Position numbers and translations under genes: made by a program
From: Terriglobia bacterium
Lineage (GTDB): Bacteria > Acidobacteriota > Terriglobia > Terriglobales > Acidobacteriaceae
Length of the DNA stretch: 64,000 bases
Reading direction: 5' to 3'
Assembly: GCA_020073395.1 (NCBI GenBank)
Contig: JAIQFF010000003.1
Coordinates: forward strand, 29,172-93,171
The notes under the pieces: generated by a model
Told to the model about the DNA's origin: nothing
The model's input: only the letters and a program-made list of their open reading frames with translations
Databases searched by the model: none
Part shown: in pieces, positions 1 to 64,000 of the stretch
Position numbering within the stretch: the first letter of the stretch is position 1
Layout of the letters: each line of letters starts with the position of its first letter

Positions 1-267
1 GGTGATTTGCGTCCTTGCTTCGCGTCCTTTGCGGTCGAAGGGTTCGACCTTGTACAGCAAACGTAAAAACTTCCGACCGCAAAGGACGCCATGAGCCCGG
101 AATGTAGAACCGCAGTCGGACATGCGCATACGACCGCCGGTTCATTGACGAGGCCGGGCCCACACCCTAGAATCAGGAAGGCAGATATCAGTTGCTAGAT
201 CTCAGTTTTCAGTTGAATGCTTAAAGGTGAAGTTCTCACCTGGTTTGCGGAGCGTCTCAGGAAGTCC

Positions 268-612
268 ATGCCACTTTACGAATACGAGTGCAAGAAGTGC
301 CATCACCGCTTCGAGCGCATCCAGAAATTCTCCGATCCCCATGTCAAGAAATGCCCCAAGTGCGGGGGCCCCATCGAACAGGTGATCTCGGCCCCGGCCG
401 TCCAGTTCAAGGGCTCGGGATGGTACGTCACCGATTACGCCAAGAAGTCTTCAACCGGTTCAGCTTCATCGTCTTCGAATGGGGACTCGGCCTCCAGCAA
501 GGACTCCAAGGCCAAGTCGGAGGACTCGTCGAAATCCGAGAGCTCTACGAAAGCGGATGCTTCGAAGTCAGAGGGCTCAAAGAAAACCGAAAGCTCTTCC
601 AAGAAGAAGTAA
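268..612 (+). CDS. FmdB-family zinc ribbon protein with Ser/Lys-rich tail
   Basis: MPLYEYECKKCHHRFERIQKF...CPKCGG; CxxC...CxxC zinc ribbon; internal ATG at 268 fits the family start better than 217. Confidence 0.85.
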   Translation: MPLYEYECKKCHHRFERIQKFSDPHVKKCPKCGGPIEQVISAPAVQFKGSGWYVTDYAKKSSTGSASSSSNGDSASSKDSKAKSEDSSKSESSTKADASKSEGSKKTESSSKKK

Positions 613-614
613 AA

Positions 615-1130
615 CTATCGCCACCGCAGGCTGTAGCCTAGCGCCGCCAGGATCTGGTTTTCGAACTCATACTCCAGCACAAAGGTAAAGCTGTCTCCCT
701 GTTCTTCCCAGGAAGCAGCGTATTGGGTCAAGTCCCGGCTATAGAAGGAGTAGGCGGCGGCATAGCGGACGTTGCAGGGTTTCGGACACGCGATCATCCC
801 GGTTGGATCGGACCGCTCCACGCCTGTCGCAGCCAGCAGATCGCTTGAGCTTACATCAGGCTCGGCGCCCACCCGAAGCTGGTGTGGCATAATCTCAAGC
901 GCACGCCGGTCCCCGGGACGTATGTCCGCCGGCGCCCCGAAAGATGACCTTTGCAGAGGATTTAGATCCACCTGGTACGCGATGCTATCCTGTGCCGCCT
1001 GCCAGATCATCCAGAGGTCCGCGTCAGAGTGTCTGGTCTGGTTAACGAACCCTGCCGGAGGCCCAGCGGGCTGCCCGCCACATCCCAGTAAGGCCAACCC
1101 CAGCACAAACTTCCAAAAGTTCTGCCGCAT
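615..1130 (-). CDS. hypothetical lipoprotein
   Basis: N-terminal hydrophobic stretch with lipobox-like LALLGCGG; complete ORF. Confidence 0.55.
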   Translation of the reverse strand: MRQNFWKFVLGLALLGCGGQPAGPPAGFVNQTRHSDADLWMIWQAAQDSIAYQVDLNPLQRSSFGAPADIRPGDRRALEIMPHQLRVGAEPDVSSSDLLAATGVERSDPTGMIACPKPCNVRYAAAYSFYSRDLTQYAASWEEQGDSFTFVLEYEFENQILAALGYSLRWR

Positions 1131-1259
1131 AGACCCCGGTCCCGACAGGTTCCAAGAAGACCATCGGCCACGGGACGGTTTATCTCCAGTGGCGACGCCC
1201 AGGTGAATCGTTTCGGGAATGCGGGCATCTAACTAGTCGTTATAACGAGGATTCCATTT

Positions 1260-1958
1260 ATGATCAACATCAGACACAGTGAAGAGCGTGGCGGAGGCGA
1301 CTTCGGCTGGCTCAAGACCCACCACTCGTTTTCTTTTGACACCTATCATGACCCGCGCTTCATGGGATTCCGCTCCCTGCGCGTTATCAACGAGGACTGG
1401 GTGCAGGCCGGCCATGGCTTCCCCATGCATCCGCATCGCGACATGGAGATCATTACTTATGTCCTCGAAGGCGCTCTGGAACATAAGGACAGTATGGGAA
1501 ACGGATCCACCATTCGCCCCGGTGATGGGCAGCGCATGAGTGCGGGCACCGGCGTGCGGCACAGCGAGGCCAACTCCTCGAAGACCGATGCGGCGCACCT
1601 GCTGCAAATCTGGATCTTGCCCGACCGGCGAGGTCACGAGCCGGGTTACGAGCAGAAGGTTTTTCCGGAAGCCGATAAACGCGGCAAATTGCGCCTGATC
1701 GCCAGCCCGGATGGCACAGACGGCTCGGTAACCATCCACCAGGACGCCAGACTGTACGTGTCCTTGCTCCAACCGGGCCAGGAAGTGAAGCACGAACTAG
1801 GCAGTGGCCGCTACGCCTGGCTGCAAGTCGCGAAGGGCGCTGTTGAACTCAACGGCCAAAGCCTCAAACAGGGCGATGGCGCCGCAGTAAGCAACGAACA
1901 GCGGTTGATCGTCAAAGGTACTAAAGACGCGGAAGTCCTACTGTTCGACCTGGCGTAA
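1260..1958 (+). CDS. pirin family protein (cupin, quercetin 2,3-dioxygenase-like)
   Basis: RHSEERGGGDFGWLKTHHSFSFDTYHDPRFMGFRSLRVINEDWV...HPHRDMEIITYVLEG. Confidence 0.93.
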   Translation: MINIRHSEERGGGDFGWLKTHHSFSFDTYHDPRFMGFRSLRVINEDWVQAGHGFPMHPHRDMEIITYVLEGALEHKDSMGNGSTIRPGDGQRMSAGTGVRHSEANSSKTDAAHLLQIWILPDRRGHEPGYEQKVFPEADKRGKLRLIASPDGTDGSVTIHQDARLYVSLLQPGQEVKHELGSGRYAWLQVAKGAVELNGQSLKQGDGAAVSNEQRLIVKGTKDAEVLLFDLA

Positions 1959-1960
1959 GC

Positions 1961-2177
1961 GTGGGTGGGTCGGACACTCCCTTCGACTTCGCTCAGGGCA
2001 GGCTCTGTCCGACGCTTTCATCTGGACTCTTGATTTGGATTTGGATTGTGCTGTGGATCTTGACCAGGTTCGGCCTTCCGCTGCACCAGCGACCACCAAT
2101 CCTAAGTTCAAAATCAAGGTCAAAGGCGGCGGACAGAGCCTGCCCTGAGCGAAGTCGAAGGGAGTGTCCGCCCCACA
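1961..2177. repeat. MITE/REP-like palindromic element (family A, copy 1)
   Basis: Left arm CGGACACTCCCTTCGACTTCGCTCAGGGCAGGCTCTGTCCG and right arm CGGACAGAGCCTGCCCTGAGCGAAGTCGAAGGGAGTGTCCG are long inverted repeats; interior has GATTTGGATTTGGATT and AAAATCAAGGTCAAA. Confidence 0.85.
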
Positions 2178-2246
2178 CACTGGTTCCCCTGGCCTGCCCG
2201 TTGCCCTCTCCCCGCTTCTGTGCTAACTTCACCGATCAATTGGGCA

Positions 2247-3005
2247 ATGCGCTTCCTCTTCAATCACGAGAAATCTTCCCGCTCGGCGCCTCAGGAGCCA
2301 GTCCTGGCTGAGGTTCCAGAGCTCCACGCCGCCCAGCTGGCCGCCGCTTATTATGGCGAGCGCCAGGGGGGCGACCTCCACGATTTCGTTCGGGTCACGC
2401 CCAACCGTGTGCTATTCGGCCTGCTGGACATGGCGGGGCGCCTGGAAGAAAACAGTGCCATCGTCTCCGCTGCCCAGCAAACTTTCCGCGCCCGCGCCCA
2501 GGAGCTATTCGTCGACGATGATGTCAACGAGGCCGACGCCATGGCCGAGCTGTGCCTCGAACTCAACCGCGCCATCATGGCAGCGGAGGGGGGCATCCGC
2601 TCCTGTCCCGCGTTTGCTGGCTGTTACAACGAAGACCTGGGAACCATCTGTTATTTCAATGCCGGGCATACTCCCGGATTGCTCCGCGATCTCACTGGCA
2701 TCACAGAGCTAGGCGCCACCGGCCTGCCGCTGGGACTTTTTTCTCACGCAACCTGCGAGGCGCCCCTGGTCGCCTTGCCGCCGGGCGCCGCTCTTCTGCT
2801 GGTTTCCCGAGGTTTGCTTGAGGGCAGGCGCAGGCGGGAAGAGTTTGGACTGGAGCGGGTCAAGAGCAGCTTGCAACAGGCTGCCAACGAAACCGCGGAA
2901 GAGCTCTGCGCTTCGGCGATAGAGGGCGTACAGCAGTTCATGCGCAAGCCCCCCCGGCATAATGACGTGACCGCCCTGGCCCTGGTCCGGGAAGCCGGCG
3001 GGTAG
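2247..3005 (+). CDS. SpoIIE/PP2C-like serine phosphatase domain protein
   Basis: GGDLHDFVRVTPNRVLFGLLDMAGR, FNAGHTPGLL, GLPLGLF, EEFG motifs of SpoIIE-type PP2C. Confidence 0.8.
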   Translation: MRFLFNHEKSSRSAPQEPVLAEVPELHAAQLAAAYYGERQGGDLHDFVRVTPNRVLFGLLDMAGRLEENSAIVSAAQQTFRARAQELFVDDDVNEADAMAELCLELNRAIMAAEGGIRSCPAFAGCYNEDLGTICYFNAGHTPGLLRDLTGITELGATGLPLGLFSHATCEAPLVALPPGAALLLVSRGLLEGRRRREEFGLERVKSSLQQAANETAEELCASAIEGVQQFMRKPPRHNDVTALALVREAGG

Positions 3006-3013
3006 AACGCTCA

Positions 3014-3068
3014 TGGAGGCCCGGGCGTCCCCGCCCGGCTAGACGGCGAGAAGCCCGTCCTCCATTGA
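3014..3068. repeat. REP-like GC palindrome
   Basis: tggaggcccgggcgtccccgcccggctagacggcgagaagcccgtcctcca; inverted arms. Confidence 0.6.
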
Positions 3069-3118
3069 GACTTTCGGTTGTAACTACAAGCAGCTGCGCA
3101 AGCACCCCTGGTTCCGGA

Positions 3119-4897
3119 CTACCTCTTCTTGTTCTTGTGCCCTGCCGGCGTCGCCACCGGCTGCTCCGGCGCCAACTCATCCGCAGTCGCGAAAATTGGC
3201 TCAATGTCGGTGGGAATCCCTTGCAGGCGGTCGAGTGACTTCTGCAGAGCGGGGCGCACCACTCCCATTTCGTCCTGCAGCTTCTTCGCCGCTGCGTAGT
3301 CTCCCTGGGCTTCCAGAGTCAGAAGGTCATGATCGAGATCCCGCACGCCCTGTTTGAATTTCTCCAGGTCTAGCGCGAAGGTCTGGTCCGCCCGCTGGGT
3401 AAACGCCCCTTTGTCCATGAGGTAATTGAACTGGATCGCCATGCCCTTGCCATGAGCATCGTTCGGTCCGAAGCGGAGGCTGCGGAACATGGACGCCAGG
3501 TAGGTGGTATAGAGCTGCCGTTGCGCCGCTTCGTCGGAAGGCAGGACGCCTGACAACTTCATCTCCTGGGCATGGTCCATCATGTATTGCAGCGCGAAAA
3601 GGCCGGTGATATCGGCTTTGGCTTCTTCAATGGCGCTGTAGAGCTCTTTCAGCTCGGCGCGGGGGTTCGTGTCCCGTCCGTCCAGGTTGATCTGGTGCGG
3701 CCCCAGTCCATGCATAAGTTCGTGGGCAACAATGTGAGTAAAGAATGATTCGAAATTAACGTCCTGGGCCGACCCCGGCAGCACCCGGCGCGCGATTGGA
3801 AGCAGGACGCTGCGAAACTTTGCCTCCTGCACATTTTTCAGCATTACCCGCTTGCTGCCCTTCTGGTTCACAACCCGCTCGTCGTTGGGCAGATTGTAGG
3901 CGGCGGTTGCAATTCCGTGGTTGCCGTCTCCTGAACAAAGAATCTCATCCACCACGCGGATCGGCGCCGCCGCCCCCAGCTTGGGATTGCGGTACTGCGG
4001 GTCAATGGGAAGGTTGTCTTCGATTTCCTGCAGATGGGTGCTGAGAGCGGAAAACTTTGCGCTCGCCTCATCGTCCCGCAAGTTCAGGAAAGTCTCGAAT
4101 GCCGCCTTGTAGCCGAAGATCTCGTCGTTGTAGGTCTCGTAGGGCCCAATGGTGATGTCGATGGGCGCGTCCAGGTCCATCCAGGCCAGATCGCTGGCAT
4201 AGTAATCGTTGGAGAGGAATGCATCCGCGCGCAGGTTGAGAAAAGTCTTCAGCGAGGCGTTGTCGGTGAGACTCGCCGCTTCTTTCAGCAAGTTCGCTGC
4301 CCGGGTCAGGTCCTGCTTGTAGACCTCGCTGTAGGGAACAGCCTCCAACGTCTTCTTGCCTGCGTCAGTCGTTCGCCGGATGACGGTGAAAAATCCGTTC
4401 GCCTGCTCCTGATCTTCCTTCGACAAGGAGCCAACCCAAGTTTCGAATTCCTCCCTGGTCATGTCCTCGGGATAGAAATTCGCACCCTTAGGCTTTTCCG
4501 AGGGAACCCCGGGGAGAAAGGCCCGAAAACCATCCAGCACCGACCAGGGACTCTTGTTGATCCAGAAATACCGCAGTCGCGCTTTGCCCAGCGGCGTGGT
4601 GTCCTTCTGCAGTCGCGCATACAATGCCTGATTGCCGCTCCAATACTGGACCAGGAACACGTCATCCATGATTCGCCCGGCCTCAACCAATTTGACCAGC
4701 GCCTGCCGGTCGGCGGCGGAAAGCTTCGAGGTATCCACCCTCAAGGTCGTGGGGGCGTAGCGCGCCGTCATTTTTTGTAGCTGGGCGAGTCCGGGCGCTG
4801 ATTGGCTGGTCTTGCGGGCCTTAGTCTTTTGGGCCCTGGCGGGAACGGCGCCAACTCCGACAAGAACAACAAGGGCAAGAGTTGCTACAAACCTCAT
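3119..4897 (-). CDS. M49-like (dipeptidyl-peptidase III-type) zinc peptidase, secreted
   Basis: Signal peptide; VAHELMHGLGPHQINLDGRDTNPRAELKELYSAIEEAKADITGLFALQYMMD. Confidence 0.78.
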   Translation of the reverse strand: MRFVATLALVVLVGVGAVPARAQKTKARKTSQSAPGLAQLQKMTARYAPTTLRVDTSKLSAADRQALVKLVEAGRIMDDVFLVQYWSGNQALYARLQKDTTPLGKARLRYFWINKSPWSVLDGFRAFLPGVPSEKPKGANFYPEDMTREEFETWVGSLSKEDQEQANGFFTVIRRTTDAGKKTLEAVPYSEVYKQDLTRAANLLKEAASLTDNASLKTFLNLRADAFLSNDYYASDLAWMDLDAPIDITIGPYETYNDEIFGYKAAFETFLNLRDDEASAKFSALSTHLQEIEDNLPIDPQYRNPKLGAAAPIRVVDEILCSGDGNHGIATAAYNLPNDERVVNQKGSKRVMLKNVQEAKFRSVLLPIARRVLPGSAQDVNFESFFTHIVAHELMHGLGPHQINLDGRDTNPRAELKELYSAIEEAKADITGLFALQYMMDHAQEMKLSGVLPSDEAAQRQLYTTYLASMFRSLRFGPNDAHGKGMAIQFNYLMDKGAFTQRADQTFALDLEKFKQGVRDLDHDLLTLEAQGDYAAAKKLQDEMGVVRPALQKSLDRLQGIPTDIEPIFATADELAPEQPVATPAGHKNKKR

Positions 4898-4950
4898 TCA
4901 TGTCTCCTTACACTGAGCATTCAGGATTGAACACAAAAGTAGAATCTTAA

Positions 4951-5047
4951 ACCGCAAAGGGCGCCAAGAGATACCGCAAAGGACGCAAAGTTTTAAGGGT
5001 CATTCTTCGCGACCTTTGCGAAACTTTCCGATCTTTGCGGTAAAGGC
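4951..5047. repeat. CGCAAAGGACGC-type repeat cluster
   Basis: accgcaaagggcgcc, accgcaaaggacgcaaag, gacctttgcgaaac, gatctttgcggt; related copy at 1-92. Confidence 0.55.
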
Positions 5048-5135
5048 TTTTTTCCGCCCGGCGAAAATGAACTCACTATCTACCGGCGCGGTCAGTGGCC
5101 GCAGACCCGCCTCCGGAGGTACAATCCACATTGCT

Positions 5136-6230
5136 ATGCGAAAACTACTCCCCTGGATGTTGCTGGTTTGTCTTGCTGCCCTGCCTCCGCTTGTGCCCGC
5201 CGACACGGTGGTTGAGGAAATTGTCGCTCGCGTTAATAATCAGATTGTTACACGCGCCGAGTACTTGCGCAGCAAAGAACAATTAAAACAGGAAGCGCAG
5301 CAGCAGGATCCGGCGAACGCGGAGAAGATCGTGGCGGAGAGGGACAAGGACGTTCTGCGCGATCTGATCGACCAGCAATTGCTGCTCGAAAAGGGCAAGG
5401 ACCTGAGCATCACCGCCGATACCGAAGTGATCAAGCGGCTCGACGAAATGCGTAAGGAAATGAAGCTGGAATCGATGGAAGACCTGGAAAAGGCCGCCCA
5501 GAGCCAGGGCATCGCCTTCGAGGATTTCAAGCAGAACCTGAAGAACCAGATCATCACCCAGCAGGTGATCTCCAAGGAAGTCGGCTCGCGGATGTCGATC
5601 GGCAAGGAGGAGTTGCAGCAGTTCTACGACGCTCACAAGAGCCAGATGGAGCTGCCGGAGCAAATCCGCTTGAGTGAACTCCTGATTTCCACCGAGAAGA
5701 AGGACAAGGACGCTCCGACCGATGAGGCCCAGCAACTCGCCGCAGCGCAAGCCAAGGCGGACGACCTGCTGGCCCAGATTCGCAAAGGAGCCGCCTTCGA
5801 CGAAATCGCCAAGAAGAACTCGGACGGGCCCACCGCCGCTCAGGGTGGCGATCTCGGTTACTTCAAGCGCGCCACTCTGGCCAAGGAGCTCGAGGACAAG
5901 ACCTTTGCCATGAGGCCCGGCGAGGTTTCTGAGGTCATCCGCACCAAGCAGGGCTTTGTCATCCTCAAGGTCACCGAACACCAGCAGGCTGGTGTGCCTC
6001 CGCTCAGCCAGATCGAGGGCAAGGTTCAGGACGCGATCTACATGCAGAAGCTCCAGCCCGCCCTGCGCGCGTACTTGCAGAAGCTGCGCGAGGAGGCATA
6101 CATCAAGATCGCCAACGGGTATGTGGACACTGGCGCAAGTCCCAACCAGACCGCGCCCGTCGAAACTACGGCCAAGGAAGCCGGCGCCAAAGAGCTGAAG
6201 AAAAAGAAGAAGAAGCTGGGCATTATCTAG
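5136..6230 (+). CDS. SurA/PpiC-type periplasmic peptidylprolyl isomerase
   Basis: Signal peptide, VVEEIVARVNNQIVTRAEYLRSKEQLKQE, rotamase core GDLGYFKRATLAKELEDKTFAMRPGEVSEVIRTKQGFVILKVTE. Confidence 0.93.
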   Translation: MRKLLPWMLLVCLAALPPLVPADTVVEEIVARVNNQIVTRAEYLRSKEQLKQEAQQQDPANAEKIVAERDKDVLRDLIDQQLLLEKGKDLSITADTEVIKRLDEMRKEMKLESMEDLEKAAQSQGIAFEDFKQNLKNQIITQQVISKEVGSRMSIGKEELQQFYDAHKSQMELPEQIRLSELLISTEKKDKDAPTDEAQQLAAAQAKADDLLAQIRKGAAFDEIAKKNSDGPTAAQGGDLGYFKRATLAKELEDKTFAMRPGEVSEVIRTKQGFVILKVTEHQQAGVPPLSQIEGKVQDAIYMQKLQPALRAYLQKLREEAYIKIANGYVDTGASPNQTAPVETTAKEAGAKELKKKKKKLGII

Positions 6231-6272
6231 GAGATCCCCGAGCCCCCGGAAGCGAGAGACAGGCCGTACTTT

Positions 6273-7406
6273 ATGAAAGAATTTTTCGTTTCCGACTGCC
6301 TTCGGTTCGAGAACAAGATTATCACTTCCACTTTTGTGGTAGTTTCCCGCCAGGTCAAACCCAAAAAGAGCGGTGAGCCTTACCTGGCTTTCACCCTGGG
6401 CGATCGCAGCGGCCACCTCGAGGCCAAGATGTGGGACAACGTCGAGGACGCCATCGACGCTTGCGATCAGGATGACTTCATCAAGGTCAAGGGCCTGATC
6501 AACAAGTATAAGAACCGGTTCCAGCTGACCATCCACAAGCTACGCCGCATGGGAGCATCGGAGGTCGATTTCGCTGACTACCTCCCTAAAACCACGAAAG
6601 ATATTGGTGAGTTGTGGCAAACCCTGGCGGCCTACGTCGCTACTTTTAAAGATCCTCACCTCAAGGCGCTGGTGGAGGCTTTTATGGCGGATCCGGAAAT
6701 CGCGGAAGCCTACCGCAACGCCCCCGCCGCCAAGACGCTGCATCACGCTTTCATCGGCGGATTGCTTGAGCACGTGGTCTCGCTTTTCAATTCCTGTGAC
6801 CTCATGTGCCGCAATTATCCGCATATCAACCGCGACCTGCTTCTCACCGGCGCCTTCTTTCACGATATCGGCAAGATCCACGAGCTGACCTACAGCCGAT
6901 CGTTTTCCTATACGACGCGCGGGCAGTTGCTGGGACACATGATCATTGAACTGGAGATGCTGCAGGCCAAGCTGCCGCTGGTGGCGGGATTCCCCGAACC
7001 GCTCAAGACGCTGGTCGAGCACCTCATTATCAGCCATCATGGCCAGTATGATTTCGGCTCACCTAAGTTGCCCATGTTCCCCGAGGCGCTCATGCTCCAC
7101 TACCTCGATGATCTCGATTCCAAGATGGAAGCCATGCGTGCCCAGTTTGAGCACGGTGCGGAATCGGACGGCGCCTGGACCGGCTACAATCCGTCGCTGG
7201 GCCGGCCCCTGCTGAACACTGCGAAATTCCTGGCAGAAAAGCCCGAGGAAGACGAGGAAAGACTCGCCGCCGCGCCAGTGGCGGGCACCCCGCCCATGGT
7301 CACCGGCCTGGAGCCGGAGGACCCAGAGAAGGAGAAAGGCCCGCAAAATGAAAATCCTGGCGCCGCCATGACTTCGACTTCTGCGGCGCATGAGGATAAA
7401 ATCTAG
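6273..7406 (+). CDS. 3'-5' exoribonuclease YhaM-like (OB fold + HD domain)
   Basis: KEFFVSDCLRFENKIITSTFVVVSRQVKPKKSGEPYLAFTLGDRSG; HHAFIGGLLEHVVSL; FFHDIGKIHELTY. Confidence 0.88.
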   Translation: MKEFFVSDCLRFENKIITSTFVVVSRQVKPKKSGEPYLAFTLGDRSGHLEAKMWDNVEDAIDACDQDDFIKVKGLINKYKNRFQLTIHKLRRMGASEVDFADYLPKTTKDIGELWQTLAAYVATFKDPHLKALVEAFMADPEIAEAYRNAPAAKTLHHAFIGGLLEHVVSLFNSCDLMCRNYPHINRDLLLTGAFFHDIGKIHELTYSRSFSYTTRGQLLGHMIIELEMLQAKLPLVAGFPEPLKTLVEHLIISHHGQYDFGSPKLPMFPEALMLHYLDDLDSKMEAMRAQFEHGAESDGAWTGYNPSLGRPLLNTAKFLAEKPEEDEERLAAAPVAGTPPMVTGLEPEDPEKEKGPQNENPGAAMTSTSAAHEDKI

Positions 7407-7496
7407 GCACTTGTTAGGGAGCCCTCGTCAGCACCCGGTTGAGAGCATTTGCGCGTAATCCACTTTCCGATTGATCATCCCGTCATGGAGGAAATC

Positions 7497-8213
7497 ATGC
7501 GAATCCGTTTGACAGCACTGACCCTTGGTCTCTACTTATTGTTTGCGGTGCTCGGCTGCAATAAGCCCGCCGCTCCGCCCGACTCAGGTTCTTCCACTGC
7601 GTCACCTTCTTCCAGCGACAGCAGCGGCAGTAGTGCGGCAGCGCCGAGTGGAACCACCGCCGGCTCTGGTTCGGCAATGTCGAACATGAAGCCCGAGGCT
7701 CCGAAGCCTTTGGTGGTCCCGGCAGGCACGGTATTGACGGTTCGGCTGGGACAAACGGTCGGCTCCAAGATCAGCTCGGCCGGCCAGACCTTTACCGCTA
7801 CTCTGGCCAGCCCGGTTGTGGTTGATGGCAAGACGGCGATCCCTGCCGGAGCGACAGCTTCCGGAACGGTAGTTGATGCCAAGCCCCTGGGCCGTTTCAA
7901 GGGTGGAGCGTCGCTGCAGTTGCGTTTGACTTCGGTCACCGTGGGCGGGGCGGAGCAGTCCATTTCCACCTCTTCCGTGGTGCGCACGGCAGCGGGCAAA
8001 GGTAAGCGAACCGCTATCATGGCGGGCGGCGGTGCAGGTCTGGGCGCATTGATCGGCGGTCTGGCGGGCGGCGGCAAGGGCGCAGCCATCGGAGCCCTGG
8101 CGGGCGGTGGCGCGGGCACCGGCGGTGCTGCTTTCACCGGCAACAAGGACATTGTCCTGCCCGCCGAGTCCGCTCTCAGCTTCAAGCTCGAACAACCGAT
8201 TGAAGTGAAGTAG
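7497..8213 (+). CDS. lipoprotein with glycine-zipper region
   Basis: MRIRLTALTLGLYLLFAVLGCNK lipobox; GGGAGLGALIGGLAGGGKGAAIGALAGGGAGTGG. Confidence 0.75.
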   Translation: MRIRLTALTLGLYLLFAVLGCNKPAAPPDSGSSTASPSSSDSSGSSAAAPSGTTAGSGSAMSNMKPEAPKPLVVPAGTVLTVRLGQTVGSKISSAGQTFTATLASPVVVDGKTAIPAGATASGTVVDAKPLGRFKGGASLQLRLTSVTVGGAEQSISTSSVVRTAAGKGKRTAIMAGGGAGLGALIGGLAGGGKGAAIGALAGGGAGTGGAAFTGNKDIVLPAESALSFKLEQPIEVK

Positions 8214-8271
8214 TGGTTCATCGCAACCATGCGGCCCAGGGCGCAAAGCCCTGGGTTCGCTTTTTACAATC

Positions 8272-8991
8272 ATGTTGAACTTCGATCAATTCCGCCTTCT
8301 GACCTTCGACTGCTACGGCACCCTCATCGATTGGGAGACGGGTATCTTCTCCGCGTTGCGCCCCATCCTCGCCGCGCACGGCGAGACCATCTCTGACTCC
8401 GAACTTCTGCGCCTCTACTCTGAATTCGAGTCAGAAGCCGAACAGGGAGAATTCCGTTCCTATCGCCAGGTTCTCGAGTCGGTCGTCCACCGCTTCGGCC
8501 AACACCTCGGATTCACGCCGACCGAATCCCAGGCACGCTCATTGCCCGACTCGGTGCCTGAATGGCTGCCCTTCCCGGATACGATCGCGGCCCTCGGCAA
8601 ACTCAAGGCGCGCTACCAGCTCGCGATCATTTCCAACGTTGACGACGACCTTTTTGCCTCCACGGCACGCCGCCTCGAAGTACCCTTCGACTACGTGATC
8701 ACCGCGCAGCAGGCCCGGGCGTACAAACCATCGCTGCAGATATTCAAACTCGCTCAGCAACGCACCGGAGTAGTCCCGAGCCACTGGCTTCACGTCGGGC
8801 AAAGCATCTATCACGACGTAATCCCCGCCAAATCTCTCGGAATTGCAACCGTCTGGGTAAACCGCCCATCGCGCCGTCCCGGGGCCGGTGCCGCCAAAGC
8901 CGCCTCCGCCCGACCTGACGTCGAAGTGCGCGACCTGAAATCCCTGGCGCAACTGACAACCGAGAACCGCGAACTGCAAACTGGTTCTTGA
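8272..8991 (+). CDS. HAD hydrolase, haloacid dehalogenase type II-like
   Basis: LLTFDCYGTLIDWETG; IISNVDDDLFA; YKPSLQIFKLA; HVGQSIYHDVIPAKSLG. Confidence 0.9.
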   Translation: MLNFDQFRLLTFDCYGTLIDWETGIFSALRPILAAHGETISDSELLRLYSEFESEAEQGEFRSYRQVLESVVHRFGQHLGFTPTESQARSLPDSVPEWLPFPDTIAALGKLKARYQLAIISNVDDDLFASTARRLEVPFDYVITAQQARAYKPSLQIFKLAQQRTGVVPSHWLHVGQSIYHDVIPAKSLGIATVWVNRPSRRPGAGAAKAASARPDVEVRDLKSLAQLTTENRELQTGS

Positions 8992-9050
8992 ATCCCCAAC
9001 CAGTATTAAACTGTAAGGTCACCATCCGCCACGCAATCGGAGAAAGTCAG

Positions 9051-10271
9051 ATGGCAACTACCACCGCCCGTTCCAATCCGCTTTCTTACCTGACTGATCA
9101 ACTCAACGATCTCAAGGCCAAGGGCACGCATTTTCGCCTGCGCGTCCTCGAGGATGAACAAGCCCCGGTCTGCACCTTTGACGGCAAGAAGGTTATCAAC
9201 CTGGCCTCGAACAATTACCTCGGCCTGACCACACACCCCAAGCTCCGCGAGGCGGCGCTTGAGGCCACCCGCAAGTACGGTGTCGGGTCGGGCGCGGTGC
9301 GCACCATCGCCGGCACCATGAAAATTCATATGGAACTGGAAGAGAAGATCGCCCGTTTCAAGAATGTGGAAGCCTGCGTGGTCTTCCAGTCGGGATTCGC
9401 GGCCAATGCCGGCACGGTGTCGGCGGTGCTGGGCAAAGAGGACTTCATTATCTCGGACCAACTGAACCACGCCTCGATCATCGACGGCGCCCGCCTGTCA
9501 CGTGCCAAGATTTTGGTCTTCGAACACAAGAACATCGCCCAGGCGGAGGAGCGCTTGGCCAGCATCAAAGACCAGCCTGGCAAGAGGCTGCTGATCACCG
9601 ACGGCGTCTTCTCCATGGACGGCGACATCGGCCCGCTGCCCGCACTGTGCGACCTGGCGGAGAAGTACGGCGCCATCATGATGGTGGACGACGCGCATGC
9701 CTCCGGCGTGCTGGGCCGCAACGGTCGCGGCACCATCGATCACTTCAAAATGCACGGCCGCGTGGACATCCAGGTGGGGACTCTATCGAAAGCAATCGGG
9801 GCACTCGGTGGCTACGTCTGCGGCACCCGCGACCTGATCGATTTTCTCTATCACCGCGCCCGGCCGTTTCTGTTCTCAACTTCGCATCCGCCTTCAGTAG
9901 CGGCTACTTGCATTGCGGCTTTCAACGTTCTCGAAAGCGAGCCCGAGCGCATCGACAAACTCTGGGAGAACACCCGCTTCTGGAAGAGGGAACTGGGTCT
10001 GCTCGGGTTCGACATCGGAGGCAAGACCACGCCCGCCAGCGAAACCCCAATCACTCCGATCATCATCGGCGACGGCAAACTCACCATGGATTTTTCCCGC
10101 GAACTGTTCAAAGAGGGCGTGCTGGGTACGGGGATTGCCTTCCCTACCGTGCCCGAGGGTAAAGCCCGCATAAGGACGATCATGACCGCCACGCATACTG
10201 AAGAGCAATTGCAGCAGGCGCTGCAGGTGCTGAAGGGGGTGGGAAAGAGGATGGGAATCTTGTCGGTATGA
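9051..10271 (+). CDS. kbl: glycine C-acetyltransferase (2-amino-3-ketobutyrate CoA ligase)
   Basis: NLASNNYLGLTTHPKL; MMVDDAHASGVLGRNGRGT; VGTLSKAIGALGGYVCGTRDLIDFLYHRARPFLFST. Confidence 0.92.
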   Translation: MATTTARSNPLSYLTDQLNDLKAKGTHFRLRVLEDEQAPVCTFDGKKVINLASNNYLGLTTHPKLREAALEATRKYGVGSGAVRTIAGTMKIHMELEEKIARFKNVEACVVFQSGFAANAGTVSAVLGKEDFIISDQLNHASIIDGARLSRAKILVFEHKNIAQAEERLASIKDQPGKRLLITDGVFSMDGDIGPLPALCDLAEKYGAIMMVDDAHASGVLGRNGRGTIDHFKMHGRVDIQVGTLSKAIGALGGYVCGTRDLIDFLYHRARPFLFSTSHPPSVAATCIAAFNVLESEPERIDKLWENTRFWKRELGLLGFDIGGKTTPASETPITPIIIGDGKLTMDFSRELFKEGVLGTGIAFPTVPEGKARIRTIMTATHTEEQLQQALQVLKGVGKRMGILSV

Positions 10272-10289
10272 AGGTTTGACGATGTTCTA

Positions 10290-10306
10290 GCCGAGCGTCG
10301 CTCGGC
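10290..10306. repeat. REP-like hairpin GCCGAGCGTCGCTCGGC
   Basis: Perfect inverted repeat directly downstream of kbl, between convergent kbl and pyrC. Confidence 0.55.
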
Positions 10307-10348
10307 CTGGTCGGGTCGAAGATCCGTCCCTACACAAACATGAGCGCT

Positions 10349-11689
10349 TCAGTCCACTCGGTACACAACCCGCCCACTCACAATCGTCGCTACAACTTTC
10401 CCCGTCAGCTGCGCTCCGCCGAACGGAGTATTGTGCGATCGCGAGTGTGACTGGGACGCGTCAAACGTCCAGCGCTTTTGCGGATCAAAGATGGTGACGT
10501 CGGCATGGCTGCCGCGAACCAGCGTGCCACGTCCTCTCAGGCTGAACACACGCGCCGGGCCGGAAGTGAAGAGTTCGACAATTCTGCTGAGCGGAATCCT
10601 GTGTCCGCGGTGAAGGTGCGTGATGGCGAGTCCGAGCGCAGTCTCAAGGCCGGTAATTCCGAAGGCGGCACGCTCGAACTCAATGATTTTTTCGTGGGGT
10701 GCGTGGGGTGCGTGGTCGGTGGCGATGGCGTCCACGGTGCCGTCGGCCAGCGCCACCAGGATGGCTTCGCGGTCCGAGTCCGACCGCAACGGCGGATTCA
10801 TCTTGTAGTTGGTGTCGTACTCGCCGACGTCCGCATCGGTCAGCGCGAAGTGATGGGGCGTGACTTCGCAGGTCACGTTGGACTTGCTGCGCTTTCCCCG
10901 GCGTACAGCTTTGAGCGCGTCCGCGGTCGAAAGATGGGCCACGTGCAGCCGCGCGCCCGTGAACTGCTGCGCCAGTTGCACATCGCGTTCCACGATCGAG
11001 GCCTCGGCCGCCGCCTTCATGCCGCGCAGGCCCAGGCGAAACGCGGTGGGCCCATCGTTCATGGAGCAGCGGTCGGTCATGCGCGTATCTTCCGCGTGCT
11101 GAATTACAGGAAGATTGATTTCGGAAGACAGGCGCATGGTCTCGCGCATGACGCTGTCGTTGAGAATGGGCTTGCCATCATCGCTGACGCCCACCGCCCC
11201 GGCCCGCTGCAACGCGCGGAAGTCGGTAAGCACCGCCCCTTTGCTGGCATGGGTTGCAGCCGCAATCGGAAAGACGTTCACCACCGCGCCGCGCTCCGGC
11301 TGCTGCAGCCAGGTGACCCACTCCGGCGAGTCCACCACGGGTTGCGTGTTCGGCATGCAACAGACGGAAGTGAATCCTCCGGCAGCAGCGGCAGCCGTGC
11401 CGGTGGCAATGGTTTCTTTGTAGCCTTGTCCGGGCTCGCGCAAGTGAACATGCAGATCGATGAAGCCGGGAGAGACGATCAGCCCCCGGGCATCAAATTT
11501 CTCATGCGCGGTGCCGCGGGTTTTGCCGGGCAGCGCGATCTCGGCCACCAGTCCGTCCCGCAGCAGGACATCCATCGGCGCGTCGATCTTGGCCGCCGCA
11601 TCGATAAGCCGGCCGCCTTTGATCAGCAGGCTGTAGTTTTCTTTCTTAATCAAATGTACAACCCCTGATTTCTGGCCGCGGATTTTCAC
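10349..11689 (-). CDS. pyrC: dihydroorotase
   Basis: VSPGFIDLHVHLREPGQGYKETIATGTAAAAAGGFTSVCCMPNTQPVVD; IATDHAPH; adjacent to pyrB. Confidence 0.95.
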   Translation of the reverse strand: MKIRGQKSGVVHLIKKENYSLLIKGGRLIDAAAKIDAPMDVLLRDGLVAEIALPGKTRGTAHEKFDARGLIVSPGFIDLHVHLREPGQGYKETIATGTAAAAAGGFTSVCCMPNTQPVVDSPEWVTWLQQPERGAVVNVFPIAAATHASKGAVLTDFRALQRAGAVGVSDDGKPILNDSVMRETMRLSSEINLPVIQHAEDTRMTDRCSMNDGPTAFRLGLRGMKAAAEASIVERDVQLAQQFTGARLHVAHLSTADALKAVRRGKRSKSNVTCEVTPHHFALTDADVGEYDTNYKMNPPLRSDSDREAILVALADGTVDAIATDHAPHAPHEKIIEFERAAFGITGLETALGLAITHLHRGHRIPLSRIVELFTSGPARVFSLRGRGTLVRGSHADVTIFDPQKRWTFDASQSHSRSHNTPFGGAQLTGKVVATIVSGRVVYRVD

Positions 11690-11757
11690 GGATTATCTCT
11701 TTCAGTTCGTAATGCCTTGATCCGTTTTGATCCGCGTAAGTCCGCGGAATTGAAGTT
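11672..11757. repeat. dispersed repeat GCCGCGGATTnTCACGGAT...TTGATCCGCGT (copy 1)
   Basis: Same words recur at 17430-17500. Confidence 0.5.
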
Positions 11758-11764
11758 GTTGTCC

Positions 11765-12679
11765 TCATCCCGCCTTCCCCAGGGCCTTGGCCAGGATCGC
11801 CATGCGCACGGGGACTCCGTTCCGCACCTCTTCCACAATCGCAGACTGCGCACAATCCGCGACTTCCCAGGTCAACTCCAGTCCGCGAATGATGGGCCCG
11901 GGGTGCATCAGCATGGCGTCCTTTTTTGCCAGCTTCAGGCGCGCCATGTTCATCTGGTAGCGGGCAACGTAATCCTGCAAACTGATCTTCGTACCTGCCA
12001 GACGCTCCTTCTGCACCCGCAGCGTCATGATCACGTCGGCCCCGTGGACCGCATCCTCCACCGTGCGCACGATGTGCAACCCCGGCGCCAGGGTAAGGGC
12101 CGTGTCCGGCAGAAACTCCGGCGGCCCGCAGAGCGTAATGCGGGCCCCAAACTTGCTGAGCAGGTGAATCGCAGAGCGCGCCACTCGGCTGTGATAGATA
12201 TCGCCAACGATCGCCACCTGCAGACCCTTGAGTGCTTTCTTGTGGCGCAGGATGGTGTAGGCATCAAGCAGGGCCTGCGAGGGATGTTCATGCATTCCAT
12301 CGCCGGCGTTGATCACGGGGATATCGAGATACCGCGCCATCAGCGCCGCAGCACCGGCCTGGGGATGCCGGATCACGATCGCGTCCGCACCCACCGCCCG
12401 CAGGGTGTAACCGGTGTCCAGCAGCGATTCGCCTTTTTCAATGCTTGACCCGCTGGAGAGCACCAATGTGGTCATGGCTCCCAGCGATTTGGCCGCGATT
12501 TCAAAGGAGCTGCGGGTGCGGGTGGAAGCTTCGTAAAACAGCAGCAGCACGCGCTTGCCCCGAAGCAAAGGGCGTGGCTTGAGGGGATTCATCCGCCGGG
12601 CCAGTTTGAGCAGGCCCATAATATTCTCGGCTCCGAGATGTTCAATGCCCAGCAGGGAGCCGCGAGCAGCTTGGTTCAT
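11765..12679 (-). CDS. pyrB: aspartate carbamoyltransferase catalytic subunit
   Basis: LFYEASTRTRSSFEIAAKSLGA; DGMHEHPSQALLDAYTI; GPIIRGLE. Confidence 0.96.
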   Translation of the reverse strand: MNQAARGSLLGIEHLGAENIMGLLKLARRMNPLKPRPLLRGKRVLLLFYEASTRTRSSFEIAAKSLGAMTTLVLSSGSSIEKGESLLDTGYTLRAVGADAIVIRHPQAGAAALMARYLDIPVINAGDGMHEHPSQALLDAYTILRHKKALKGLQVAIVGDIYHSRVARSAIHLLSKFGARITLCGPPEFLPDTALTLAPGLHIVRTVEDAVHGADVIMTLRVQKERLAGTKISLQDYVARYQMNMARLKLAKKDAMLMHPGPIIRGLELTWEVADCAQSAIVEEVRNGVPVRMAILAKALGKAG

Positions 12680-12766
12680 GATTTGCCAGAGTATGACATG
12701 TCGAATACGGCTTGCCAGAATCGGTGCGGATGATTAACGCACGAATGAGACCTCCCATTCGGTCAA

Positions 12767-13381
12767 TCAATCTTGCCGTTCGACCAGCAGAACTTTCTCT
12801 GCGTCATCCACCTCGCGCAGTTTCACTTCGATAATTTCCCGGTCCGAGGTTTGCACCTTGCGTCCGATAAACCCGGCCTCAATGGGTAATTCGCGATGTC
12901 CACGGTCAATAAAAACGCACAGCTGAACTCGTTTGGGACGCCCTTCGCGGAACAACGCGTCCAGCGCGGCTCGAATGGTGCGGCCGGTGTAGAGAACGTC
13001 ATCCACCAGAATGACGTTCTTGCCGGTTATGGGAAAGCCGATCTCGGTTTTCTGCACCACCGGCTTTGGTCCCAGGGTGGACAAGTCGTCACGATACAGA
13101 GTGATGTCCAGCGTGCCGACGGGCACCGGCGTCTTCTCAATGCGAGCAATCATCTGTCCCAGTCGTTGTGCCAGCGGCACGCCGCGCCGTCGGATCCCGA
13201 CCAGCCCGAGTTCCTCCGCGCCATTATTCTTCTCGATGATTTCGTGCACCAGGCGGACCAGCGTACGCTCGATTTCCGAGGCAGACATCAGTTGCGACTT
13301 TTCGCGCAGGCCCGATGGACGTGGAGATATTTTCGCAGTCATAAACGCTGCATCATACGCGGGCAACGCGACCCGGAGCAA
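12767..13381 (-). CDS. pyrR: bifunctional pyr operon regulator/uracil phosphoribosyltransferase
   Basis: GLVGIRRRGVPLAQRL; LDITLYRDDLSTLG; NVILVDDVLYTGRTIRAALDALFREGRPKRVQLCVFIDRGHRELPI; true start may be the downstream ATG. Confidence 0.95.
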   Translation of the reverse strand: MLRVALPAYDAAFMTAKISPRPSGLREKSQLMSASEIERTLVRLVHEIIEKNNGAEELGLVGIRRRGVPLAQRLGQMIARIEKTPVPVGTLDITLYRDDLSTLGPKPVVQKTEIGFPITGKNVILVDDVLYTGRTIRAALDALFREGRPKRVQLCVFIDRGHRELPIEAGFIGRKVQTSDREIIEVKLREVDDAEKVLLVERQD

Positions 13382-13559
13382 GATGGCCGAGGACCAGCCC
13401 AGACCTAACTCTTCCCGAATCAGGAACGTACGACCTCAACAAACATTCGACAGCAGGATCGGGAGAAAACTGTATTTTGAGGGGCTGCGAGCAACTTAAT
13501 GGTCCTGTGCCGCACCCAAGTTTCCGGAAGCAAGTTCAATCTAAAGGAGGCATGACGCT

Positions 13560-13859
13560 ATGCATGGTCGATACCGGTATCTCAGTTCTATGCTACTGGC
13601 TATGGCCTTTCTTGCGCCGGCCCTGACCACGGGTTGTGCAACCCGAAGCTATCGTGTCTATGACCCGTATCGCAACGAGTATCATCGCTGGGACGATCAC
13701 GAAAGAATTTACTATCACCAGTGGGTGGTCGAGAATCATACCGATGGTCGCGACTATCGCAGACTTGAACGCGATCAGCAAAGGGCATATTGGGAGTGGC
13801 GCCATAACCACCACGACGATCACGATCGTGATCATGACCGTGATCGCGACCGGCACTAG
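13560..13859 (+). CDS. small lipoprotein with His/Asp-rich tail
   Basis: Lipobox-like ALTTGCAT; HNHHDDHDRDHDRDRDRH C-terminus; AAAGGAGG Shine-Dalgarno upstream. Confidence 0.65.
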   Translation: MHGRYRYLSSMLLAMAFLAPALTTGCATRSYRVYDPYRNEYHRWDDHERIYYHQWVVENHTDGRDYRRLERDQQRAYWEWRHNHHDDHDRDHDRDRDRH

Positions 13860-14095
13860 AAAGATGTGAACCCGCCACGACCACCGGGGGCGGCCGCTCG
13901 CGGTCGTCCCGTTGGGCAGGCCGCAAGCACCGCCATCCTCGACTTCCAGGGCGAACGAACCTACATCGAAAAACGCGCTCGCGATTGCCGTCCGCCAGCA
14001 CCGTCCCGCGCAAGCCCAGACCGGTGCACTATAGTGTCTAACGACTGCGCCTGCTAACCTTCTGCGGCCTCTGCTCTGGAAAGGACAAATCTCTA

Positions 14096-14815
14096 ATGGT
14101 GGACGAAGCCACATCTGAAGTCGCAATGCCGATCGGCCCTGGCGTTGACACCGCCCCAGCCCGTCGCCCGGTACGGACGACGCTTAAGGGACGACTGGTT
14201 ACGCTGGCGCCTCTTGACCCTCGCGCCCACGGGGACTCGCTCTATGAAGGGACGCGTGGGGAGTCCGGAGACCGGCTTTGGCAATATCTGTTTGAGGGAC
14301 CATTTTCCGACCGCGCGGCTTTCGACATCCACTTACGGCGGATAGCGGCTTCCGAAGATCCGTTGTTCTTCGCGATCGTGGATTCGGCCTCCGGAAAAGC
14401 GGCGGGATACGCCGCCTACATGCGAATCGAGCCCGTCCATCGGGTGATCGAAGTAGGCAGCATCCTCTACACTCCGCGACTGCAACAGACCCCACAGGCG
14501 ACCGAGGCCATGTATCTCATGGCGCGTCATGTTTTCGAGGACCTGGGTTATCGCCGCTACGAATGGAAGTGCAATGCCCTCAATGCGCCTTCGCGGCGAG
14601 CCGCAGTACGCTTCGGTTTCAGCTTCGAAGGCATTTTCCGCCAACACATGATCGTCAAAGGACGAAATCGGGATACCGCGTGGTTCTCCATGCTGGATTC
14701 TGAATGGCCGGTGCGGAAGGCCAATTTCGAGCGCTGGCTCGATCCGGCGAATTTTGCAGACGATGGCCGGCAAAAAGTGGCGCTCTCCCGACTCAACGAG
14801 GCCTTGGGCGGCTGA
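14096..14815 (+). CDS. GNAT-family N-acetyltransferase (RimJ/RimL-like)
   Basis: RRPVRTTLKGRLVTLAPLDPRAHGDSLYE...EVGSILYTPRLQQTPQATEAMYLMARHVFEDLGYRRYEWKCNALNAPSRRAAVRFGFSFEGIFRQH. Confidence 0.92.
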   Translation: MVDEATSEVAMPIGPGVDTAPARRPVRTTLKGRLVTLAPLDPRAHGDSLYEGTRGESGDRLWQYLFEGPFSDRAAFDIHLRRIAASEDPLFFAIVDSASGKAAGYAAYMRIEPVHRVIEVGSILYTPRLQQTPQATEAMYLMARHVFEDLGYRRYEWKCNALNAPSRRAAVRFGFSFEGIFRQHMIVKGRNRDTAWFSMLDSEWPVRKANFERWLDPANFADDGRQKVALSRLNEALGG

Positions 14816-14998
14816 GGCTTCGACGCTCTCGGAGGACCTTGCATGGGCCCGCTGAAGTTCCAGGTTTACGACGATCAGCACCGGCCATTCCGGTTTTCCG
14901 ACGAACAGTGGAATTTAATCCGCAACTGTCTCATTACAGGGCACAATCGAGCTGCGACAGAGCAACAGAGCGAGACTGGCGGGGAGGGGTTTGAGGGA

Positions 14999-15727
14999 AT
15001 GGGCTCTCCTGGGGCAAGCGCTTCGATGGGTCGGGTGCTTCTTGTCTGCGATGATTCGGCCGCGATTCAGCAACTGGCCGAGGGCATGCAGCAGCTCGCA
15101 ATTGCGACCGAGGTTTGTGTTGATGTCAACATGGCTCTGGCCTTGCTGCGCCGCAAGAAATTCGAGGCGGTCATCATCGACTTCGGGCTGCCGGAGGCCG
15201 ATCAAGTGCTCGGGCAGGCCCGTTTATCCCCATCCAATCGGACCGCTGTCACCTTTGCTATTACGGATCCGAGCAAATCGGCAAAGTCCGAAATCCAGGC
15301 GAATTTTTTGATGGAAAAACCGCTTTCCGCCAGTTCGGTGGGGCGAACCCTGAAAGCCGCCTTCGGATTGATCGTGCGGGAGCGCCGCCGTTCCTTTCGT
15401 TGTCCGACCGAAACTTCGGCAACCCTCCTGACCAACGGCGAGGAAATCAATTGCCGTCTGATAAATATCAGCGAGGGCGGCATGGCCGTCACTGGATCAC
15501 CCGCCGCCCTGAAGTCCGGAGCGCAGGTGAGGGTGATGTTTATGCTGCCCGGCGAATCGGTCCGCCTCAAGATCGATGCCGAAGTTTGCTGGCGCGACGA
15601 AAGCGGACGAGCCGGGCTACGTTCGCTGATGATTCCATCTGAGCAGCGGTCCGTACTGCAGCGCTGGCTTGCCGCCAAACTGGAAGAGGACTTGCCAGAA
15701 TCGGTGGCCCAGCAATTCCGGAAGTAA
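14999..15727 (+). CDS. receiver-like domain + PilZ domain protein
   Basis: RVLLVCDDSAAIQQLAEGMQ...; RERRRSFRCPTETSATLLTNGEEINCRLINISEGGMAVTG; ORF open from 14843, SD ggagggg before 14999. Confidence 0.72.
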   Translation: MGSPGASASMGRVLLVCDDSAAIQQLAEGMQQLAIATEVCVDVNMALALLRRKKFEAVIIDFGLPEADQVLGQARLSPSNRTAVTFAITDPSKSAKSEIQANFLMEKPLSASSVGRTLKAAFGLIVRERRRSFRCPTETSATLLTNGEEINCRLINISEGGMAVTGSPAALKSGAQVRVMFMLPGESVRLKIDAEVCWRDESGRAGLRSLMIPSEQRSVLQRWLAAKLEEDLPESVAQQFRK

Positions 15728-15964
15728 TCGGGGCGGTTTGGCGTCCCCGCCGGTCGGTTCAGTGTTTTCACCCAGTTTTGTCCGCGCAATCCGGCAAAAG
15801 CCTGCCCGCAGCATGCCGCAGCCGGCGGAACGAACTCGGCAGTTACCGTGGACATTTGTCCTTTGGGACAGGTAACCGGTGTGGCGGTTACATGGTCCGC
15901 AGCGGCCACCTGCCGGGCAGTTCGTAACTTGTGGCTTGGCCGCCTCCAAACTAGTCTCATTACT

Positions 15965-17413
15965 ATGTGGCCACACTCTCTGCTGTTCTCCTCCGATGAA
16001 GAGGCCTCACGCGCCCTCAGTCTTGCTTTCACAGATCTCGAATTTGAAGTTGAGACTTGTCCGGAAATCTTCAGCGCAGTGGAAAAGATCACCAGCCGCA
16101 GCTTCGATGTCGTGGTCTCGGACTGGAACGAAGGACTGGAAGCGGTTTTCCTGCTGAAGACGGTGCGTGAACTGAAGGCCAACCACTCGGCCTTTACCAT
16201 AGCCATTGCTAATACGGAGGCCGCTGCGGGCGCCGTGGCAGCGGGCGCCGATCTGGTCCTGGGCCGGCCGCTCCTTCCCGATAAAGTGAAGTATGCCTTG
16301 CTGACTTGTGATCCATTTCTTGTCCAGATGAAGTCCTGGCTGCCACGCATGGGTCCTTCCTCCGGGCAAGATGCGATCGCGAAGCGTGCTGAAGCTCAGC
16401 CATTTCCGGCTTTCGAGAACAAATCTTTGGAGAATCTGGAGAATGATGTCGAAGAAAGCACGGCTTCGGACGGCAAGGCTCCGCATCCCTTGCCGCGTCT
16501 TCGTGCCTGGCCCTCCCCACCTCCCCCACGCCGTACGGAAAGTGTTTCGCCCGTGGTCGCAGCCGAGCCGATCTTTGACGACGATCTGTTGTATCGATCC
16601 CGCGTGCAAACCCTGTTTAACGCACCGCAGCCGAGTTTTTCGTCATCGGCGAGCCTTCGGCCAAAGGGTCGAAGCCGGGTGTTGCCAGGTTTGGCCATTG
16701 CGATCGCCTTTCTCTCCGTAGGTTACGTATTCAGCGAGCCGCTGCGCGGACAAGGTACGAAGACCTCCGTGGCCAGAATCTACGGACGCATGCTGGAACA
16801 GACGCAAGCCTGGCTGCATCGGCCCAATGGGAGCGACACTGGGGGACCTCCGGTCCTGGTAGCCGAGAATGACGATCAGCAGGCCGCGCCTCCAGGCCGG
16901 GCGGTCGGGCGCATCCGCGTCACTCCGGTGAGAGACCCATTTCAGGGCGCCGCCACAAAGCCAGTGGAATTGGCCCAACCAAGTCATGTTGAAGCCCCGC
17001 CGCCCAGTCCGCAACCGGCCGCGGCCACGACCGCCGTCCGCATTCCGGATAGTTTGAACAATCCGGTGCAGAGTGCGAGCATGCGCAGCGTGGCCCGGAT
17101 TGCCCCGTCGCTTCTCGCCGCCCTCGAGCCCGTGTCTCTGTCCGAGGAACTTTCTCGCAGGCTGCTGCTGCGGAAAGTTCTGCCCAGCTATCCCGAACAA
17201 GCGGTCAAGGCGCGCTTGCAAGGTCCGGTAGTACTGCAGGCATGGATTGGCCGGGACGGTACCATTCAGGACCTGAAGCTGGTACGAGGCTCTTTCCTTC
17301 TCGGCCAGGCCGCGTATCGGGCGGTGAAGCAGTGGCGCTACCAGCCCTACCTGGTAAACGGCCGCGCCGTCGAGGCCGAAACCTTCGTTACGGTTGACTT
17401 CAGACTGCCGTAG
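15965..17413 (+). CDS. receiver-like domain fused to TonB C-terminal domain protein
   Basis: N-term SSDEEASRALSLAFTDLEFEVETCPEIFSAVEK..FDVVVSDWNEG; TM segment; C-term KVLPSYPEQAVKARLQGPVVLQAWIGRDGTIQDLKLVRGSFLLGQAAYRAVKQWRYQPYLVNGRAVEAETFVTVDF. Confidence 0.8.
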   Translation: MWPHSLLFSSDEEASRALSLAFTDLEFEVETCPEIFSAVEKITSRSFDVVVSDWNEGLEAVFLLKTVRELKANHSAFTIAIANTEAAAGAVAAGADLVLGRPLLPDKVKYALLTCDPFLVQMKSWLPRMGPSSGQDAIAKRAEAQPFPAFENKSLENLENDVEESTASDGKAPHPLPRLRAWPSPPPPRRTESVSPVVAAEPIFDDDLLYRSRVQTLFNAPQPSFSSSASLRPKGRSRVLPGLAIAIAFLSVGYVFSEPLRGQGTKTSVARIYGRMLEQTQAWLHRPNGSDTGGPPVLVAENDDQQAAPPGRAVGRIRVTPVRDPFQGAATKPVELAQPSHVEAPPPSPQPAAATTAVRIPDSLNNPVQSASMRSVARIAPSLLAALEPVSLSEELSRRLLLRKVLPSYPEQAVKARLQGPVVLQAWIGRDGTIQDLKLVRGSFLLGQAAYRAVKQWRYQPYLVNGRAVEAETFVTVDFRLP

Positions 17414-17429
17414 TCACAAAAAGACCACA

Positions 17430-17500
17430 ATCAGCCGCGGATTGTCACGGATCAAGATTTTGTTCTGATCCGCGTGAAATCCGCGTAAATCGGTGGCTGT
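17430..17500. repeat. dispersed repeat GCCGCGGATTnTCACGGAT...TGATCCGCGT (copy 2)
   Basis: agccgcggattgtcacggatcaag...tgatccgcgtgaaatccgcg; matches 11672-11757. Confidence 0.5.
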
Positions 17501-17641
17501 CTTTCGAAGTGCACCTTCCTGATCAACCAGTTCACAACTTTTTACGTATTTTTACCCCCGATTGACACTGGCATGGTCCCATCTGACTATGTTTAGTTGT
17601 GGGCGGGTGGTAGCTGACACCCCCGGATCAGGAATCCAGGC

Positions 17642-19312
17642 ATGAAAACGAAACGGCGGAACGAAAGATCCCGGTTGCTCCTTACCCTGGAGCTCGCGGT
17701 GGTATTGCCCGCTGCCGCCCTGGTGATCCTGAGCGTCTGGCATGTGAGACACATTGAGCGTGACCGTGCGGTGGAAGCCACCTTCCAGCGGGAATACAGC
17801 CAGGTACTGGCCATCTCGGAAAAGCAGATCAATCACAAAGCATACGAGCTGCTGGACGACGTGCGCGCCGACTTCCCTCCGCCCAGTGAGTTGTGTGAGC
17901 CGACGCTCGACAAGATTCTGGCCGCGCATCCCTACGTTGCGCACGTATTCATGTATTCCCCGGAGACCGGAATGGTGTTTCGTTCGCAATCCGGCCGCAT
18001 GAAAAAAGAAGAGGGGTTTCGCGAAGAGGCCGACTGGCTGAACAAGATGTACGAGGGCTGGCTGAAGATGGACTTCCACGACACATCCGAGAAACTGGTC
18101 CATCTCCAGAAAAAGGGATCGCCCTATATCTTCGAGGGGGAATGGGTGCCGCGTGGTGACAAGAAAGTCTATCAATCAACCGCACTGTTTGTCGTAAGAG
18201 ACGGAGAGAAGGGACCGCTTGCCATCGCAGGTGCAGCCCTGGATGCCGACTACCTGAAAGACCAATTCTTTCCGCAGACTCTGGATGATGTTATCAACCG
18301 CAATGTAGCCGACGCCCAGAGCGACAAGAATCATGCTGTCATGATGCTGCGCGGCAAATACGAGTCCACGGCGCTGGCTCAGTCCACGGGATGGGACGGC
18401 GGCGCTCCCGAAGTGGAGAGAAACCTTGAAGGTGCATTCCCGGGATTGACCCTGGCCATCAAGCTGCGGGGAAATACTCTGGCGGCCATCGGCGAGCGCT
18501 TCGCGCGCATGAGTTTACTCACCCTGGCCGCGCTTTCCCTGGTGCTGGCCGGCGGAATTGCGCTGACCTATCGCAACGTGACCAAGGAAATGGCGTTGGC
18601 TCGGCTGAAATCCGATTTTGTCTCCAACGTTTCGCATGAGCTGCGCACGCCGCTTTCGCTGATCCGGTTGTACGCCGAGACCCTTGAAATGGGCCGGCTC
18701 ACCAGTCCGGAGAAATATCAGGAGTACTACCGCATCATCCGCAAAGAGAGTGAACGCCTGACCGCGCTGATCAACAACATCCTCGATTTCTCGCGCATCG
18801 AGGCGGGACGAAAGGAATACGACTTCCGCGAAACCGACATGAGCGAGCTGGTGCACAACACGCTCGATTCTTATCGCTACCAGCTAGAGCAGAGCGGATT
18901 TCAGTTTGAAGAGAAGATTGACGAAGTGCCGCCCATGCGCGTGGACCGCGAAGCCATGGCGCGGTCATTACTAAACCTGGTGAACAACGCGCTCAAATAT
19001 TCGCAGGACAGAAAGTACATCGGTGTCAATCTCTATCGCGACAACGGCTCGGTGAAACTGGAAGTGGTAGACCAGGGTATTGGCATCCCGCACCAGGAGC
19101 AGCAGAAAATCTTTGAGAAGTTCTATCGCGTGGGGGACCCGCTGGTGCACAACACGAAAGGCAGCGGTCTGGGCCTTTCACTGGTGCGTCATATCGTGCA
19201 GGCCCATGGTGGCGAGGTCTCGGTGGATAGCACGCCGGGCCAGGGCAGCAAATTCACCATAGTGCTTCCGGTCAGGCCCGGGCTGAACAACGGTAAGGCA
19301 GCATCGGCCTAG
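17642..19312 (+). CDS. membrane sensor histidine kinase
   Basis: Two TM segments; FVSNVSHELRTPLSLIRLYAETLEMG; NLVNNALKYS; VDQGIGIP; GSGLGLSLVRHIVQAHGG. Confidence 0.95.
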   Translation: MKTKRRNERSRLLLTLELAVVLPAAALVILSVWHVRHIERDRAVEATFQREYSQVLAISEKQINHKAYELLDDVRADFPPPSELCEPTLDKILAAHPYVAHVFMYSPETGMVFRSQSGRMKKEEGFREEADWLNKMYEGWLKMDFHDTSEKLVHLQKKGSPYIFEGEWVPRGDKKVYQSTALFVVRDGEKGPLAIAGAALDADYLKDQFFPQTLDDVINRNVADAQSDKNHAVMMLRGKYESTALAQSTGWDGGAPEVERNLEGAFPGLTLAIKLRGNTLAAIGERFARMSLLTLAALSLVLAGGIALTYRNVTKEMALARLKSDFVSNVSHELRTPLSLIRLYAETLEMGRLTSPEKYQEYYRIIRKESERLTALINNILDFSRIEAGRKEYDFRETDMSELVHNTLDSYRYQLEQSGFQFEEKIDEVPPMRVDREAMARSLLNLVNNALKYSQDRKYIGVNLYRDNGSVKLEVVDQGIGIPHQEQQKIFEKFYRVGDPLVHNTKGSGLGLSLVRHIVQAHGGEVSVDSTPGQGSKFTIVLPVRPGLNNGKAASA

Positions 19313-19326
19313 CAGGAACCACGTGG

Positions 19327-19366
19327 GGACAGCCGCCCTCGGCTGTCCAGTCGAGAGAAGCTCGAC
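19327..19366. repeat. double REP hairpin GGACAGCC..GGCTGTCC / GTCGAG..CTCGAC
   Basis: Perfect inverted repeats; related copy at 47802-47842. Confidence 0.65.
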
Positions 19367-19391
19367 CATAGCGGAAGCAAGGATTTACGAC

Positions 19392-20072
19392 ATGACCAGA
19401 ATCCTGATTGTCGAAGACGAGCCCAACATGGTAGCGGGCCTGCGCGACAACTTCGAATTCGAAGGATATGACGTGATTACCGCTCCGGATGGCGTGGCTG
19501 GCCTGGAACGCGCCCTGAAGGAAGCTCCCGACCTGGTCATCCTCGACGTGATGATGCCCCGCATGAGCGGCCTCGACGTCTGCAAGCAGCTCAAGGCCAA
19601 GCGGCCCTCGGTGCCGATCATCATGCTGACGGCGCGCGGCCAGGAAGTGGACAAGGTAGTCGGCCTCGAGCTGGGTGCGGATGACTATGTCACCAAACCG
19701 TTTTCCATCCGCGAGTTGCTGGCCCGGGTGAAGGCAGTCCTGCGTCGCGCCAAGACTGTTCCCAAGGATCAGGAGCGGTATTCCTTTGGTGAAGTCGAGG
19801 TGAATCTGAAAAGTTGCCAGGTTTCACGCAGCGGCAAGGCCATGGATTTTTCGTCCAAGGAATTCGAGCTCCTGAAATATTTTCTGTGCCATCCCGGCGA
19901 GACTCTGAGCCGCGATCGCCTGCTTGAGGATGTGTGGGGCTATGAACGCTTTCCCACCACCCGCACCGTGGATGCGCACATTGTGCGCTTGCGGCAGAAG
20001 GTTGAACCGAAGCCGGACGAGCCTCGCTTCATCCTCACCGTGCACGGCACGGGTTACAAGTTCGTTGGGTAA
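19392..20072 (+). CDS. OmpR-family response regulator
   Basis: MTRILIVEDEPNMVAGLRDNFEFEGYDV...VILDVMMPRMSGLDVC; winged-helix TRTVDAHIVRLRQKVEP. Confidence 0.96.
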   Translation: MTRILIVEDEPNMVAGLRDNFEFEGYDVITAPDGVAGLERALKEAPDLVILDVMMPRMSGLDVCKQLKAKRPSVPIIMLTARGQEVDKVVGLELGADDYVTKPFSIRELLARVKAVLRRAKTVPKDQERYSFGEVEVNLKSCQVSRSGKAMDFSSKEFELLKYFLCHPGETLSRDRLLEDVWGYERFPTTRTVDAHIVRLRQKVEPKPDEPRFILTVHGTGYKFVG

Positions 20073-20078
20073 ACCGAT

Positions 20079-20747
20079 ATGAGTATGTCTGAGAGCGGCA
20101 AAATTCGTTTGACGCCATACCTGAACCGTCCGGTTCTGGCTTCCGGCAAGCCAGCCTCGGGCACGCCGATCCGGGTGGACGACTCCGCGCTGATTCGTCA
20201 GGCCCAGCAGGGGAATACGGCCGCCTTCGAAGAACTGGTGCGGCAGTATGATCGCGCCGTGCTGCGCCTGGCCATCCACCTTACCGGCTCGGCGGAAGAT
20301 GGGCAGGACATTTATCAGGAGGCGTTTCTGCGCGCCTATATCAATCTGGCACGCTTCCGTTTTGAGTGTTCCTTCTACACCTGGATCTATCGCATCGTCA
20401 CCAATCTCTGCCTGGATCACCTGCGCAAGAAGCATTCTCGCGGCCGGGACTTGAATACGACGGCTTCTCCCGATGGCGAGCAGGACGATCTGCTTGACCG
20501 CATGCCCGACCACAGCCCGAACGCCAGCCCGGAGCGAAGCTTTGCCGGACGCGAGCTGCAACAATGCATCGTTCGCGCCCTGGGTCGCCTCTCTCCCCGC
20601 GAACGGATGGTGTTCGAACTCAAGCACTACCACGGCATGAGGTTGCGCACGGTCGCCGGCATGCTTAATACGACGGAAGGCACAATCAAGAACACGCTGT
20701 TCCGCGCCACCCACAAACTGCGAACTCAACTCGCCGAAGTGCGCTGA
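20079..20747 (+). CDS. ECF-type RNA polymerase sigma factor
   Basis: LIRQAQQGNTAAFEELVRQYDRAVLRLA...YQEAFLRAYINLARFRFECSFYTWIYRIVTNLCLDHLRKK; sigma-4 region LSPRERMVFELKHYHGM. Confidence 0.94.
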   Translation: MSMSESGKIRLTPYLNRPVLASGKPASGTPIRVDDSALIRQAQQGNTAAFEELVRQYDRAVLRLAIHLTGSAEDGQDIYQEAFLRAYINLARFRFECSFYTWIYRIVTNLCLDHLRKKHSRGRDLNTTASPDGEQDDLLDRMPDHSPNASPERSFAGRELQQCIVRALGRLSPRERMVFELKHYHGMRLRTVAGMLNTTEGTIKNTLFRATHKLRTQLAEVR

Positions 20748-20861
20748 GTGTTGGTCGTTGGTCATTGGTCGTTGGCCCTTGGCTTTAACCAGGGGCACGG
20801 TTTTTCGCAGCTTCCTTTTTCTCGCCAGCCGCTCAGCTTCAACTCCGGCCAACGGCCAACT

Positions 20862-21266
20862 TCAATCCGAGCCGGCACTAATGTTTCCCCGCTCCGGAGG
20901 TTCCGGATCAAAGGCCTGGTCCAGATAGATCCAGAGGACGCGGGCGAACAGTGAAATGGTCGGCGCGAGGGGAACGAACAACACGACCGCCCAGGTCACG
21001 TCTTTAGTGATCCACCAGCCGGTAATGGCCCACAACAGGGCTGCGATCAGCGCGATGGTCGCAAGCGCCAGGCCAAAGCTGATGTACATGGCCCCCAGGA
21101 AGTATCCCTCCTCCCGCTGAAATTTCAGGTCGCAGATAGAACAGCGCGGGCACATCTTCGGAAAACCTCGGAAGATGGAATAAGGGAAAATTCCTCCCAT
21201 GCGGCAACGGGGACAACGCTGCCGAAAAATTCCTCCCAAGGTTGACGATTTTGTCCTGCTTTTCAT
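20862..21266 (-). CDS. DUF983-like small membrane protein with Cys-rich motifs
   Basis: RQRCPRCRMGGIFPYSIFRGFPKMCPRCSICDLKFQREEGYFLGAMYISFG. Confidence 0.85.
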   Translation of the reverse strand: MKSRTKSSTLGGIFRQRCPRCRMGGIFPYSIFRGFPKMCPRCSICDLKFQREEGYFLGAMYISFGLALATIALIAALLWAITGWWITKDVTWAVVLFVPLAPTISLFARVLWIYLDQAFDPEPPERGNISAGSD

Positions 21267-21321
21267 GGAAAGAAATCTTAAAATCCTGAAAGAGATTCTG
21301 TCGATAACACGGGAGGCCATT

Positions 21322-22080
21322 ATGGCTAGCACTACCGAGATTGCACCGGACGTCTACCGGATTTCGATCTACGCCCCATGGGGCGATTTACAGTTCAATC
21401 ATTTTCTAATCAAGGATCAGGAGCCGCTCTTATTTCATACCGGACTTCGAGGTATGTTCGCGGAAGTTCGAGAAGCGGTGTCAAAGCTTATCAGGCTGAC
21501 CGACTTGAGGCATATCTCCTTTAGTCACTTTGAGTCGGACGAGTGCGGATCGCTCAACGACTGGTTGGCCGTGGCGCCTCACGCCGATGTTGTGTGCAGC
21601 CAGGTGGGAGCGCTGGTTTGCGTGAACGACTTCATTGGACGCGAGGCCCATCCCCTGGCCGATGGAGAAACATTTTCGACTGGCAAATACCGCTTCCGCT
21701 ATTGCCGGACCCCACATCTACCGCACGGCTGGGATGCCGGTCTGCTCTTCGAGGAAACCCAAAAGACACTCCTGTGTTCAGACTTGTTCCATCAGACGGG
21801 AGATCTTGAACCACTGACAGAATTGGACGTAGTGGGCAGATCGCTAGAGGCGATGCGCGGCTACCAGGCTGGAATCCTGGCAGACTATGTGCCCTACACC
21901 GGCGCAACCTCAAATAACCTGCATAAGCTGGCCAGCCTTAAGCCGGACACTCTGGCCATCATGCATGGATCGAGTTTTAAAGGCGACTGTGGGCGCGCCC
22001 TGATTGAACTGGACCAGGCGTTCGAGCAGGTCTTCGGCAAGCAGGACACCAAACGGACGCCAGATCGCGCCGCTGGGTAG
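21322..22080 (+). CDS. MBL-fold metallo-hydrolase / oxygen-binding di-iron-like
   Basis: MASTTEIAPDVYRISIYAPWGDLQFNHFLIKDQEPLLFHTGLRGMF; HISFSHFESDECGSLNDWL; HLPHGWDAGLLFEETQKTLLCSDLF; MHGSSF. Confidence 0.85.
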   Translation: MASTTEIAPDVYRISIYAPWGDLQFNHFLIKDQEPLLFHTGLRGMFAEVREAVSKLIRLTDLRHISFSHFESDECGSLNDWLAVAPHADVVCSQVGALVCVNDFIGREAHPLADGETFSTGKYRFRYCRTPHLPHGWDAGLLFEETQKTLLCSDLFHQTGDLEPLTELDVVGRSLEAMRGYQAGILADYVPYTGATSNNLHKLASLKPDTLAIMHGSSFKGDCGRALIELDQAFEQVFGKQDTKRTPDRAAG

Positions 22081-22083
22081 AAT

Positions 22084-22377
22084 CTACTTTTGCGGTGTCG
22101 GTTCGTCCGCAACTACTAACTGGGCCTTCGGGGCTTCAGCGTGAGCGGCGCGGGCCCGGCGGGCAATTTCTCCCAAAGATGGATTCAATTGTGGCAACGC
22201 CTTAGGCTGCACAACGGGAGCAGGCCGTTGGGGCGAGCCGGTGGCAATGATCTGCTCTCTGGATACTTGCGACGCCGAGACCGGGTCCTGCGGCAGGGCG
22301 CCGCGTTTTAGTTCTTGCGCGAATCCTGTGGCCATCAGCATTAGACCGGCGATGAGTAGTTTCAACAATGTCTTCAT
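22084..22377 (-). CDS. small secreted hypothetical protein
   Basis: Signal peptide MKTLLKLLIAGLMLMATGFAQ. Confidence 0.5.
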   Translation of the reverse strand: MKTLLKLLIAGLMLMATGFAQELKRGALPQDPVSASQVSREQIIATGSPQRPAPVVQPKALPQLNPSLGEIARRARAAHAEAPKAQLVVADEPTPQK

Positions 22378-22602
22378 AAACCTTAATTCTTTGTCTTTGT
22401 GGGTCCGTACCCTTTTGATCTTGCTGGTGAATATAGTGCACTTTTGATACCACGAGCCATCAGTGTATCTCTATGAAAACAAGGTTGATAGTGTGAGCCC
22501 AAGGTGCGCGGAGGAGAGCCGTGGAAGCGATTTTCCACTTTGGGGTGGAAGTGATTTTCCTGGCGGGCGAGAAATGGGAGGAACGCTTTAGACTGTAAGC
22601 TC

Positions 22603-23325
22603 ATGCCTTCGTCCATTCCAGATATGCGCCCCACCCCGGTTGAGCCTGAAGTGGTGCGGATCCCAGCGGGCTGGTTCTGGATGGGATCTGCAACCGGGCA
22701 GGACAACGAACGTCCCGTTCATCGCGTGTGGGTGGATGAATTTCTCCTGGCGTCCTGCGCCGTGACGAATGCCGCCTACGCTCACTTCGTACGCGCCACG
22801 GGAGATCCCCCGGCGCCGTTTTGCGGGGACCCTGCTTTCAATCATCCGGAACAGCCAGTGGTCGCCGTTTCCTGGTTTGAGGCGGTCAAGTATTGCGAAT
22901 GGCTCAGCCTGACTAGTGGCTCGATTTGGCGCTTGCCGACCGAGGCTGAGTGGGAACGGGCAGCCCGCGGCGGCGTTGAAAATCAGCTCTATCCCTGGGG
23001 AGACGACCCGCCGCAGTCATTGCCGGATTACGAACAACGTTGGAAGAAGGGTCCGGAGCCGGTGGGCCAGTACGCACCCAATGCCCTTGGGCTTTATGAC
23101 ATCTGCGAAAACGTGCACGAATGGTGCAGCGACTGGTATCAGGCCGACTACTATGCGATTTCGACCGAGCGCAATCCTGTAGGTCCTGACCGCGGCGACC
23201 GTCGGGCATCGCGGGGTGGTTCCTGGCGCCATCACGTCAAAGCGAGCCGGTGCGCGGCCCGCTCCAGCATCCCGCCGGAATTTCACTACGCCGATTACGG
23301 ATTCCGTGTGGCCTGTAGTTTGTAG
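22603..23325 (+). CDS. SUMF1/formylglycine-generating-enzyme-domain protein
   Basis: IPAGWFWMGSATGQDNERPVHRVWVDEFLLASCAVTNAAY; PVVAVSWFEAVKYCEWLS; WRLPTEAEWERAARGG; ENVHEWCSDWY; RASRGGSW; GFRVA. Confidence 0.9.
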   Translation: MPSSIPDMRPTPVEPEVVRIPAGWFWMGSATGQDNERPVHRVWVDEFLLASCAVTNAAYAHFVRATGDPPAPFCGDPAFNHPEQPVVAVSWFEAVKYCEWLSLTSGSIWRLPTEAEWERAARGGVENQLYPWGDDPPQSLPDYEQRWKKGPEPVGQYAPNALGLYDICENVHEWCSDWYQADYYAISTERNPVGPDRGDRRASRGGSWRHHVKASRCAARSSIPPEFHYADYGFRVACSL

Positions 23326-23615
23326 CGCCGCCGTCCCGCCGACTGCCGCAAGGGCGTCCTTCGACTTTGCTAAGGACAAGCCTCGTCCTCGCCAGATGTG
23401 AAGCAGAGAAAAAATCATCCCCCAACCTGGCCTGAGGGACGTCAGTCCCGAAGAGCCCAAACTGAGCGAAGTCGAAGGGATCTGGGGCGCAGGCGTACAA
23501 CTCCGGCCAGGTGCACATCCGCTCCACGCCAGATGCTTCGCAAGCTCAGCATGACGCCTTGGATCAGGAGCGAACCTCAACCCACCACTAAAACCTGCGG
23601 GACGTTCCCCGAAGT

Positions 23616-23969
23616 CTAGCCACGGTCTCTCCCCGTTCCCGCCAACCAGCGGAAGAACATGTTGACCAGGGCCAGCACGATCGCGCCCAGGAAGGCGGCG
23701 CCGAAAGTATCTACATGGAAGCCGGGTACTACCGCTGAAGCCAGTTCGATCATGGCCGCATTGATCACCAGCCAGAATAATCCCAGAGTGAGCAGGACTA
23801 GGGGAAAGGTGACGATTTTCAGGAATACTCCTAGGGTAGCGTTGACGAAGCCGATCACCAGCGCCGCAATCAACGCTGCCAGCGGTCCGCTAACGTGAAA
23901 GCCCGGCACCAGCCGGGCTACGATCCAGACCGCCAGCGCGCTTAAAGCCCAGTTCAGGAGATGTTTCAT
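23616..23969 (-). CDS. phage holin family 4/YvlD-like membrane protein
   Basis: KHLLNWALSALAVWIVARLVPGFHVSGPLAALIAALVIGFVNATLGVFLKIVTFPLVLLTLGLFWLVINAAM. Confidence 0.9.
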   Translation of the reverse strand: MKHLLNWALSALAVWIVARLVPGFHVSGPLAALIAALVIGFVNATLGVFLKIVTFPLVLLTLGLFWLVINAAMIELASAVVPGFHVDTFGAAFLGAIVLALVNMFFRWLAGTGRDRG

Positions 23970-24303
23970 GGCACTCTCCGAAAATAACGGTGACTATAGA
24001 CCGCCTTCCGGCGGCGCGCAACTTGCGCGGCGAGCCTGGGGTGGAGCAGGGCCTTGGCCCTGCAATGGGCTCTGCCTCCCATTTTTCCTTGTCTTTCTGA
24101 GCGCAGTCGAAGGATCCCTATAAACGGATGAGTTCGCAGCCCGGCGAGGTCTCCGACGTCAGCATTTCGAGCCGCGCTCGCGAGCAGCCAACCACAGGCG
24201 CTGAAGCGCCACGGCGTTCCAGCGTCTGGCGGCACGAAGTAAACTCGTCCTTCCCAATCTTCGCGGACGCAGGTGAAAGCCGTGCCCTTGCGGCGTGTGC
24301 AGG

Positions 24304-24963
24304 CTAGAGGTGTTCTTTGCGGCGACGAAGCAGGGCAGCACCCAGAGCCCCGCCCAATCCAGAGAAGATTACAAAGGCCACCAGTGTAGTGATCAGTGCC
24401 ATGCTGAGCAGCAAGACGACGCCCTGAGGAGACTTGAGAAATTCCACGACCTGATGGGTTTGCGGATCTGGATTGCGGGCCGCGGCTTGCTCGACTCCAG
24501 CGATCAGATCTTCGCGGACCCTGTCCCATCCGTGGAACAGCAGAGTGCGGATGGCGAGCACGATGGCAAGAAGACCGCTGCCCAGAACGCCGGTAACCAT
24601 GCCGAGGCGGGCTCCCATCCCCGGAGTGACGCGGGCCGCCGGGACCCGGCGCCGGTAAAAGACCACCGACAGACTGCCGCCGATCAGCATCCCCAATCCG
24701 AGGCCGGCAAAAGGAGTAATCATGAGCAGGGCTGCGATCAGACCGGCCAGGGCCGTGGCCGGCCAGGCCTGTGACCATTCAATCCGTGTCCCGAGCGATG
24801 CGCCGAGATAAGCTGGCAGCGGTGGAATGAACGATTCAGAGGTGGTCCCCGAAGCCGGTACTGTCTCCGCCACAGCCACCCGAATTTGCGGCGCATTGCA
24901 CTGTGGGCAGAAGGCGGTGCCTTGTTCCACGGCAGCACCACATCGATGACAGGGATACTCCAC
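24304..24963 (-). CDS. zinc-ribbon membrane protein, hypothetical
   Basis: N-term YPCHRCGAAVEQGTAFCPQCNAPQI; several TM segments. Confidence 0.75.
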   Translation of the reverse strand: MEYPCHRCGAAVEQGTAFCPQCNAPQIRVAVAETVPASGTTSESFIPPLPAYLGASLGTRIEWSQAWPATALAGLIAALLMITPFAGLGLGMLIGGSLSVVFYRRRVPAARVTPGMGARLGMVTGVLGSGLLAIVLAIRTLLFHGWDRVREDLIAGVEQAAARNPDPQTHQVVEFLKSPQGVVLLLSMALITTLVAFVIFSGLGGALGAALLRRRKEHL

Positions 24964-25021
24964 TGAGTCTCAAGTTACAGCAGGGCAGCGAGATGAGGCA
25001 AGGATGGGGGGATTGCGGATT

Positions 25022-25086
25022 TCTACAATCTGAAATCTACAATCTGAAATCTACAATCTGAAATCTACAATCTGAAATCTACAATC
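25022..25086. repeat. tandem repeat, 14-bp unit TCTACAATCTGAAA, about 4.6 copies
   Basis: Perfect tandem copies visible in sequence. Confidence 0.97.
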
Positions 25087-25093
25087 CCCTGCC

Positions 25094-25723
25094 TCAGATG
25101 GTGTCCTTGCCGCCTCGCACCTGAACATAGACCAGACCGAAATCCGAGCCTTTGCCGTCGTCACCGGGTTTGATGGAGGCGATGTGCTGGTTCTGCTCGG
25201 TACCGACTTTCAGTTCCACCGTCTTGCCGTTCTGGTCTCCCTCGCACTTCAGTCGTTCGGAATGGCCAGAATGATCGCCGGGCTTCATCATTGCGCCAGC
25301 GTGATTGCCAGTGGTGTGGCATTCCAGCACGTCGCCATATTTCTTGAGCTGGTCCTTGTAGTAAGCGATGATTTTTTCGGGCGGATCGTCGGACAAGTAT
25401 TCGATGGCCACCACTTTCAGGCCGAAGAGGCCGCTGGAAATATTGACGTGGGCGTTGTTGTCGTGGTCGTCGTCGCCATGCTCCTTACGGCGTGCGCCGG
25501 GATAAACTGGGAGACCGATGTCGCGGACGTCGGCGTCCTTGGAGACGTGAAGCGCCCCCATGGGTGTCTCGATATCCACGTTCTTTTCCTGCCCTTCACT
25601 GTCCTTCTTCACGTTGACGCTGCAGCCGGGCAGGGCCAGCAAGACGCCGAAGGCAAAGACAAAAACACAGGTGAGAACAAAGATCGGACGGGAATCACCG
25701 TTTAGCGGCTGTGGTATGCGCAT
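25094..25723 (-). CDS. hypothetical lipoprotein
   Basis: Lipobox FGVLLALPGCSVN; start at 25723 overlaps the upstream gene stop. Confidence 0.6.
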   Translation of the reverse strand: MRIPQPLNGDSRPIFVLTCVFVFAFGVLLALPGCSVNVKKDSEGQEKNVDIETPMGALHVSKDADVRDIGLPVYPGARRKEHGDDDHDNNAHVNISSGLFGLKVVAIEYLSDDPPEKIIAYYKDQLKKYGDVLECHTTGNHAGAMMKPGDHSGHSERLKCEGDQNGKTVELKVGTEQNQHIASIKPGDDGKGSDFGLVYVQVRGGKDTI

Positions 25724-27599
25724 ATTGCGATCCTTCCTGGGCGATTTGTGCCGGGCGCTCAATGCCGGCGCCACGTTGAGCGATATGGGGAATGCTGACC
25801 GGCAGGTGGCCGCGAATGGCAATCTGGCCAAAAAGAGCTTTGACCGCGCTGATCTCCGAGATGCCGGCATTGGAAAAAGTACAAAGATAATTCTGTATCG
25901 CGGGAAAATCCTGTGCCACGTACGGATTCCCCATGGCCAGGACCGCAGTTTTGGCTGCAGCACGATCCAATATCGACTGCAACAGCGTGGCACTGGCATC
26001 ATTGAGCGCAACCGAATTCGTGGGACCGTTCGAGCCTGGGATGGCTTTGCCTGCGGTCGGCACGACGTAAACCGCCGCGATCACGGACTCCGCCTGGTCC
26101 ACAGCCTTCAGTATCTCGTCCGACATGAGATTTGCGATGCGTGGATCCACGTAAATCACGTTGGCATCGGGCACGCGGGCCTTGATTGCCTGTTCCAGAG
26201 CACGACCGGCTTCGGTGCGCACGTCGTCAGAAAGCACCACGGCCACTACCCGGTTGTGCACTTCTACCACCTGTTGATACGGAAGCCCGTTCTTAACAGT
26301 TCCCGATTGTTTCAAGGGCAGCAGCTTGCCGTTGTCCCGCACCAGGGTAATGGCGTCGTCGGCGATCTGCTGGCCCAGGGCCAGGTTCTCCGGCTTGCCG
26401 ACGATTTCAGGCAGAGTGTCAACATCCACCATTCGGGCCTTGTCGAGCCTCAGTGCGGCTTTTGCCTTCAATAGCTTGAGGACCGAGGCATCGAGTTGGG
26501 CGGAGGGAATTTCTCCGCTGCGGGCGGCCTCGAGGACGGCATTGTAAGACGCTTCCAGGTCGGCCGGGATGAGCAGCAGATCGCTGCCGGCCTTGAAGGC
26601 GTCCACGGCGGCGCGACCGATATTGGCGGAGTACAGACGGGTCAAACCGGCCATGTCGAGCGCATCGGTAACCACGATGCCCTGAAAGCCGAGTTGGTGC
26701 TTGAGCAGGTCGGAGACGATCGCGGGAGAAGTTGTGGCCACACGGTTGGGGTCGGGTTCGAGCGCGGGGACGGTGACGTGCGCCACCATGACAGAATCGA
26801 CTCCCGCCGCGATGGCCTTGCGAAAGGGCGGCAGTTCAATGGAATTCAGACGCGCCCGGTCTCCAGTGACCTGGGCCACGCTGAGGTGGGAATCGGTCGC
26901 GGTATCTCCGTGGCCGGGGAAATGCTTGGCCGTGGTCATCATTCCTGCGGCGCGCGCTCCCCGGATGTACGCGGCGACAAGATCTCCAACCTGCTCGGGA
27001 TCTTCTCCGAAAGAACGTGTGTTGATGATGGGGTTCGCCGGATTGGAGTTCACGTCGGAATCGGGAAAGAAATTCCAGTGCACGCCGACGGCGCGAGCCT
27101 CCTCGGCCGTGATGCGCCCGAAGGCTTTAGCGTAATCTTCCTTTCCAGCCGCACCGAAGGCCATGGCATGCGGGAACGGGGTTGCGCCCCGAAGGCGCAT
27201 GGTCACTCCGCGCTCAAAGTCGGCGGCGAAGAGCAGCGGTAGTTTTGAGTCCTGCTGCAGCCGATTGAGCAGTTCGGCAGCCTCATAGGGCTCGCTGCGA
27301 TAGAGGAATGGAGGCTCCCAAGGGACCGTCATAGCGAATGAGCCGATGTGATATTTGCTCATGCTGTCACGCAGTTGCAGATATTCGGGACTGTTTACAT
27401 TGAGAAACTCCGCCCGCACCCAGACCATGAACAGCTGTCCAACTTTTTCTTCCAGAGAAAGCTTGCGGAGGGTCTTCTGCGCCCACTTTTCGCCGCCATG
27501 GTCGAGATAGATGGGTCCAGGGTGTTGATATCTTTCTTTGGCCAAGCTAGACACAGTGGCGGACACGAGCAGGATGAAAACAGCCAGGGTTCGAATCAT
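25695..27599 (-). CDS. glycoside hydrolase family 3 (beta-N-acetylhexosaminidase-like)
   Basis: LPLLFAADFERGVTMRL; KHFPGHGDTATDSHLSVAQV; GIVVTDALDMAGL; signal peptide from 27599. Confidence 0.92.
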   Translation of the reverse strand: MIRTLAVFILLVSATVSSLAKERYQHPGPIYLDHGGEKWAQKTLRKLSLEEKVGQLFMVWVRAEFLNVNSPEYLQLRDSMSKYHIGSFAMTVPWEPPFLYRSEPYEAAELLNRLQQDSKLPLLFAADFERGVTMRLRGATPFPHAMAFGAAGKEDYAKAFGRITAEEARAVGVHWNFFPDSDVNSNPANPIINTRSFGEDPEQVGDLVAAYIRGARAAGMMTTAKHFPGHGDTATDSHLSVAQVTGDRARLNSIELPPFRKAIAAGVDSVMVAHVTVPALEPDPNRVATTSPAIVSDLLKHQLGFQGIVVTDALDMAGLTRLYSANIGRAAVDAFKAGSDLLLIPADLEASYNAVLEAARSGEIPSAQLDASVLKLLKAKAALRLDKARMVDVDTLPEIVGKPENLALGQQIADDAITLVRDNGKLLPLKQSGTVKNGLPYQQVVEVHNRVVAVVLSDDVRTEAGRALEQAIKARVPDANVIYVDPRIANLMSDEILKAVDQAESVIAAVYVVPTAGKAIPGSNGPTNSVALNDASATLLQSILDRAAAKTAVLAMGNPYVAQDFPAIQNYLCTFSNAGISEISAVKALFGQIAIRGHLPVSIPHIAQRGAGIERPAQIAQEGSQYAHTTAAKR

Positions 27600-27648
27600 G
27601 GAAGGACGATAGCACGGAGTCGATTGGATGTCAGGATTAGCACCGCAA

Positions 27649-27830
27649 GTGTGGTCGGACACTCTTGTCCGACGCCTTTGATTTAGATTTTGATTTAGAT
27701 TTTGACTTAGATTTTGGCTCGAACACCCAGGTCCAAACCGGACAGTCCGCGGCAGGTTTTCCAAGAGTCAGATCAAAATCAACGTCAAAAGCAACGTCAA
27801 AAGCGTCGGACAAGAGTGTCCGACCCACAC
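27649..27830. repeat. MITE/REP-like palindromic element (family A, copy 2)
   Basis: 27/28-bp terminal inverted repeat GTGTGG(G)TCGGACACTCTTGTCCGACGC; interior GATTTAGATTTTGATTTAGATTTTGA and GATCAAAATCAACGTCAAAAGCAACGTCAAAAGC. Confidence 0.9.
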
Positions 27831-27838
27831 ACACGGGA

Positions 27839-29413
27839 TCAGTTTTTGTGGGCCCGCTGCCTGGCGAATTCTTCCACCCGCTCGCGCACGCTGAGTACGT
27901 GCCTGGGCAGCTTGAGCCGGCTGCCTTCTTCGAGGATGGGAATCAGCTTGTCGAATTCCGGCCCGGAGTGTGAACCGGTGATCACGATGCGAATGGGATG
28001 AAACAATTCTTTCCCCTTTGCCCCCGTCTCTGCCTTTACTTCATTCACGATCTGTTTGAATTTTTCCGGAGTGAACTGCGCCGCTGTGGCGGATTCGTCT
28101 TCCAGAATCTTGACCGTGAATCTACCCAGGACAGCGTCGGTGTTGGCCCAGCCGAGCACCTCGGCATTGTCGGGAGCGGCCAGGGCGGCCTTCGGATCGT
28201 AGTTGAAGATCAGCGCGGCGCGGTCGGGCAATTGCTCCATGCGGTCAACAGATGGAGCTAACAGCTCCGTGACCTTGGTGAGCCAGAGTTGTAGTTCGTC
28301 ATCAAGATGAATGACCGGAAAGCTTTCTGCAGTCAGCCACTTCGCATCCGCAAGCTCGATGTAAACTGCCTTGGAGAGGAACCACGCGCCCAGTGCCGTA
28401 AGATTTCCCACCGGCCAACTCTTGATGTAGTGCCGGTTCAACCAGAACAGTTTTTCCATGTCGAACATGGCCGCTGCCGGCGTCACCCGCTCGAGCGAAA
28501 ATTCTTTCTTCAACTCCTCGGGGCTGAAGATTTCCCGAGTGCCGCCGGTCGGCGCCCATCCCAACAGCGCCAGATAGTTCACCAGCGCCTCGGGCAACAC
28601 ACCCATGTCGCGAAAATTGGCAATCGAAGTAGCGCCGTGCCGTTTGGAAAGTCGCTCCCGGTCGCTGCCCAAAATGGTCGAGAGGTGAGCGAACTCGGGA
28701 ACGGGCCAGCCCAGTGCCTCGTACAGCGCAACCTGTTTCGGCGTATTCGAAAGATGATCGTCGCCGCGGATCACGTGCGTGATCTTCATCAGCGCGTCGT
28801 CGATCACTACCACGTAGTTGTACACCGGCATTCCGTTCGAGCGCAGGATGATCGGATCGCTCACCACTTCGTTCGAAAATTCCACGTCGCCATGCACAAT
28901 GTCGTGAAAGCGGATGGGATGCTCGGGAATTCTCAGCCGGATGGCGCAGGACTCTCCCGAGGTTCGACGCTGACTGGCTTCGGCTGGATCGATGGCGCGG
29001 CATTTGCCGGAATAGATGGGCTGACGATGCTCGGCCTGGGCCCGTTCGCGCTCCTTCTGCAAATCTTCTTCGCTGCAGAAACACAGATAGGCCTTGCCCT
29101 GATCTACCAGGCGCTCGGCGTGCTCCCGGTAGATGTCCAGACGCTCGGACTGGCGATAGGGCGCATACGGTCCGCCCAGGTCGGGCCCTTCATCCCAGTC
29201 CAGACCCAGCCACTTGAGGTCGGCAATAAGCTGGTCTTCGAAACGGGCCTCGCTGCGTTCAACGTCGGTGTCTTCGACGCGAAGCACCATGGTGCCGCCC
29301 TTCTTTCTGGCGAAAAGCCAGTTGAACAAGGCGGTACGTGCATTGCCAACGTGCAGATGACCGGTGGGGGAGGGCGCAAAACGTACGCGGACAGGAGAAG
29401 TCGGAGCCACCAA
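27839..29413 (-). CDS. gltX: glutamate--tRNA ligase
   Basis: [52 protein letters not shown]. Confidence 0.97.
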
Positions 29414-29440
29414 AGGATGTTAGCAGACCACCACGACTCA

Positions 29441-29565
29441 CGTAGGGGCGGGCGCCCTCACCCGCCCAGCGGAGCGACGCTCCGCGGTTCCGTCGTTTTT
29501 GCTCGGGTTTCAAAACCGTCGGTGAACTTCGCTCACCCACCCGGACGAGGGCGTCCGGGCCTACG
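29441..29565. repeat. REP-like element (family B) CGTAGGGGCGGG...CCTACG
   Basis: Terminal inverted repeat CGTAGG/CCTACG with internal hairpins (AGCGGAGCGACGCTCCGC); related to 34904-35026. Confidence 0.75.
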
Positions 29566-29579
29566 TTGGGGCGGCGGCC

Positions 29580-30791
29580 CTACTTGTTTTTGGGCGCCAT
29601 GTAGGTCCGTGTGATGCGATCGTGCCAGCAGAGGCGGTCTTCGTCGAGGAAGCACCAGGCGTAGCCGAGGCCCAACGACAGTCCTGATAGGACGGACGTC
29701 AGCACGCGCCAGCGGCGGACCCGCAGCGGGACCGGACCACCGTCGAAACGGTGCAACTCGAGCCTGGCCAGCTTCAAGCCGGGCGTGGCGCCGCTGTAAA
29801 CCAGCAGCAGATATTGATAGGCGGACCAGAACAGGGCGATGAGGAGAACCCCGCTTCCAGCTATCTTTGTCAGGGGCGGCAGCTCAGCGGTGATACGAAC
29901 AAAAATGTACGCGAAAGCAGCGAAGGCGGACATCACCAGGGTGGCATCGATGGCGGAAGCTGCGATGCGTCGTGCCATGGGCGCCGCCTGCAACGGAATC
30001 TCGAATCCAGGCCGCCTCTCGTTCGCGGGCTCTTCCACTGGCTCAATCAGAAAACCACCGAGGGCTGGTGGGGGAGGCACCAGTTCGGGCGCCTCCATGA
30101 TTCTGGGACGCTCCAGCACCGGTTCGGCTAGTTCGTCATGCGCCCGCGGCGCCGGATTGTAGCTGGCAAATTCAATGACCTTGGCCGTCGTCTCCGTAAT
30201 GGCGGGCATGATCCGCGGATAGTTCGCCGGCTCAGCCAGGGTGATGCGGGGAGCGGCGGCTGATGGCAGGTAGTCCACGGTCTGGCGCACCACGGGGGCA
30301 GCAGGCGGCTGCAGCAACTCGGCAGTAGCGTCGGAACTCGGCTCCGTCTCGAACTTCAATTGCAGCGAAGGATAGCGTGGCTCCCGCGTACGCCGGCGTG
30401 CCCGATAGTGACTCAATCGTGCTGCCACCTCGCGCCGCCAGGCATCGGGATCTTGCGCCTGCTCCGGTTCGGCCTGCGCCGCAGCCGGCATAGCGGTCTC
30501 CGGGGCTTCCCCACAGGTTTCTACCGCTGGAAGGGATTTCTCGGGCTCTTTCCCGTTCGCGGTCTTGGGCGGTTCATCTTCCACCACAAACCTGGGTCGA
30601 GTGCGGGAAGCAGTTGTCTCCAGGCTGGCAGCAAATTGCTGCTCGCTGGCATCGTACGCTTCAGGATCAATCAGAATCTCTGAAAGGTTTTCGCTTGCGT
30701 CCGCCGGAACATCGGGTTCGAATCTTGGCTTCATGAAGGAACGATCGGGTCCCGGTGAAACTCCAGCGGCAAAACGACTGCTATGCGGCAA
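29580..30791 (-). CDS. RDD-family membrane protein
   Basis: APMARRIAASAIDATLVMSAFAAFAYIFVRI...GATPGLKLARLELHRFDG. Confidence 0.85.
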   Translation of the reverse strand: MPHSSRFAAGVSPGPDRSFMKPRFEPDVPADASENLSEILIDPEAYDASEQQFAASLETTASRTRPRFVVEDEPPKTANGKEPEKSLPAVETCGEAPETAMPAAAQAEPEQAQDPDAWRREVAARLSHYRARRRTREPRYPSLQLKFETEPSSDATAELLQPPAAPVVRQTVDYLPSAAAPRITLAEPANYPRIMPAITETTAKVIEFASYNPAPRAHDELAEPVLERPRIMEAPELVPPPPALGGFLIEPVEEPANERRPGFEIPLQAAPMARRIAASAIDATLVMSAFAAFAYIFVRITAELPPLTKIAGSGVLLIALFWSAYQYLLLVYSGATPGLKLARLELHRFDGGPVPLRVRRWRVLTSVLSGLSLGLGYAWCFLDEDRLCWHDRITRTYMAPKNK

Positions 30792-30959
30792 GAGATGAAC
30801 TGGTCCCGCAAGAAGAATGCCACAGCTCCAACAACAATTGCGCAGATGCCTGGGACTTTGCCCTGAACTCTGTCCTGAACTTTGCTACCGGGCTGGGGCC
30901 GTGCTAACGTCACCATACCCCAGCGTGGACCTCGTCACCAGGGGTTTCGTCCGCTTGCG

Positions 30960-33410
30960 ATGACATCCCGCACTCGATTCCTTATCACGGCGGCGTTTGT
31001 TTGTCATCTGCTACTCGCTCCGCCCGTAGTTACCAGCCAGTTGCTTTCTGCAGCCGAAACGCAGGGCGCGCCATCCTCGCCGCCTTCTGCGCCCTCCATA
31101 GTGCGAGAGCAGGACGTCACCATCCGGGCCCTGCAGCAGGAAAAAGATGGCGCCGTGTTCAAACTGCGTGGGCAGGCGGAAATCCACTATGGCACGTACA
31201 TTCTGTATGCCGATTCGGTTGATTACAATTCCGACACCGGAGAAGCGATCGCGGATGGTCACGTGGTGCTCGACGGCGGACCCAACGACGAGCACGTTGA
31301 GGCCACTCACGCCACATACAACGTCCGGGCTGAATCCGGGCACTTTGAACATGTAGTGGGAACGACCGGCATGCGGTTGCGAGGGAAGCGGCTGACTTTG
31401 ACGACCACCAATCCCTTTGCCTTTTCCGGTGGAGTGGTGGAGAAGACTGGCCCTGACCACTATGTGGTGTACGACGGCACCATAACCACCTGCGAGCTGC
31501 CCCGTCCCAAGTGGGAGTTCAACGCGCACAAGATTGTCGTGGAAGTTGGCGGCAACGCCACCATCTATCACAGTACTTTCCGCATTGAGGGCGTCCCGGT
31601 CTTTTATTTTCCCTTCGCCACCCACCCGGTGGAGCGGGAGCCCAGGCAGACCGGGTTTCTCATCCCTAACATCGGGAGGTCTTCGATCAAGGGGACAATC
31701 TTTGGAGATTCGATCTTCTGGACCATCAATCGCAGCATGGACCTCACCGCCGGGGCCGAATATTTCACCCGGCGCGGGTGGGCGCCGCAGATTGAGTTTC
31801 GAGCACGGCCGAGTGAAAAGTCGTATGTGTACCTGAACTATTTCGGGGTTTTCGACCGGGGCATCGGAAGCCCACCGGTGGACCAGGGGGGGCACGAGGT
31901 GCGCCTAAGCGCGGAAGATACTTTTGGGCATAACTTCCGCGGCGTCGCCAGCATCGATTACCTGAGTTCCTTCGTTTTTCGCCTTGCCTTTAACGACGTC
32001 TTCAGTCAGGCGGTGAACTCGGAGGTGAAGTCGGAAGCTTTTCTCTCCAACGCCACGCGCGGCTTTTTCTACAACGGGTCCACCCAGCGCTATCAGAACT
32101 TTGAAAGCACGACGCCGGGCGATGTCATCACCATTCTGCATGCTCCCAGCTTCGAGTCTTCCAGCGTGGAACACGCCATCTGGCGCTCGCCGTTTTACTG
32201 GTCGTATGACGTTGCTGCTGAAGGACTGTCCCGCAGCGAACCTTCATTTCGAACTGCGCCGCTGGTCGGACGCTTCGACCTCCACCCGACGCTCTCTCTG
32301 CCGCTGTTGCTACACGGCTGGTCGGTGCGTCCGGAGCTGTCTCTGCGCGAAACCTTTTACACCCAGCAACTCGTTCCCAGCAGCGGCGGCGTAGGGGTGG
32401 GTGCGGCGCGGAGCGACGTGATCAATCGCAGGGCGGTCGAGGGATCGGTGGAATTTCGCCCGCCTGCTCTCGAACGGGTTTACGACCGCGAATTCTGGGG
32501 ACGCAAATGGAAGCACGTGATCGAGCCGCGCGCCACTTACCGCTACGTTACAGGAGTCGATAATTTTTCGCGAATCTTGCGCTTTGACGAGCGTGACATC
32601 CTGAGCAACACCAGTGAAGTCGAATATGCAGTGGTCAACCGGCTCTACGCCAAGCGTACTTCGGAGAAACCAGAGGACTGCGACGCCACCGGCATGGCAG
32701 CTCTTGTTATCGGTCATCCGGCGGCGGAGAGTCCCGTTCCGTGGGAGCGACAACTGGATCGCGGTGGAATTCCGTGTCAGGCTGATCCCCGGGTGCGAGA
32801 AGTCGTCACCTGGGAACTGGGCCAGAAATATTTTCTTGATCCCACCTTCGGAGGGGCCCTGGTGCCGGGGCAGAGAAATGTGTTCACGACAACCGCGGAC
32901 TTTACCGGTATCGCTTTCCTCGCTGAGGCCCGGCGGCTCTCACCCCTGATCTCGCGCCTCAAATTCCAGGCCACCAGCCGGACCGAAGCGGAATGGGACA
33001 TCGACTACGATTTCAAGCAAAGCCGGATCAATGCCAGCACCGCATTCGTGAACTATCGTTTCGGTCTGTATACCATTGGCGGTGGCGACGCCTATCTGCT
33101 GGCGCCCAGCGATACCCCCACCCCGGCCGCACAACAGGCTTTCAACCAGTTCCGGATTCTGTTTGGCTATGGACAACCCAACAAGCGGGGATTCAGTGGA
33201 GCGACCAACCTGGGCTTCGACGCCAATCTGGGCTTTCTGCAGTATGCCGCGGTTCAGGCCGCCTACAACTGGGACTGCTGCGGCTTGAGCGTCGAGTATC
33301 GCCGCTTTGCCCTGGGGTCAGTCCGCAACGAAAACCAGTTCCGCTTCAATTTCGCGCTGGCCAATATCGGTTCTTTCGGAAATCTACGCCGCCAGGAAAA
33401 ACTGTTCTGA
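30960..33410 (+). CDS. lptD: LPS-assembly protein LptD (OstA)
   Basis: FKLRGQAEIHYGTYILYADSVDYNSDTGEAIADGHVVLDGGPNDEHVEATHATYNVRAESGHF; VPVFYFPFATHPVEREPRQTGFLIPNIGRSSIKG; long beta-barrel. Confidence 0.93.
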   Translation: MTSRTRFLITAAFVCHLLLAPPVVTSQLLSAAETQGAPSSPPSAPSIVREQDVTIRALQQEKDGAVFKLRGQAEIHYGTYILYADSVDYNSDTGEAIADGHVVLDGGPNDEHVEATHATYNVRAESGHFEHVVGTTGMRLRGKRLTLTTTNPFAFSGGVVEKTGPDHYVVYDGTITTCELPRPKWEFNAHKIVVEVGGNATIYHSTFRIEGVPVFYFPFATHPVEREPRQTGFLIPNIGRSSIKGTIFGDSIFWTINRSMDLTAGAEYFTRRGWAPQIEFRARPSEKSYVYLNYFGVFDRGIGSPPVDQGGHEVRLSAEDTFGHNFRGVASIDYLSSFVFRLAFNDVFSQAVNSEVKSEAFLSNATRGFFYNGSTQRYQNFESTTPGDVITILHAPSFESSSVEHAIWRSPFYWSYDVAAEGLSRSEPSFRTAPLVGRFDLHPTLSLPLLLHGWSVRPELSLRETFYTQQLVPSSGGVGVGAARSDVINRRAVEGSVEFRPPALERVYDREFWGRKWKHVIEPRATYRYVTGVDNFSRILRFDERDILSNTSEVEYAVVNRLYAKRTSEKPEDCDATGMAALVIGHPAAESPVPWERQLDRGGIPCQADPRVREVVTWELGQKYFLDPTFGGALVPGQRNVFTTTADFTGIAFLAEARRLSPLISRLKFQATSRTEAEWDIDYDFKQSRINASTAFVNYRFGLYTIGGGDAYLLAPSDTPTPAAQQAFNQFRILFGYGQPNKRGFSGATNLGFDANLGFLQYAAVQAAYNWDCCGLSVEYRRFALGSVRNENQFRFNFALANIGSFGNLRRQEKLF

Positions 33411-33416
33411 ACTGAT

Positions 33417-33466
33417 GGAGGACGGGCGTCTCGCCCGTCCAGCCGGGCGGGACGCCCGGCCTCCAC
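33417..33466. repeat. REP-like GC palindrome
   Basis: ggaggacgggcgtctcgcccgtcc agccgggcgggacgcccggcctcc; two hairpins. Confidence 0.65.
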
Positions 33467-33470
33467 TTTC

Positions 33471-34790
33471 CTACGGCACGGTCACGGTGACGTTTGCCGT
33501 GGTGCGTCCGTACTGGTTGGTGGCGTAAAGCTTGTAAGTGGTGGTCTGGCCGGGCTGGACGGTCACGCTGGTGCCGCGCACAGCTCCGACTTGCGGCGAG
33601 ACGATGACGTAAGCGGCATTGCCGACATCCCACGACAAGGTCACGTTGCCGCCCGCACTCACACTGGTGGGCGTTGCCGTGAAGCTGTTAATGCCCGGTG
33701 CTGCGCCCTGCGGCACGCTCGAAGCAGTGTAAACCGTATCCATCTTAATTACTTCGAACGCCGAGGCTGGTACCTGCCCGAGATCGTGCAGGTCGTCGTT
33801 GTTCCAGCGACTGTCGGGCACGCCGCTGATGTACATGGAGCTGCCGTTGTCGGCCATGATCAGGCCATACTTCTTCATGGCGGACAGGATGACCTGTACT
33901 TGAGGAGAAAATCCGGAGATGTTGTAGTTGGCTTTCAGGCGCATCCGCATGCCCATGGGTGGAGCATTCGCGCTGGTGGAGTTCGCCGCCCAGTGGGTCG
34001 CGGGCAGTACCACTGCGGCCCGGCTGTCCTGCAGGGTGACCCGAATCGCGTGCGGAATCTGTCCGGCGGCTACTTCGTCGTAACGCACCAGCCCGGGAAA
34101 AATTGGCAGGCCCGCGGCATCAGCCGAAGTCCAGGTCCAGGGACGCTGCGTGTTGCCGTCACTCAGCAGGTCCCAGACCGCTGCCGACGCCGCACTCCAA
34201 CTTCCGTTGCCGTTGGGAACGGCGCTGAACAGTTCGTAGAGAAAACAATTGCTGTTATCGAGCACCAGTACGTGGTGATCGCCGCTGCCCGGATTCGGAT
34301 CGCCTTCGATCGGCGCATTTCCCGGCACTGGCATCGGCCCTGGATCACTCTCGGAGCCATAGGCGGTGAAACTGACGCCAACCGGCGCCTGGGTCCCGCT
34401 CACCACCGAATACGGGATGCCGATATTCGAGCCCTGGTATTGTCCCGATCCAAAATCGGCATGCATTCCGACGCTCGACCCGATGAAATTGATGATGGCA
34501 TCCGAGTTCGGATCGACCGTGGCCCCGGAAACATCCTTGTTCCAGAGGCTGTCGCTGCTAAAGGGACGGAACCCGTTGAGGCTGGCGCCCTGTCCCGCGC
34601 TCATGGCGCTGCAAGCGCTCTGATTGTTGCCCCCACCGCCGGAGCCACTACCGCCCCCTGAGCCACTACCCCCGCCTGAACCTCCTGAGCCGATGGTCGA
34701 ACCGCTTAGGCCCCCACCACAATTGGCACAGGCAAGAGCCAAGGCCAGCGCGCCGGTGGCGGCCAGCAACTTTCTCCAGGAACATTTCAT
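33471..34790 (-). CDS. secreted hypothetical protein with Gly/Ser linker and C-terminal Ig-like domain
   Basis: Signal peptide, GSGGSGGGSGSGGGSGSGGGG linker, C-term FTATPTSVSAGGNVTLSWDVGNAAYVIVSPQVGAVRGTSVTVQPGQTTTYKLYATNQYG. Confidence 0.75.
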   Translation of the reverse strand: MKCSWRKLLAATGALALALACANCGGGLSGSTIGSGGSGGGSGSGGGSGSGGGGNNQSACSAMSAGQGASLNGFRPFSSDSLWNKDVSGATVDPNSDAIINFIGSSVGMHADFGSGQYQGSNIGIPYSVVSGTQAPVGVSFTAYGSESDPGPMPVPGNAPIEGDPNPGSGDHHVLVLDNSNCFLYELFSAVPNGNGSWSAASAAVWDLLSDGNTQRPWTWTSADAAGLPIFPGLVRYDEVAAGQIPHAIRVTLQDSRAAVVLPATHWAANSTSANAPPMGMRMRLKANYNISGFSPQVQVILSAMKKYGLIMADNGSSMYISGVPDSRWNNDDLHDLGQVPASAFEVIKMDTVYTASSVPQGAAPGINSFTATPTSVSAGGNVTLSWDVGNAAYVIVSPQVGAVRGTSVTVQPGQTTTYKLYATNQYGRTTANVTVTVP

Positions 34791-34903
34791 TCGTCTATTG
34801 TCACAGGAAATGGGCGCTAAACCACGTGATGTCAGGTCATGTCCCGTGGAAAATCGGGACATGTACTCTCAGCATCTGGCCAGGCATGGCAGGGGCCAGC
34901 GCA

Positions 34904-35026
34904 AACCACGTAGGGGCGGGTGCTCCCACCCGCCCGGCCGGGCGAAGCCCGGCTGGTCTTATCTGAACGGGGCCCCAGGCGAGCTTCGCTCGCCCGCCCG
35001 GACGAAGGCGTCCGGCCTACGTGGTT
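34904..35026. repeat. REP-like element (family B) with perfect terminal inverted repeat
   Basis: AACCACGTAGG ... CCTACGTGGTT (11/11 bp) plus internal hairpins. Confidence 0.85.
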
Positions 35027-36413
35027 ACAGCTTGTTCAATCCGTCCAACGCGGCGACCTTGTACGCTTCCGCCAGCGTGGGATAGTTAAACACGGCATCG
35101 CGAAAATACTCGATGCTGGCACCCAGCGTAAGTACAACCTGGCCTATGTGCACGATCTCCGCCGCCCGGTCGCCGATCACGTGGACTCCTAACAGTTTGA
35201 GCGAAGTGGGATCGAAGATCAGTTTCAGCAGCCCCTGGTCGTCACCCAGCATCTGTCCCTTGGCCAATTCAGCGTAGCGTGCCAGTCCTACTTCGTACGG
35301 GATCTTGTCTTGCGTCAGCTGCTCCTCGGTAAGTCCGACCATGGAAATCTCGGGGATGGTGTATATGCCGTAGGGAATCAAATTAGGAGGCATTTTGCCC
35401 GGCGTTCCGAACATGTGACAACTGGCCAGGCGTCCCTGCTCCATGGAAGTGCTGGCCAGGGCGGGAAATCCGATGACGTCGCCGGCGGCATAAATGTGAG
35501 GCACAGTGGTTTGAAAATGCTCGTTGACCTTCAACTTGCCTCGCCCGTCCGCCGCAATGCCTGCCGCCTCGAGATTGAGCAGATCGCTGTTGGCCTGCCG
35601 CCCGATGGTGTAAAGCAGCCCTTGGCCGTGCACGTTTTTTCCGCTTTCGAGCTTGGCAAACACCCGGTCCCGGGCTTCATCGAATCCGACCGAAACCACT
35701 TTTTCTCCCAGCCGGAAGACCGTGCCCAGCTGCCGCAGCTGGAAGCAGAGGCTCTCCACGATTTCCCGGTCAACGAAATCCAGCAGGATGGGACGCTGGT
35801 CGAGCAGCGTAACTTTCACCCCCAGCGCGGCAAACATGGATGCGTATTCCAGCCCGATGATTCCCGCGCCCACGATGACCAGGTCGCGCGGCACTTCTTC
35901 CAGAGTATGAACCTGATCGGAATCAAAGATTCGCTTGCCATCGATGGGAATGTCCGCACTGTGCGCCGGGCGCGTGCCGCAGGCAATCAGGACGTAATGG
36001 CCGCGAACCAGTTGGGAGCCGTCGTCGGCCTTGACTTCAATCGTGTTGGGATCGATGAAGTGCGCATTGCCTTCGAAAGTTGTGACGTAATTGCGGCGAA
36101 GCTGGGCCTTGATCACCTCGACCTCACGCAGCATGACGGATTGCGCGCGAAAGGTTAGGTCCGCCATCGCAATGCGGTCCTTGAGCACGTAGCCGCGGCC
36201 ATAGAATGTGCGCTGGCGAAAGCCGCTCAGGTAGAGAACAGCTTCCCGCAAGGTCTTGCTGGGGATGGTCCCGGTGTGAACACAAACGCCGCCAATGGTC
36301 TTCTTGCGGTCAATGATGGCGACCTTCTTGCGCATCTTGGCCGCGCAGATGGCCCCCTTCTGCCCCGCCGGCCCGCTCCCAATCACCACTAGGTCGTATT
36401 CGTTGGCTTCCAT
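35025..36413 (-). CDS. sthA: soluble (Si-specific) NAD(P) transhydrogenase
   Basis: YDLVVIGSGPAGQKGAICAAKMRKKVAIID; GVCVHTGTIPSKTLREAVLYLSGF; YAAGDVIGFPALASTSMEQGR; lacks the CxxxxC redox pair (GVCVHTGT). Confidence 0.92.
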   Translation of the reverse strand: MEANEYDLVVIGSGPAGQKGAICAAKMRKKVAIIDRKKTIGGVCVHTGTIPSKTLREAVLYLSGFRQRTFYGRGYVLKDRIAMADLTFRAQSVMLREVEVIKAQLRRNYVTTFEGNAHFIDPNTIEVKADDGSQLVRGHYVLIACGTRPAHSADIPIDGKRIFDSDQVHTLEEVPRDLVIVGAGIIGLEYASMFAALGVKVTLLDQRPILLDFVDREIVESLCFQLRQLGTVFRLGEKVVSVGFDEARDRVFAKLESGKNVHGQGLLYTIGRQANSDLLNLEAAGIAADGRGKLKVNEHFQTTVPHIYAAGDVIGFPALASTSMEQGRLASCHMFGTPGKMPPNLIPYGIYTIPEISMVGLTEEQLTQDKIPYEVGLARYAELAKGQMLGDDQGLLKLIFDPTSLKLLGVHVIGDRAAEIVHIGQVVLTLGASIEYFRDAVFNYPTLAEAYKVAALDGLNKL

Positions 36414-36585
36414 GATGTGTCCCGAGCCAGAATTCGTAACCGAGAAACTAACATTACTTCCCGGCTAAAAAAAGGGGGGTGCGGGTCTGTAACCATCTAT
36501 TAATAATCCGGCTGGTGATACCAGGGTATAGGAGGGACCGGCTCTTCAGTCACGCTCAATGGACCTGCTTACAGTCGCACAGATT

Positions 36586-37080
36586 CTAAGGCACGAAGGC
36601 ACAGGTGTGGAATTTGTTTGAATACTCCGGCTGAATTTCGTAACTTTTGGCGTTGAGCGTGACCGGGTTGTACTGGAAGAATGGTTCTTCGCATATATCA
36701 CCGATTTCTTCGCCAAACTCAACCAGTGAATTTAGGGCGAGCCATCCGAAGTTTCCGTTGAGCAGATCGGCAAAGGTGGCCGGCGGATCCGGGTCGGTGA
36801 TGGTTTCGAAAGTCTGTGGGAAAGAACATTGGCGGTCGAATCGACGAGCGCACATTTAGGGCTGGGGGTGGAGACTGAGCATCCATCGACGTTTTGATAG
36901 GGCTCGACGCTGAGCAGCACATGCCCGCGTAATTCAGGCAGGCAAAGGCAAGAGGAAGGCGCAGCGGCCCCGCACTCCATGCGGAGGTGTTCGACGCACC
37001 AGCCCTGCAGCTGCCCTCCAAGTGGTGCAGTTTGAAATCCACAGGGCTGGCAATGCGCTCCAACCTGTGGGAAACTGTCG
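36586..37080 (-). pseudogene. frameshifted secreted protein remnant (HE..EAITDPDP-type)
   Basis: Frame 1 ...CLPELRGHVLLSVEPYQNVDGCSVSTPSPKCALVDSTANVLSH continues in frame 2 as TFETITDPDPPATFADLLNGNFGWLALNSLVEFGEEIGDICEE...YEIQPEYSNKFHTCAFVP; 5' limit uncertain. Confidence 0.6.
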
Positions 37081-37082
37081 GC

Positions 37083-37253
37083 ATGGCAGAAAAACGAACC
37101 AAAGCGGATAAACGGCAGCGCCAAGCCGACAAATTGGAAAAGAAGGCGCGTCACCCACATGCGCAGGGTACGAAAAAGAAGCCCCGCGAGGACTTCAGCC
37201 AAGCCGCTACCCGGATCGTGAAGCAGGCGCCGAAAGCCGAAACAGCCTGGTGA
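37083..37253 (+). CDS. small basic hypothetical protein
   Basis: MAEKRTKADKRQRQADKLEKKARHPHAQGTKKKPREDFSQAATRIVKQAPKAETAW. Confidence 0.45.
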   Translation: MAEKRTKADKRQRQADKLEKKARHPHAQGTKKKPREDFSQAATRIVKQAPKAETAW

Positions 37254-37283
37254 CGGAGGGGGAACAGGTCTTTGCCTTGGCCC

Positions 37284-37514
37284 CTATTTTCTACGTTTGC
37301 GGGCCTTTTTTGTGAGTTGCCGCAGGGTGCGCTGCAATTCGCGGAGTGACTTGTCAAACTCAGCTTGCAGCTTGGCCGCCCCAGGGCTGGCTAGCCACTT
37401 TATATCTTCCTCTAATCTGCCTAAGGCGCTCTGAGCGGTAAGGGAAGACCATTTTATGTCTTTCTGTATTCTGCGTAAGATTTCCGGAGCAGTATGGAAA
37501 GATTTTGCAGGCAT
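37284..37514 (-). CDS. small hypothetical protein, Lys/Arg-rich C-terminus
   Basis: MPAKSFHTAPEILRRIQKDIKWSSLTAQSALGRLEEDIKWLASPGAAKLQAEFDKSLRELQRTLRQLTKKARKRRK; AAAGGAGG-type SD upstream. Confidence 0.55.
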   Translation of the reverse strand: MPAKSFHTAPEILRRIQKDIKWSSLTAQSALGRLEEDIKWLASPGAAKLQAEFDKSLRELQRTLRQLTKKARKRRK

Positions 37515-37622
37515 AGTCTTTACCTCCTTTCTATACACAGTATTCCCGGAGATCGTGTGAGCCGCAGTGACAGAGAGCACACATCCATATGATCAGCGGC
37601 GCAATGGTTTGTTCGCCAGCCG

Positions 37623-37770
37623 ATGCAGCCTAGTGACTGTGTCGTCAGCGATTGCCACGCTCTGTCTTCATGGCCTTCGCCTGCCCGAATTACGCGTTCC
37701 AACCAAAACCCTACACGCACCTCAATGATCGGTTTGCGCTTACAACGGGGTTGGAGCCGAGGCAAAGGAC
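37623..37770. repeat. dispersed repeat (copy 1)
   Basis: cagcctagtgact...cacgctctgt...attacgcgttcc; recurs at 46262-46390 and partly at 45335-45395. Confidence 0.6.
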
Positions 37771-38247
37771 ATGAAAAGGAGAAATGCCAGCACCAGGAGG
37801 ATCAGTACTCCGCTGCCCAAAATAATAATCTCGCTCAACACATCAGTATTCAGGGAAAATGCCATATTCAATTCCTAGTTACATACTATGAAACCAGGAA
37901 CGGTCCTGCAGTGATCCAAATCACCGGTAGGCGTGAACGTGGATGTACCGCTCACTTGCGCCAACGTAACGCTTAAACAGCGCGTTAGTGAAAATCTCGA
38001 CTCCGTGGTTCGCTAAGCGTGGGGATTGAGTCGCTCGCCAAATGGCGGAGGTCCGTGAAGGTGAATCGCTGACCAAGGCGGAAGCTCCGAAACGATTGCG
38101 GAAGCTGTCAGTCTTGCAAAGACTGTTTCGTCTTCCTGCAGATTACGCGATGAGCTCGAGGGCACGTACAGGGACAAGAATATGCAATACAGAAAAAACG
38201 CTTAGATCGCTCGGTTTTGCCAAAAGTAACTGGCTGACCACTCTTTA

Positions 38248-39396
38248 TCAAGCAGCGGCGTTTCGCGGTTTTTCCTCAGCCGGCATCTCGAGATCGGACA
38301 ACTGCAGTTTACGGTGCAAGAACACATATGCGCCCAGCACCGTCAGCATCAGCAAACCAAGAATCATCATCAAGAGCGCAAAACGGGCCATGTTGAGGAT
38401 TGGCCCAAAAGCCTCCCGCTCATCTTGGGTTGCCACCACAATCCATCCGAGATTCGGATACGATTGCTTCAGCCCGGTATCCGCGAACCCGATAAGATAT
38501 GTCGCCCCGTTCCGGAATGTGGCGTCTATGTATCCAGTCTCTCGACCCTGCAGCGTGCCGAGTGCATCCCGGATTGCGGCGTATTCCTCCGACTTTACTC
38601 TCATGGATGGGTTGACACCCGGAGAGTTGACAACCGCTCCGTCGTCTTTAATGAGAAAGACGCGGCCAGTGCGCGCGATCTGCTGCTGGTTCAGGTATGC
38701 GAATAAAGGTGCTACGTCAACGAGGGCCGTCACCGCACCGATGAACCGGCCCGAGCCTTCTTGCAGCACCGGAAAACCGATGGCGATGTAGTGGGAGCGG
38801 CTTTGCTCGTCATAGCGTAGATCTGAGATGTGGACCGAATTCTGACCCTGGGAATCAAGAGCTTGCCAATACTCGCGCTCGGTCTGGAAATAGTGCACTG
38901 GTTTGTCAGTGGCTGCCACGGTGGCACCCGCTTCATCTGCCACTGCGATCCTTAGGAGCCTCGGATTCAGCTCACGACATCGGCGAAGCCAGCGGGCCAA
39001 GTCAGAAGTCAGAATGCTCCTCACCAGCGGATCTGACTCCGGGCCAATCCATTTGCTGTCGATTCGCTCAGCCTTCGCTCGAATTTCAGACTCGCTCATG
39101 TGCTCGTATGAACGATTCGCCGCGGTGACGGCTTGAACAAGGCTGGGTTCATTCGCAATCAGACTGGCCTCTGTCACGCGCTGACCGATGAACTCGGAGG
39201 TCGTTGCCGCCGCCGAACGGGTGATGGTTCGAAAATACGCACCGTTCATCTGGTGAACCTGCTTGTCCGCTTGGAGGCCAAAATAGAAACCGAAGACTGT
39301 GACGGGAACCAGGATCACGATAAGCGCTGCCAACAATCGCTGAAGGGAAATCCGGAATTCCGGAGAATCGAGGGGCATAACATTCCTCCTCGTCAT
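38248..39396 (-). CDS. membrane-anchored Cache-domain sensor protein without output domain
   Basis: N- and C-terminal TM segments; YWQALDSQGQNSVHISDLRYDEQSRSHYIAIGFPVLQEGSGRFIGAVTALVDVAPLF; GRVFLIKDDGAVV. Confidence 0.75.
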   Translation of the reverse strand: MTRRNVMPLDSPEFRISLQRLLAALIVILVPVTVFGFYFGLQADKQVHQMNGAYFRTITRSAAATTSEFIGQRVTEASLIANEPSLVQAVTAANRSYEHMSESEIRAKAERIDSKWIGPESDPLVRSILTSDLARWLRRCRELNPRLLRIAVADEAGATVAATDKPVHYFQTEREYWQALDSQGQNSVHISDLRYDEQSRSHYIAIGFPVLQEGSGRFIGAVTALVDVAPLFAYLNQQQIARTGRVFLIKDDGAVVNSPGVNPSMRVKSEEYAAIRDALGTLQGRETGYIDATFRNGATYLIGFADTGLKQSYPNLGWIVVATQDEREAFGPILNMARFALLMMILGLLMLTVLGAYVFLHRKLQLSDLEMPAEEKPRNAAA

Positions 39397-39681
39397 GGCG
39401 GGAGAATAGAAACCGAACGAGAGAACACTAACACAGATATGAATCTCCGTCAGTGATGCGCCTCACAGAGCGTAGCCGTAGCCGCCTAGATAGCACCGTC
39501 GCGGGAACATCCGGGTACGGTCTACAACATTGCCGGAGCAGAGTAGGATCTCATATATAGAGACCAGGCCAAACCGCCCATGGGCGGACGCCGGAAGCGC
39601 TAATGTGCCCTGAACGTGCGTCGGGAGCGGCGTTTTTTCCCTCGACTACTGTAAACTAACTCTTGTAGAGGCAGGCTTTTA

Positions 39682-39927
39682 GGGGCGCGTAGCTCAAACG
39701 GATAGAGCATCGGATTTCTAATTCTCGGTAGATTAACCCTAGTTAGGCAGCGAGTTGCTTGTAAGTAGCTTGCTGCCATTTGTTTATAGAGAGTGGAACG
39801 AGGCTTGCTACTCAGCGGTAAATCTGTGAATAACTAGGTCATTTGGACTTAGAATAGATCACAGTTTGACTCACACAAAAGTCCGAGCGAACATCGGAGT
39901 TCAAGTCCGATGAGACCAAGCGCCCCA
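39682..39927 (+). tRNA. interrupted tRNA-Arg(UCU)-like gene: 5' part 39682-39721, insert about 39722-39881, non-canonical 3' part 39882-39927
   Basis: 5' part GGGGCGCGTAGCTCAAACGGATAGAGCATCGGATTTCTAA is a normal tRNA 5' half; 3' part TCCGAGCGAACATCGGAGTTCAAGTCCGATGAGACCAAGCGCCCCA supplies TCCGA (pairs TCGGA), a TTCAA-loop hairpin and GCGCCCC (pairs GGGGCGC). The 3' T-arm geometry is abnormal. Confidence 0.5.
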
Positions 39928-40105
39928 GCCTAGACCCGGACTTTACGGCTGAGACTGCGGACCGGCTTTGTGCATGATGCATGGGCGCTGGAAACTTTTC
40001 CTTCCCATCAGTCACAGAAAGCCCCCGCAATGAGTCGAGCAGGGATAGGTAAAGGATGCGTCGGTGTCCCAAATTTTCTTAGAGCTAGGGCTACTGTTTA
40101 CAGGG

Positions 40106-40423
40106 CTAGGCAGATTTCCGTGCAGGTCTAGTTCCTAGCAAGACCGTTGGCTCACCTCTCAGGTCATCGTACTCGGTCGAGCCGAGTATTTTCAGTTTGA
40201 TGCTCGCGGCGTTGCATCCTTCGATAGCGTCGTCGTTCAGTAGAAAGAACTGATAGTGCTCACCGTACTTCGCACAGAGCTTTGCGTGGTCGGATCGCTC
40301 ATCGTCGCGGTCCGAGATGCCGAGAACGATGGGGCGAGCGCCCGGTGCATGTGGCAAACTCACCCAGAACGGGCCGCCACGGATATATTCGTGCTCAGTC
40401 ACTCCTGCAACAGTCCAAATCAA
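40106..40423 (-). CDS. hypothetical protein
   Basis: Complete ORF; no family recognised. Confidence 0.35.
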   Translation of the reverse strand: MIWTVAGVTEHEYIRGGPFWVSLPHAPGARPIVLGISDRDDERSDHAKLCAKYGEHYQFFLLNDDAIEGCNAASIKLKILGSTEYDDLRGEPTVLLGTRPARKSA

Positions 40424-40560
40424 TGTAATCCTCCTACCGAGGCTACGACCCGATTTAAGCCACTGGCGCGGCGTTGGGCCATCCCCCTTGGGTGCGTCTA
40501 CGTTTAGCGCAGGCGGGCGCGTGGCTTCATGGCGTCGATGCAGCGGGTGAGTTCGTGCAG

Positions 40561-40740
40561 TCAGGCACGCCGCTTCTTGCTGTTATTCTTCTTCGGGTAC
40601 AGCCTCGCCATGATCTCATTGGCGAGAGGGCTGAAAGCGTTTTGTTGATGCACACCCAGCTTCGTCTTTACGATCTGCAATGTCTCGTATACTACGCGGC
40701 GCGCCTCGCTTTTGTCCTTAGGTAGCTTCAGACTGCTCAT
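40561..40740 (-). CDS. small basic protein (59 aa), not in the ORF track
   Basis: MSSLKLPKDKSEARRVVYETLQIVKTKLGVHQQNAFSPLANEIMARLYPKKNNSKKRRA read by hand on the minus strand. Confidence 0.45.
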   Translation of the reverse strand: MSSLKLPKDKSEARRVVYETLQIVKTKLGVHQQNAFSPLANEIMARLYPKKNNSKKRRA

Positions 40741-40775
40741 GATCTAAACCCTCGAAACCCGGGATGAGTCTACAA

Positions 40776-41471
40776 CTACAGGATGTCCCAACGGTCCTTC
40801 CACGTGTTCGCATTGTCATTATCTTTAAGATACCAACCCAATCGAAATGTCCCGTGCTCTGAATGCCTAGCATCGGAGCGAACTCTTGCGGAGGGTACTA
40901 CGAATGCTTCAAAGGGTGCGTATGGAGATTTCGGTTGCGGTTGCGGGCGAACAAAAACATAGAACAATGATTCTCGTACCGGGATGTCCTCTTTCAGTTT
41001 CGCTACGAGCCAGTATGCTGCTTTCTTTTGGCTGGTTTTGACTTGAATCTCGATAAACTTGGTGTCACGTCGATTTTCAGTTGTAGCAATGATGTCCACC
41101 CCTTTTTGGTTACGAACGGTGGGGAATGCAATCCAGTTTCGACGCGCTAGTTCAGAGGCAACCCAGAAGACTCCGGCCATTCCGATTGTGCCGGGAGGAA
41201 GAGTCTTTCTTGCCTCTATCTCCGGCGTTGGTGTTATTTGTGCCAGAATGCCCGCCTGCCGTGGGAACGAATCAGCCCGCCAACTAATGATACTCTCTGA
41301 TGAATAGCTTGCAAGACCTCCGTCACTTTGCTCGCATCGCCATGCCCCGGCGAAGCGACTGCTTGCGATAACAGCCAAAAGTTTAAAAGTGGGCGGCCAG
41401 CCCATGCGAAAGCCAGCCGCCATGGAGCGGCAAGTCACGCGATACGCCCGCTCCGGGTGAGGCATGAGCAA
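40776..41471 (-). CDS. PD-(D/E)XK nuclease-like protein
   Basis: GMAGVFWVASELARRNWIAFPTVRNQKGVDIIATTENRRDTKFIEIQVKTSQ (D...ExQxK); true start probably well inside the ORF. Confidence 0.6.
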   Translation of the reverse strand: MLMPHPERAYRVTCRSMAAGFRMGWPPTFKLLAVIASSRFAGAWRCEQSDGGLASYSSESIISWRADSFPRQAGILAQITPTPEIEARKTLPPGTIGMAGVFWVASELARRNWIAFPTVRNQKGVDIIATTENRRDTKFIEIQVKTSQKKAAYWLVAKLKEDIPVRESLFYVFVRPQPQPKSPYAPFEAFVVPSARVRSDARHSEHGTFRLGWYLKDNDNANTWKDRWDIL

Positions 41472-41557
41472 TCAGAGAACCTCGCCAACTTTTCATCGAG
41501 GGTCGGACTTCACGCGCTGGCCACTCATCTACCGCAAAACGCCCGCGCATTGGAGCA

Positions 41558-41881
41558 ATGAAGAGGCGTGCCGAGTGCTATGCTGACAGTACAGACGTGC
41601 AGTCAATGAAACCCTTGATGAAGCGCCTTCGCAGAGAGGATGCCGTGATTTGCTGGCTCATCCTTACAACTTGCGTTGGGACTTGGGCCGTAATGCACAT
41701 CTATCGGCCTAGCGGAGCGTCGTTGGCAGGAAGCCTCTCGGCGCGTAGATTCGTGCTCTTGGGCGGCATCCATGCCCTAACTCACATTATTTGGCCGTTC
41801 GCCTTGCTCTACTTAGTCTGTCTTGCAGTCACTGTGCCGCGACCACCTTCAACTGGAGCCAAAGACCGGAGTGCCCATTGA
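41558..41881 (+). CDS. small membrane protein, hypothetical
   Basis: Two or three hydrophobic segments: AVICWLILTTCVGTWAVMHIY, FVLLGGIHALTHIIWPFALLYLVCLAV. Confidence 0.35.
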   Translation: MKRRAECYADSTDVQSMKPLMKRLRREDAVICWLILTTCVGTWAVMHIYRPSGASLAGSLSARRFVLLGGIHALTHIIWPFALLYLVCLAVTVPRPPSTGAKDRSAH

Positions 41882-42084
41882 CACCACTTCGTCATAAAAG
41901 CCCCTGCGATGTCGCGTCGGCTGTACTCGCCGCGTACTCACACGTACTCGCGGATTCGTGTCAAGTCCTGAGTGAGACTTTACTCGGTTTGTTATCTGCG
42001 ATCAGAGAGTGAGTACAGTGCTTCTGCAAAAGTTCATGTCATGATCCCAAGGTGAAAGGTTGGAAATGCGTCATGAAACCCTAT

Positions 42085-42300
42085 TACGTACCGATGATTT
42101 TCCTTGCCGCCCTCGGCGGCCCGCCAGAACGGGGACCTGATGCACGAACTCGCCCACATCTTACTCAGGCACAGAACCACCTGCTGTTCGTGGACCTGAT
42201 CTTGCCTTGCGAACACATGACAAAGCGCAGGAGGACGAGGCGAACCGCTTGCTGGGTGCCTGCTACTGCCGAGGGGGCCCTTGCAGCATATCAAAGCAAC
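42085..42300 (+). pseudogene. ImmA/IrrE (M78-like) metallopeptidase remnant
   Basis: NGDLMHELAHILLRHR in one frame, then QEDEANRLLGA and LAGCLLLPRGPLQHI in others; consistent with decayed HExxH...EDEANRLAGxLLLP. Confidence 0.55.
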
Positions 42301-42333
42301 TTGTCACGGCTTGCCTCCAGAAGAAACAATATT

Positions 42334-42726
42334 CTATGCAGCCAAGGTCACCTCGAACGATCCGGTATTGTCCCGCATCAATCCGATTGCTGTGAGAAAC
42401 CGCCCCAGCGCAATGAGGGGTCGAAATATCCAGTACTTCCGTCGAATAGCTGCCATAGCGCGTTCGTGCTCGGCACGGTCGGTGAGGAAACGAGCATTGC
42501 CATCGAACGTTTCACCACCGATGGACAGCCTGATCTTCGGCGTCTTCTGGACGTTGCGTACCCACTGGCGGTTCACGTTCGCGGTGCCGATATAGAGCTT
42601 ATCGTCATCCAGAACGAACCAAATCGTGACTTCGTGGGGCTTCCCGGTCTTGCGTCCATAATGAGTCAGGGTCGTGGTCTGCTTGCCCGCTACCCTCTTC
42701 AGTCGCTTAAGTGCGTTCGGTTCCAT
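42334..42726 (-). CDS. deazaflavin-dependent nitroreductase/pyridoxamine-oxidase-fold family protein
   Basis: TLTHYGRKTGKPHEVTIWFVLDDDKLYIGTANVNRQWVRNVQKTPKIRLSIGGETFDGNARF. Confidence 0.78.
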   Translation of the reverse strand: MEPNALKRLKRVAGKQTTTLTHYGRKTGKPHEVTIWFVLDDDKLYIGTANVNRQWVRNVQKTPKIRLSIGGETFDGNARFLTDRAEHERAMAAIRRKYWIFRPLIALGRFLTAIGLMRDNTGSFEVTLAA

Positions 42727-42767
42727 AAGCTCTCGTTTGGAAACTTCAACATGAATCAGGGAAAGGT

Positions 42768-43124
42768 CTAAACATCCCTAAGCTGTTCTTCAGTCATGCC
42801 GAAATAGTGTCCCAGTTCGTGCATGAGTGTTTGGCGGATTTGCTGGCGGACTTCTGTCTCGCTCGAACAGACGGCTTCGATGTTCTTTTGGTAAAGCACG
42901 ATGTGGGCTGGACCTGTCGGTAAGTCAAAGACGCTCTTCATGGTGGCTGGCACGCCGTGAAAGATGCCAAGAAGCAATCGCCGTTGTTGCCCCGGCTGGG
43001 GTGGTGACTGGTTCGGCGGGAAATCCTCCACGAGAATCGCGACGTTCTTTACACGGCTGCGAAATTCTTGCGGGACCGAGTCTAATGCCTCCTCGACCAC
43101 TTTGACAAAATGTTCCCGCTTCAT
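42768..43124 (-). CDS. zincin-like metallopeptidase family protein
   Basis: VVEEALDSVPQEFRSRVKNVAILVEDFP...HIVLYQKNIE...IRQTLMHELGHYFGMTEEQLRDV. Confidence 0.88.
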   Translation of the reverse strand: MKREHFVKVVEEALDSVPQEFRSRVKNVAILVEDFPPNQSPPQPGQQRRLLLGIFHGVPATMKSVFDLPTGPAHIVLYQKNIEAVCSSETEVRQQIRQTLMHELGHYFGMTEEQLRDV

Positions 43125-43155
43125 CCTTCACCCACTGAAATAAGCAAGGGCAGGT

Positions 43156-43323
43156 TCACTCCGAGTAGCCGTCGTCATTGTCGTCATCATCGTCATCTTC
43201 CGTGCCGTCGGGTTCGTCTTCCTCTTCGTCTTCCTCGTCTGGCTCTTGTCGAAGGACGACGTCGGCGGCTACCGACCGATCACAAGGATCTGAGTCAGGG
43301 CACTCCGGATGTAGTCTGCTCAT
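43156..43323 (-). CDS. small acidic protein (55 aa), not in the ORF track
   Basis: MSRLHPECPDSDPCDRSVAADVVLRQEPDEEDEEEDEPDGTEDDDDDNDDGYSE-stop, read by hand; upstream of the zincin gene on the same strand. Confidence 0.5.
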   Translation of the reverse strand: MSRLHPECPDSDPCDRSVAADVVLRQEPDEEDEEEDEPDGTEDDDDDDNDDGYSE

Positions 43324-43455
43324 ATCCAATGGTACGCCTCAAATTCTTTTCGCAACCGGAACAATGGGCACCGCGCACTGCCGAGCGCGGGGCGGTACGG
43401 CGCAGACCAGCGGTACAATCCACAGTGAGAAATCAAAATCAAAAGGAGAACCGCA

Positions 43456-43656
43456 ATGGCGCAAAAAGTTATTGACGTAGTCGGAACATCCAAAGAGAGT
43501 TTTGCCAAGGCTGCGAAAAACGCGGTGGCAGAAGTTGCAAAAACGGTTCGAGGCCTGAAGTGGGCGCGAGTGGCGCAATTAGAAATGGAACTCGACGGTC
43601 AGAAGGTAGCCCAGTACCGCACCACAACCAAAATTTACTTCGACATTGAACACTAG
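43456..43656 (+). CDS. dodecin family protein
   Basis: KVIDVVGTSKESFAKAAKNAVAEVAKTVRGLKWARVAQLEMELDGQKVAQYRTTTKIYFDIE. Confidence 0.93.
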   Translation: MAQKVIDVVGTSKESFAKAAKNAVAEVAKTVRGLKWARVAQLEMELDGQKVAQYRTTTKIYFDIEH

Positions 43657-44293
43657 ATCAATCAGTTCAACTCCCAATTTCTGCCAATTCGCACGTGTGC
43701 TGAGGACGTGATGCTTACAGACGCTCCGCCGCGCAAGGTGAACCGGGCTGGTTTTCTTGAGAGTGACCAGACTAGGACACTCGACCTGTCGCAGGACGGG
43801 AGTCTGCTCACGATCACAAAATCCATCGAGTCAGCGATGAAGAGACATAAACCAAGAGAAAACTTAAAACCAAGAAGGAAAGGATTAAAACCCAGATACT
43901 TTAAATGCCCTTCTTGTATTCTTTACGTTTTGCTACTTGAAATCGTGCAAGTTTCATTTCCCCTGCGGGGACGGCGGGTGTTCCGTGGTGCCGGAATCCT
44001 GCTTTCCGTATTTCTGCACAACCGTAGGCTCTGTACGGACACCCGATTTGCTGTCCCGAACAAGAATTGTGCCGGTTTCCGCACAGGCCGATTTGCCGGG
44101 TAACTGGTGTAATCGCGATATTACGACAGCTAGGCATTCACTTGCCTTCGGGTGATTCGCATGAGGCTTCCCTCCAGCTTCTTCTTGCGGGGGAAGGGCC
44201 TGCCATCACAGTGTCCAGTGACCTCGGTCACTGCGCAGCCCGAGTGTCAGGAGTAATAAGAACTATCCGACTGGTCGCGGGACTGGAGGGGGA

Positions 44294-45253
44294 ATGAGAA
44301 GTGGGAACAGCCACTTTGATAGCGTCTGCATCAAATCCACGGGTTCTTACGTTCCGTCCAAGATTCTGACCAACGAAGAAGTAATGGCAAACTTGCCAAC
44401 CTCTCCGCAGTGGGTCGTCGAAACGTTGGGGATTCGCGAGCGGCACATCGCTGAACCAGACGAATACACGTCGGATCTTGCTGCCCGTGCCGGGCTGGAC
44501 GCAATCGCTTCAGCGGGGCTTGAACCAAACGACATCGACTTGATCATCGTTTCCACGGCGACACCCGACCGCAAGATGCCCTCCTCGGCATGCATTGCGC
44601 AGACCAAGATGGGTATTCGCAACCGCTGCGCTGCGTTCGATGTGGCGGCGGTGTGTGCCGGGTTTGTTTACGGCATCACGATCGCCGGCCAATTCATCCA
44701 GAATGGTATGTACGAGCGTGTGCTGGTGATCGGCGCCGATACCTTCTCCAAGGTCACGGACTGGAACCACCGCGACTGCGTCGTTTTTGGAGACGGTGCC
44801 GGTGCTGTGGTACTCGAGAGGAAGGATCGGAAGAATGGGCTCTTTTCAAGCATTCTCATCGCCGAGGGCGAAGGAATGGATCAGTTCACTGTCTACCCCG
44901 GGGACGCCTACTTCACAATGAACGGAAAAGCGGTTTACCAGAAGGCTACAACCGCGGTGCCCGAGTGTATTCAGGAGATTCTCAGCATAAACGGGCTGGG
45001 ACTCGAAGACGTCTCGATGATCGTTCCGCACCAGGCCACAGCTGGCGTCCTCAAGCGCATCGCCGAGGTACTCAACGTTCCTTTTTCCCGATTTCAGACG
45101 AACCTGGAGTCGTACGCGAACACCGCTGGAGCCACAGTTCCGCTGCTCCTAGACCAGGTAAACCGACGCGGTCTCCTCCACGAAGGCGATCTTCTCTTGC
45201 TCGTGGCCATCGGCGCAGGCTGGACTTGGGGCGCAAGCTTATATCGATGGTAG
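44294..45253 (+). CDS. fabH: 3-oxoacyl-ACP synthase III (FabH-like)
   Basis: IKSTGSYVPSKILTNEEV; DVAAVCAGFVYGI; VPHQATAGVLKRIAE; ESYANTAGATVPLLL. Confidence 0.93.
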   Translation: MRSGNSHFDSVCIKSTGSYVPSKILTNEEVMANLPTSPQWVVETLGIRERHIAEPDEYTSDLAARAGLDAIASAGLEPNDIDLIIVSTATPDRKMPSSACIAQTKMGIRNRCAAFDVAAVCAGFVYGITIAGQFIQNGMYERVLVIGADTFSKVTDWNHRDCVVFGDGAGAVVLERKDRKNGLFSSILIAEGEGMDQFTVYPGDAYFTMNGKAVYQKATTAVPECIQEILSINGLGLEDVSMIVPHQATAGVLKRIAEVLNVPFSRFQTNLESYANTAGATVPLLLDQVNRRGLLHEGDLLLLVAIGAGWTWGASLYRW

Positions 45254-45334
45254 GTCCGATCTATAGGAACTGACGTAACTTGGACGCTGCGTTGAGGAGC
45301 AGCTAGCGCGGCGCGAGCCTCGCACTACGCCTCT

Positions 45335-45400
45335 GCCTGCCTGTTTTACGCGTTCCCGATGAAAGCTACAGACGACCCTAAATGCGCTGTCCAGCCCGCG
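45335..45400 (-). pseudogene. remnant of the same C-terminal tail as the DUF2934-like ORF
   Basis: Minus strand RAGWTAHLGSSVAFIGNA-stop versus RATAHLGSSAVFIGNA-stop at 46338. Confidence 0.5.
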
Positions 45401-45452
45401 CGGTCACTCGCTGGGGAAGGTTGCGAGAGACGCTGGCCCGATGGACCTGGCT

Positions 45453-45668
45453 TCATTCAGATGGGTTGAGCGGGAAGACGAACCGGTCGTCCGATGGTTC
45501 GGGGACGACGAAGTCCGATGGCTCGTAATCGAATCCGGGCGGCCCTGCCTGTTCAGCAAGCAGCTGCAGGGTTGACTCCAAACCTGCGATTTGACTATCG
45601 GACAGAGGCCGACCATTGCACTCACGAGATTTCACCATCCACTCTAAATTGCTTTTTGTAGCGTCCAT
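45453..45668 (-). CDS. small hypothetical protein
   Basis: MDATKSNLEWMVKSRECNGRPLSDSQIAGLESTLQLLAEQAGPPGFDYEPSDFVVPEPSDDRFVFPLNPSE; GGAG SD upstream. Confidence 0.5.
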   Translation of the reverse strand: MDATKSNLEWMVKSRECNGRPLSDSQIAGLESTLQLLAEQAGPPGFDYEPSDFVVPEPSDDRFVFPLNPSE

Positions 45669-45742
45669 GGGTGTCTCCTTCCGGATTCGTGGGCTCTGCC
45701 AGAAAAGCTCTAGCCTGGTTCTAACCGATAGCGGCTTGACGA

Positions 45743-46189
45743 TTAGCTCGGCACCATTGTGTCGGTGACAAACCGATATGTGAGAAACGCCTGACCTTCG
45801 GGCGTAAGTTTCGCCTTGTCACCACTCCACACGATCAACCCAGTCTCTTCCAGAAACTCAAGCCACTGCGAAAATGTGTAACCGTCATAAATCTCCGGAA
45901 AGCAGTCCGCGGCCTGGTTGAAGATCGGCTGCACCCGCGCACCTCGAATGCCTGACGGCCCGGAAGATTCGATAAGCCGCAACGCAGCCAGTGGCGCTTC
46001 CCAGAGAACCGCGTAAATCGGGTTGAATGCCTGGCCGATCGAAAGCGGAGCCGGCGATGCCTCCAGCGTTTGGATTCTCGTTCGGCTACTGTGGATCGAT
46101 GCATGCAACCCGGCAAGCCACGGCAAGACCAGACCAACGAGAAAGGTCTGAAGTAGGATGATGAGGAAAAACATGGTTTCGCCTCGCAA
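45743..46189 (-). CDS. hypothetical membrane-anchored protein
   Basis: N-term TM FFLIILLQTFLVGLVLPWLAGL; complete ORF. Confidence 0.5.
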   Translation of the reverse strand: MRGETMFFLIILLQTFLVGLVLPWLAGLHASIHSSRTRIQTLEASPAPLSIGQAFNPIYAVLWEAPLAALRLIESSGPSGIRGARVQPIFNQAADCFPEIYDGYTFSQWLEFLEETGLIVWSGDKAKLTPEGQAFLTYRFVTDTMVPS

Positions 46190-46261
46190 GAAACACTAAC
46201 GCGAGACCCTGCCGCGATCTGTGATGCTGGTCACGCTCGAGTGTGACAACAATCCATTGCC

Positions 46262-46390
46262 GACGCAGCCTAGTGACTAAGGCGAACAGGGAATTTCAGC
46301 AGCGAATACCACGCTCTGTGTTCCTGGCATCGCCTTATTACGCGTTCCCGATAAAAACTGCAGACGAGCCTAAATGGGCGGTTGCCCTGA
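46262..46390. repeat. dispersed repeat (copy 2)
   Basis: gcagcctagtgact...ccacgctctgtgttc...ttattacgcgttcccgataaaaactgcagacgagcctaaatg; direct orientation relative to 37623-37770. Confidence 0.6.
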
Positions 46391-46580
46391 CAGCGGTCTT
46401 TGGGGCAGTGCCGGTGATCGCAGCTTCGGCGCGGAACCAGTCATCGAGGTCGTGCCCGGCCTCGAGGCCGCGGGCCTCATACAGTTCATACGCACGGTGG
46501 CGGAACTCTTCTTCAAGATTCGGGTGCCGGTCGGTTGTGAGTGTTCTCGCCGTCACCGAGGGCGAATGCTTGTGCTGCAT
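46338..46580 (-). CDS. DUF2934-like protein
   Basis: PNLEEEFRHRAYELYEARGLEAGHDLDDWFRAEAAI. Confidence 0.75.
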   Translation of the reverse strand: MQHKHSPSVTARTLTTDRHPNLEEEFRHRAYELYEARGLEAGHDLDDWFRAEAAITGTAPKTAVRATAHLGSSAVFIGNA

Positions 46581-46746
46581 TGCCTGATGCTCTCTCAGTT
46601 CTTCGGCAAATCCGTTGCTCCTCGGAAGTCAGTTTCTCTGCGGCGGCGTCCGTAAGCTCGCCTCGTCTCCACAGATGTACACGACGCTCGCGCACATCTC
46701 TCTGACGCTTTTCGTAGTGCTCGCAGTGTTTGCATCGCTCGGGCAT
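46513..46746 (-). CDS. small hypothetical protein with CKHCEHYEKR motif
   Basis: MPERCKHCEHYEKRQRDVRERRVHLWRRGELTDAAAEKLTSEEQRI; 3' part overlaps the DUF2934-like ORF. Confidence 0.3.
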   Translation of the reverse strand: MPERCKHCEHYEKRQRDVRERRVHLWRRGELTDAAAEKLTSEEQRICRRTERASGNAAQAFALGDGENTHNRPAPES

Positions 46747-47051
46747 AAGATTCTCCGTCTGCTCCCCTTAGAGAACCCCGGCGAGATGGTTACTGGCGAA
46801 GTCTGCCTCCGTTCCTTCGCCACGTCAATGCAAAAATAGCCCCAGGGGTCTTTGGGGTGACTTTCAGCCGTGGGGGGATTTTGCGTGCGGGGAAAAACGT
46901 GGAGATGCAGAAGCCCCTACCCCGAAGCGTGAATCCTCATACAAGGCAAGAGTCACTTCAAAGGTAAGCGTCAGAGGAAGCACACGGTTGACGGGTGAGT
47001 CCGCTGCCCTTGCAACCGGAGGGATTCAGCCCCGCGCACAGGGAAAGGAGT

Positions 47052-47876
47052 CTAGTGCTTCGCGTAGACCGGCCCAGCACTGCGAGATGGCGGATCGGAC
47101 ACCGCGCGAATGTAGGATATTAGTGCTTGGACGTCCGACTTGCTGAGTGTGTTTCCCCAGGCCGGCATGAGTGCCGATTTGTTGAGCGCCGAACCGCCAT
47201 GGCTGATGATGGCCGCCAGATCGGCGTCGCTGAGCTTATTCAGAGTGTCCCCTTCGGTAAACGGATGCGGCTTGACCTCGAGGTTGTCGTAATTCGAGAC
47301 GCGCTCGACGGTGGACTCGGGATTGTGGCAGCGCTCGCAGTATTGATCGTTGAGATGGCGTCCGAGAGTCTGCTGGTAGCCGAGCGCGATCGCTTCGATC
47401 TTGAGTTCCACCTTTTTATGCGACTTATCGAACGTGGAAGCCGAGAGCTGGTAGCGTCCGGCCATGCCGCCGAGAGAAACGTTGCTGGTCACCTGGCCGC
47501 TGGAATCGGTAAGGGCGTTCGGAGAATCGAAAGTGACGCTCGGGGCGGCTGCGAATTCGACGAGCGCACCGGCGACGGCAGCTCCCTGCTTGTCGTTGAC
47601 CTGCACTACCACTGGTTGAGGCAACAGGCTGCCGGTTTGGGCAATCTGCTTTCCGCCGCTGGATTCGACGATGGCCGCACCGAAAGCGGTGGGCTTGGGG
47701 ACTGGCGCGCTCGCGGACTGCTGCGAACAAGAAGTGGCGAGTATGGTCGCAAGCACTGCGACAGCCGGGAGAAATACAGAGCGGGCGCGTCTGGAGGCGA
47801 TTGCCGAGCTTCGCTCGGCAGGACAGCCGTGGGCGGCTGTCCCCACATGAGTCGGCATGTAACGATAGCGGGTCAT
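47052..47876 (-). CDS. monoheme c-type cytochrome lipoprotein with Ig/Big-like domain
   Basis: VLATILATSCSQQ lipobox; PQPVVVQVNDKQGAAVAGALVEFAAAP; CERCHNPE; start uncertain, see REP overlap. Confidence 0.8.
   Translation of the reverse strand: MTRYRYMPTHVGTAAHGCPAERSSAIASRRARSVFLPAVAVLATILATSCSQQSASAPVPKPTAFGAAIVESSGGKQIAQTGSLLPQPVVVQVNDKQGAAVAGALVEFAAAPSVTFDSPNALTDSSGQVTSNVSLGGMAGRYQLSASTFDKSHKKVELKIEAIALGYQQTLGRHLNDQYCERCHNPESTVERVSNYDNLEVKPHPFTEGDTLNKLSDADLAAIISHGGSALNKSALMPAWGNTLSKSDVQALISYIRAVSDPPSRSAGPVYAKH
47802..47842. repeat. double REP hairpin TGCCGAGC..GCTCGGCA / GGACAGCC..GGCTGTCC
   Basis: Perfect inverted repeats; lies within the 5' part of the 47052-47876 ORF. Confidence 0.7.
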
Positions 47877-49918
47877 TTCTTAGCGGCCTCCTGTCTGGCT
47901 CCGCCTTTTTGCGAAATCAGGAACGCGGTAAGGGCACGAGCCTCGTCGTCACTCATGCCGCGATTCGGTTCGGCCGTGCCGGGCCGGAGACTCTGCGGAT
48001 TCTTCATCCATTGATAGATCCACGCCGCAGTGAGGCGCGAGCCAACGTGCGTCAGAGTTGGGCCGATGTAGCCTTTGTCGGTCTTGGTGTCGACGATGTG
48101 ACAACCCTGGCACGAATACTTGCCATAGAAAAGCTGTTTGCCGAGTTCGACCTGGCCCTGCGAATAGCCGCTAAGCGGCATGGAGTCACGGTCGATCGCA
48201 GGAGTCTGGTAGACGGTCATGATGTAGTCGGTGAGTTCGTTGACTTCCGCGTCATTGAGATTGAAGCGAGGCATGCGGCGAATCAGCGAAGGCCGGAGCG
48301 TTCCCGGGTTCTTGAAGAACTGGACCAGCCACTCCCGTTGTACGGAACTGCCTTCCCAGGTGAGATCGGGCGCCATATCTCCGCCGTGTCCGTTGATGCG
48401 GTGGCAACTAAAACAGGCCAGGTCGGTCATCAGCTTTCCGGCTTTGCCGGCAGGCTGGTAGTCCGATTCGGGCGTGGTGGCCACTGCAAGTGACGGCGGC
48501 AGCGTGTTCGAACGGTCATTCAAAGCGAGAAGTGCCGTCGTGAGCGAATCGATCTGCGCCGGCGTGAAGGCGTACTGCGGCATCTTCAGGCCCGGAGAAA
48601 ATGTACGCGGCTGCTTGATTTTGCCTGCGATGTAGTCCGGCAAAGTATGCGGCATTCCGGGCAGGAAAATGAGCTGGGTGACCGGCTTGCTGCCGATGTG
48701 ACTGAGTTCAGGCGCAAAATTCTCCGGCTTTTTGATGCCCGCAATTTCGTGACACGAGGCGCATCCATAGTCGGAGACCAGGCGCTTGCCGTGGGCAATC
48801 TGCTCGGGGGTTGCAGCCTCGAGATGAACGTTGGCGAGCAGATCGGAGTCGGTCTTGGCCAGCAGGAATCCGGAGAGCGTCGCGATCTGGGGATCGTTAA
48901 AGCGGTAGTGCGGCATGCCCGTACGCGGGTCGTAATTACGCGGGTTCCGCAGCCAGGCCTGCAACCATTCGGGCTTGACTTTGTTGCCGCCACGAGTGAG
49001 TTCGGGGCCAACGTCACCGCCAACCATATTTCCGGCGGCATTCTGTACGGCGTGACAGGAGGCGCAGAAGGACTCTCCGTAGAGGCTGGCGCCGGCGGCG
49101 GGATCAGAGGATGGCCTCGCCGAGAGTGTCGCCGTATCTCCCGGGAGCGGCGTGCTGTTGGCGATGAGGAATGCCGACATGTCGCGCGCGTCATCGTCGG
49201 TCAGCTTGAAATTCGGCATGGTCGACGTGGAGGCGTAGGCCTGCGGATCCTTCAGCCAGGCATAGATCCACTCACGCGTGGTCTTGTCGGCGACGTGCGA
49301 GAGCGACGGCGGGTCGTCGGTCGCCTTCATCGTGGTACCGTCTGGCAACTTCACCGTGTGGCAGTGGGCGCAGCCTTGGCGGGCAAGCAGATTGCGTCCC
49401 TGATTCAGTTGTGGAGTGCCGGGCAGCGGACCGCGATGGCATTCGCCGCACGACGACTCAATGTACTTGGCCGGCAAAATGGGCTGCTCCCACGCCAGCG
49501 TGCTGTTGTGAGCCTCAGCGACTGTGGTTGCGGCACCCTGTCCGCGATGGCAGACCGTGCACCCGAATTGATCGAGCTTGTGGGGAATCACGGGGTGAGT
49601 GCGGAAAGGCTGCGTGGGCACATCCGTGAGGCTGGCTTCCTTGAGTCCGACGTGGCAACTCGTGCAGCGGTCCACCACGCCGAGTTCGGGCAGCCAAATC
49701 TGCTGGATGCCGCCCTGAAAGTGGCGCTGCAGGGTGTTGGCATCGCTGCGGTTGCGGACCATCCGGAGATAGCCGTGCTGGTAGTGCCGCCACTCGCTGA
49801 AGAAATTTTTCGCGGGAGCGATGGCCAGAGAGGCCAGGAAGATCAGGCTCACGACGCCGAATGCGCGCACGCTGTCCCCGAATAATCTTTGCCAGAGCGA
49901 CGTAAATTTTTCTTTCAT
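47873..49918 (-). CDS. octaheme c-type cytochrome, membrane-anchored
   Basis: Eight CxxCH motifs (CTSCH, CTVCH, CGECH, CAHCH, CASCH, CASCH, CFSCH, CQGCH); N-terminal TM segment. Confidence 0.93.
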   Translation of the reverse strand: MKEKFTSLWQRLFGDSVRAFGVVSLIFLASLAIAPAKNFFSEWRHYQHGYLRMVRNRSDANTLQRHFQGGIQQIWLPELGVVDRCTSCHVGLKEASLTDVPTQPFRTHPVIPHKLDQFGCTVCHRGQGAATTVAEAHNSTLAWEQPILPAKYIESSCGECHRGPLPGTPQLNQGRNLLARQGCAHCHTVKLPDGTTMKATDDPPSLSHVADKTTREWIYAWLKDPQAYASTSTMPNFKLTDDDARDMSAFLIANSTPLPGDTATLSARPSSDPAAGASLYGESFCASCHAVQNAAGNMVGGDVGPELTRGGNKVKPEWLQAWLRNPRNYDPRTGMPHYRFNDPQIATLSGFLLAKTDSDLLANVHLEAATPEQIAHGKRLVSDYGCASCHEIAGIKKPENFAPELSHIGSKPVTQLIFLPGMPHTLPDYIAGKIKQPRTFSPGLKMPQYAFTPAQIDSLTTALLALNDRSNTLPPSLAVATTPESDYQPAGKAGKLMTDLACFSCHRINGHGGDMAPDLTWEGSSVQREWLVQFFKNPGTLRPSLIRRMPRFNLNDAEVNELTDYIMTVYQTPAIDRDSMPLSGYSQGQVELGKQLFYGKYSCQGCHIVDTKTDKGYIGPTLTHVGSRLTAAWIYQWMKNPQSLRPGTAEPNRGMSDDEARALTAFLISQKGGARQEAAKK

Positions 49919-49966
49919 GATCGCCGCATCCTTCCAGGCCCGGTTTTATGAATAGGTCGTGGGAAG

Positions 49967-49986
49967 GGCACGGCTTCAGCCGTGCC
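49967..49986. repeat. hairpin GGCACGGCTTCAGCCGTGCC
   Basis: Perfect 8-bp stem in the gap between the cytochrome b subunit IV gene and the octaheme gene. Confidence 0.6.
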
Positions 49987-50076
49987 GCTCGGGACCGTAC
50001 ATGATGTGGCCTTTAGCCCCTGAGGGCGTGCATTCGGCCCAACAAGGCTTACGCAAACGGTTCTAAGCACTCTTCA

Positions 50077-50781
50077 TTAACCCAGCCACGGCCAGACAAA
50101 AGCCCAGCCCGCCCCGCGGAAAAATGTTCCGATGGCGGTGAGCACCACCAGTTCGAACAAGAACCAGGTCATCACCCAGTAAGACAGCGGCCTTGCGGCC
50201 AAGTACCGGCGAAAGGCCGAGGACGACTGCGGCGAGCTCTGTGCCGCCACCAGCATCACTCCGGCCATGATCAGTGTAGGCACCAGCGCCGCATAGATCT
50301 TGAACAGAAGCAGAAATAGAGAAAGAGCGCTCGCGCCCACATAGAAGATGCGTAAGCGCAGCTGGCGGTCTTTCAGAAAGAGCCCGTCGGCCTCGATGTT
50401 GACCTTAAAGTACGGAATGACGATGAGCGCCATCACGACAAGTCCCGGCACGAGCACGCCCGCCACCACCGGGGGGAAGTAGTGCAGCATCTCCTGCAGG
50501 CCGAGGAAGTACCATGGCGCTTTCGCGGGGTTTGGCGTGTGCGACGGATCGGCGAGACCTTCGAGGGGCGCGTTGAACATCAGCGCGATCCACACCAGCA
50601 CGACGGCCAGCGTCATGACTGCGACCGCCGCACGGAACAATACTTCCGGAAACGTCTGGACTTGATCTTCCGTCTCTGCCTTCACTTGCGCCGAAGTGCG
50701 GCGCGTAATGAAGACAATGCGGCGAGGAGATTTCTTCGCGTTGGAGTCGACGCCGGCGGTAAAGTCTTTGGAATCGGACAT
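50077..50781 (-). CDS. cytochrome b C-terminal/subunit IV-like protein
   Basis: PLEGLADPSHTPNPAKAPWYFLGLQEMLHYFPPVVAGVLVPGLVVMALIVIPYF. Confidence 0.9.
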   Translation of the reverse strand: MSDSKDFTAGVDSNAKKSPRRIVFITRRTSAQVKAETEDQVQTFPEVLFRAAVAVMTLAVVLVWIALMFNAPLEGLADPSHTPNPAKAPWYFLGLQEMLHYFPPVVAGVLVPGLVVMALIVIPYFKVNIEADGLFLKDRQLRLRIFYVGASALSLFLLLFKIYAALVPTLIMAGVMLVAAQSSPQSSSAFRRYLAARPLSYWVMTWFLFELVVLTAIGTFFRGAGWAFVWPWLG

Positions 50782-50783
50782 GA

Positions 50784-51578
50784 CTATTGCGCCTCCTTCG
50801 CGGGCGCAGCATCGGTCGCAACATTGGCTCGCAGCGCGGCAGGTTCACTGTCGTGCGAGTAAAGGCCGCCATCCTTGCGGATCCGCCAAAAGTGAATGGC
50901 GACAAAGAACATCGCCGCCAGCGGCAGAATCATGCAGTGCAGAACGTAGAAACGGAGCAGGGCATTGGCGTTGACGGCGTTGCCACCGAGCAGCAGGAAG
51001 TGAATCTTCTCGCCCATGACTGGAACGGCCGATGCGATGTTCGATCCCACCGTGATGGCCCAGTACGCCAGCTGGTCCCAGGGCAGCAGATAGCCGGTAT
51101 AGCTGAGCAGGAGCGTCATCAGAAGAAGGATGACGCCGATCACCCAGTTGAATTCGCGCGGCGTGCGGTAAGCGCCGCGGTAGAACACTTTAAACATGTG
51201 GGCGAAAACCAGAAACACCATGGCGTGGGCAGACCAGCGATGCAGGTTGCGCAGGAATAACCCCGAGGAAACGACAAACTGCAAATCTTTGGTGTCGGCG
51301 TAGGCCTGCGGCACCGACGGGTGGTAGTAGAACATCAAGGGAATGCCGGTCGCGACCAGAATCAGAAATGTGCCCAGCGTCAGAGTGCCCAGGTACCACG
51401 TCGCGCTAAAGCTCAGCATCCGGGTGCGCACCTTGGTCGAGAACAGGTGCAGGAACACGTTCTGCTGGATCGCCAGCGCACGCTTCAGGGTGCTGGACCC
51501 GGTGCCGCTGCGGAAGATTGAGCGCCACACCCGCGTGCCGCGCAAATCGTCGAGATATTGATCTACTGTCTTCGCCAT
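50784..51578 (-). CDS. cytochrome b N-terminal domain protein (b6-like)
   Basis: [93 protein letters not shown]. Confidence 0.94.
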
Positions 51579-51580
51579 TC

Positions 51581-52066
51581 TCAGACCCTCACGAATGAAT
51601 CCCGCGCCTGCGCCTGTACGTCGGTGGAGCGATCCACCAGCAGATCGCCGTCGTCGTTGAGCCAGATACGCTTCCACGGCAGAGGCTTGGGCGCGGGACC
51701 CTCGATCTTTTTGCCGCTCTGCTCGAACTTGCTGCCGTGACAGGGACACGCAATCATGTTCAACTCGGGCTTCCACGCGGTCAGGCAGCCGAGATGCGTG
51801 CAAACTGCGCTCAGCGAAAAATATCCCTCTTGCGAATGGACGATGTAGATACCAGAGTTCACATCGAGCGTGACCGAATCGAGTGGGTAGCGGTCGGGCT
51901 TGCCGGCGTTTACGACCGGCGACGGCTCAAACAGAACATTGGGCTCGAGGTATTGATAGGAGAACGCCGCCGTACCTGCTGCTGCGATACTCAGCGACCC
52001 CAGCCCGAGCTTCATGAAAAACTGGCGTCGGTTTACTTCGTCGTTCTTTATGGTTTCGTCTGCCAT
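51581..52066 (-). CDS. Rieske [2Fe-2S] protein
   Basis: [32 protein letters not shown]-terminal signal anchor. Confidence 0.95.
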
Positions 52067-52079
52067 TGTTGCCTCGTGC

Positions 52080-54035
52080 CTATTTCTGCAATCCCGCGCC
52101 GATCGACCCTACCGAGATCAAGCCGGTCGGCTCGGCGGGAAGCAGGTTGTACGACTCCATCGTGATTGTGCCTACGGGACAGCGCATGGCGCACAGCCCG
52201 CAGCGGATACACCGGGTCTCGTCCTTCAACATGGCGGCCCCGGTGACCACTCCCAGTTCGTCGGCGGCCACTTCGTCGAACTCCACGCCAAACAATTCCT
52301 GGTTGTTGCGGATGTGCTGCACGGTTTCGGGCTCGAACGCGATGCGATCGAGCGAAACCAGTTCCAGACATTTCTCCGGACAAACATCCACGCAGCCACC
52401 GCAGAGGATGCACATGCTGCCGTCTTCGGGGACGCCTTCGAAAATGGTGTTGACCCAGCAATGCAGGCAGCGCTGCGCTTCGGCCATCGCGGCCGGCGCG
52501 TCATAGCCCACCTCGACCTCGGTTACGCCGGTCCGCCGTTCGAGCGGCAGCATGGGCACGGGCTGCCGGTCGATGTCGAGATAGTCGAGCGGCATGGCGT
52601 GGCGCTTGAGCAATTCGACTTCGATGATGGGCTCGGGATGTTTGCCGCCTCGCAGGAATTCATCGATGCCGACCGCCGCGCGCTTGCCGTCGCCGACGCT
52701 ATCAATGATGAGGCGGGGGCCGAAAACGCAGTCGCCGCCGGCGAAGATGCCGGCGGCCGATGTCATCAGCGTCTGCGGATTGACCGCGATCAGCCCGCGC
52801 GGCGAAAGCTCAACCTTATCGTCCGGCGTGAAGAAGTCCAGCCGGGGCGCCTGCCCGATCGCCATGATGATGGTGTCACACTCGATCTGGGTTTCGCTGT
52901 TGTCGTAGAACGCAGGATTGAACCGCTTGTTCTGATCGAACACCCACTTCGTCTTGAGCGTTTCAAGGGCGGTGACCTTGCCGTCCTTGCCCAGAATGCG
53001 CTTTGGGCCGAGCCCGGAGTGCATGATGATGCCTTCTTCTTCGGCTTCGACGATTTCTTCCAGCGCGGCGGGCATTTCTTCGCGGCGCTCCAGACAGACC
53101 AGATTCACCTGGCGCGCGCCCATGCGCAGCGCGGAGAGCGAAATATCGACCATTTCCTTGGTGGCGACAGCCGACACGTTTTCGTCGGAAGGCTCGAGAT
53201 CTTCCACGCCGCCGGCATGCTGCTTCACGACTTCGCGGGCCGCCGAGCGCGCGACGTCCATGGCAACGTTGCCGCCGCCGATCACGATGACTTTCTTGCC
53301 GATGGTGAACTTGTAGCCGAGATTCACGTTGAGCAGAAAATCGATGCCTTTATGCACGCCGTCGAGATCGACCCCGGGAATACTGAGATCGCGGCTGCGG
53401 TGCGCGCCCACGGCGACCAGCACCGCATCGAATCCCTGACGGCGCAAGTCAGAGATACTGAAGTCGCGGCCCGCTACGTGATTCAACTTGAGCGTGATAT
53501 CGCCCGTCTCCAGAATCTCGCGGACCTGCGCTTCCACAACGTCGCGCGGCAGGCGGTATTCGGGGATCCCCAGATACAGCATTCCGCCGGCGACTGGAGC
53601 GGCCTCGAAGATCGTGACCGCATAGCCCATCAGCGCGAGGTCATGCGCCGCCGAGAGTCCAACCGGGCCTCCGCCGACCACGGCGACTTTGTAAGGAAGT
53701 TTTTTCTGCCCGCGCCCTTCGGTGACATTGATGGGATGCTTCGACTCGGGCCCGTACTGTTCGGTGAGGAAACGCTTCAGGGCACGGATGGAAATAGGGC
53801 GGTCGATCTCGCCGCGGCGGCACGCGGTCTCGCAGGGATGCGCGCAAACTCGACCGCAAATGCTGGCCAGGGGGTTGGGCTCGCGCGCCAGTCGATAGGC
53901 TTCCTCAAAGCGGCCCTCGGCAATCAGGCCAACATAGCGCCCGGCATTGGTGTGCGCCGGGCACGCCATCATGCAGGGAAAATTTGTATGCAGCCAATCC
54001 CCGTCGACCTTTTTGTTCTTGAATCGCTTCAGCAT
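52080..54035 (-). CDS. GltD-like FAD/NAD(P) oxidoreductase with N- and C-terminal Fe-S cluster motifs
   Basis: CMMACPAHTNAGRYVGLIAEGRFEEAYRLAREPNPLASICGRVCAHPCETACRRGEID; VAVVGGGPVGLSAAHDLALMGYAVTIFEA; CILCGGCVDVCPEKCLELV; CIRCGLCAMRCPVGTITM. Confidence 0.93.
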   Translation of the reverse strand: MLKRFKNKKVDGDWLHTNFPCMMACPAHTNAGRYVGLIAEGRFEEAYRLAREPNPLASICGRVCAHPCETACRRGEIDRPISIRALKRFLTEQYGPESKHPINVTEGRGQKKLPYKVAVVGGGPVGLSAAHDLALMGYAVTIFEAAPVAGGMLYLGIPEYRLPRDVVEAQVREILETGDITLKLNHVAGRDFSISDLRRQGFDAVLVAVGAHRSRDLSIPGVDLDGVHKGIDFLLNVNLGYKFTIGKKVIVIGGGNVAMDVARSAAREVVKQHAGGVEDLEPSDENVSAVATKEMVDISLSALRMGARQVNLVCLERREEMPAALEEIVEAEEEGIIMHSGLGPKRILGKDGKVTALETLKTKWVFDQNKRFNPAFYDNSETQIECDTIIMAIGQAPRLDFFTPDDKVELSPRGLIAVNPQTLMTSAAGIFAGGDCVFGPRLIIDSVGDGKRAAVGIDEFLRGGKHPEPIIEVELLKRHAMPLDYLDIDRQPVPMLPLERRTGVTEVEVGYDAPAAMAEAQRCLHCWVNTIFEGVPEDGSMCILCGGCVDVCPEKCLELVSLDRIAFEPETVQHIRNNQELFGVEFDEVAADELGVVTGAAMLKDETRCIRCGLCAMRCPVGTITMESYNLLPAEPTGLISVGSIGAGLQK

Positions 54036-54148
54036 TCCGGCACTTTGAGTCCGAACGGTGACCGAATTCTCATGCAATAGCTTTGAGAGAGAGGAAGACG
54101 CAGGGAGCGGACTCTCCCCTCGCCCTGTTGCCGAACCGCTTGCGCTCC

Positions 54149-54730
54149 TTACTTCGTCAGGGTGAAATCCGCTTTCCCCCCACCCGAAACGGTGACCGGC
54201 TTGGACTGGTTCTTGGCGCCTTCGTGCCACGCCGTGACGGTGTAGCTGCCGTCCGGAACGTCTTTGATCTTGTAGTTGCCACTGTCATCTGTTTCGGCAA
54301 AGTAGGGAGTTGGGCTGACAATCAAATATCCCGCCATCTCCGGGTGCACATTGCAAAGCACCGGCACGACGCCAGGCTTATCGAACGTGAAGGAACGTTT
54401 TTCCCCCTTAGGCCAGGTGCCAAGATTGTGTCCCGCTTTCTTATCGCCACTGATCGCTGTCCAAAAAACGTTATGTTGGACTGTGTCGCTGTTCAGGAAC
54501 TCAACCGTTGTGCCCTGTTGTACGACCATGATGTGCGGTACGAACATCAGTCCCTTTTGATCCATGACCGGGTGGTCTTTGGGAGCAGGAAAAGTCTTAC
54601 CCGCGATGGCATCGACATAAACCGCTGATTTTCCCTTCATTCCGGCAACCTTGCCCTCGATGTCGCCTGCCCAGGCGGCCATGGATAGCCCGGTTACCAC
54701 TAGCATCGATACGAATGCCTTGTGTCTCAT
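54149..54730 (-). CDS. cupredoxin-like/carboxypeptidase-regulatory-like periplasmic protein
   Basis: FVPHIMVVQQGTTVEFLNSDTVQHNVFW; FTFDKPGVVPVLCNVHPEMAGYLIVSPTPYFAETDDSGNYKIKDVPDGSYTVTAWHEG. Confidence 0.85.
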   Translation of the reverse strand: MRHKAFVSMLVVTGLSMAAWAGDIEGKVAGMKGKSAVYVDAIAGKTFPAPKDHPVMDQKGLMFVPHIMVVQQGTTVEFLNSDTVQHNVFWTAISGDKKAGHNLGTWPKGEKRSFTFDKPGVVPVLCNVHPEMAGYLIVSPTPYFAETDDSGNYKIKDVPDGSYTVTAWHEGAKNQSKPVTVSGGGKADFTLTK

Positions 54731-54790
54731 TGCGCTGTTCTCCTTTTGCATATGCAATTAATAGATATTCCGCGTGTATGTCCGTCTGTG

Positions 54791-56146
54791 TCAGAAAATA
54801 AATCTTGCAACCAGATAGACCGTGTTGTTCCCACTCGCATTTCGGCCCGCCGCATCATAGTTGGTGGAACCTCCATTGAAACGCGTGTATCCCGTGTATT
54901 GCGCGGAGAGCTGCAGGTTCTGCCACGGCCAGTACGAGAAGTTCGCGATATAGCCCGCGCCTCTCGGGTCGCCGTTGGCACTTCCGCTCACCGCATCTTG
55001 TGGATAGAGCAGCGGATCCGCGGTGCCATTGGTGTTGAACCAACCGAATGTGCCCGAAGCGCGATTGCCAAAGTGATATTCGGCATTCGCCATGAAGGTG
55101 TTCAGATGGTGGCTGCCGGGTGAAGCCGCCTCCAGCGCGGCGGTCGCCGCCAGATTCGAATTCTCACGAATGTACGTGCCGCGGAACGAAAGCACGTCGG
55201 TTCGAAATAATGTTCGATCGATCTGAGCGTCGACCGCCCAGTCTGTGAAGTCATCCTCCAGGCCGGTTATTGCGCTGGGACTGGACCGCATGTGCATGCC
55301 GTAGGTACCGAACTCATATTGTGTTTTTCCCGTGAGCTGCTGCCATGCCACGCGCCAATACGGAGCAAGCCCGCGAATGTTGAATCCGAAATCAGTTCCT
55401 GGATTCGGCTGGGGACCGCCCACGTGTTCTGAGCGATAAAGCGTCGTGTCCAGATACAGGTGGTTATTCCACATCGCATAGCCGCCGAAACCCGCGACAT
55501 CCTGCCCTAAGCTGTTGATAATGGGGGCGGCAGTGGGAGTGGGTGCCCAGTCGTCAGCGACCCACGAATAACCCCAGGCTGGCGTGCTATTCCATAAGTC
55601 CTCCACCGTTGGGTTATTGTTGATGTTGAGTCCGTAAACCAGTTCCTTACCACCTACCGTGGTCTTGTTCGCGTACCGGATATCGGTGTTGTCGATGCCG
55701 AAATGGTCGTCTTGCGTATCGTAGGTCACTTGAACAAAACTGCCGACGTGAGAAGTCCAGGCCCCAGCGAGAAACAGCGATATGTCTTGCGGCAGTTCTA
55801 CACTGCCATTCTGGGTACCGGGAACCGGGGACTTCGTCGAGGTAAATGAAGTCTCGAACATGGCGGAGAGCGGCAGAGAAGCGAGAAGATCGAGCGCAGC
55901 ACGCTTTTTTCCCCCGTCCACTTTGACCACCTTAGTCTCGTCCGCCCGATCCACATAACCGAGCAGCTTGAATCTTCGCCCCGCAGGATTCAGTTCCGGA
56001 GGCGTATAGTGACAGCCGCTGCAGGCTAAACCCGTTTGCCGCGCATAGCTCGGAATGGCCTGGGCTCCGGGCGGATTCACCGCGGCAAAGAACAGCAAAC
56101 CTATGATAGAAACTGTTACAAGTAGAAAGACGGCCACTCTTTTCAT
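54791..56146 (-). CDS. putative outer-membrane beta-barrel protein with one N-terminal CxxCH
   Basis: YARQTGLACSGCHYTPPELNPAGRRFKLLGYVD; repeated aromatic strands to C-terminal NTVYLVARFIF. Confidence 0.78.
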   Translation of the reverse strand: MKRVAVFLLVTVSIIGLLFFAAVNPPGAQAIPSYARQTGLACSGCHYTPPELNPAGRRFKLLGYVDRADETKVVKVDGGKKRAALDLLASLPLSAMFETSFTSTKSPVPGTQNGSVELPQDISLFLAGAWTSHVGSFVQVTYDTQDDHFGIDNTDIRYANKTTVGGKELVYGLNINNNPTVEDLWNSTPAWGYSWVADDWAPTPTAAPIINSLGQDVAGFGGYAMWNNHLYLDTTLYRSEHVGGPQPNPGTDFGFNIRGLAPYWRVAWQQLTGKTQYEFGTYGMHMRSSPSAITGLEDDFTDWAVDAQIDRTLFRTDVLSFRGTYIRENSNLAATAALEAASPGSHHLNTFMANAEYHFGNRASGTFGWFNTNGTADPLLYPQDAVSGSANGDPRGAGYIANFSYWPWQNLQLSAQYTGYTRFNGGSTNYDAAGRNASGNNTVYLVARFIF

Positions 56147-56448
56147 CGGAAATTCTCCTTGTCCTGTAATCTGCTGATTCTCTCCCGACGCCCGATGCCC
56201 GCATCTTAGGATCAGTTCGCGGTCGCGACTGCTGACGAAGTTGGTTCAGCGCGACACGAAATCTCCGCGCACTCCGTCCCTCGCACTCACAAGATTCAGC
56301 GATAATTCTCCAGAATTTCATCGAGTCCGTGTACCTGGAACCAAGCGGAACCAGAGAGTGGGAATGGAGATGCATATTTCCAGCACGTATCCTATCGTCA
56401 CGGCATTCGCCATCCTCTCGTCTCGCAGCGCGTTCAAATCGAGTCGCA

Positions 56449-57699
56449 TCAATGCCTACCCTCTGGCGAGGAGTTCAGGAAGGCAATTAGGTCTCCCAGG
56501 TCGCTCTCCGCCAACTGGGGCCAGGAAAGCCCGAGTTGCTGCGTTTTGCGATACATCTCCGGGCCGTGGCGCCAGAGCGCCGCTGCCAGGGTAATGGAGG
56601 TTAAGACGTGATCGCGGCCGCGGAGAGCCGGGCCTGACGCCGTGCCTTCCCCCCCCGGGCCGTGACAGCGCGAACAACCACGCTCCTTGAACAAGCCCTC
56701 TCCCAGTTGAGGCGACCCAGTTGGTTCGAAATAGCCCAAGCTGTTGAAAAAAGCCATCAGGTCAGCCATCTCGTGCGGCTTGAACTTGGGACGCTCCACC
56801 TTCTGCGTCTGCATCGCCCGAAGCATTTCGGGAGAGTGGTTCCACATCGCCCCGGCGAATTGTGAGAAGGTGGCTGGCAACTGGCGCCGCGAGGCAAAGT
56901 CGGGACCGATCCGCCCGCCTTGTCCGCGCACCGAGTGACACGTAATGCACCCTTTGCTTTGGAAAATCTTCCATCCGCGCCCGGGATCCGCCGGCAGAAG
57001 TTCGCGCTCCCGGCGAGGAGCGTTGGTCACCTCGCGGATATAGGCCAGCAAGTCCGTCATCTCGCTTCCCTGGAACTGGGGCCACTCCATCCCGATCTGC
57101 TGCATGGCCCCTTCCATGGCGGGAGCGTGATTCCACATGGTTTCCGCCCACACGATAGGCGTATCCACGCCTTGAATGGCGGAGAGATCCGGCCCGCGGG
57201 TGCCGCCGCGCCCAGCAACCGCGTGACAGTGAATGCACCCCTTGTCCCTCAACACTTGCTGTCCACGTCCCACATTGCCAGGTTCGTCCTCGTAGCCGGC
57301 GATGTACAAGAACGCGAACAGGTCGACCATCTCGTCCTCGGTGAGGACAGGGGGCGTCACCTTCTCCCTTTGCATACGCTCCCACATGCGTGGTGCGTGG
57401 TTCCACATAGCAGTCACCAGTTGGCTGGGACCAGACTGTGTTGGCGCCGCAACACCCACGTCCGGGATGATGCCCATCTGGCTCACGCTGTGACATCGGG
57501 GGCAGCCTTTCTGCTCAAAGATCCAGGCGCCGGTTTGCGGATCGCCCATCAGGAACGTCACCAACCGTTTGCTCTGCCTCTGCCGCCACGTGAGCACCAG
57601 GACCAGCAAACTGGTCGCCGCCAACGCTGCCACCAACCAAATGACGAGTTTTCGTCTCGTGCTCAACGTTGGCCTTTCTCGTCCTCCGCCCGCATCCAC
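56449..57699 (-). CDS. tetraheme c-type cytochrome built from four repeats
   Basis: CPRCH, CIHCH, CITCH, CSRCH each followed by a [MW/LW]xHxPxM...DL[ML]A[FY] module. Confidence 0.92.
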   Translation of the reverse strand: MDAGGGRERPTLSTRRKLVIWLVAALAATSLLVLVLTWRQRQSKRLVTFLMGDPQTGAWIFEQKGCPRCHSVSQMGIIPDVGVAAPTQSGPSQLVTAMWNHAPRMWERMQREKVTPPVLTEDEMVDLFAFLYIAGYEDEPGNVGRGQQVLRDKGCIHCHAVAGRGGTRGPDLSAIQGVDTPIVWAETMWNHAPAMEGAMQQIGMEWPQFQGSEMTDLLAYIREVTNAPRRERELLPADPGRGWKIFQSKGCITCHSVRGQGGRIGPDFASRRQLPATFSQFAGAMWNHSPEMLRAMQTQKVERPKFKPHEMADLMAFFNSLGYFEPTGSPQLGEGLFKERGCSRCHGPGGEGTASGPALRGRDHVLTSITLAAALWRHGPEMYRKTQQLGLSWPQLAESDLGDLIAFLNSSPEGRH

Positions 57700-57702
57700 G
57701 GG

Positions 57703-58200
57703 CTACTCAGGCTTCACGCTAACCCACTTTCTGCCGGCATACAGCCGGTACGCTCCTCGGTATTCGACAAACTTGAGTGGCACCGGGTGCGGTAGTTTGT
57801 CGTCTATCTGGCCGAGAACGCTGAACAGTTCGTTGGCTCCCACGTCCATCACCAGGAACTTTCCCTCTTTTGAAAATCCAAATCCGTACTCACCCGGCGC
57901 CAGTTCTGATCCCGCGATATTAAGCTTCACTTCCGTGATCAGGAATCCCTGATACTTTGCCTGCACGTCGGCCGCATAGCCAGAGGTATCCACCAGTCCG
58001 GTCAGGACCAGCTTTCCATCCGGCACACTGAATCCTGCCGAATTGCGCAATTGCACCGGAGCTGATTGGCCGCGAAAAAAATAGGTGCCAGGAACTACTT
58101 TTTTGAGCACATCGTTGCTAAGCAGGCCAGGTTTCAGCTGCTGGGCCGCAAGCAGCAAACCACAGAAAATCACGACCGCCAAACCAACACGTCGCTTCAT
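57703..58200 (-). CDS. secreted hypothetical protein
   Basis: MKRRVGLAVVIFCGLLLAAQQ signal; same strand, 3 bp from the tetraheme cytochrome gene. Confidence 0.7.
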   Translation of the reverse strand: MKRRVGLAVVIFCGLLLAAQQLKPGLLSNDVLKKVVPGTYFFRGQSAPVQLRNSAGFSVPDGKLVLTGLVDTSGYAADVQAKYQGFLITEVKLNIAGSELAPGEYGFGFSKEGKFLVMDVGANELFSVLGQIDDKLPHPVPLKFVEYRGAYRLYAGRKWVSVKPE

Positions 58201-58268
58201 GAACCATTCCTCCATTGAATCGAAGAGTGCCGAGAACTAACTATGGATCGCCAAGACCAAACTCTCTT

Positions 58269-58754
58269 TCATCTGAGTGCCGTGTCTCCGACTTCGACCA
58301 CGGGCTCGAATGCTGGTGTCACCGCCAGTGCACGCGAGACCAGGCACAGACTCTCAGCCTTCTGCAACAGCTCAAACGCCCGTGCGCGCTCCGGTTCTCG
58401 GAGAATCTTGAGATGTGGCCGCAGGATTATGTGGCTGAAGCTGTAGCCGGAATTGGCCTTATCTACCTTGCCCGCGGCTTCCACCTCAAGGTCGGTGTAT
58501 TCCCACTTCGAGTTTTCCGCCAGCACCCGAAACGTGGTTGTAAAACAACTGGCGATGGCACAGAGGAGCAAGTCTTCCGGAGTCCACCTACCCTCTAGCC
58601 CACCAAATTGTAGCGGTGCCGCGAAATGGATCGAATTAGGCGCAGAATCAGATTTTGCCAGTCCGGTCCGGCCCGAGGCCCACCAGGCGATGACTCGATA
58701 TTCGTGGGTGTCTCCCAAGCAATCACTCCTTGCGATCCTCAGCATGCTGTGCAA
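58269..58754 (-). CDS. OsmC family protein
   Basis: GGLEGRWTPEDLLLCAIASCFTTTFRVLAE...LVSRAL. Confidence 0.9.
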   Translation of the reverse strand: MHSMLRIARSDCLGDTHEYRVIAWWASGRTGLAKSDSAPNSIHFAAPLQFGGLEGRWTPEDLLLCAIASCFTTTFRVLAENSKWEYTDLEVEAAGKVDKANSGYSFSHIILRPHLKILREPERARAFELLQKAESLCLVSRALAVTPAFEPVVEVGDTALR

Positions 58755-59279
58755 AAGAGGCCCGACGGCCTCTTGGGGCGAAGCCGGGATATTTTGGGTA
58801 GCATTCTCTGCTGTAGAGGTTGTCCTTAGCCGTGCGCAAGATCACGGCATCTTGTGATGGCGATCACCCAAACCGCAATTTAGCGGGATAGGTTTACGGC
58901 GGGTTTTTGGAACACGCAGGCCGTGAAAGTTTTTCTCTGGTTGCAACCCGCACAGGGAAAGTGTCGCCTCTGTGGTAGGGGAAGACGGCAAACCTCGAAA
59001 TTAGACCCTGTGCTCAGGCTGGGTGAGCCAGAGATCTCCCACGGTGATGTTCTTTAGTTTTTATGCGTACAGCGCTAGGCTGCTGCTGTTCGCATGCTTT
59101 TGAGCCTCTTCAGACTCTGCATCCTTGCCCTTGAGGTAGGCGAGCGTTACGTCCAGCGACTCCATCGTTTGCCTATCCGCCCTCAGCTTCCCCCGAAAAT
59201 CGTCGTTCTCGAAAGAGAGATCCGGGCGGGAACCTCTAGCCCCGCCTGCACCCTCGAACGCATCTGGAAATGCAGGAAC

Positions 59280-60005
59280 CTAGCGCTGCGGCTTCCAGTT
59301 TCCCTCGTCATCAAAATTCTTGGACTTCAAAAAGCCGCAAGCATTCCAGATCAAATCGAACATGGGCTTGAGAACCTTGCTCAGTGGCGCATTGAAATCT
59401 TCCACAACAGATTCAGGGAGTATGAGGTGTTCTTCTTTGATTGGGTGGCCGCCGCCAAAGGAATAAATGTCTTGTGCCATTTCCAAGTTCTTTGTCCTGG
59501 TTAGTGTTAAAGCGACCACTATGGGGGTATTTACGCCGAGCTCTTTTTGAATCTCAAATATCTTCTTGTTGGTGTATTCCAGTACGTCACGTTCAAGCGC
59601 GCCGTACGGAATGTACCGCTTGCCGTTGAGTTCGGCATTCAGCCAGTCGCCCTCGACGGCTTCCACCACGCCGTTCCTGAATAGTTGCGTGTAAGAAAAA
59701 CAGCCGTCGGCGGTGCCGCTGTGGGTCGCGAAACCGTCCAGATTAATGTGGGAATTCCACCCACCGCCCACAACGATCGGCGGAATCCTATGCGCCTGAT
59801 CCCTGAATCTGAAGACATCGTATTGAACCGATCCGGCGAACGATTCAACCGGAATGCAGTGCAGAACGGTCTTGCTCCCTTCTGCGAACGGCAGAGCAGT
59901 CTCGTTCGAAATGATTTTGGCGATCCGATCAGTTCGAAATGCTCGGATACGGTCTGTCACGCTGCTGGAGAAGGTAAAAGCGGATCGAAGTTCGGAAACG
60001 TCCAA
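59280..60005 (-). pseudogene. N-terminally truncated AlbA_2/Schlafen-like ATP-binding protein
   Basis: SELRSAFTFSSSVTDRIRAFRTDRIAKI..PFAEGSKTVLHCIPVESF; upstream in-frame FRRSWPDRHDKFYARNSAGKYPLD preceded by a stop; ORF track uses a TTG start. Confidence 0.55.
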
Positions 60006-60369
60006 AGGATATTTCCCGGCGGAATTCCGCGCGTAGAATTTGTCGTGTCGGTCGGGCCATGATCGACGAAATTAAGCCGGGCAATCTCGAAGTCTATTGG
60101 CCCGAAGGCAATTGCCTGCTCGTCGCGAGAAGAGATAAGACATCGCCTCCCGGGAGCCCGACTACAACGCGACAGTGAGAGTCGAGAAGATGACCTGAGA
60201 GTCGTGGCAGACGTGTGGGGTAGCGCTGCAAAAGATAAAGGCTCGAATCTTCGGGGTCACGGGGCCGAACTCTGCTATGGAGATTTACGAGCAATATTCA
60301 GCATTTACCAGCACTTGCACCCTTTTGCCAAAATTAGCACTTGCCGAAAAACGGTAAATAGTTTATCGT

Positions 60370-60379
60370 TTATCGATAA
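60370..60379. promoter_or_regulatory. palindromic operator candidate TTATCGATAA with overlapping TTTATCG repeat
   Basis: gtttatcgtttatcgataattatta immediately upstream of the DUF2975/HTH operon. Confidence 0.45.
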
Positions 60380-60400
60380 TTATTACGCGCGGAACCCACC

Positions 60401-60919
60401 ATGAAACATTCGACGACGCTACTCGCGACCTGGGTCACTTTGCGGATCCTGATCGTCCTCAACTGGATTCTCGGAGCGCTGATCTTCGCTCTGCTGGCGA
60501 TCAGCTTCCAGGCTGAGGAATGGACCTGGCGAGCGCTAGGCGTCGGCGCGGTCGCCGGTCACGAGAGCGTGGTTGCCGGGATGCGCGCAATCATGGTAAT
60601 CGGCATCGTAGGCACACCCATGGCTTACGTGGTGTTCAGCCGGCTGCTTAGGATCGTCGAATCGGTGCGCACGGGCGAGCCATTCACCATGGACAATGCC
60701 GGGCGGCTGCGGACCATCGCTTGGGCGCTGCTCGGCCTCGAGCTGCTCCACATCTGCGTCGTCGCGATTGCCTCCGCGGTCTCGACCAAAGAAATGCCAC
60801 TGCGCATCAACGGCAATTTCGATCTCACCGGTTGGCTAGCCATCCTGCTGCTGTTCGTGCTCGCGCAGGTGTTCCTTGAAGGGACGGGCATGAGCGAGGA
60901 TCTGGAGGGCACGGTCTGA
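60401..60919 (+). CDS. DUF2975-like membrane protein
   Basis: MVIGIVGTPMAYVVFSRLLRIVESVRTGEPFTMDNAGRLRTIAWALLGLELLH. Confidence 0.88.
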   Translation: MKHSTTLLATWVTLRILIVLNWILGALIFALLAISFQAEEWTWRALGVGAVAGHESVVAGMRAIMVIGIVGTPMAYVVFSRLLRIVESVRTGEPFTMDNAGRLRTIAWALLGLELLHICVVAIASAVSTKEMPLRINGNFDLTGWLAILLLFVLAQVFLEGTGMSEDLEGTV

Positions 60920-61179
60920 TGGCCATTCTCGTCAAGCTCGACGACCTGCTGCACGACCGGCGCATGACGCTGACCGAGCTCGCCGAGCGCGTCGATATCA
61001 CGCTCGCGAACCTGTCGATCCTGAAGACCGGCAAGGCGCGGGCTATCCGCTTCTCGACGCTTGAGGCAATCTGCCAAGCGCTCGCCTGCCAACCGGGCGA
61101 TCTCCTGGAATTTCGACACGATTCCGGCACCGGGGAGCGGCCGTCCGCGGCACTTGATGAGATTGGAGACTTGAAATGA
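60919..61179 (+). CDS. small HTH (Cro/C1-type) transcriptional regulator
   Basis: MAILVKLDDLLHDRRMTLTELAERVDITLANLSILKTGKARAIRFSTLEAICQALACQPGDLLEF. Confidence 0.93.
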   Translation: MAILVKLDDLLHDRRMTLTELAERVDITLANLSILKTGKARAIRFSTLEAICQALACQPGDLLEFRHDSGTGERPSAALDEIGDLK

Positions 61180-61616
61180 CTTTGAATGCTGCCACTATTT
61201 CACCGTCCGCTGCGGCCCCCATCGAGAGCGAAGTCTCTCTCACTCGGCTCTACGTACTGCGCGCGATGTACCTGCTGCTGGTCATCGGCGGCGCCATCGT
61301 GTTTCTGCCGCAGTTGATAGGCCATGAGCCGGCGGCGCGCGGGGTAATCCCGAGCATGCTCGGCGGACTGTGGGTGCTTGCATGTTTCGGGCTTCGCTAC
61401 CCGCTGCAGATGCTTCCGATACTTCTCTTCGAGCTGGTGTGGAAGACAATCTGGCTCATCGACTACGGGCTACCGCAATGGAGGGCGGGCGTGCACACGA
61501 CGCAATTCACAGAGGATTTCAAAGCGATCGCGTTGGGCGTGATCTTGATCCCGATTATCCCGTGGGGATACGTCTTCCGGCATTACCTGAACAAGCCGGG
61601 GGCACGTTGGCACTAG
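61176..61616 (+). CDS. hypothetical membrane protein
   Basis: Four hydrophobic segments; overlaps the HTH stop by 4 nt. Confidence 0.8.
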   Translation: MTLNAATISPSAAAPIESEVSLTRLYVLRAMYLLLVIGGAIVFLPQLIGHEPAARGVIPSMLGGLWVLACFGLRYPLQMLPILLFELVWKTIWLIDYGLPQWRAGVHTTQFTEDFKAIALGVILIPIIPWGYVFRHYLNKPGARWH

Positions 61617-61742
61617 GCACCCTGAGTATTGGGGCATCTCCGAGAGACGCGCGTATTGCTTGCACCGCACATCACGGAAGCTGGTGACGCGAGCGAGCAT
61701 TAAATTAGCAGCTACACGGGGCTCGGATCGTGGATACTAGGA

Positions 61743-62669
61743 GTGTTTGCGATGCCCAAAACTGCTAAGAAAATCGTCCTAGTCGTCGCCGCCTTTATGG
61801 CGGTTGTGTTCGCGGTTTTTCTGTTCAACCAGACGACGCAGATCGTCCAGTCGGCGCGAGCGGTCAATGTCGTTTTCGGTGAAGGAGTAATGTGGGGTCT
61901 CATTTTCACCTATTGCATACTGCTGACGACTCCGCTAGTGCTCTGGTTCCGGTTGCCCAAGCGGATGCTGCCACCAGAAACGACCGAGGGTGCTGCTTAT
62001 GACCGATTTCTTATCGATTTCAAGAAACGGCTGTCACGCCATCCTCGCCTCCGTGGACACGCTCTGAATTCCACGACGGACATCGAAACAGCCCTTCAGA
62101 AGCTCGATAAGCACGCTGATGATGTAGTCACGTCAACTGCGTCAGCAGTATTCCTCAGCACAGCGGTTTTGCAAAGTGGTCGATTAGACGTTCTGGTAGT
62201 GTTTGCCGCTCAAACAAGACTCATCTGGCAGGTTGCCCACGTGTACTACCAAAGACCGTCGCTTCGGGATTTTGTGCAGCTATATGCAAACGTGGCTTCC
62301 ACAGCCTTTATCGCTGCTGGCATTGAGGACATTGATGTCGATGTGCTGGTCGGGACGATTTTCGGCTCGACTGTTGCTGCAATTCCGGGGATGCACCTCC
62401 TCGCTAGTTCTGTCCTGTCGGGTTCCGCGAACGCCTTCCTGACTCTTCGCGTCGGAATGATCACGAAGGAATACTGTCGCTGTACGGTGCAGGTCGAGAA
62501 GGCAGGTCTCCGAAGAGCCGCCACTGTGAAAGCTGCGAAGCTGCTTAGTTCAATTGTTCGAGAGGGAACGGTGAAGTTATCGAAGGCTACGGTGAGCGCA
62601 TCGAAAATGAAGCTGAGCCAAGCGTTCCAAGTCGTGACCGGACGACGTGGAAAGATGGAAACTTCGTAG
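61743..62669 (+). CDS. DUF697/YcjF-like membrane protein
   Basis: DVVTSTASAVFLSTAVLQSGRLDVLVVFAAQTRLIWQVAHVYYQRPSLRDFVQLYANVASTAFIAAGIEDIDVD...NAFLTLRVGMITKEYCR. Confidence 0.75.
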   Translation: MFAMPKTAKKIVLVVAAFMAVVFAVFLFNQTTQIVQSARAVNVVFGEGVMWGLIFTYCILLTTPLVLWFRLPKRMLPPETTEGAAYDRFLIDFKKRLSRHPRLRGHALNSTTDIETALQKLDKHADDVVTSTASAVFLSTAVLQSGRLDVLVVFAAQTRLIWQVAHVYYQRPSLRDFVQLYANVASTAFIAAGIEDIDVDVLVGTIFGSTVAAIPGMHLLASSVLSGSANAFLTLRVGMITKEYCRCTVQVEKAGLRRAATVKAAKLLSSIVREGTVKLSKATVSASKMKLSQAFQVVTGRRGKMETS

Positions 62670-62708
62670 CGTTCGTCAGTGGATTCTGTCTTCCTCGCCG
62701 AGGGGACG

Positions 62709-63183
62709 CTAGAATCCCGCCTCGGCAAGAAATTGGCTGGCCTTGACCTTGTTGTTGCAGGACTTGCCAACGTAAGAGATCATCAAATTGGCAGATGCCC
62801 TAGTCATCGCAACGTAGAACAGACGCCTTTCGTCTTCGAGCGGTGCTCTTTTATGCGGAATTAGCCCCTGATTGCACGTTGTCAGAATGACCGTGTGCCA
62901 CTGGCGCCCTTTCGCCTTGAAATAAGTGAGAAGTGCCACACCGTCCGCTTTCCGCCCTCCCGGCATGACTTTGTCTTGCTCGATTCAATGCGGATTCCAT
63001 GGTTGTCAAAAAGTCCTTCTCGCTGCCTTTGTAATTTGCAGCAAGATCGAAAATTTCTCCCAACGGAATCCGATTGTCCACGACATCCTCAAGGCTGCCG
63101 ATGATTCCCGTGAATCCCTTGAATTCGTCAGCCAAGTAGTTAATGACCCTCGACAATCGTCCGCCTAGACTCAAAAGCCCCAT
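62709..63183 (-). pseudogene. UvrD/Rep-type helicase C-terminal remnant, frameshifted
   Basis: RVINYLADEFKGFTGIIGSLEDVVDNRIPLGEIFDLAANYKGSEKDFLTTMES in one frame; GVALLTYFKAKGRQWHTVILTTCNQGLIPHKRAPLEDERRLFYVAMTRASANLMISY in another. Confidence 0.72.
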
Positions 63184-63407
63184 TACAGCTTCGCGGCACC
63201 TGCTGCTTCGTGCTTTGGGTAGCCGACCGGCTCTCGCCGGGGTGTTACTGCTGCTGATGCCATTTCAAAAGTCCTCCAAGACTTTCTAGATTGTTACCGC
63301 CAGGTAGTTATGCCTGATGGTAGTATATGTATCTTTCTTCGTTTGAAAAATGAGGTTATTTGACAGGTTGATTTGGATACCAGTCGCGGCGATTCACTTC
63401 TCGAATT

Positions 63408-63548
63408 TCAGCCGGGGTCCAGGAAACGAAGGTTGGTCACTTTGAAGGGCACGTCGTAATCGCCATTCGCCAACTTCACGACCTCGACATTCCTGATGGT
63501 GACATTGCGAACCTTGACGGTAGCAGTGCCTTTGATTTCTTGTGACAT
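63408..63548 (-). CDS. small ORF (46 aa), not in the ORF track
   Basis: MSQEIKGTATVKVRNVTIRNVEVVKLANGDYDVPFKVTNLRFLDPG-stop, read by hand. Confidence 0.4.
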   Translation of the reverse strand: MSQEIKGTATVKVRNVTIRNVEVVKLANGDYDVPFKVTNLRFLDPG

Positions 63549-63843
63549 TTTGATTTCCTAATCAACGAAAAGTTTAGTTCACTACGGGGGGCAAGGTTCA
63601 TGTCCGGGGATGCAGCACAGCGAGTGCCTTTGCTGCTTCTGCGGGCGTCCACACGCGAGTAAAGCCTACTCTGGCGGGTTCGGCCAGCGAGTGATCCTCC
63701 AGCCGCCTGTAGATCGTCCGCTCCGAACATACGCACAAAAATTGTTTTTTCGTCTGTATCTGTCACACCACTTTGACTTGGAGAGAGGGTCTAACGGGCA
63801 GGTTTGCACGATTATTACTCTCCTCACATAGACGCATGAAAAA

Positions 63844-63977
63844 TTATCTGCATCTTGGCGAGCTGGCGTGACCCTCTCATCTTTACGCGCCGAAATATCT
63901 GTGACCTCTCACCAGTACGGTCAAATTATCTGAGACGGGACTCTGACTCTCTCCTTCGATGTACGGTTACTTATCTG
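63844..63977. repeat. iterated TTATCTG motifs at window edge
   Basis: TTATCTG at 63844, ATATCTG at 63895, TTATCTG at 63926, TTATCTG at 63971; also cgtgaccctctca / tgtgacctctca. Confidence 0.5.
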
Positions 63978-64000
63978 CGGGCACCTCTTCGACTGTACCT

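Follow-up and report, generated by a model that had tools for sequence, protein, structure and literature searches.

A displaced 5' fragment of tRNA-Arg(UCU), probably the scar of an integrated mobile element, in a Terriglobia genome

The tRNA-Arg(UCU) 5' half and the segment behind it

The window is the whole stretch of DNA that was analysed, 64,000 nucleotides of a Terriglobia bacterium (G000; assembly GCA_020073395.1, contig JAIQFF010000003.1, referred to as C202). All positions are window positions unless a contig is named. The genome (5.54 Mb, 311 contigs) gave 46 tRNA matches, including an intact tRNA-Arg(UCU) called by ARAGORN at C228:1-77. Window positions 39683-39722 (plus strand) are identical to nt 1-40 of this gene (40/40 against G000:C228:1-40), which is far beyond chance. 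The G at 39682 lies outside the tRNA and precedes its first base. Past the shared 40 nt the intact gene continues with CCGACGG and the window with TCTCGG, and identity thus ends 1 base past the seven-base anticodon loop TTTCTAA. The anticodon loop region at 39716-39722 (plus strand) contains the last shared bases, with the breakpoint after 39722, and is the probable crossover region. The canonical 5' half of the preliminary description (GGGGCGC at 39682, D arm, TCGGA-TTTCTAA ending at 39721) was therefore borne out, being identical over 40 of 40 nt to the intact gene.

Two marks of a displaced tDNA fragment were found: the fragment ends at a known crossover site, the anticodon loop, and the same tRNA gene is complete elsewhere in the genome. 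Such an intact tRNA-Arg(UCU) had been named beforehand as an observation that would speak against a split gene; it was looked for and located at C228:1-77, on a separate contig from the fragment on C202. A D-arm pattern scan of the genome returned no further tRNA fragments besides the window locus.

The segment at 39723-39888 (plus strand) is foreign to the tRNA and is probably an arm of the integrated element. No homologues of the insert beyond chance were found in 100 relatives or in 399 genomes of the class, where four matches with E values of 0.004-0.009 equal the chance expectation. Relatives of the locus were absent from phages and plasmids. In viral contigs, neither the hairpin pattern nor relatives of a 105-aa neighbour protein were detected, and a search for the cut 5' half gave one match, which ARAGORN calls a complete tRNA-Arg. 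On the right side of the fragment, no mobile gene was recognised.

The other elements of the preliminary description were recovered at their places: TCCGA at 39882, CATCGGA-GTTCAAG-TCCGATG at 39892-39912, the spacer AGACCAA and GCGCCCC at 39920-39926. The hairpin had been taken for an abnormal T arm. Here, positions 39889-39910 (plus strand, GAACATCGGAGTTCAAGTCCGA) match the anticodon arm of tRNA-Arg(UCU), GAGCATCGGATTTCTAATCCGA, at 18 of 22 positions, and the best background match to this arm was 16 (approximately 420 segments of 600 nt). By local alignment, 0 of 1,064 background segments reached the score of 39889-39910. The stretch is best taken as a second, decayed copy of the core of the anticodon arm, in direct orientation and 184 bp downstream, and not as a T arm.

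Cut tRNA genes in other genomes

For comparison, 85,462 genomes were scanned for a tRNA-Arg(UCU) 5' half without its own 3' half after it. The scan gave 13 loci, one of them an intron (L120) and 12 of them fragments (L114-L119 and L121-L126, from Acidobacteria, Verrucomicrobia and Planctomycetota). With two more fragments, L080 and L089, the total besides the window is 14 (L084 is the same place as L115), and in all 14 loci the tRNA-Arg 5' half is cut at the anticodon loop. A 5' half standing alone as an integration scar in other genomes, the further observation that had been named against a split gene, was thus looked for and found. L124 carries an intact tRNA-Arg(UCU) as well as the fragment, and the interval between them encodes a 453-aa tyrosine integrase (PF00589, Arm-DNA-bind_3). 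Genes for HsdM and a TraI-like helicase follow two other fragments on the right. Five of the 12 scanned fragments continue with TTC after CTAA, as in the window.

G001, the nearest relative and a member of the same genus, has at the locus syntenic to C228 only nt 31-77 of the tRNA (93.6% identity over 47 nt), followed by approximately 3.3 kb at 80% identity. The fragment, a 3' half of tRNA-Arg(UCU) with its cut in the anticodon loop, was located at L142:3679-3725 (G001:C212), and the intact tRNA-Arg(UCU) of G001 lies on another contig. In this genus, too, the anticodon loop is therefore a point at which the tRNA gene has been split. Contig C16 of G001 is weakly collinear with the window flanks (37021-37222 and 40086-40434, there also approximately 3 kb apart) and has no tRNA in this place, so that synteny is only partly informative on the native position of the gene.

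No integrase was found on C202, and the stretch just upstream of the intact tRNA on C228 falls outside the assembly. Several tRNA genes of the genome have a tyrosine integrase gene within approximately 1 kb. Integrase genes or remnants at this distance from tRNA genes were noted on seven G000 contigs (C33, C52, C59, C63, C93, C109 and C207), and tRNA-targeting elements thus seem common in the genome.

Fold of the locus and searches for an intron

The whole 246 nt (39682-39927) fold better than shuffled sequences (z -5.6 to -6.8), which is the second most extreme value among approximately 520 window segments. The strongest single part is a hairpin of 14 bp at 39746-39777 (plus strand), followed by ATTTGTTTAT and terminator-like in a terminator scan, with z -5.3 for 39730-39785. 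When this hairpin was removed, the insert reached only z -1.1 to -1.4; with both the hairpin and the acceptor complement omitted, z was -2.2. The minimum-energy fold breaks the D arm. Other 5'-half scars fold at z -1.9 to +0.8, and the window locus is an outlier among them. The strong fold derives from one terminator-like hairpin and from pairing with the tRNA half; the remainder is chance-like. The description of a well-folding insert accordingly holds for the named hairpins, the first of which has 14 bp, and for the locus as a whole, but not for the insert once this hairpin is taken away. Elsewhere in the window, an inverted repeat at 1961-2180 (58-nt arms, 93% complementary, 104 nt apart) is the strongest-folding segment (z -10).

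GCGCCCC at 39920-39926 (plus strand) is the exact complement of GGGGCGC, as had been described, but is unconvincing as an acceptor pairing and probably coincidental: 2 of 14 other, unrelated tRNA 5'-half fragments have acceptor complements of seven Watson-Crick pairs at a similar distance. The complement extends outward as AGGCT/AGCCT across a 4-nt bulge, and with the flanks included a closing helix is predicted with a pairing probability of at least 0.84. This helix (AGGCT-GGGGCGC / GCGCCCC-AGCCT) and the z-scores of the whole locus would suit a functional structured RNA gene that had captured a tRNA 5' half. Such a gene is nevertheless very unlikely. No homologue was found in approximately 500 genomes, and hence no covariation; most of the excess fold lies in one terminator-like hairpin; acceptor complements recur by chance; and no sigma-70 promoter-like site was found at the locus. 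It is just as improbable that the 260-nt region encodes a lineage-specific structured RNA that arose from the 5' half stranded at an integration scar, is closed by a long-range helix of 12 bp and serves the host or the element. The unknown tRNA-borne RNA element that had been proposed is, without a homologue, left with the fold.

The position of the insert and the second TCCGA at 39882 would agree with a divergent self-splicing intron that interrupts the anticodon loop of tRNA-Arg(UCU). ARAGORN called no tRNA in the window, nor anything when introns were allowed. Nothing in the window reached Rfam gathering thresholds, and no intron or tRNA model matched 39500-40100 even at E<=10. The insert aligned to the tRNA 3' half at background level, and the halves joined at 39721/39882 were not called a tRNA by ARAGORN. 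L120 (Planctomycetota) served as a control. It resembles the window in an insert of similar size (approximately 216 nt) directly after the anticodon of the same tRNA, but differs in matching the group I model RF00028 (56 bits) and in its canonical 3' exon, both of which the window lacks. The joined exons of L120 were called tRNA-Arg(UCU) by ARAGORN; with introns allowed, a split tRNA was reported, labelled tRNA-Pyl. A group I or group II intron was rejected for the window locus, given that no Rfam model matched at E<=10, there is neither a T arm nor a canonical 3' exon, and no tRNA results from joining the halves. The window locus fails the Rfam and joined-exon tests, both of which the true intron passes, and an intact tRNA-Arg(UCU) copy exists. 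The self-splicing reading of the preliminary description is thereby refuted as far as sequence can do so, and its probability is negligible. The intron of L120 itself (approximately 7215-7437, minus strand, JARGOJ010000144.1) is a compact one of group I, seated in the anticodon loop of a tRNA-Arg(UCU) gene that ARAGORN misses as tRNA-Arg.

Origin of the fragment and comparison with known systems

The best explanation of the locus, with a probability of roughly 0.8, is that a mobile element integrated into tRNA-Arg(UCU) and left the 5' part of the gene behind as a displaced fragment. The anticodon loop is the usual crossover point of tyrosine integrases. An enzyme of this kind would have used the 7 bp of the anticodon loop to recombine the attP of the element with the tRNA gene. 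As the element would have brought its own copy of the 5' half, a complete tRNA-Arg(UCU) would have been rebuilt at its far end, now the start of C228, and the near end would have kept the native 5' half, fused to the arm of the element. As a tRNA the fragment is dead, and a through-transcript would meet the terminator-like hairpin (39746-39787). The decayed second anticodon-arm copy 184 bp downstream may point to an integration that was older or in tandem and was followed by deletion. This origin draws on the fragment with its exact breakpoint, the intact copy, the like scars in other genomes (L124 with integrase and intact tRNA in place), the matching 3'-half fragment in G001, the integrases near other tRNA genes of the genome and the second core copy; the integrase, the identity of the element and the subsequent decay or rearrangement are inferred.

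Against a scar stand the lack of an integrase on C202 and of a recognised mobile gene beside the fragment on its right, the unassembled far end of the element, the missing tRNA on G001 C16 and a fold that is an outlier among scars. The lack of an integrase and the missing tRNA would also fit a tRNA-Arg(UCU) copied in part without any integrase, through slippage during replication, transposition or illegitimate recombination. This origin is unlikely, because the cut coincides with a crossover point, the anticodon loop, that the 14 other fragments share, and one of these has the integrase and the intact tRNA in place. An assembly chimera, in which two loci were joined via the shared 40-nt repeat, is highly improbable. 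C228 does begin exactly 40 nt before the divergence point, as a k=41 graph junction would, but the segments on either side of the repeat (37021-37222 and 40086-40434) are collinear in G001 C16 as well, and such a join would still presuppose a genuine 5' half with TCTCGG after it.

With no integrase on C202, the far end outside the assembly and no tRNA on G001 C16, the history of the locus may include a rearrangement after integration, an integration that was tandem or has decayed, or a partial duplication; the intron reading is revived by none of these. The earlier suggestion of a tRNA disrupted by insertion came close, except that what remains here is only the displaced 5' half. The locus is probably an ordinary scar of the rarer 5'-fragment kind, a new instance of a known phenomenon. 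It also serves as a warning, since by eye a tRNA fragment next to an ordinary hairpin can pass for an intron-split tRNA. The tRNA-Arg(UCU) gene of Acidobacteria, Verrucomicrobia and Planctomycetota joins the sites at which the rarer 5'-fragment integration recurs. In integrations of this kind, the rebuilt tRNA is expected under the promoter of the element, as described for pTN3-like elements (PMC8371274). Such control could make the host dependent on the element.

An intact tDNA together with a displaced fragment is the Islander signature (PMC4383910). Among 3,919 Islander islands, 3,760 have a 3' fragment and 159 a 5' fragment, and 2,083 are anticodon-centred (PMC4383910). Crossover in the anticodon loop and 5' fragments are both documented (PMC4383910, PMC8371274). 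Fragments of tRNA genes have been mistaken for tRNA genes, and one fragment was parted from its intact copy by an inversion (PMC9897764). The window locus shares with the Islander 5'-fragment class (PMC4383910; PMC9897764) the intact tRNA, the displaced fragment of the same gene and the cut at the anticodon loop. It differs in that the fragment and the intact copy lie on separate contigs, that no integrase is next to the fragment and that a second, decayed core copy is present 184 bp away. Also known are integrases that use tRNA 5' halves, and there the integrase promoter drives the rebuilt tRNA (PMC8371274). The pTN3-like integrases (PMC8371274), with attB within the tRNA 5' half, resemble the window locus in having this half as the shared sequence and a tRNA rebuilt at the other end; they differ in being archaeal and in having a known integrase, whereas none was found at the window locus.
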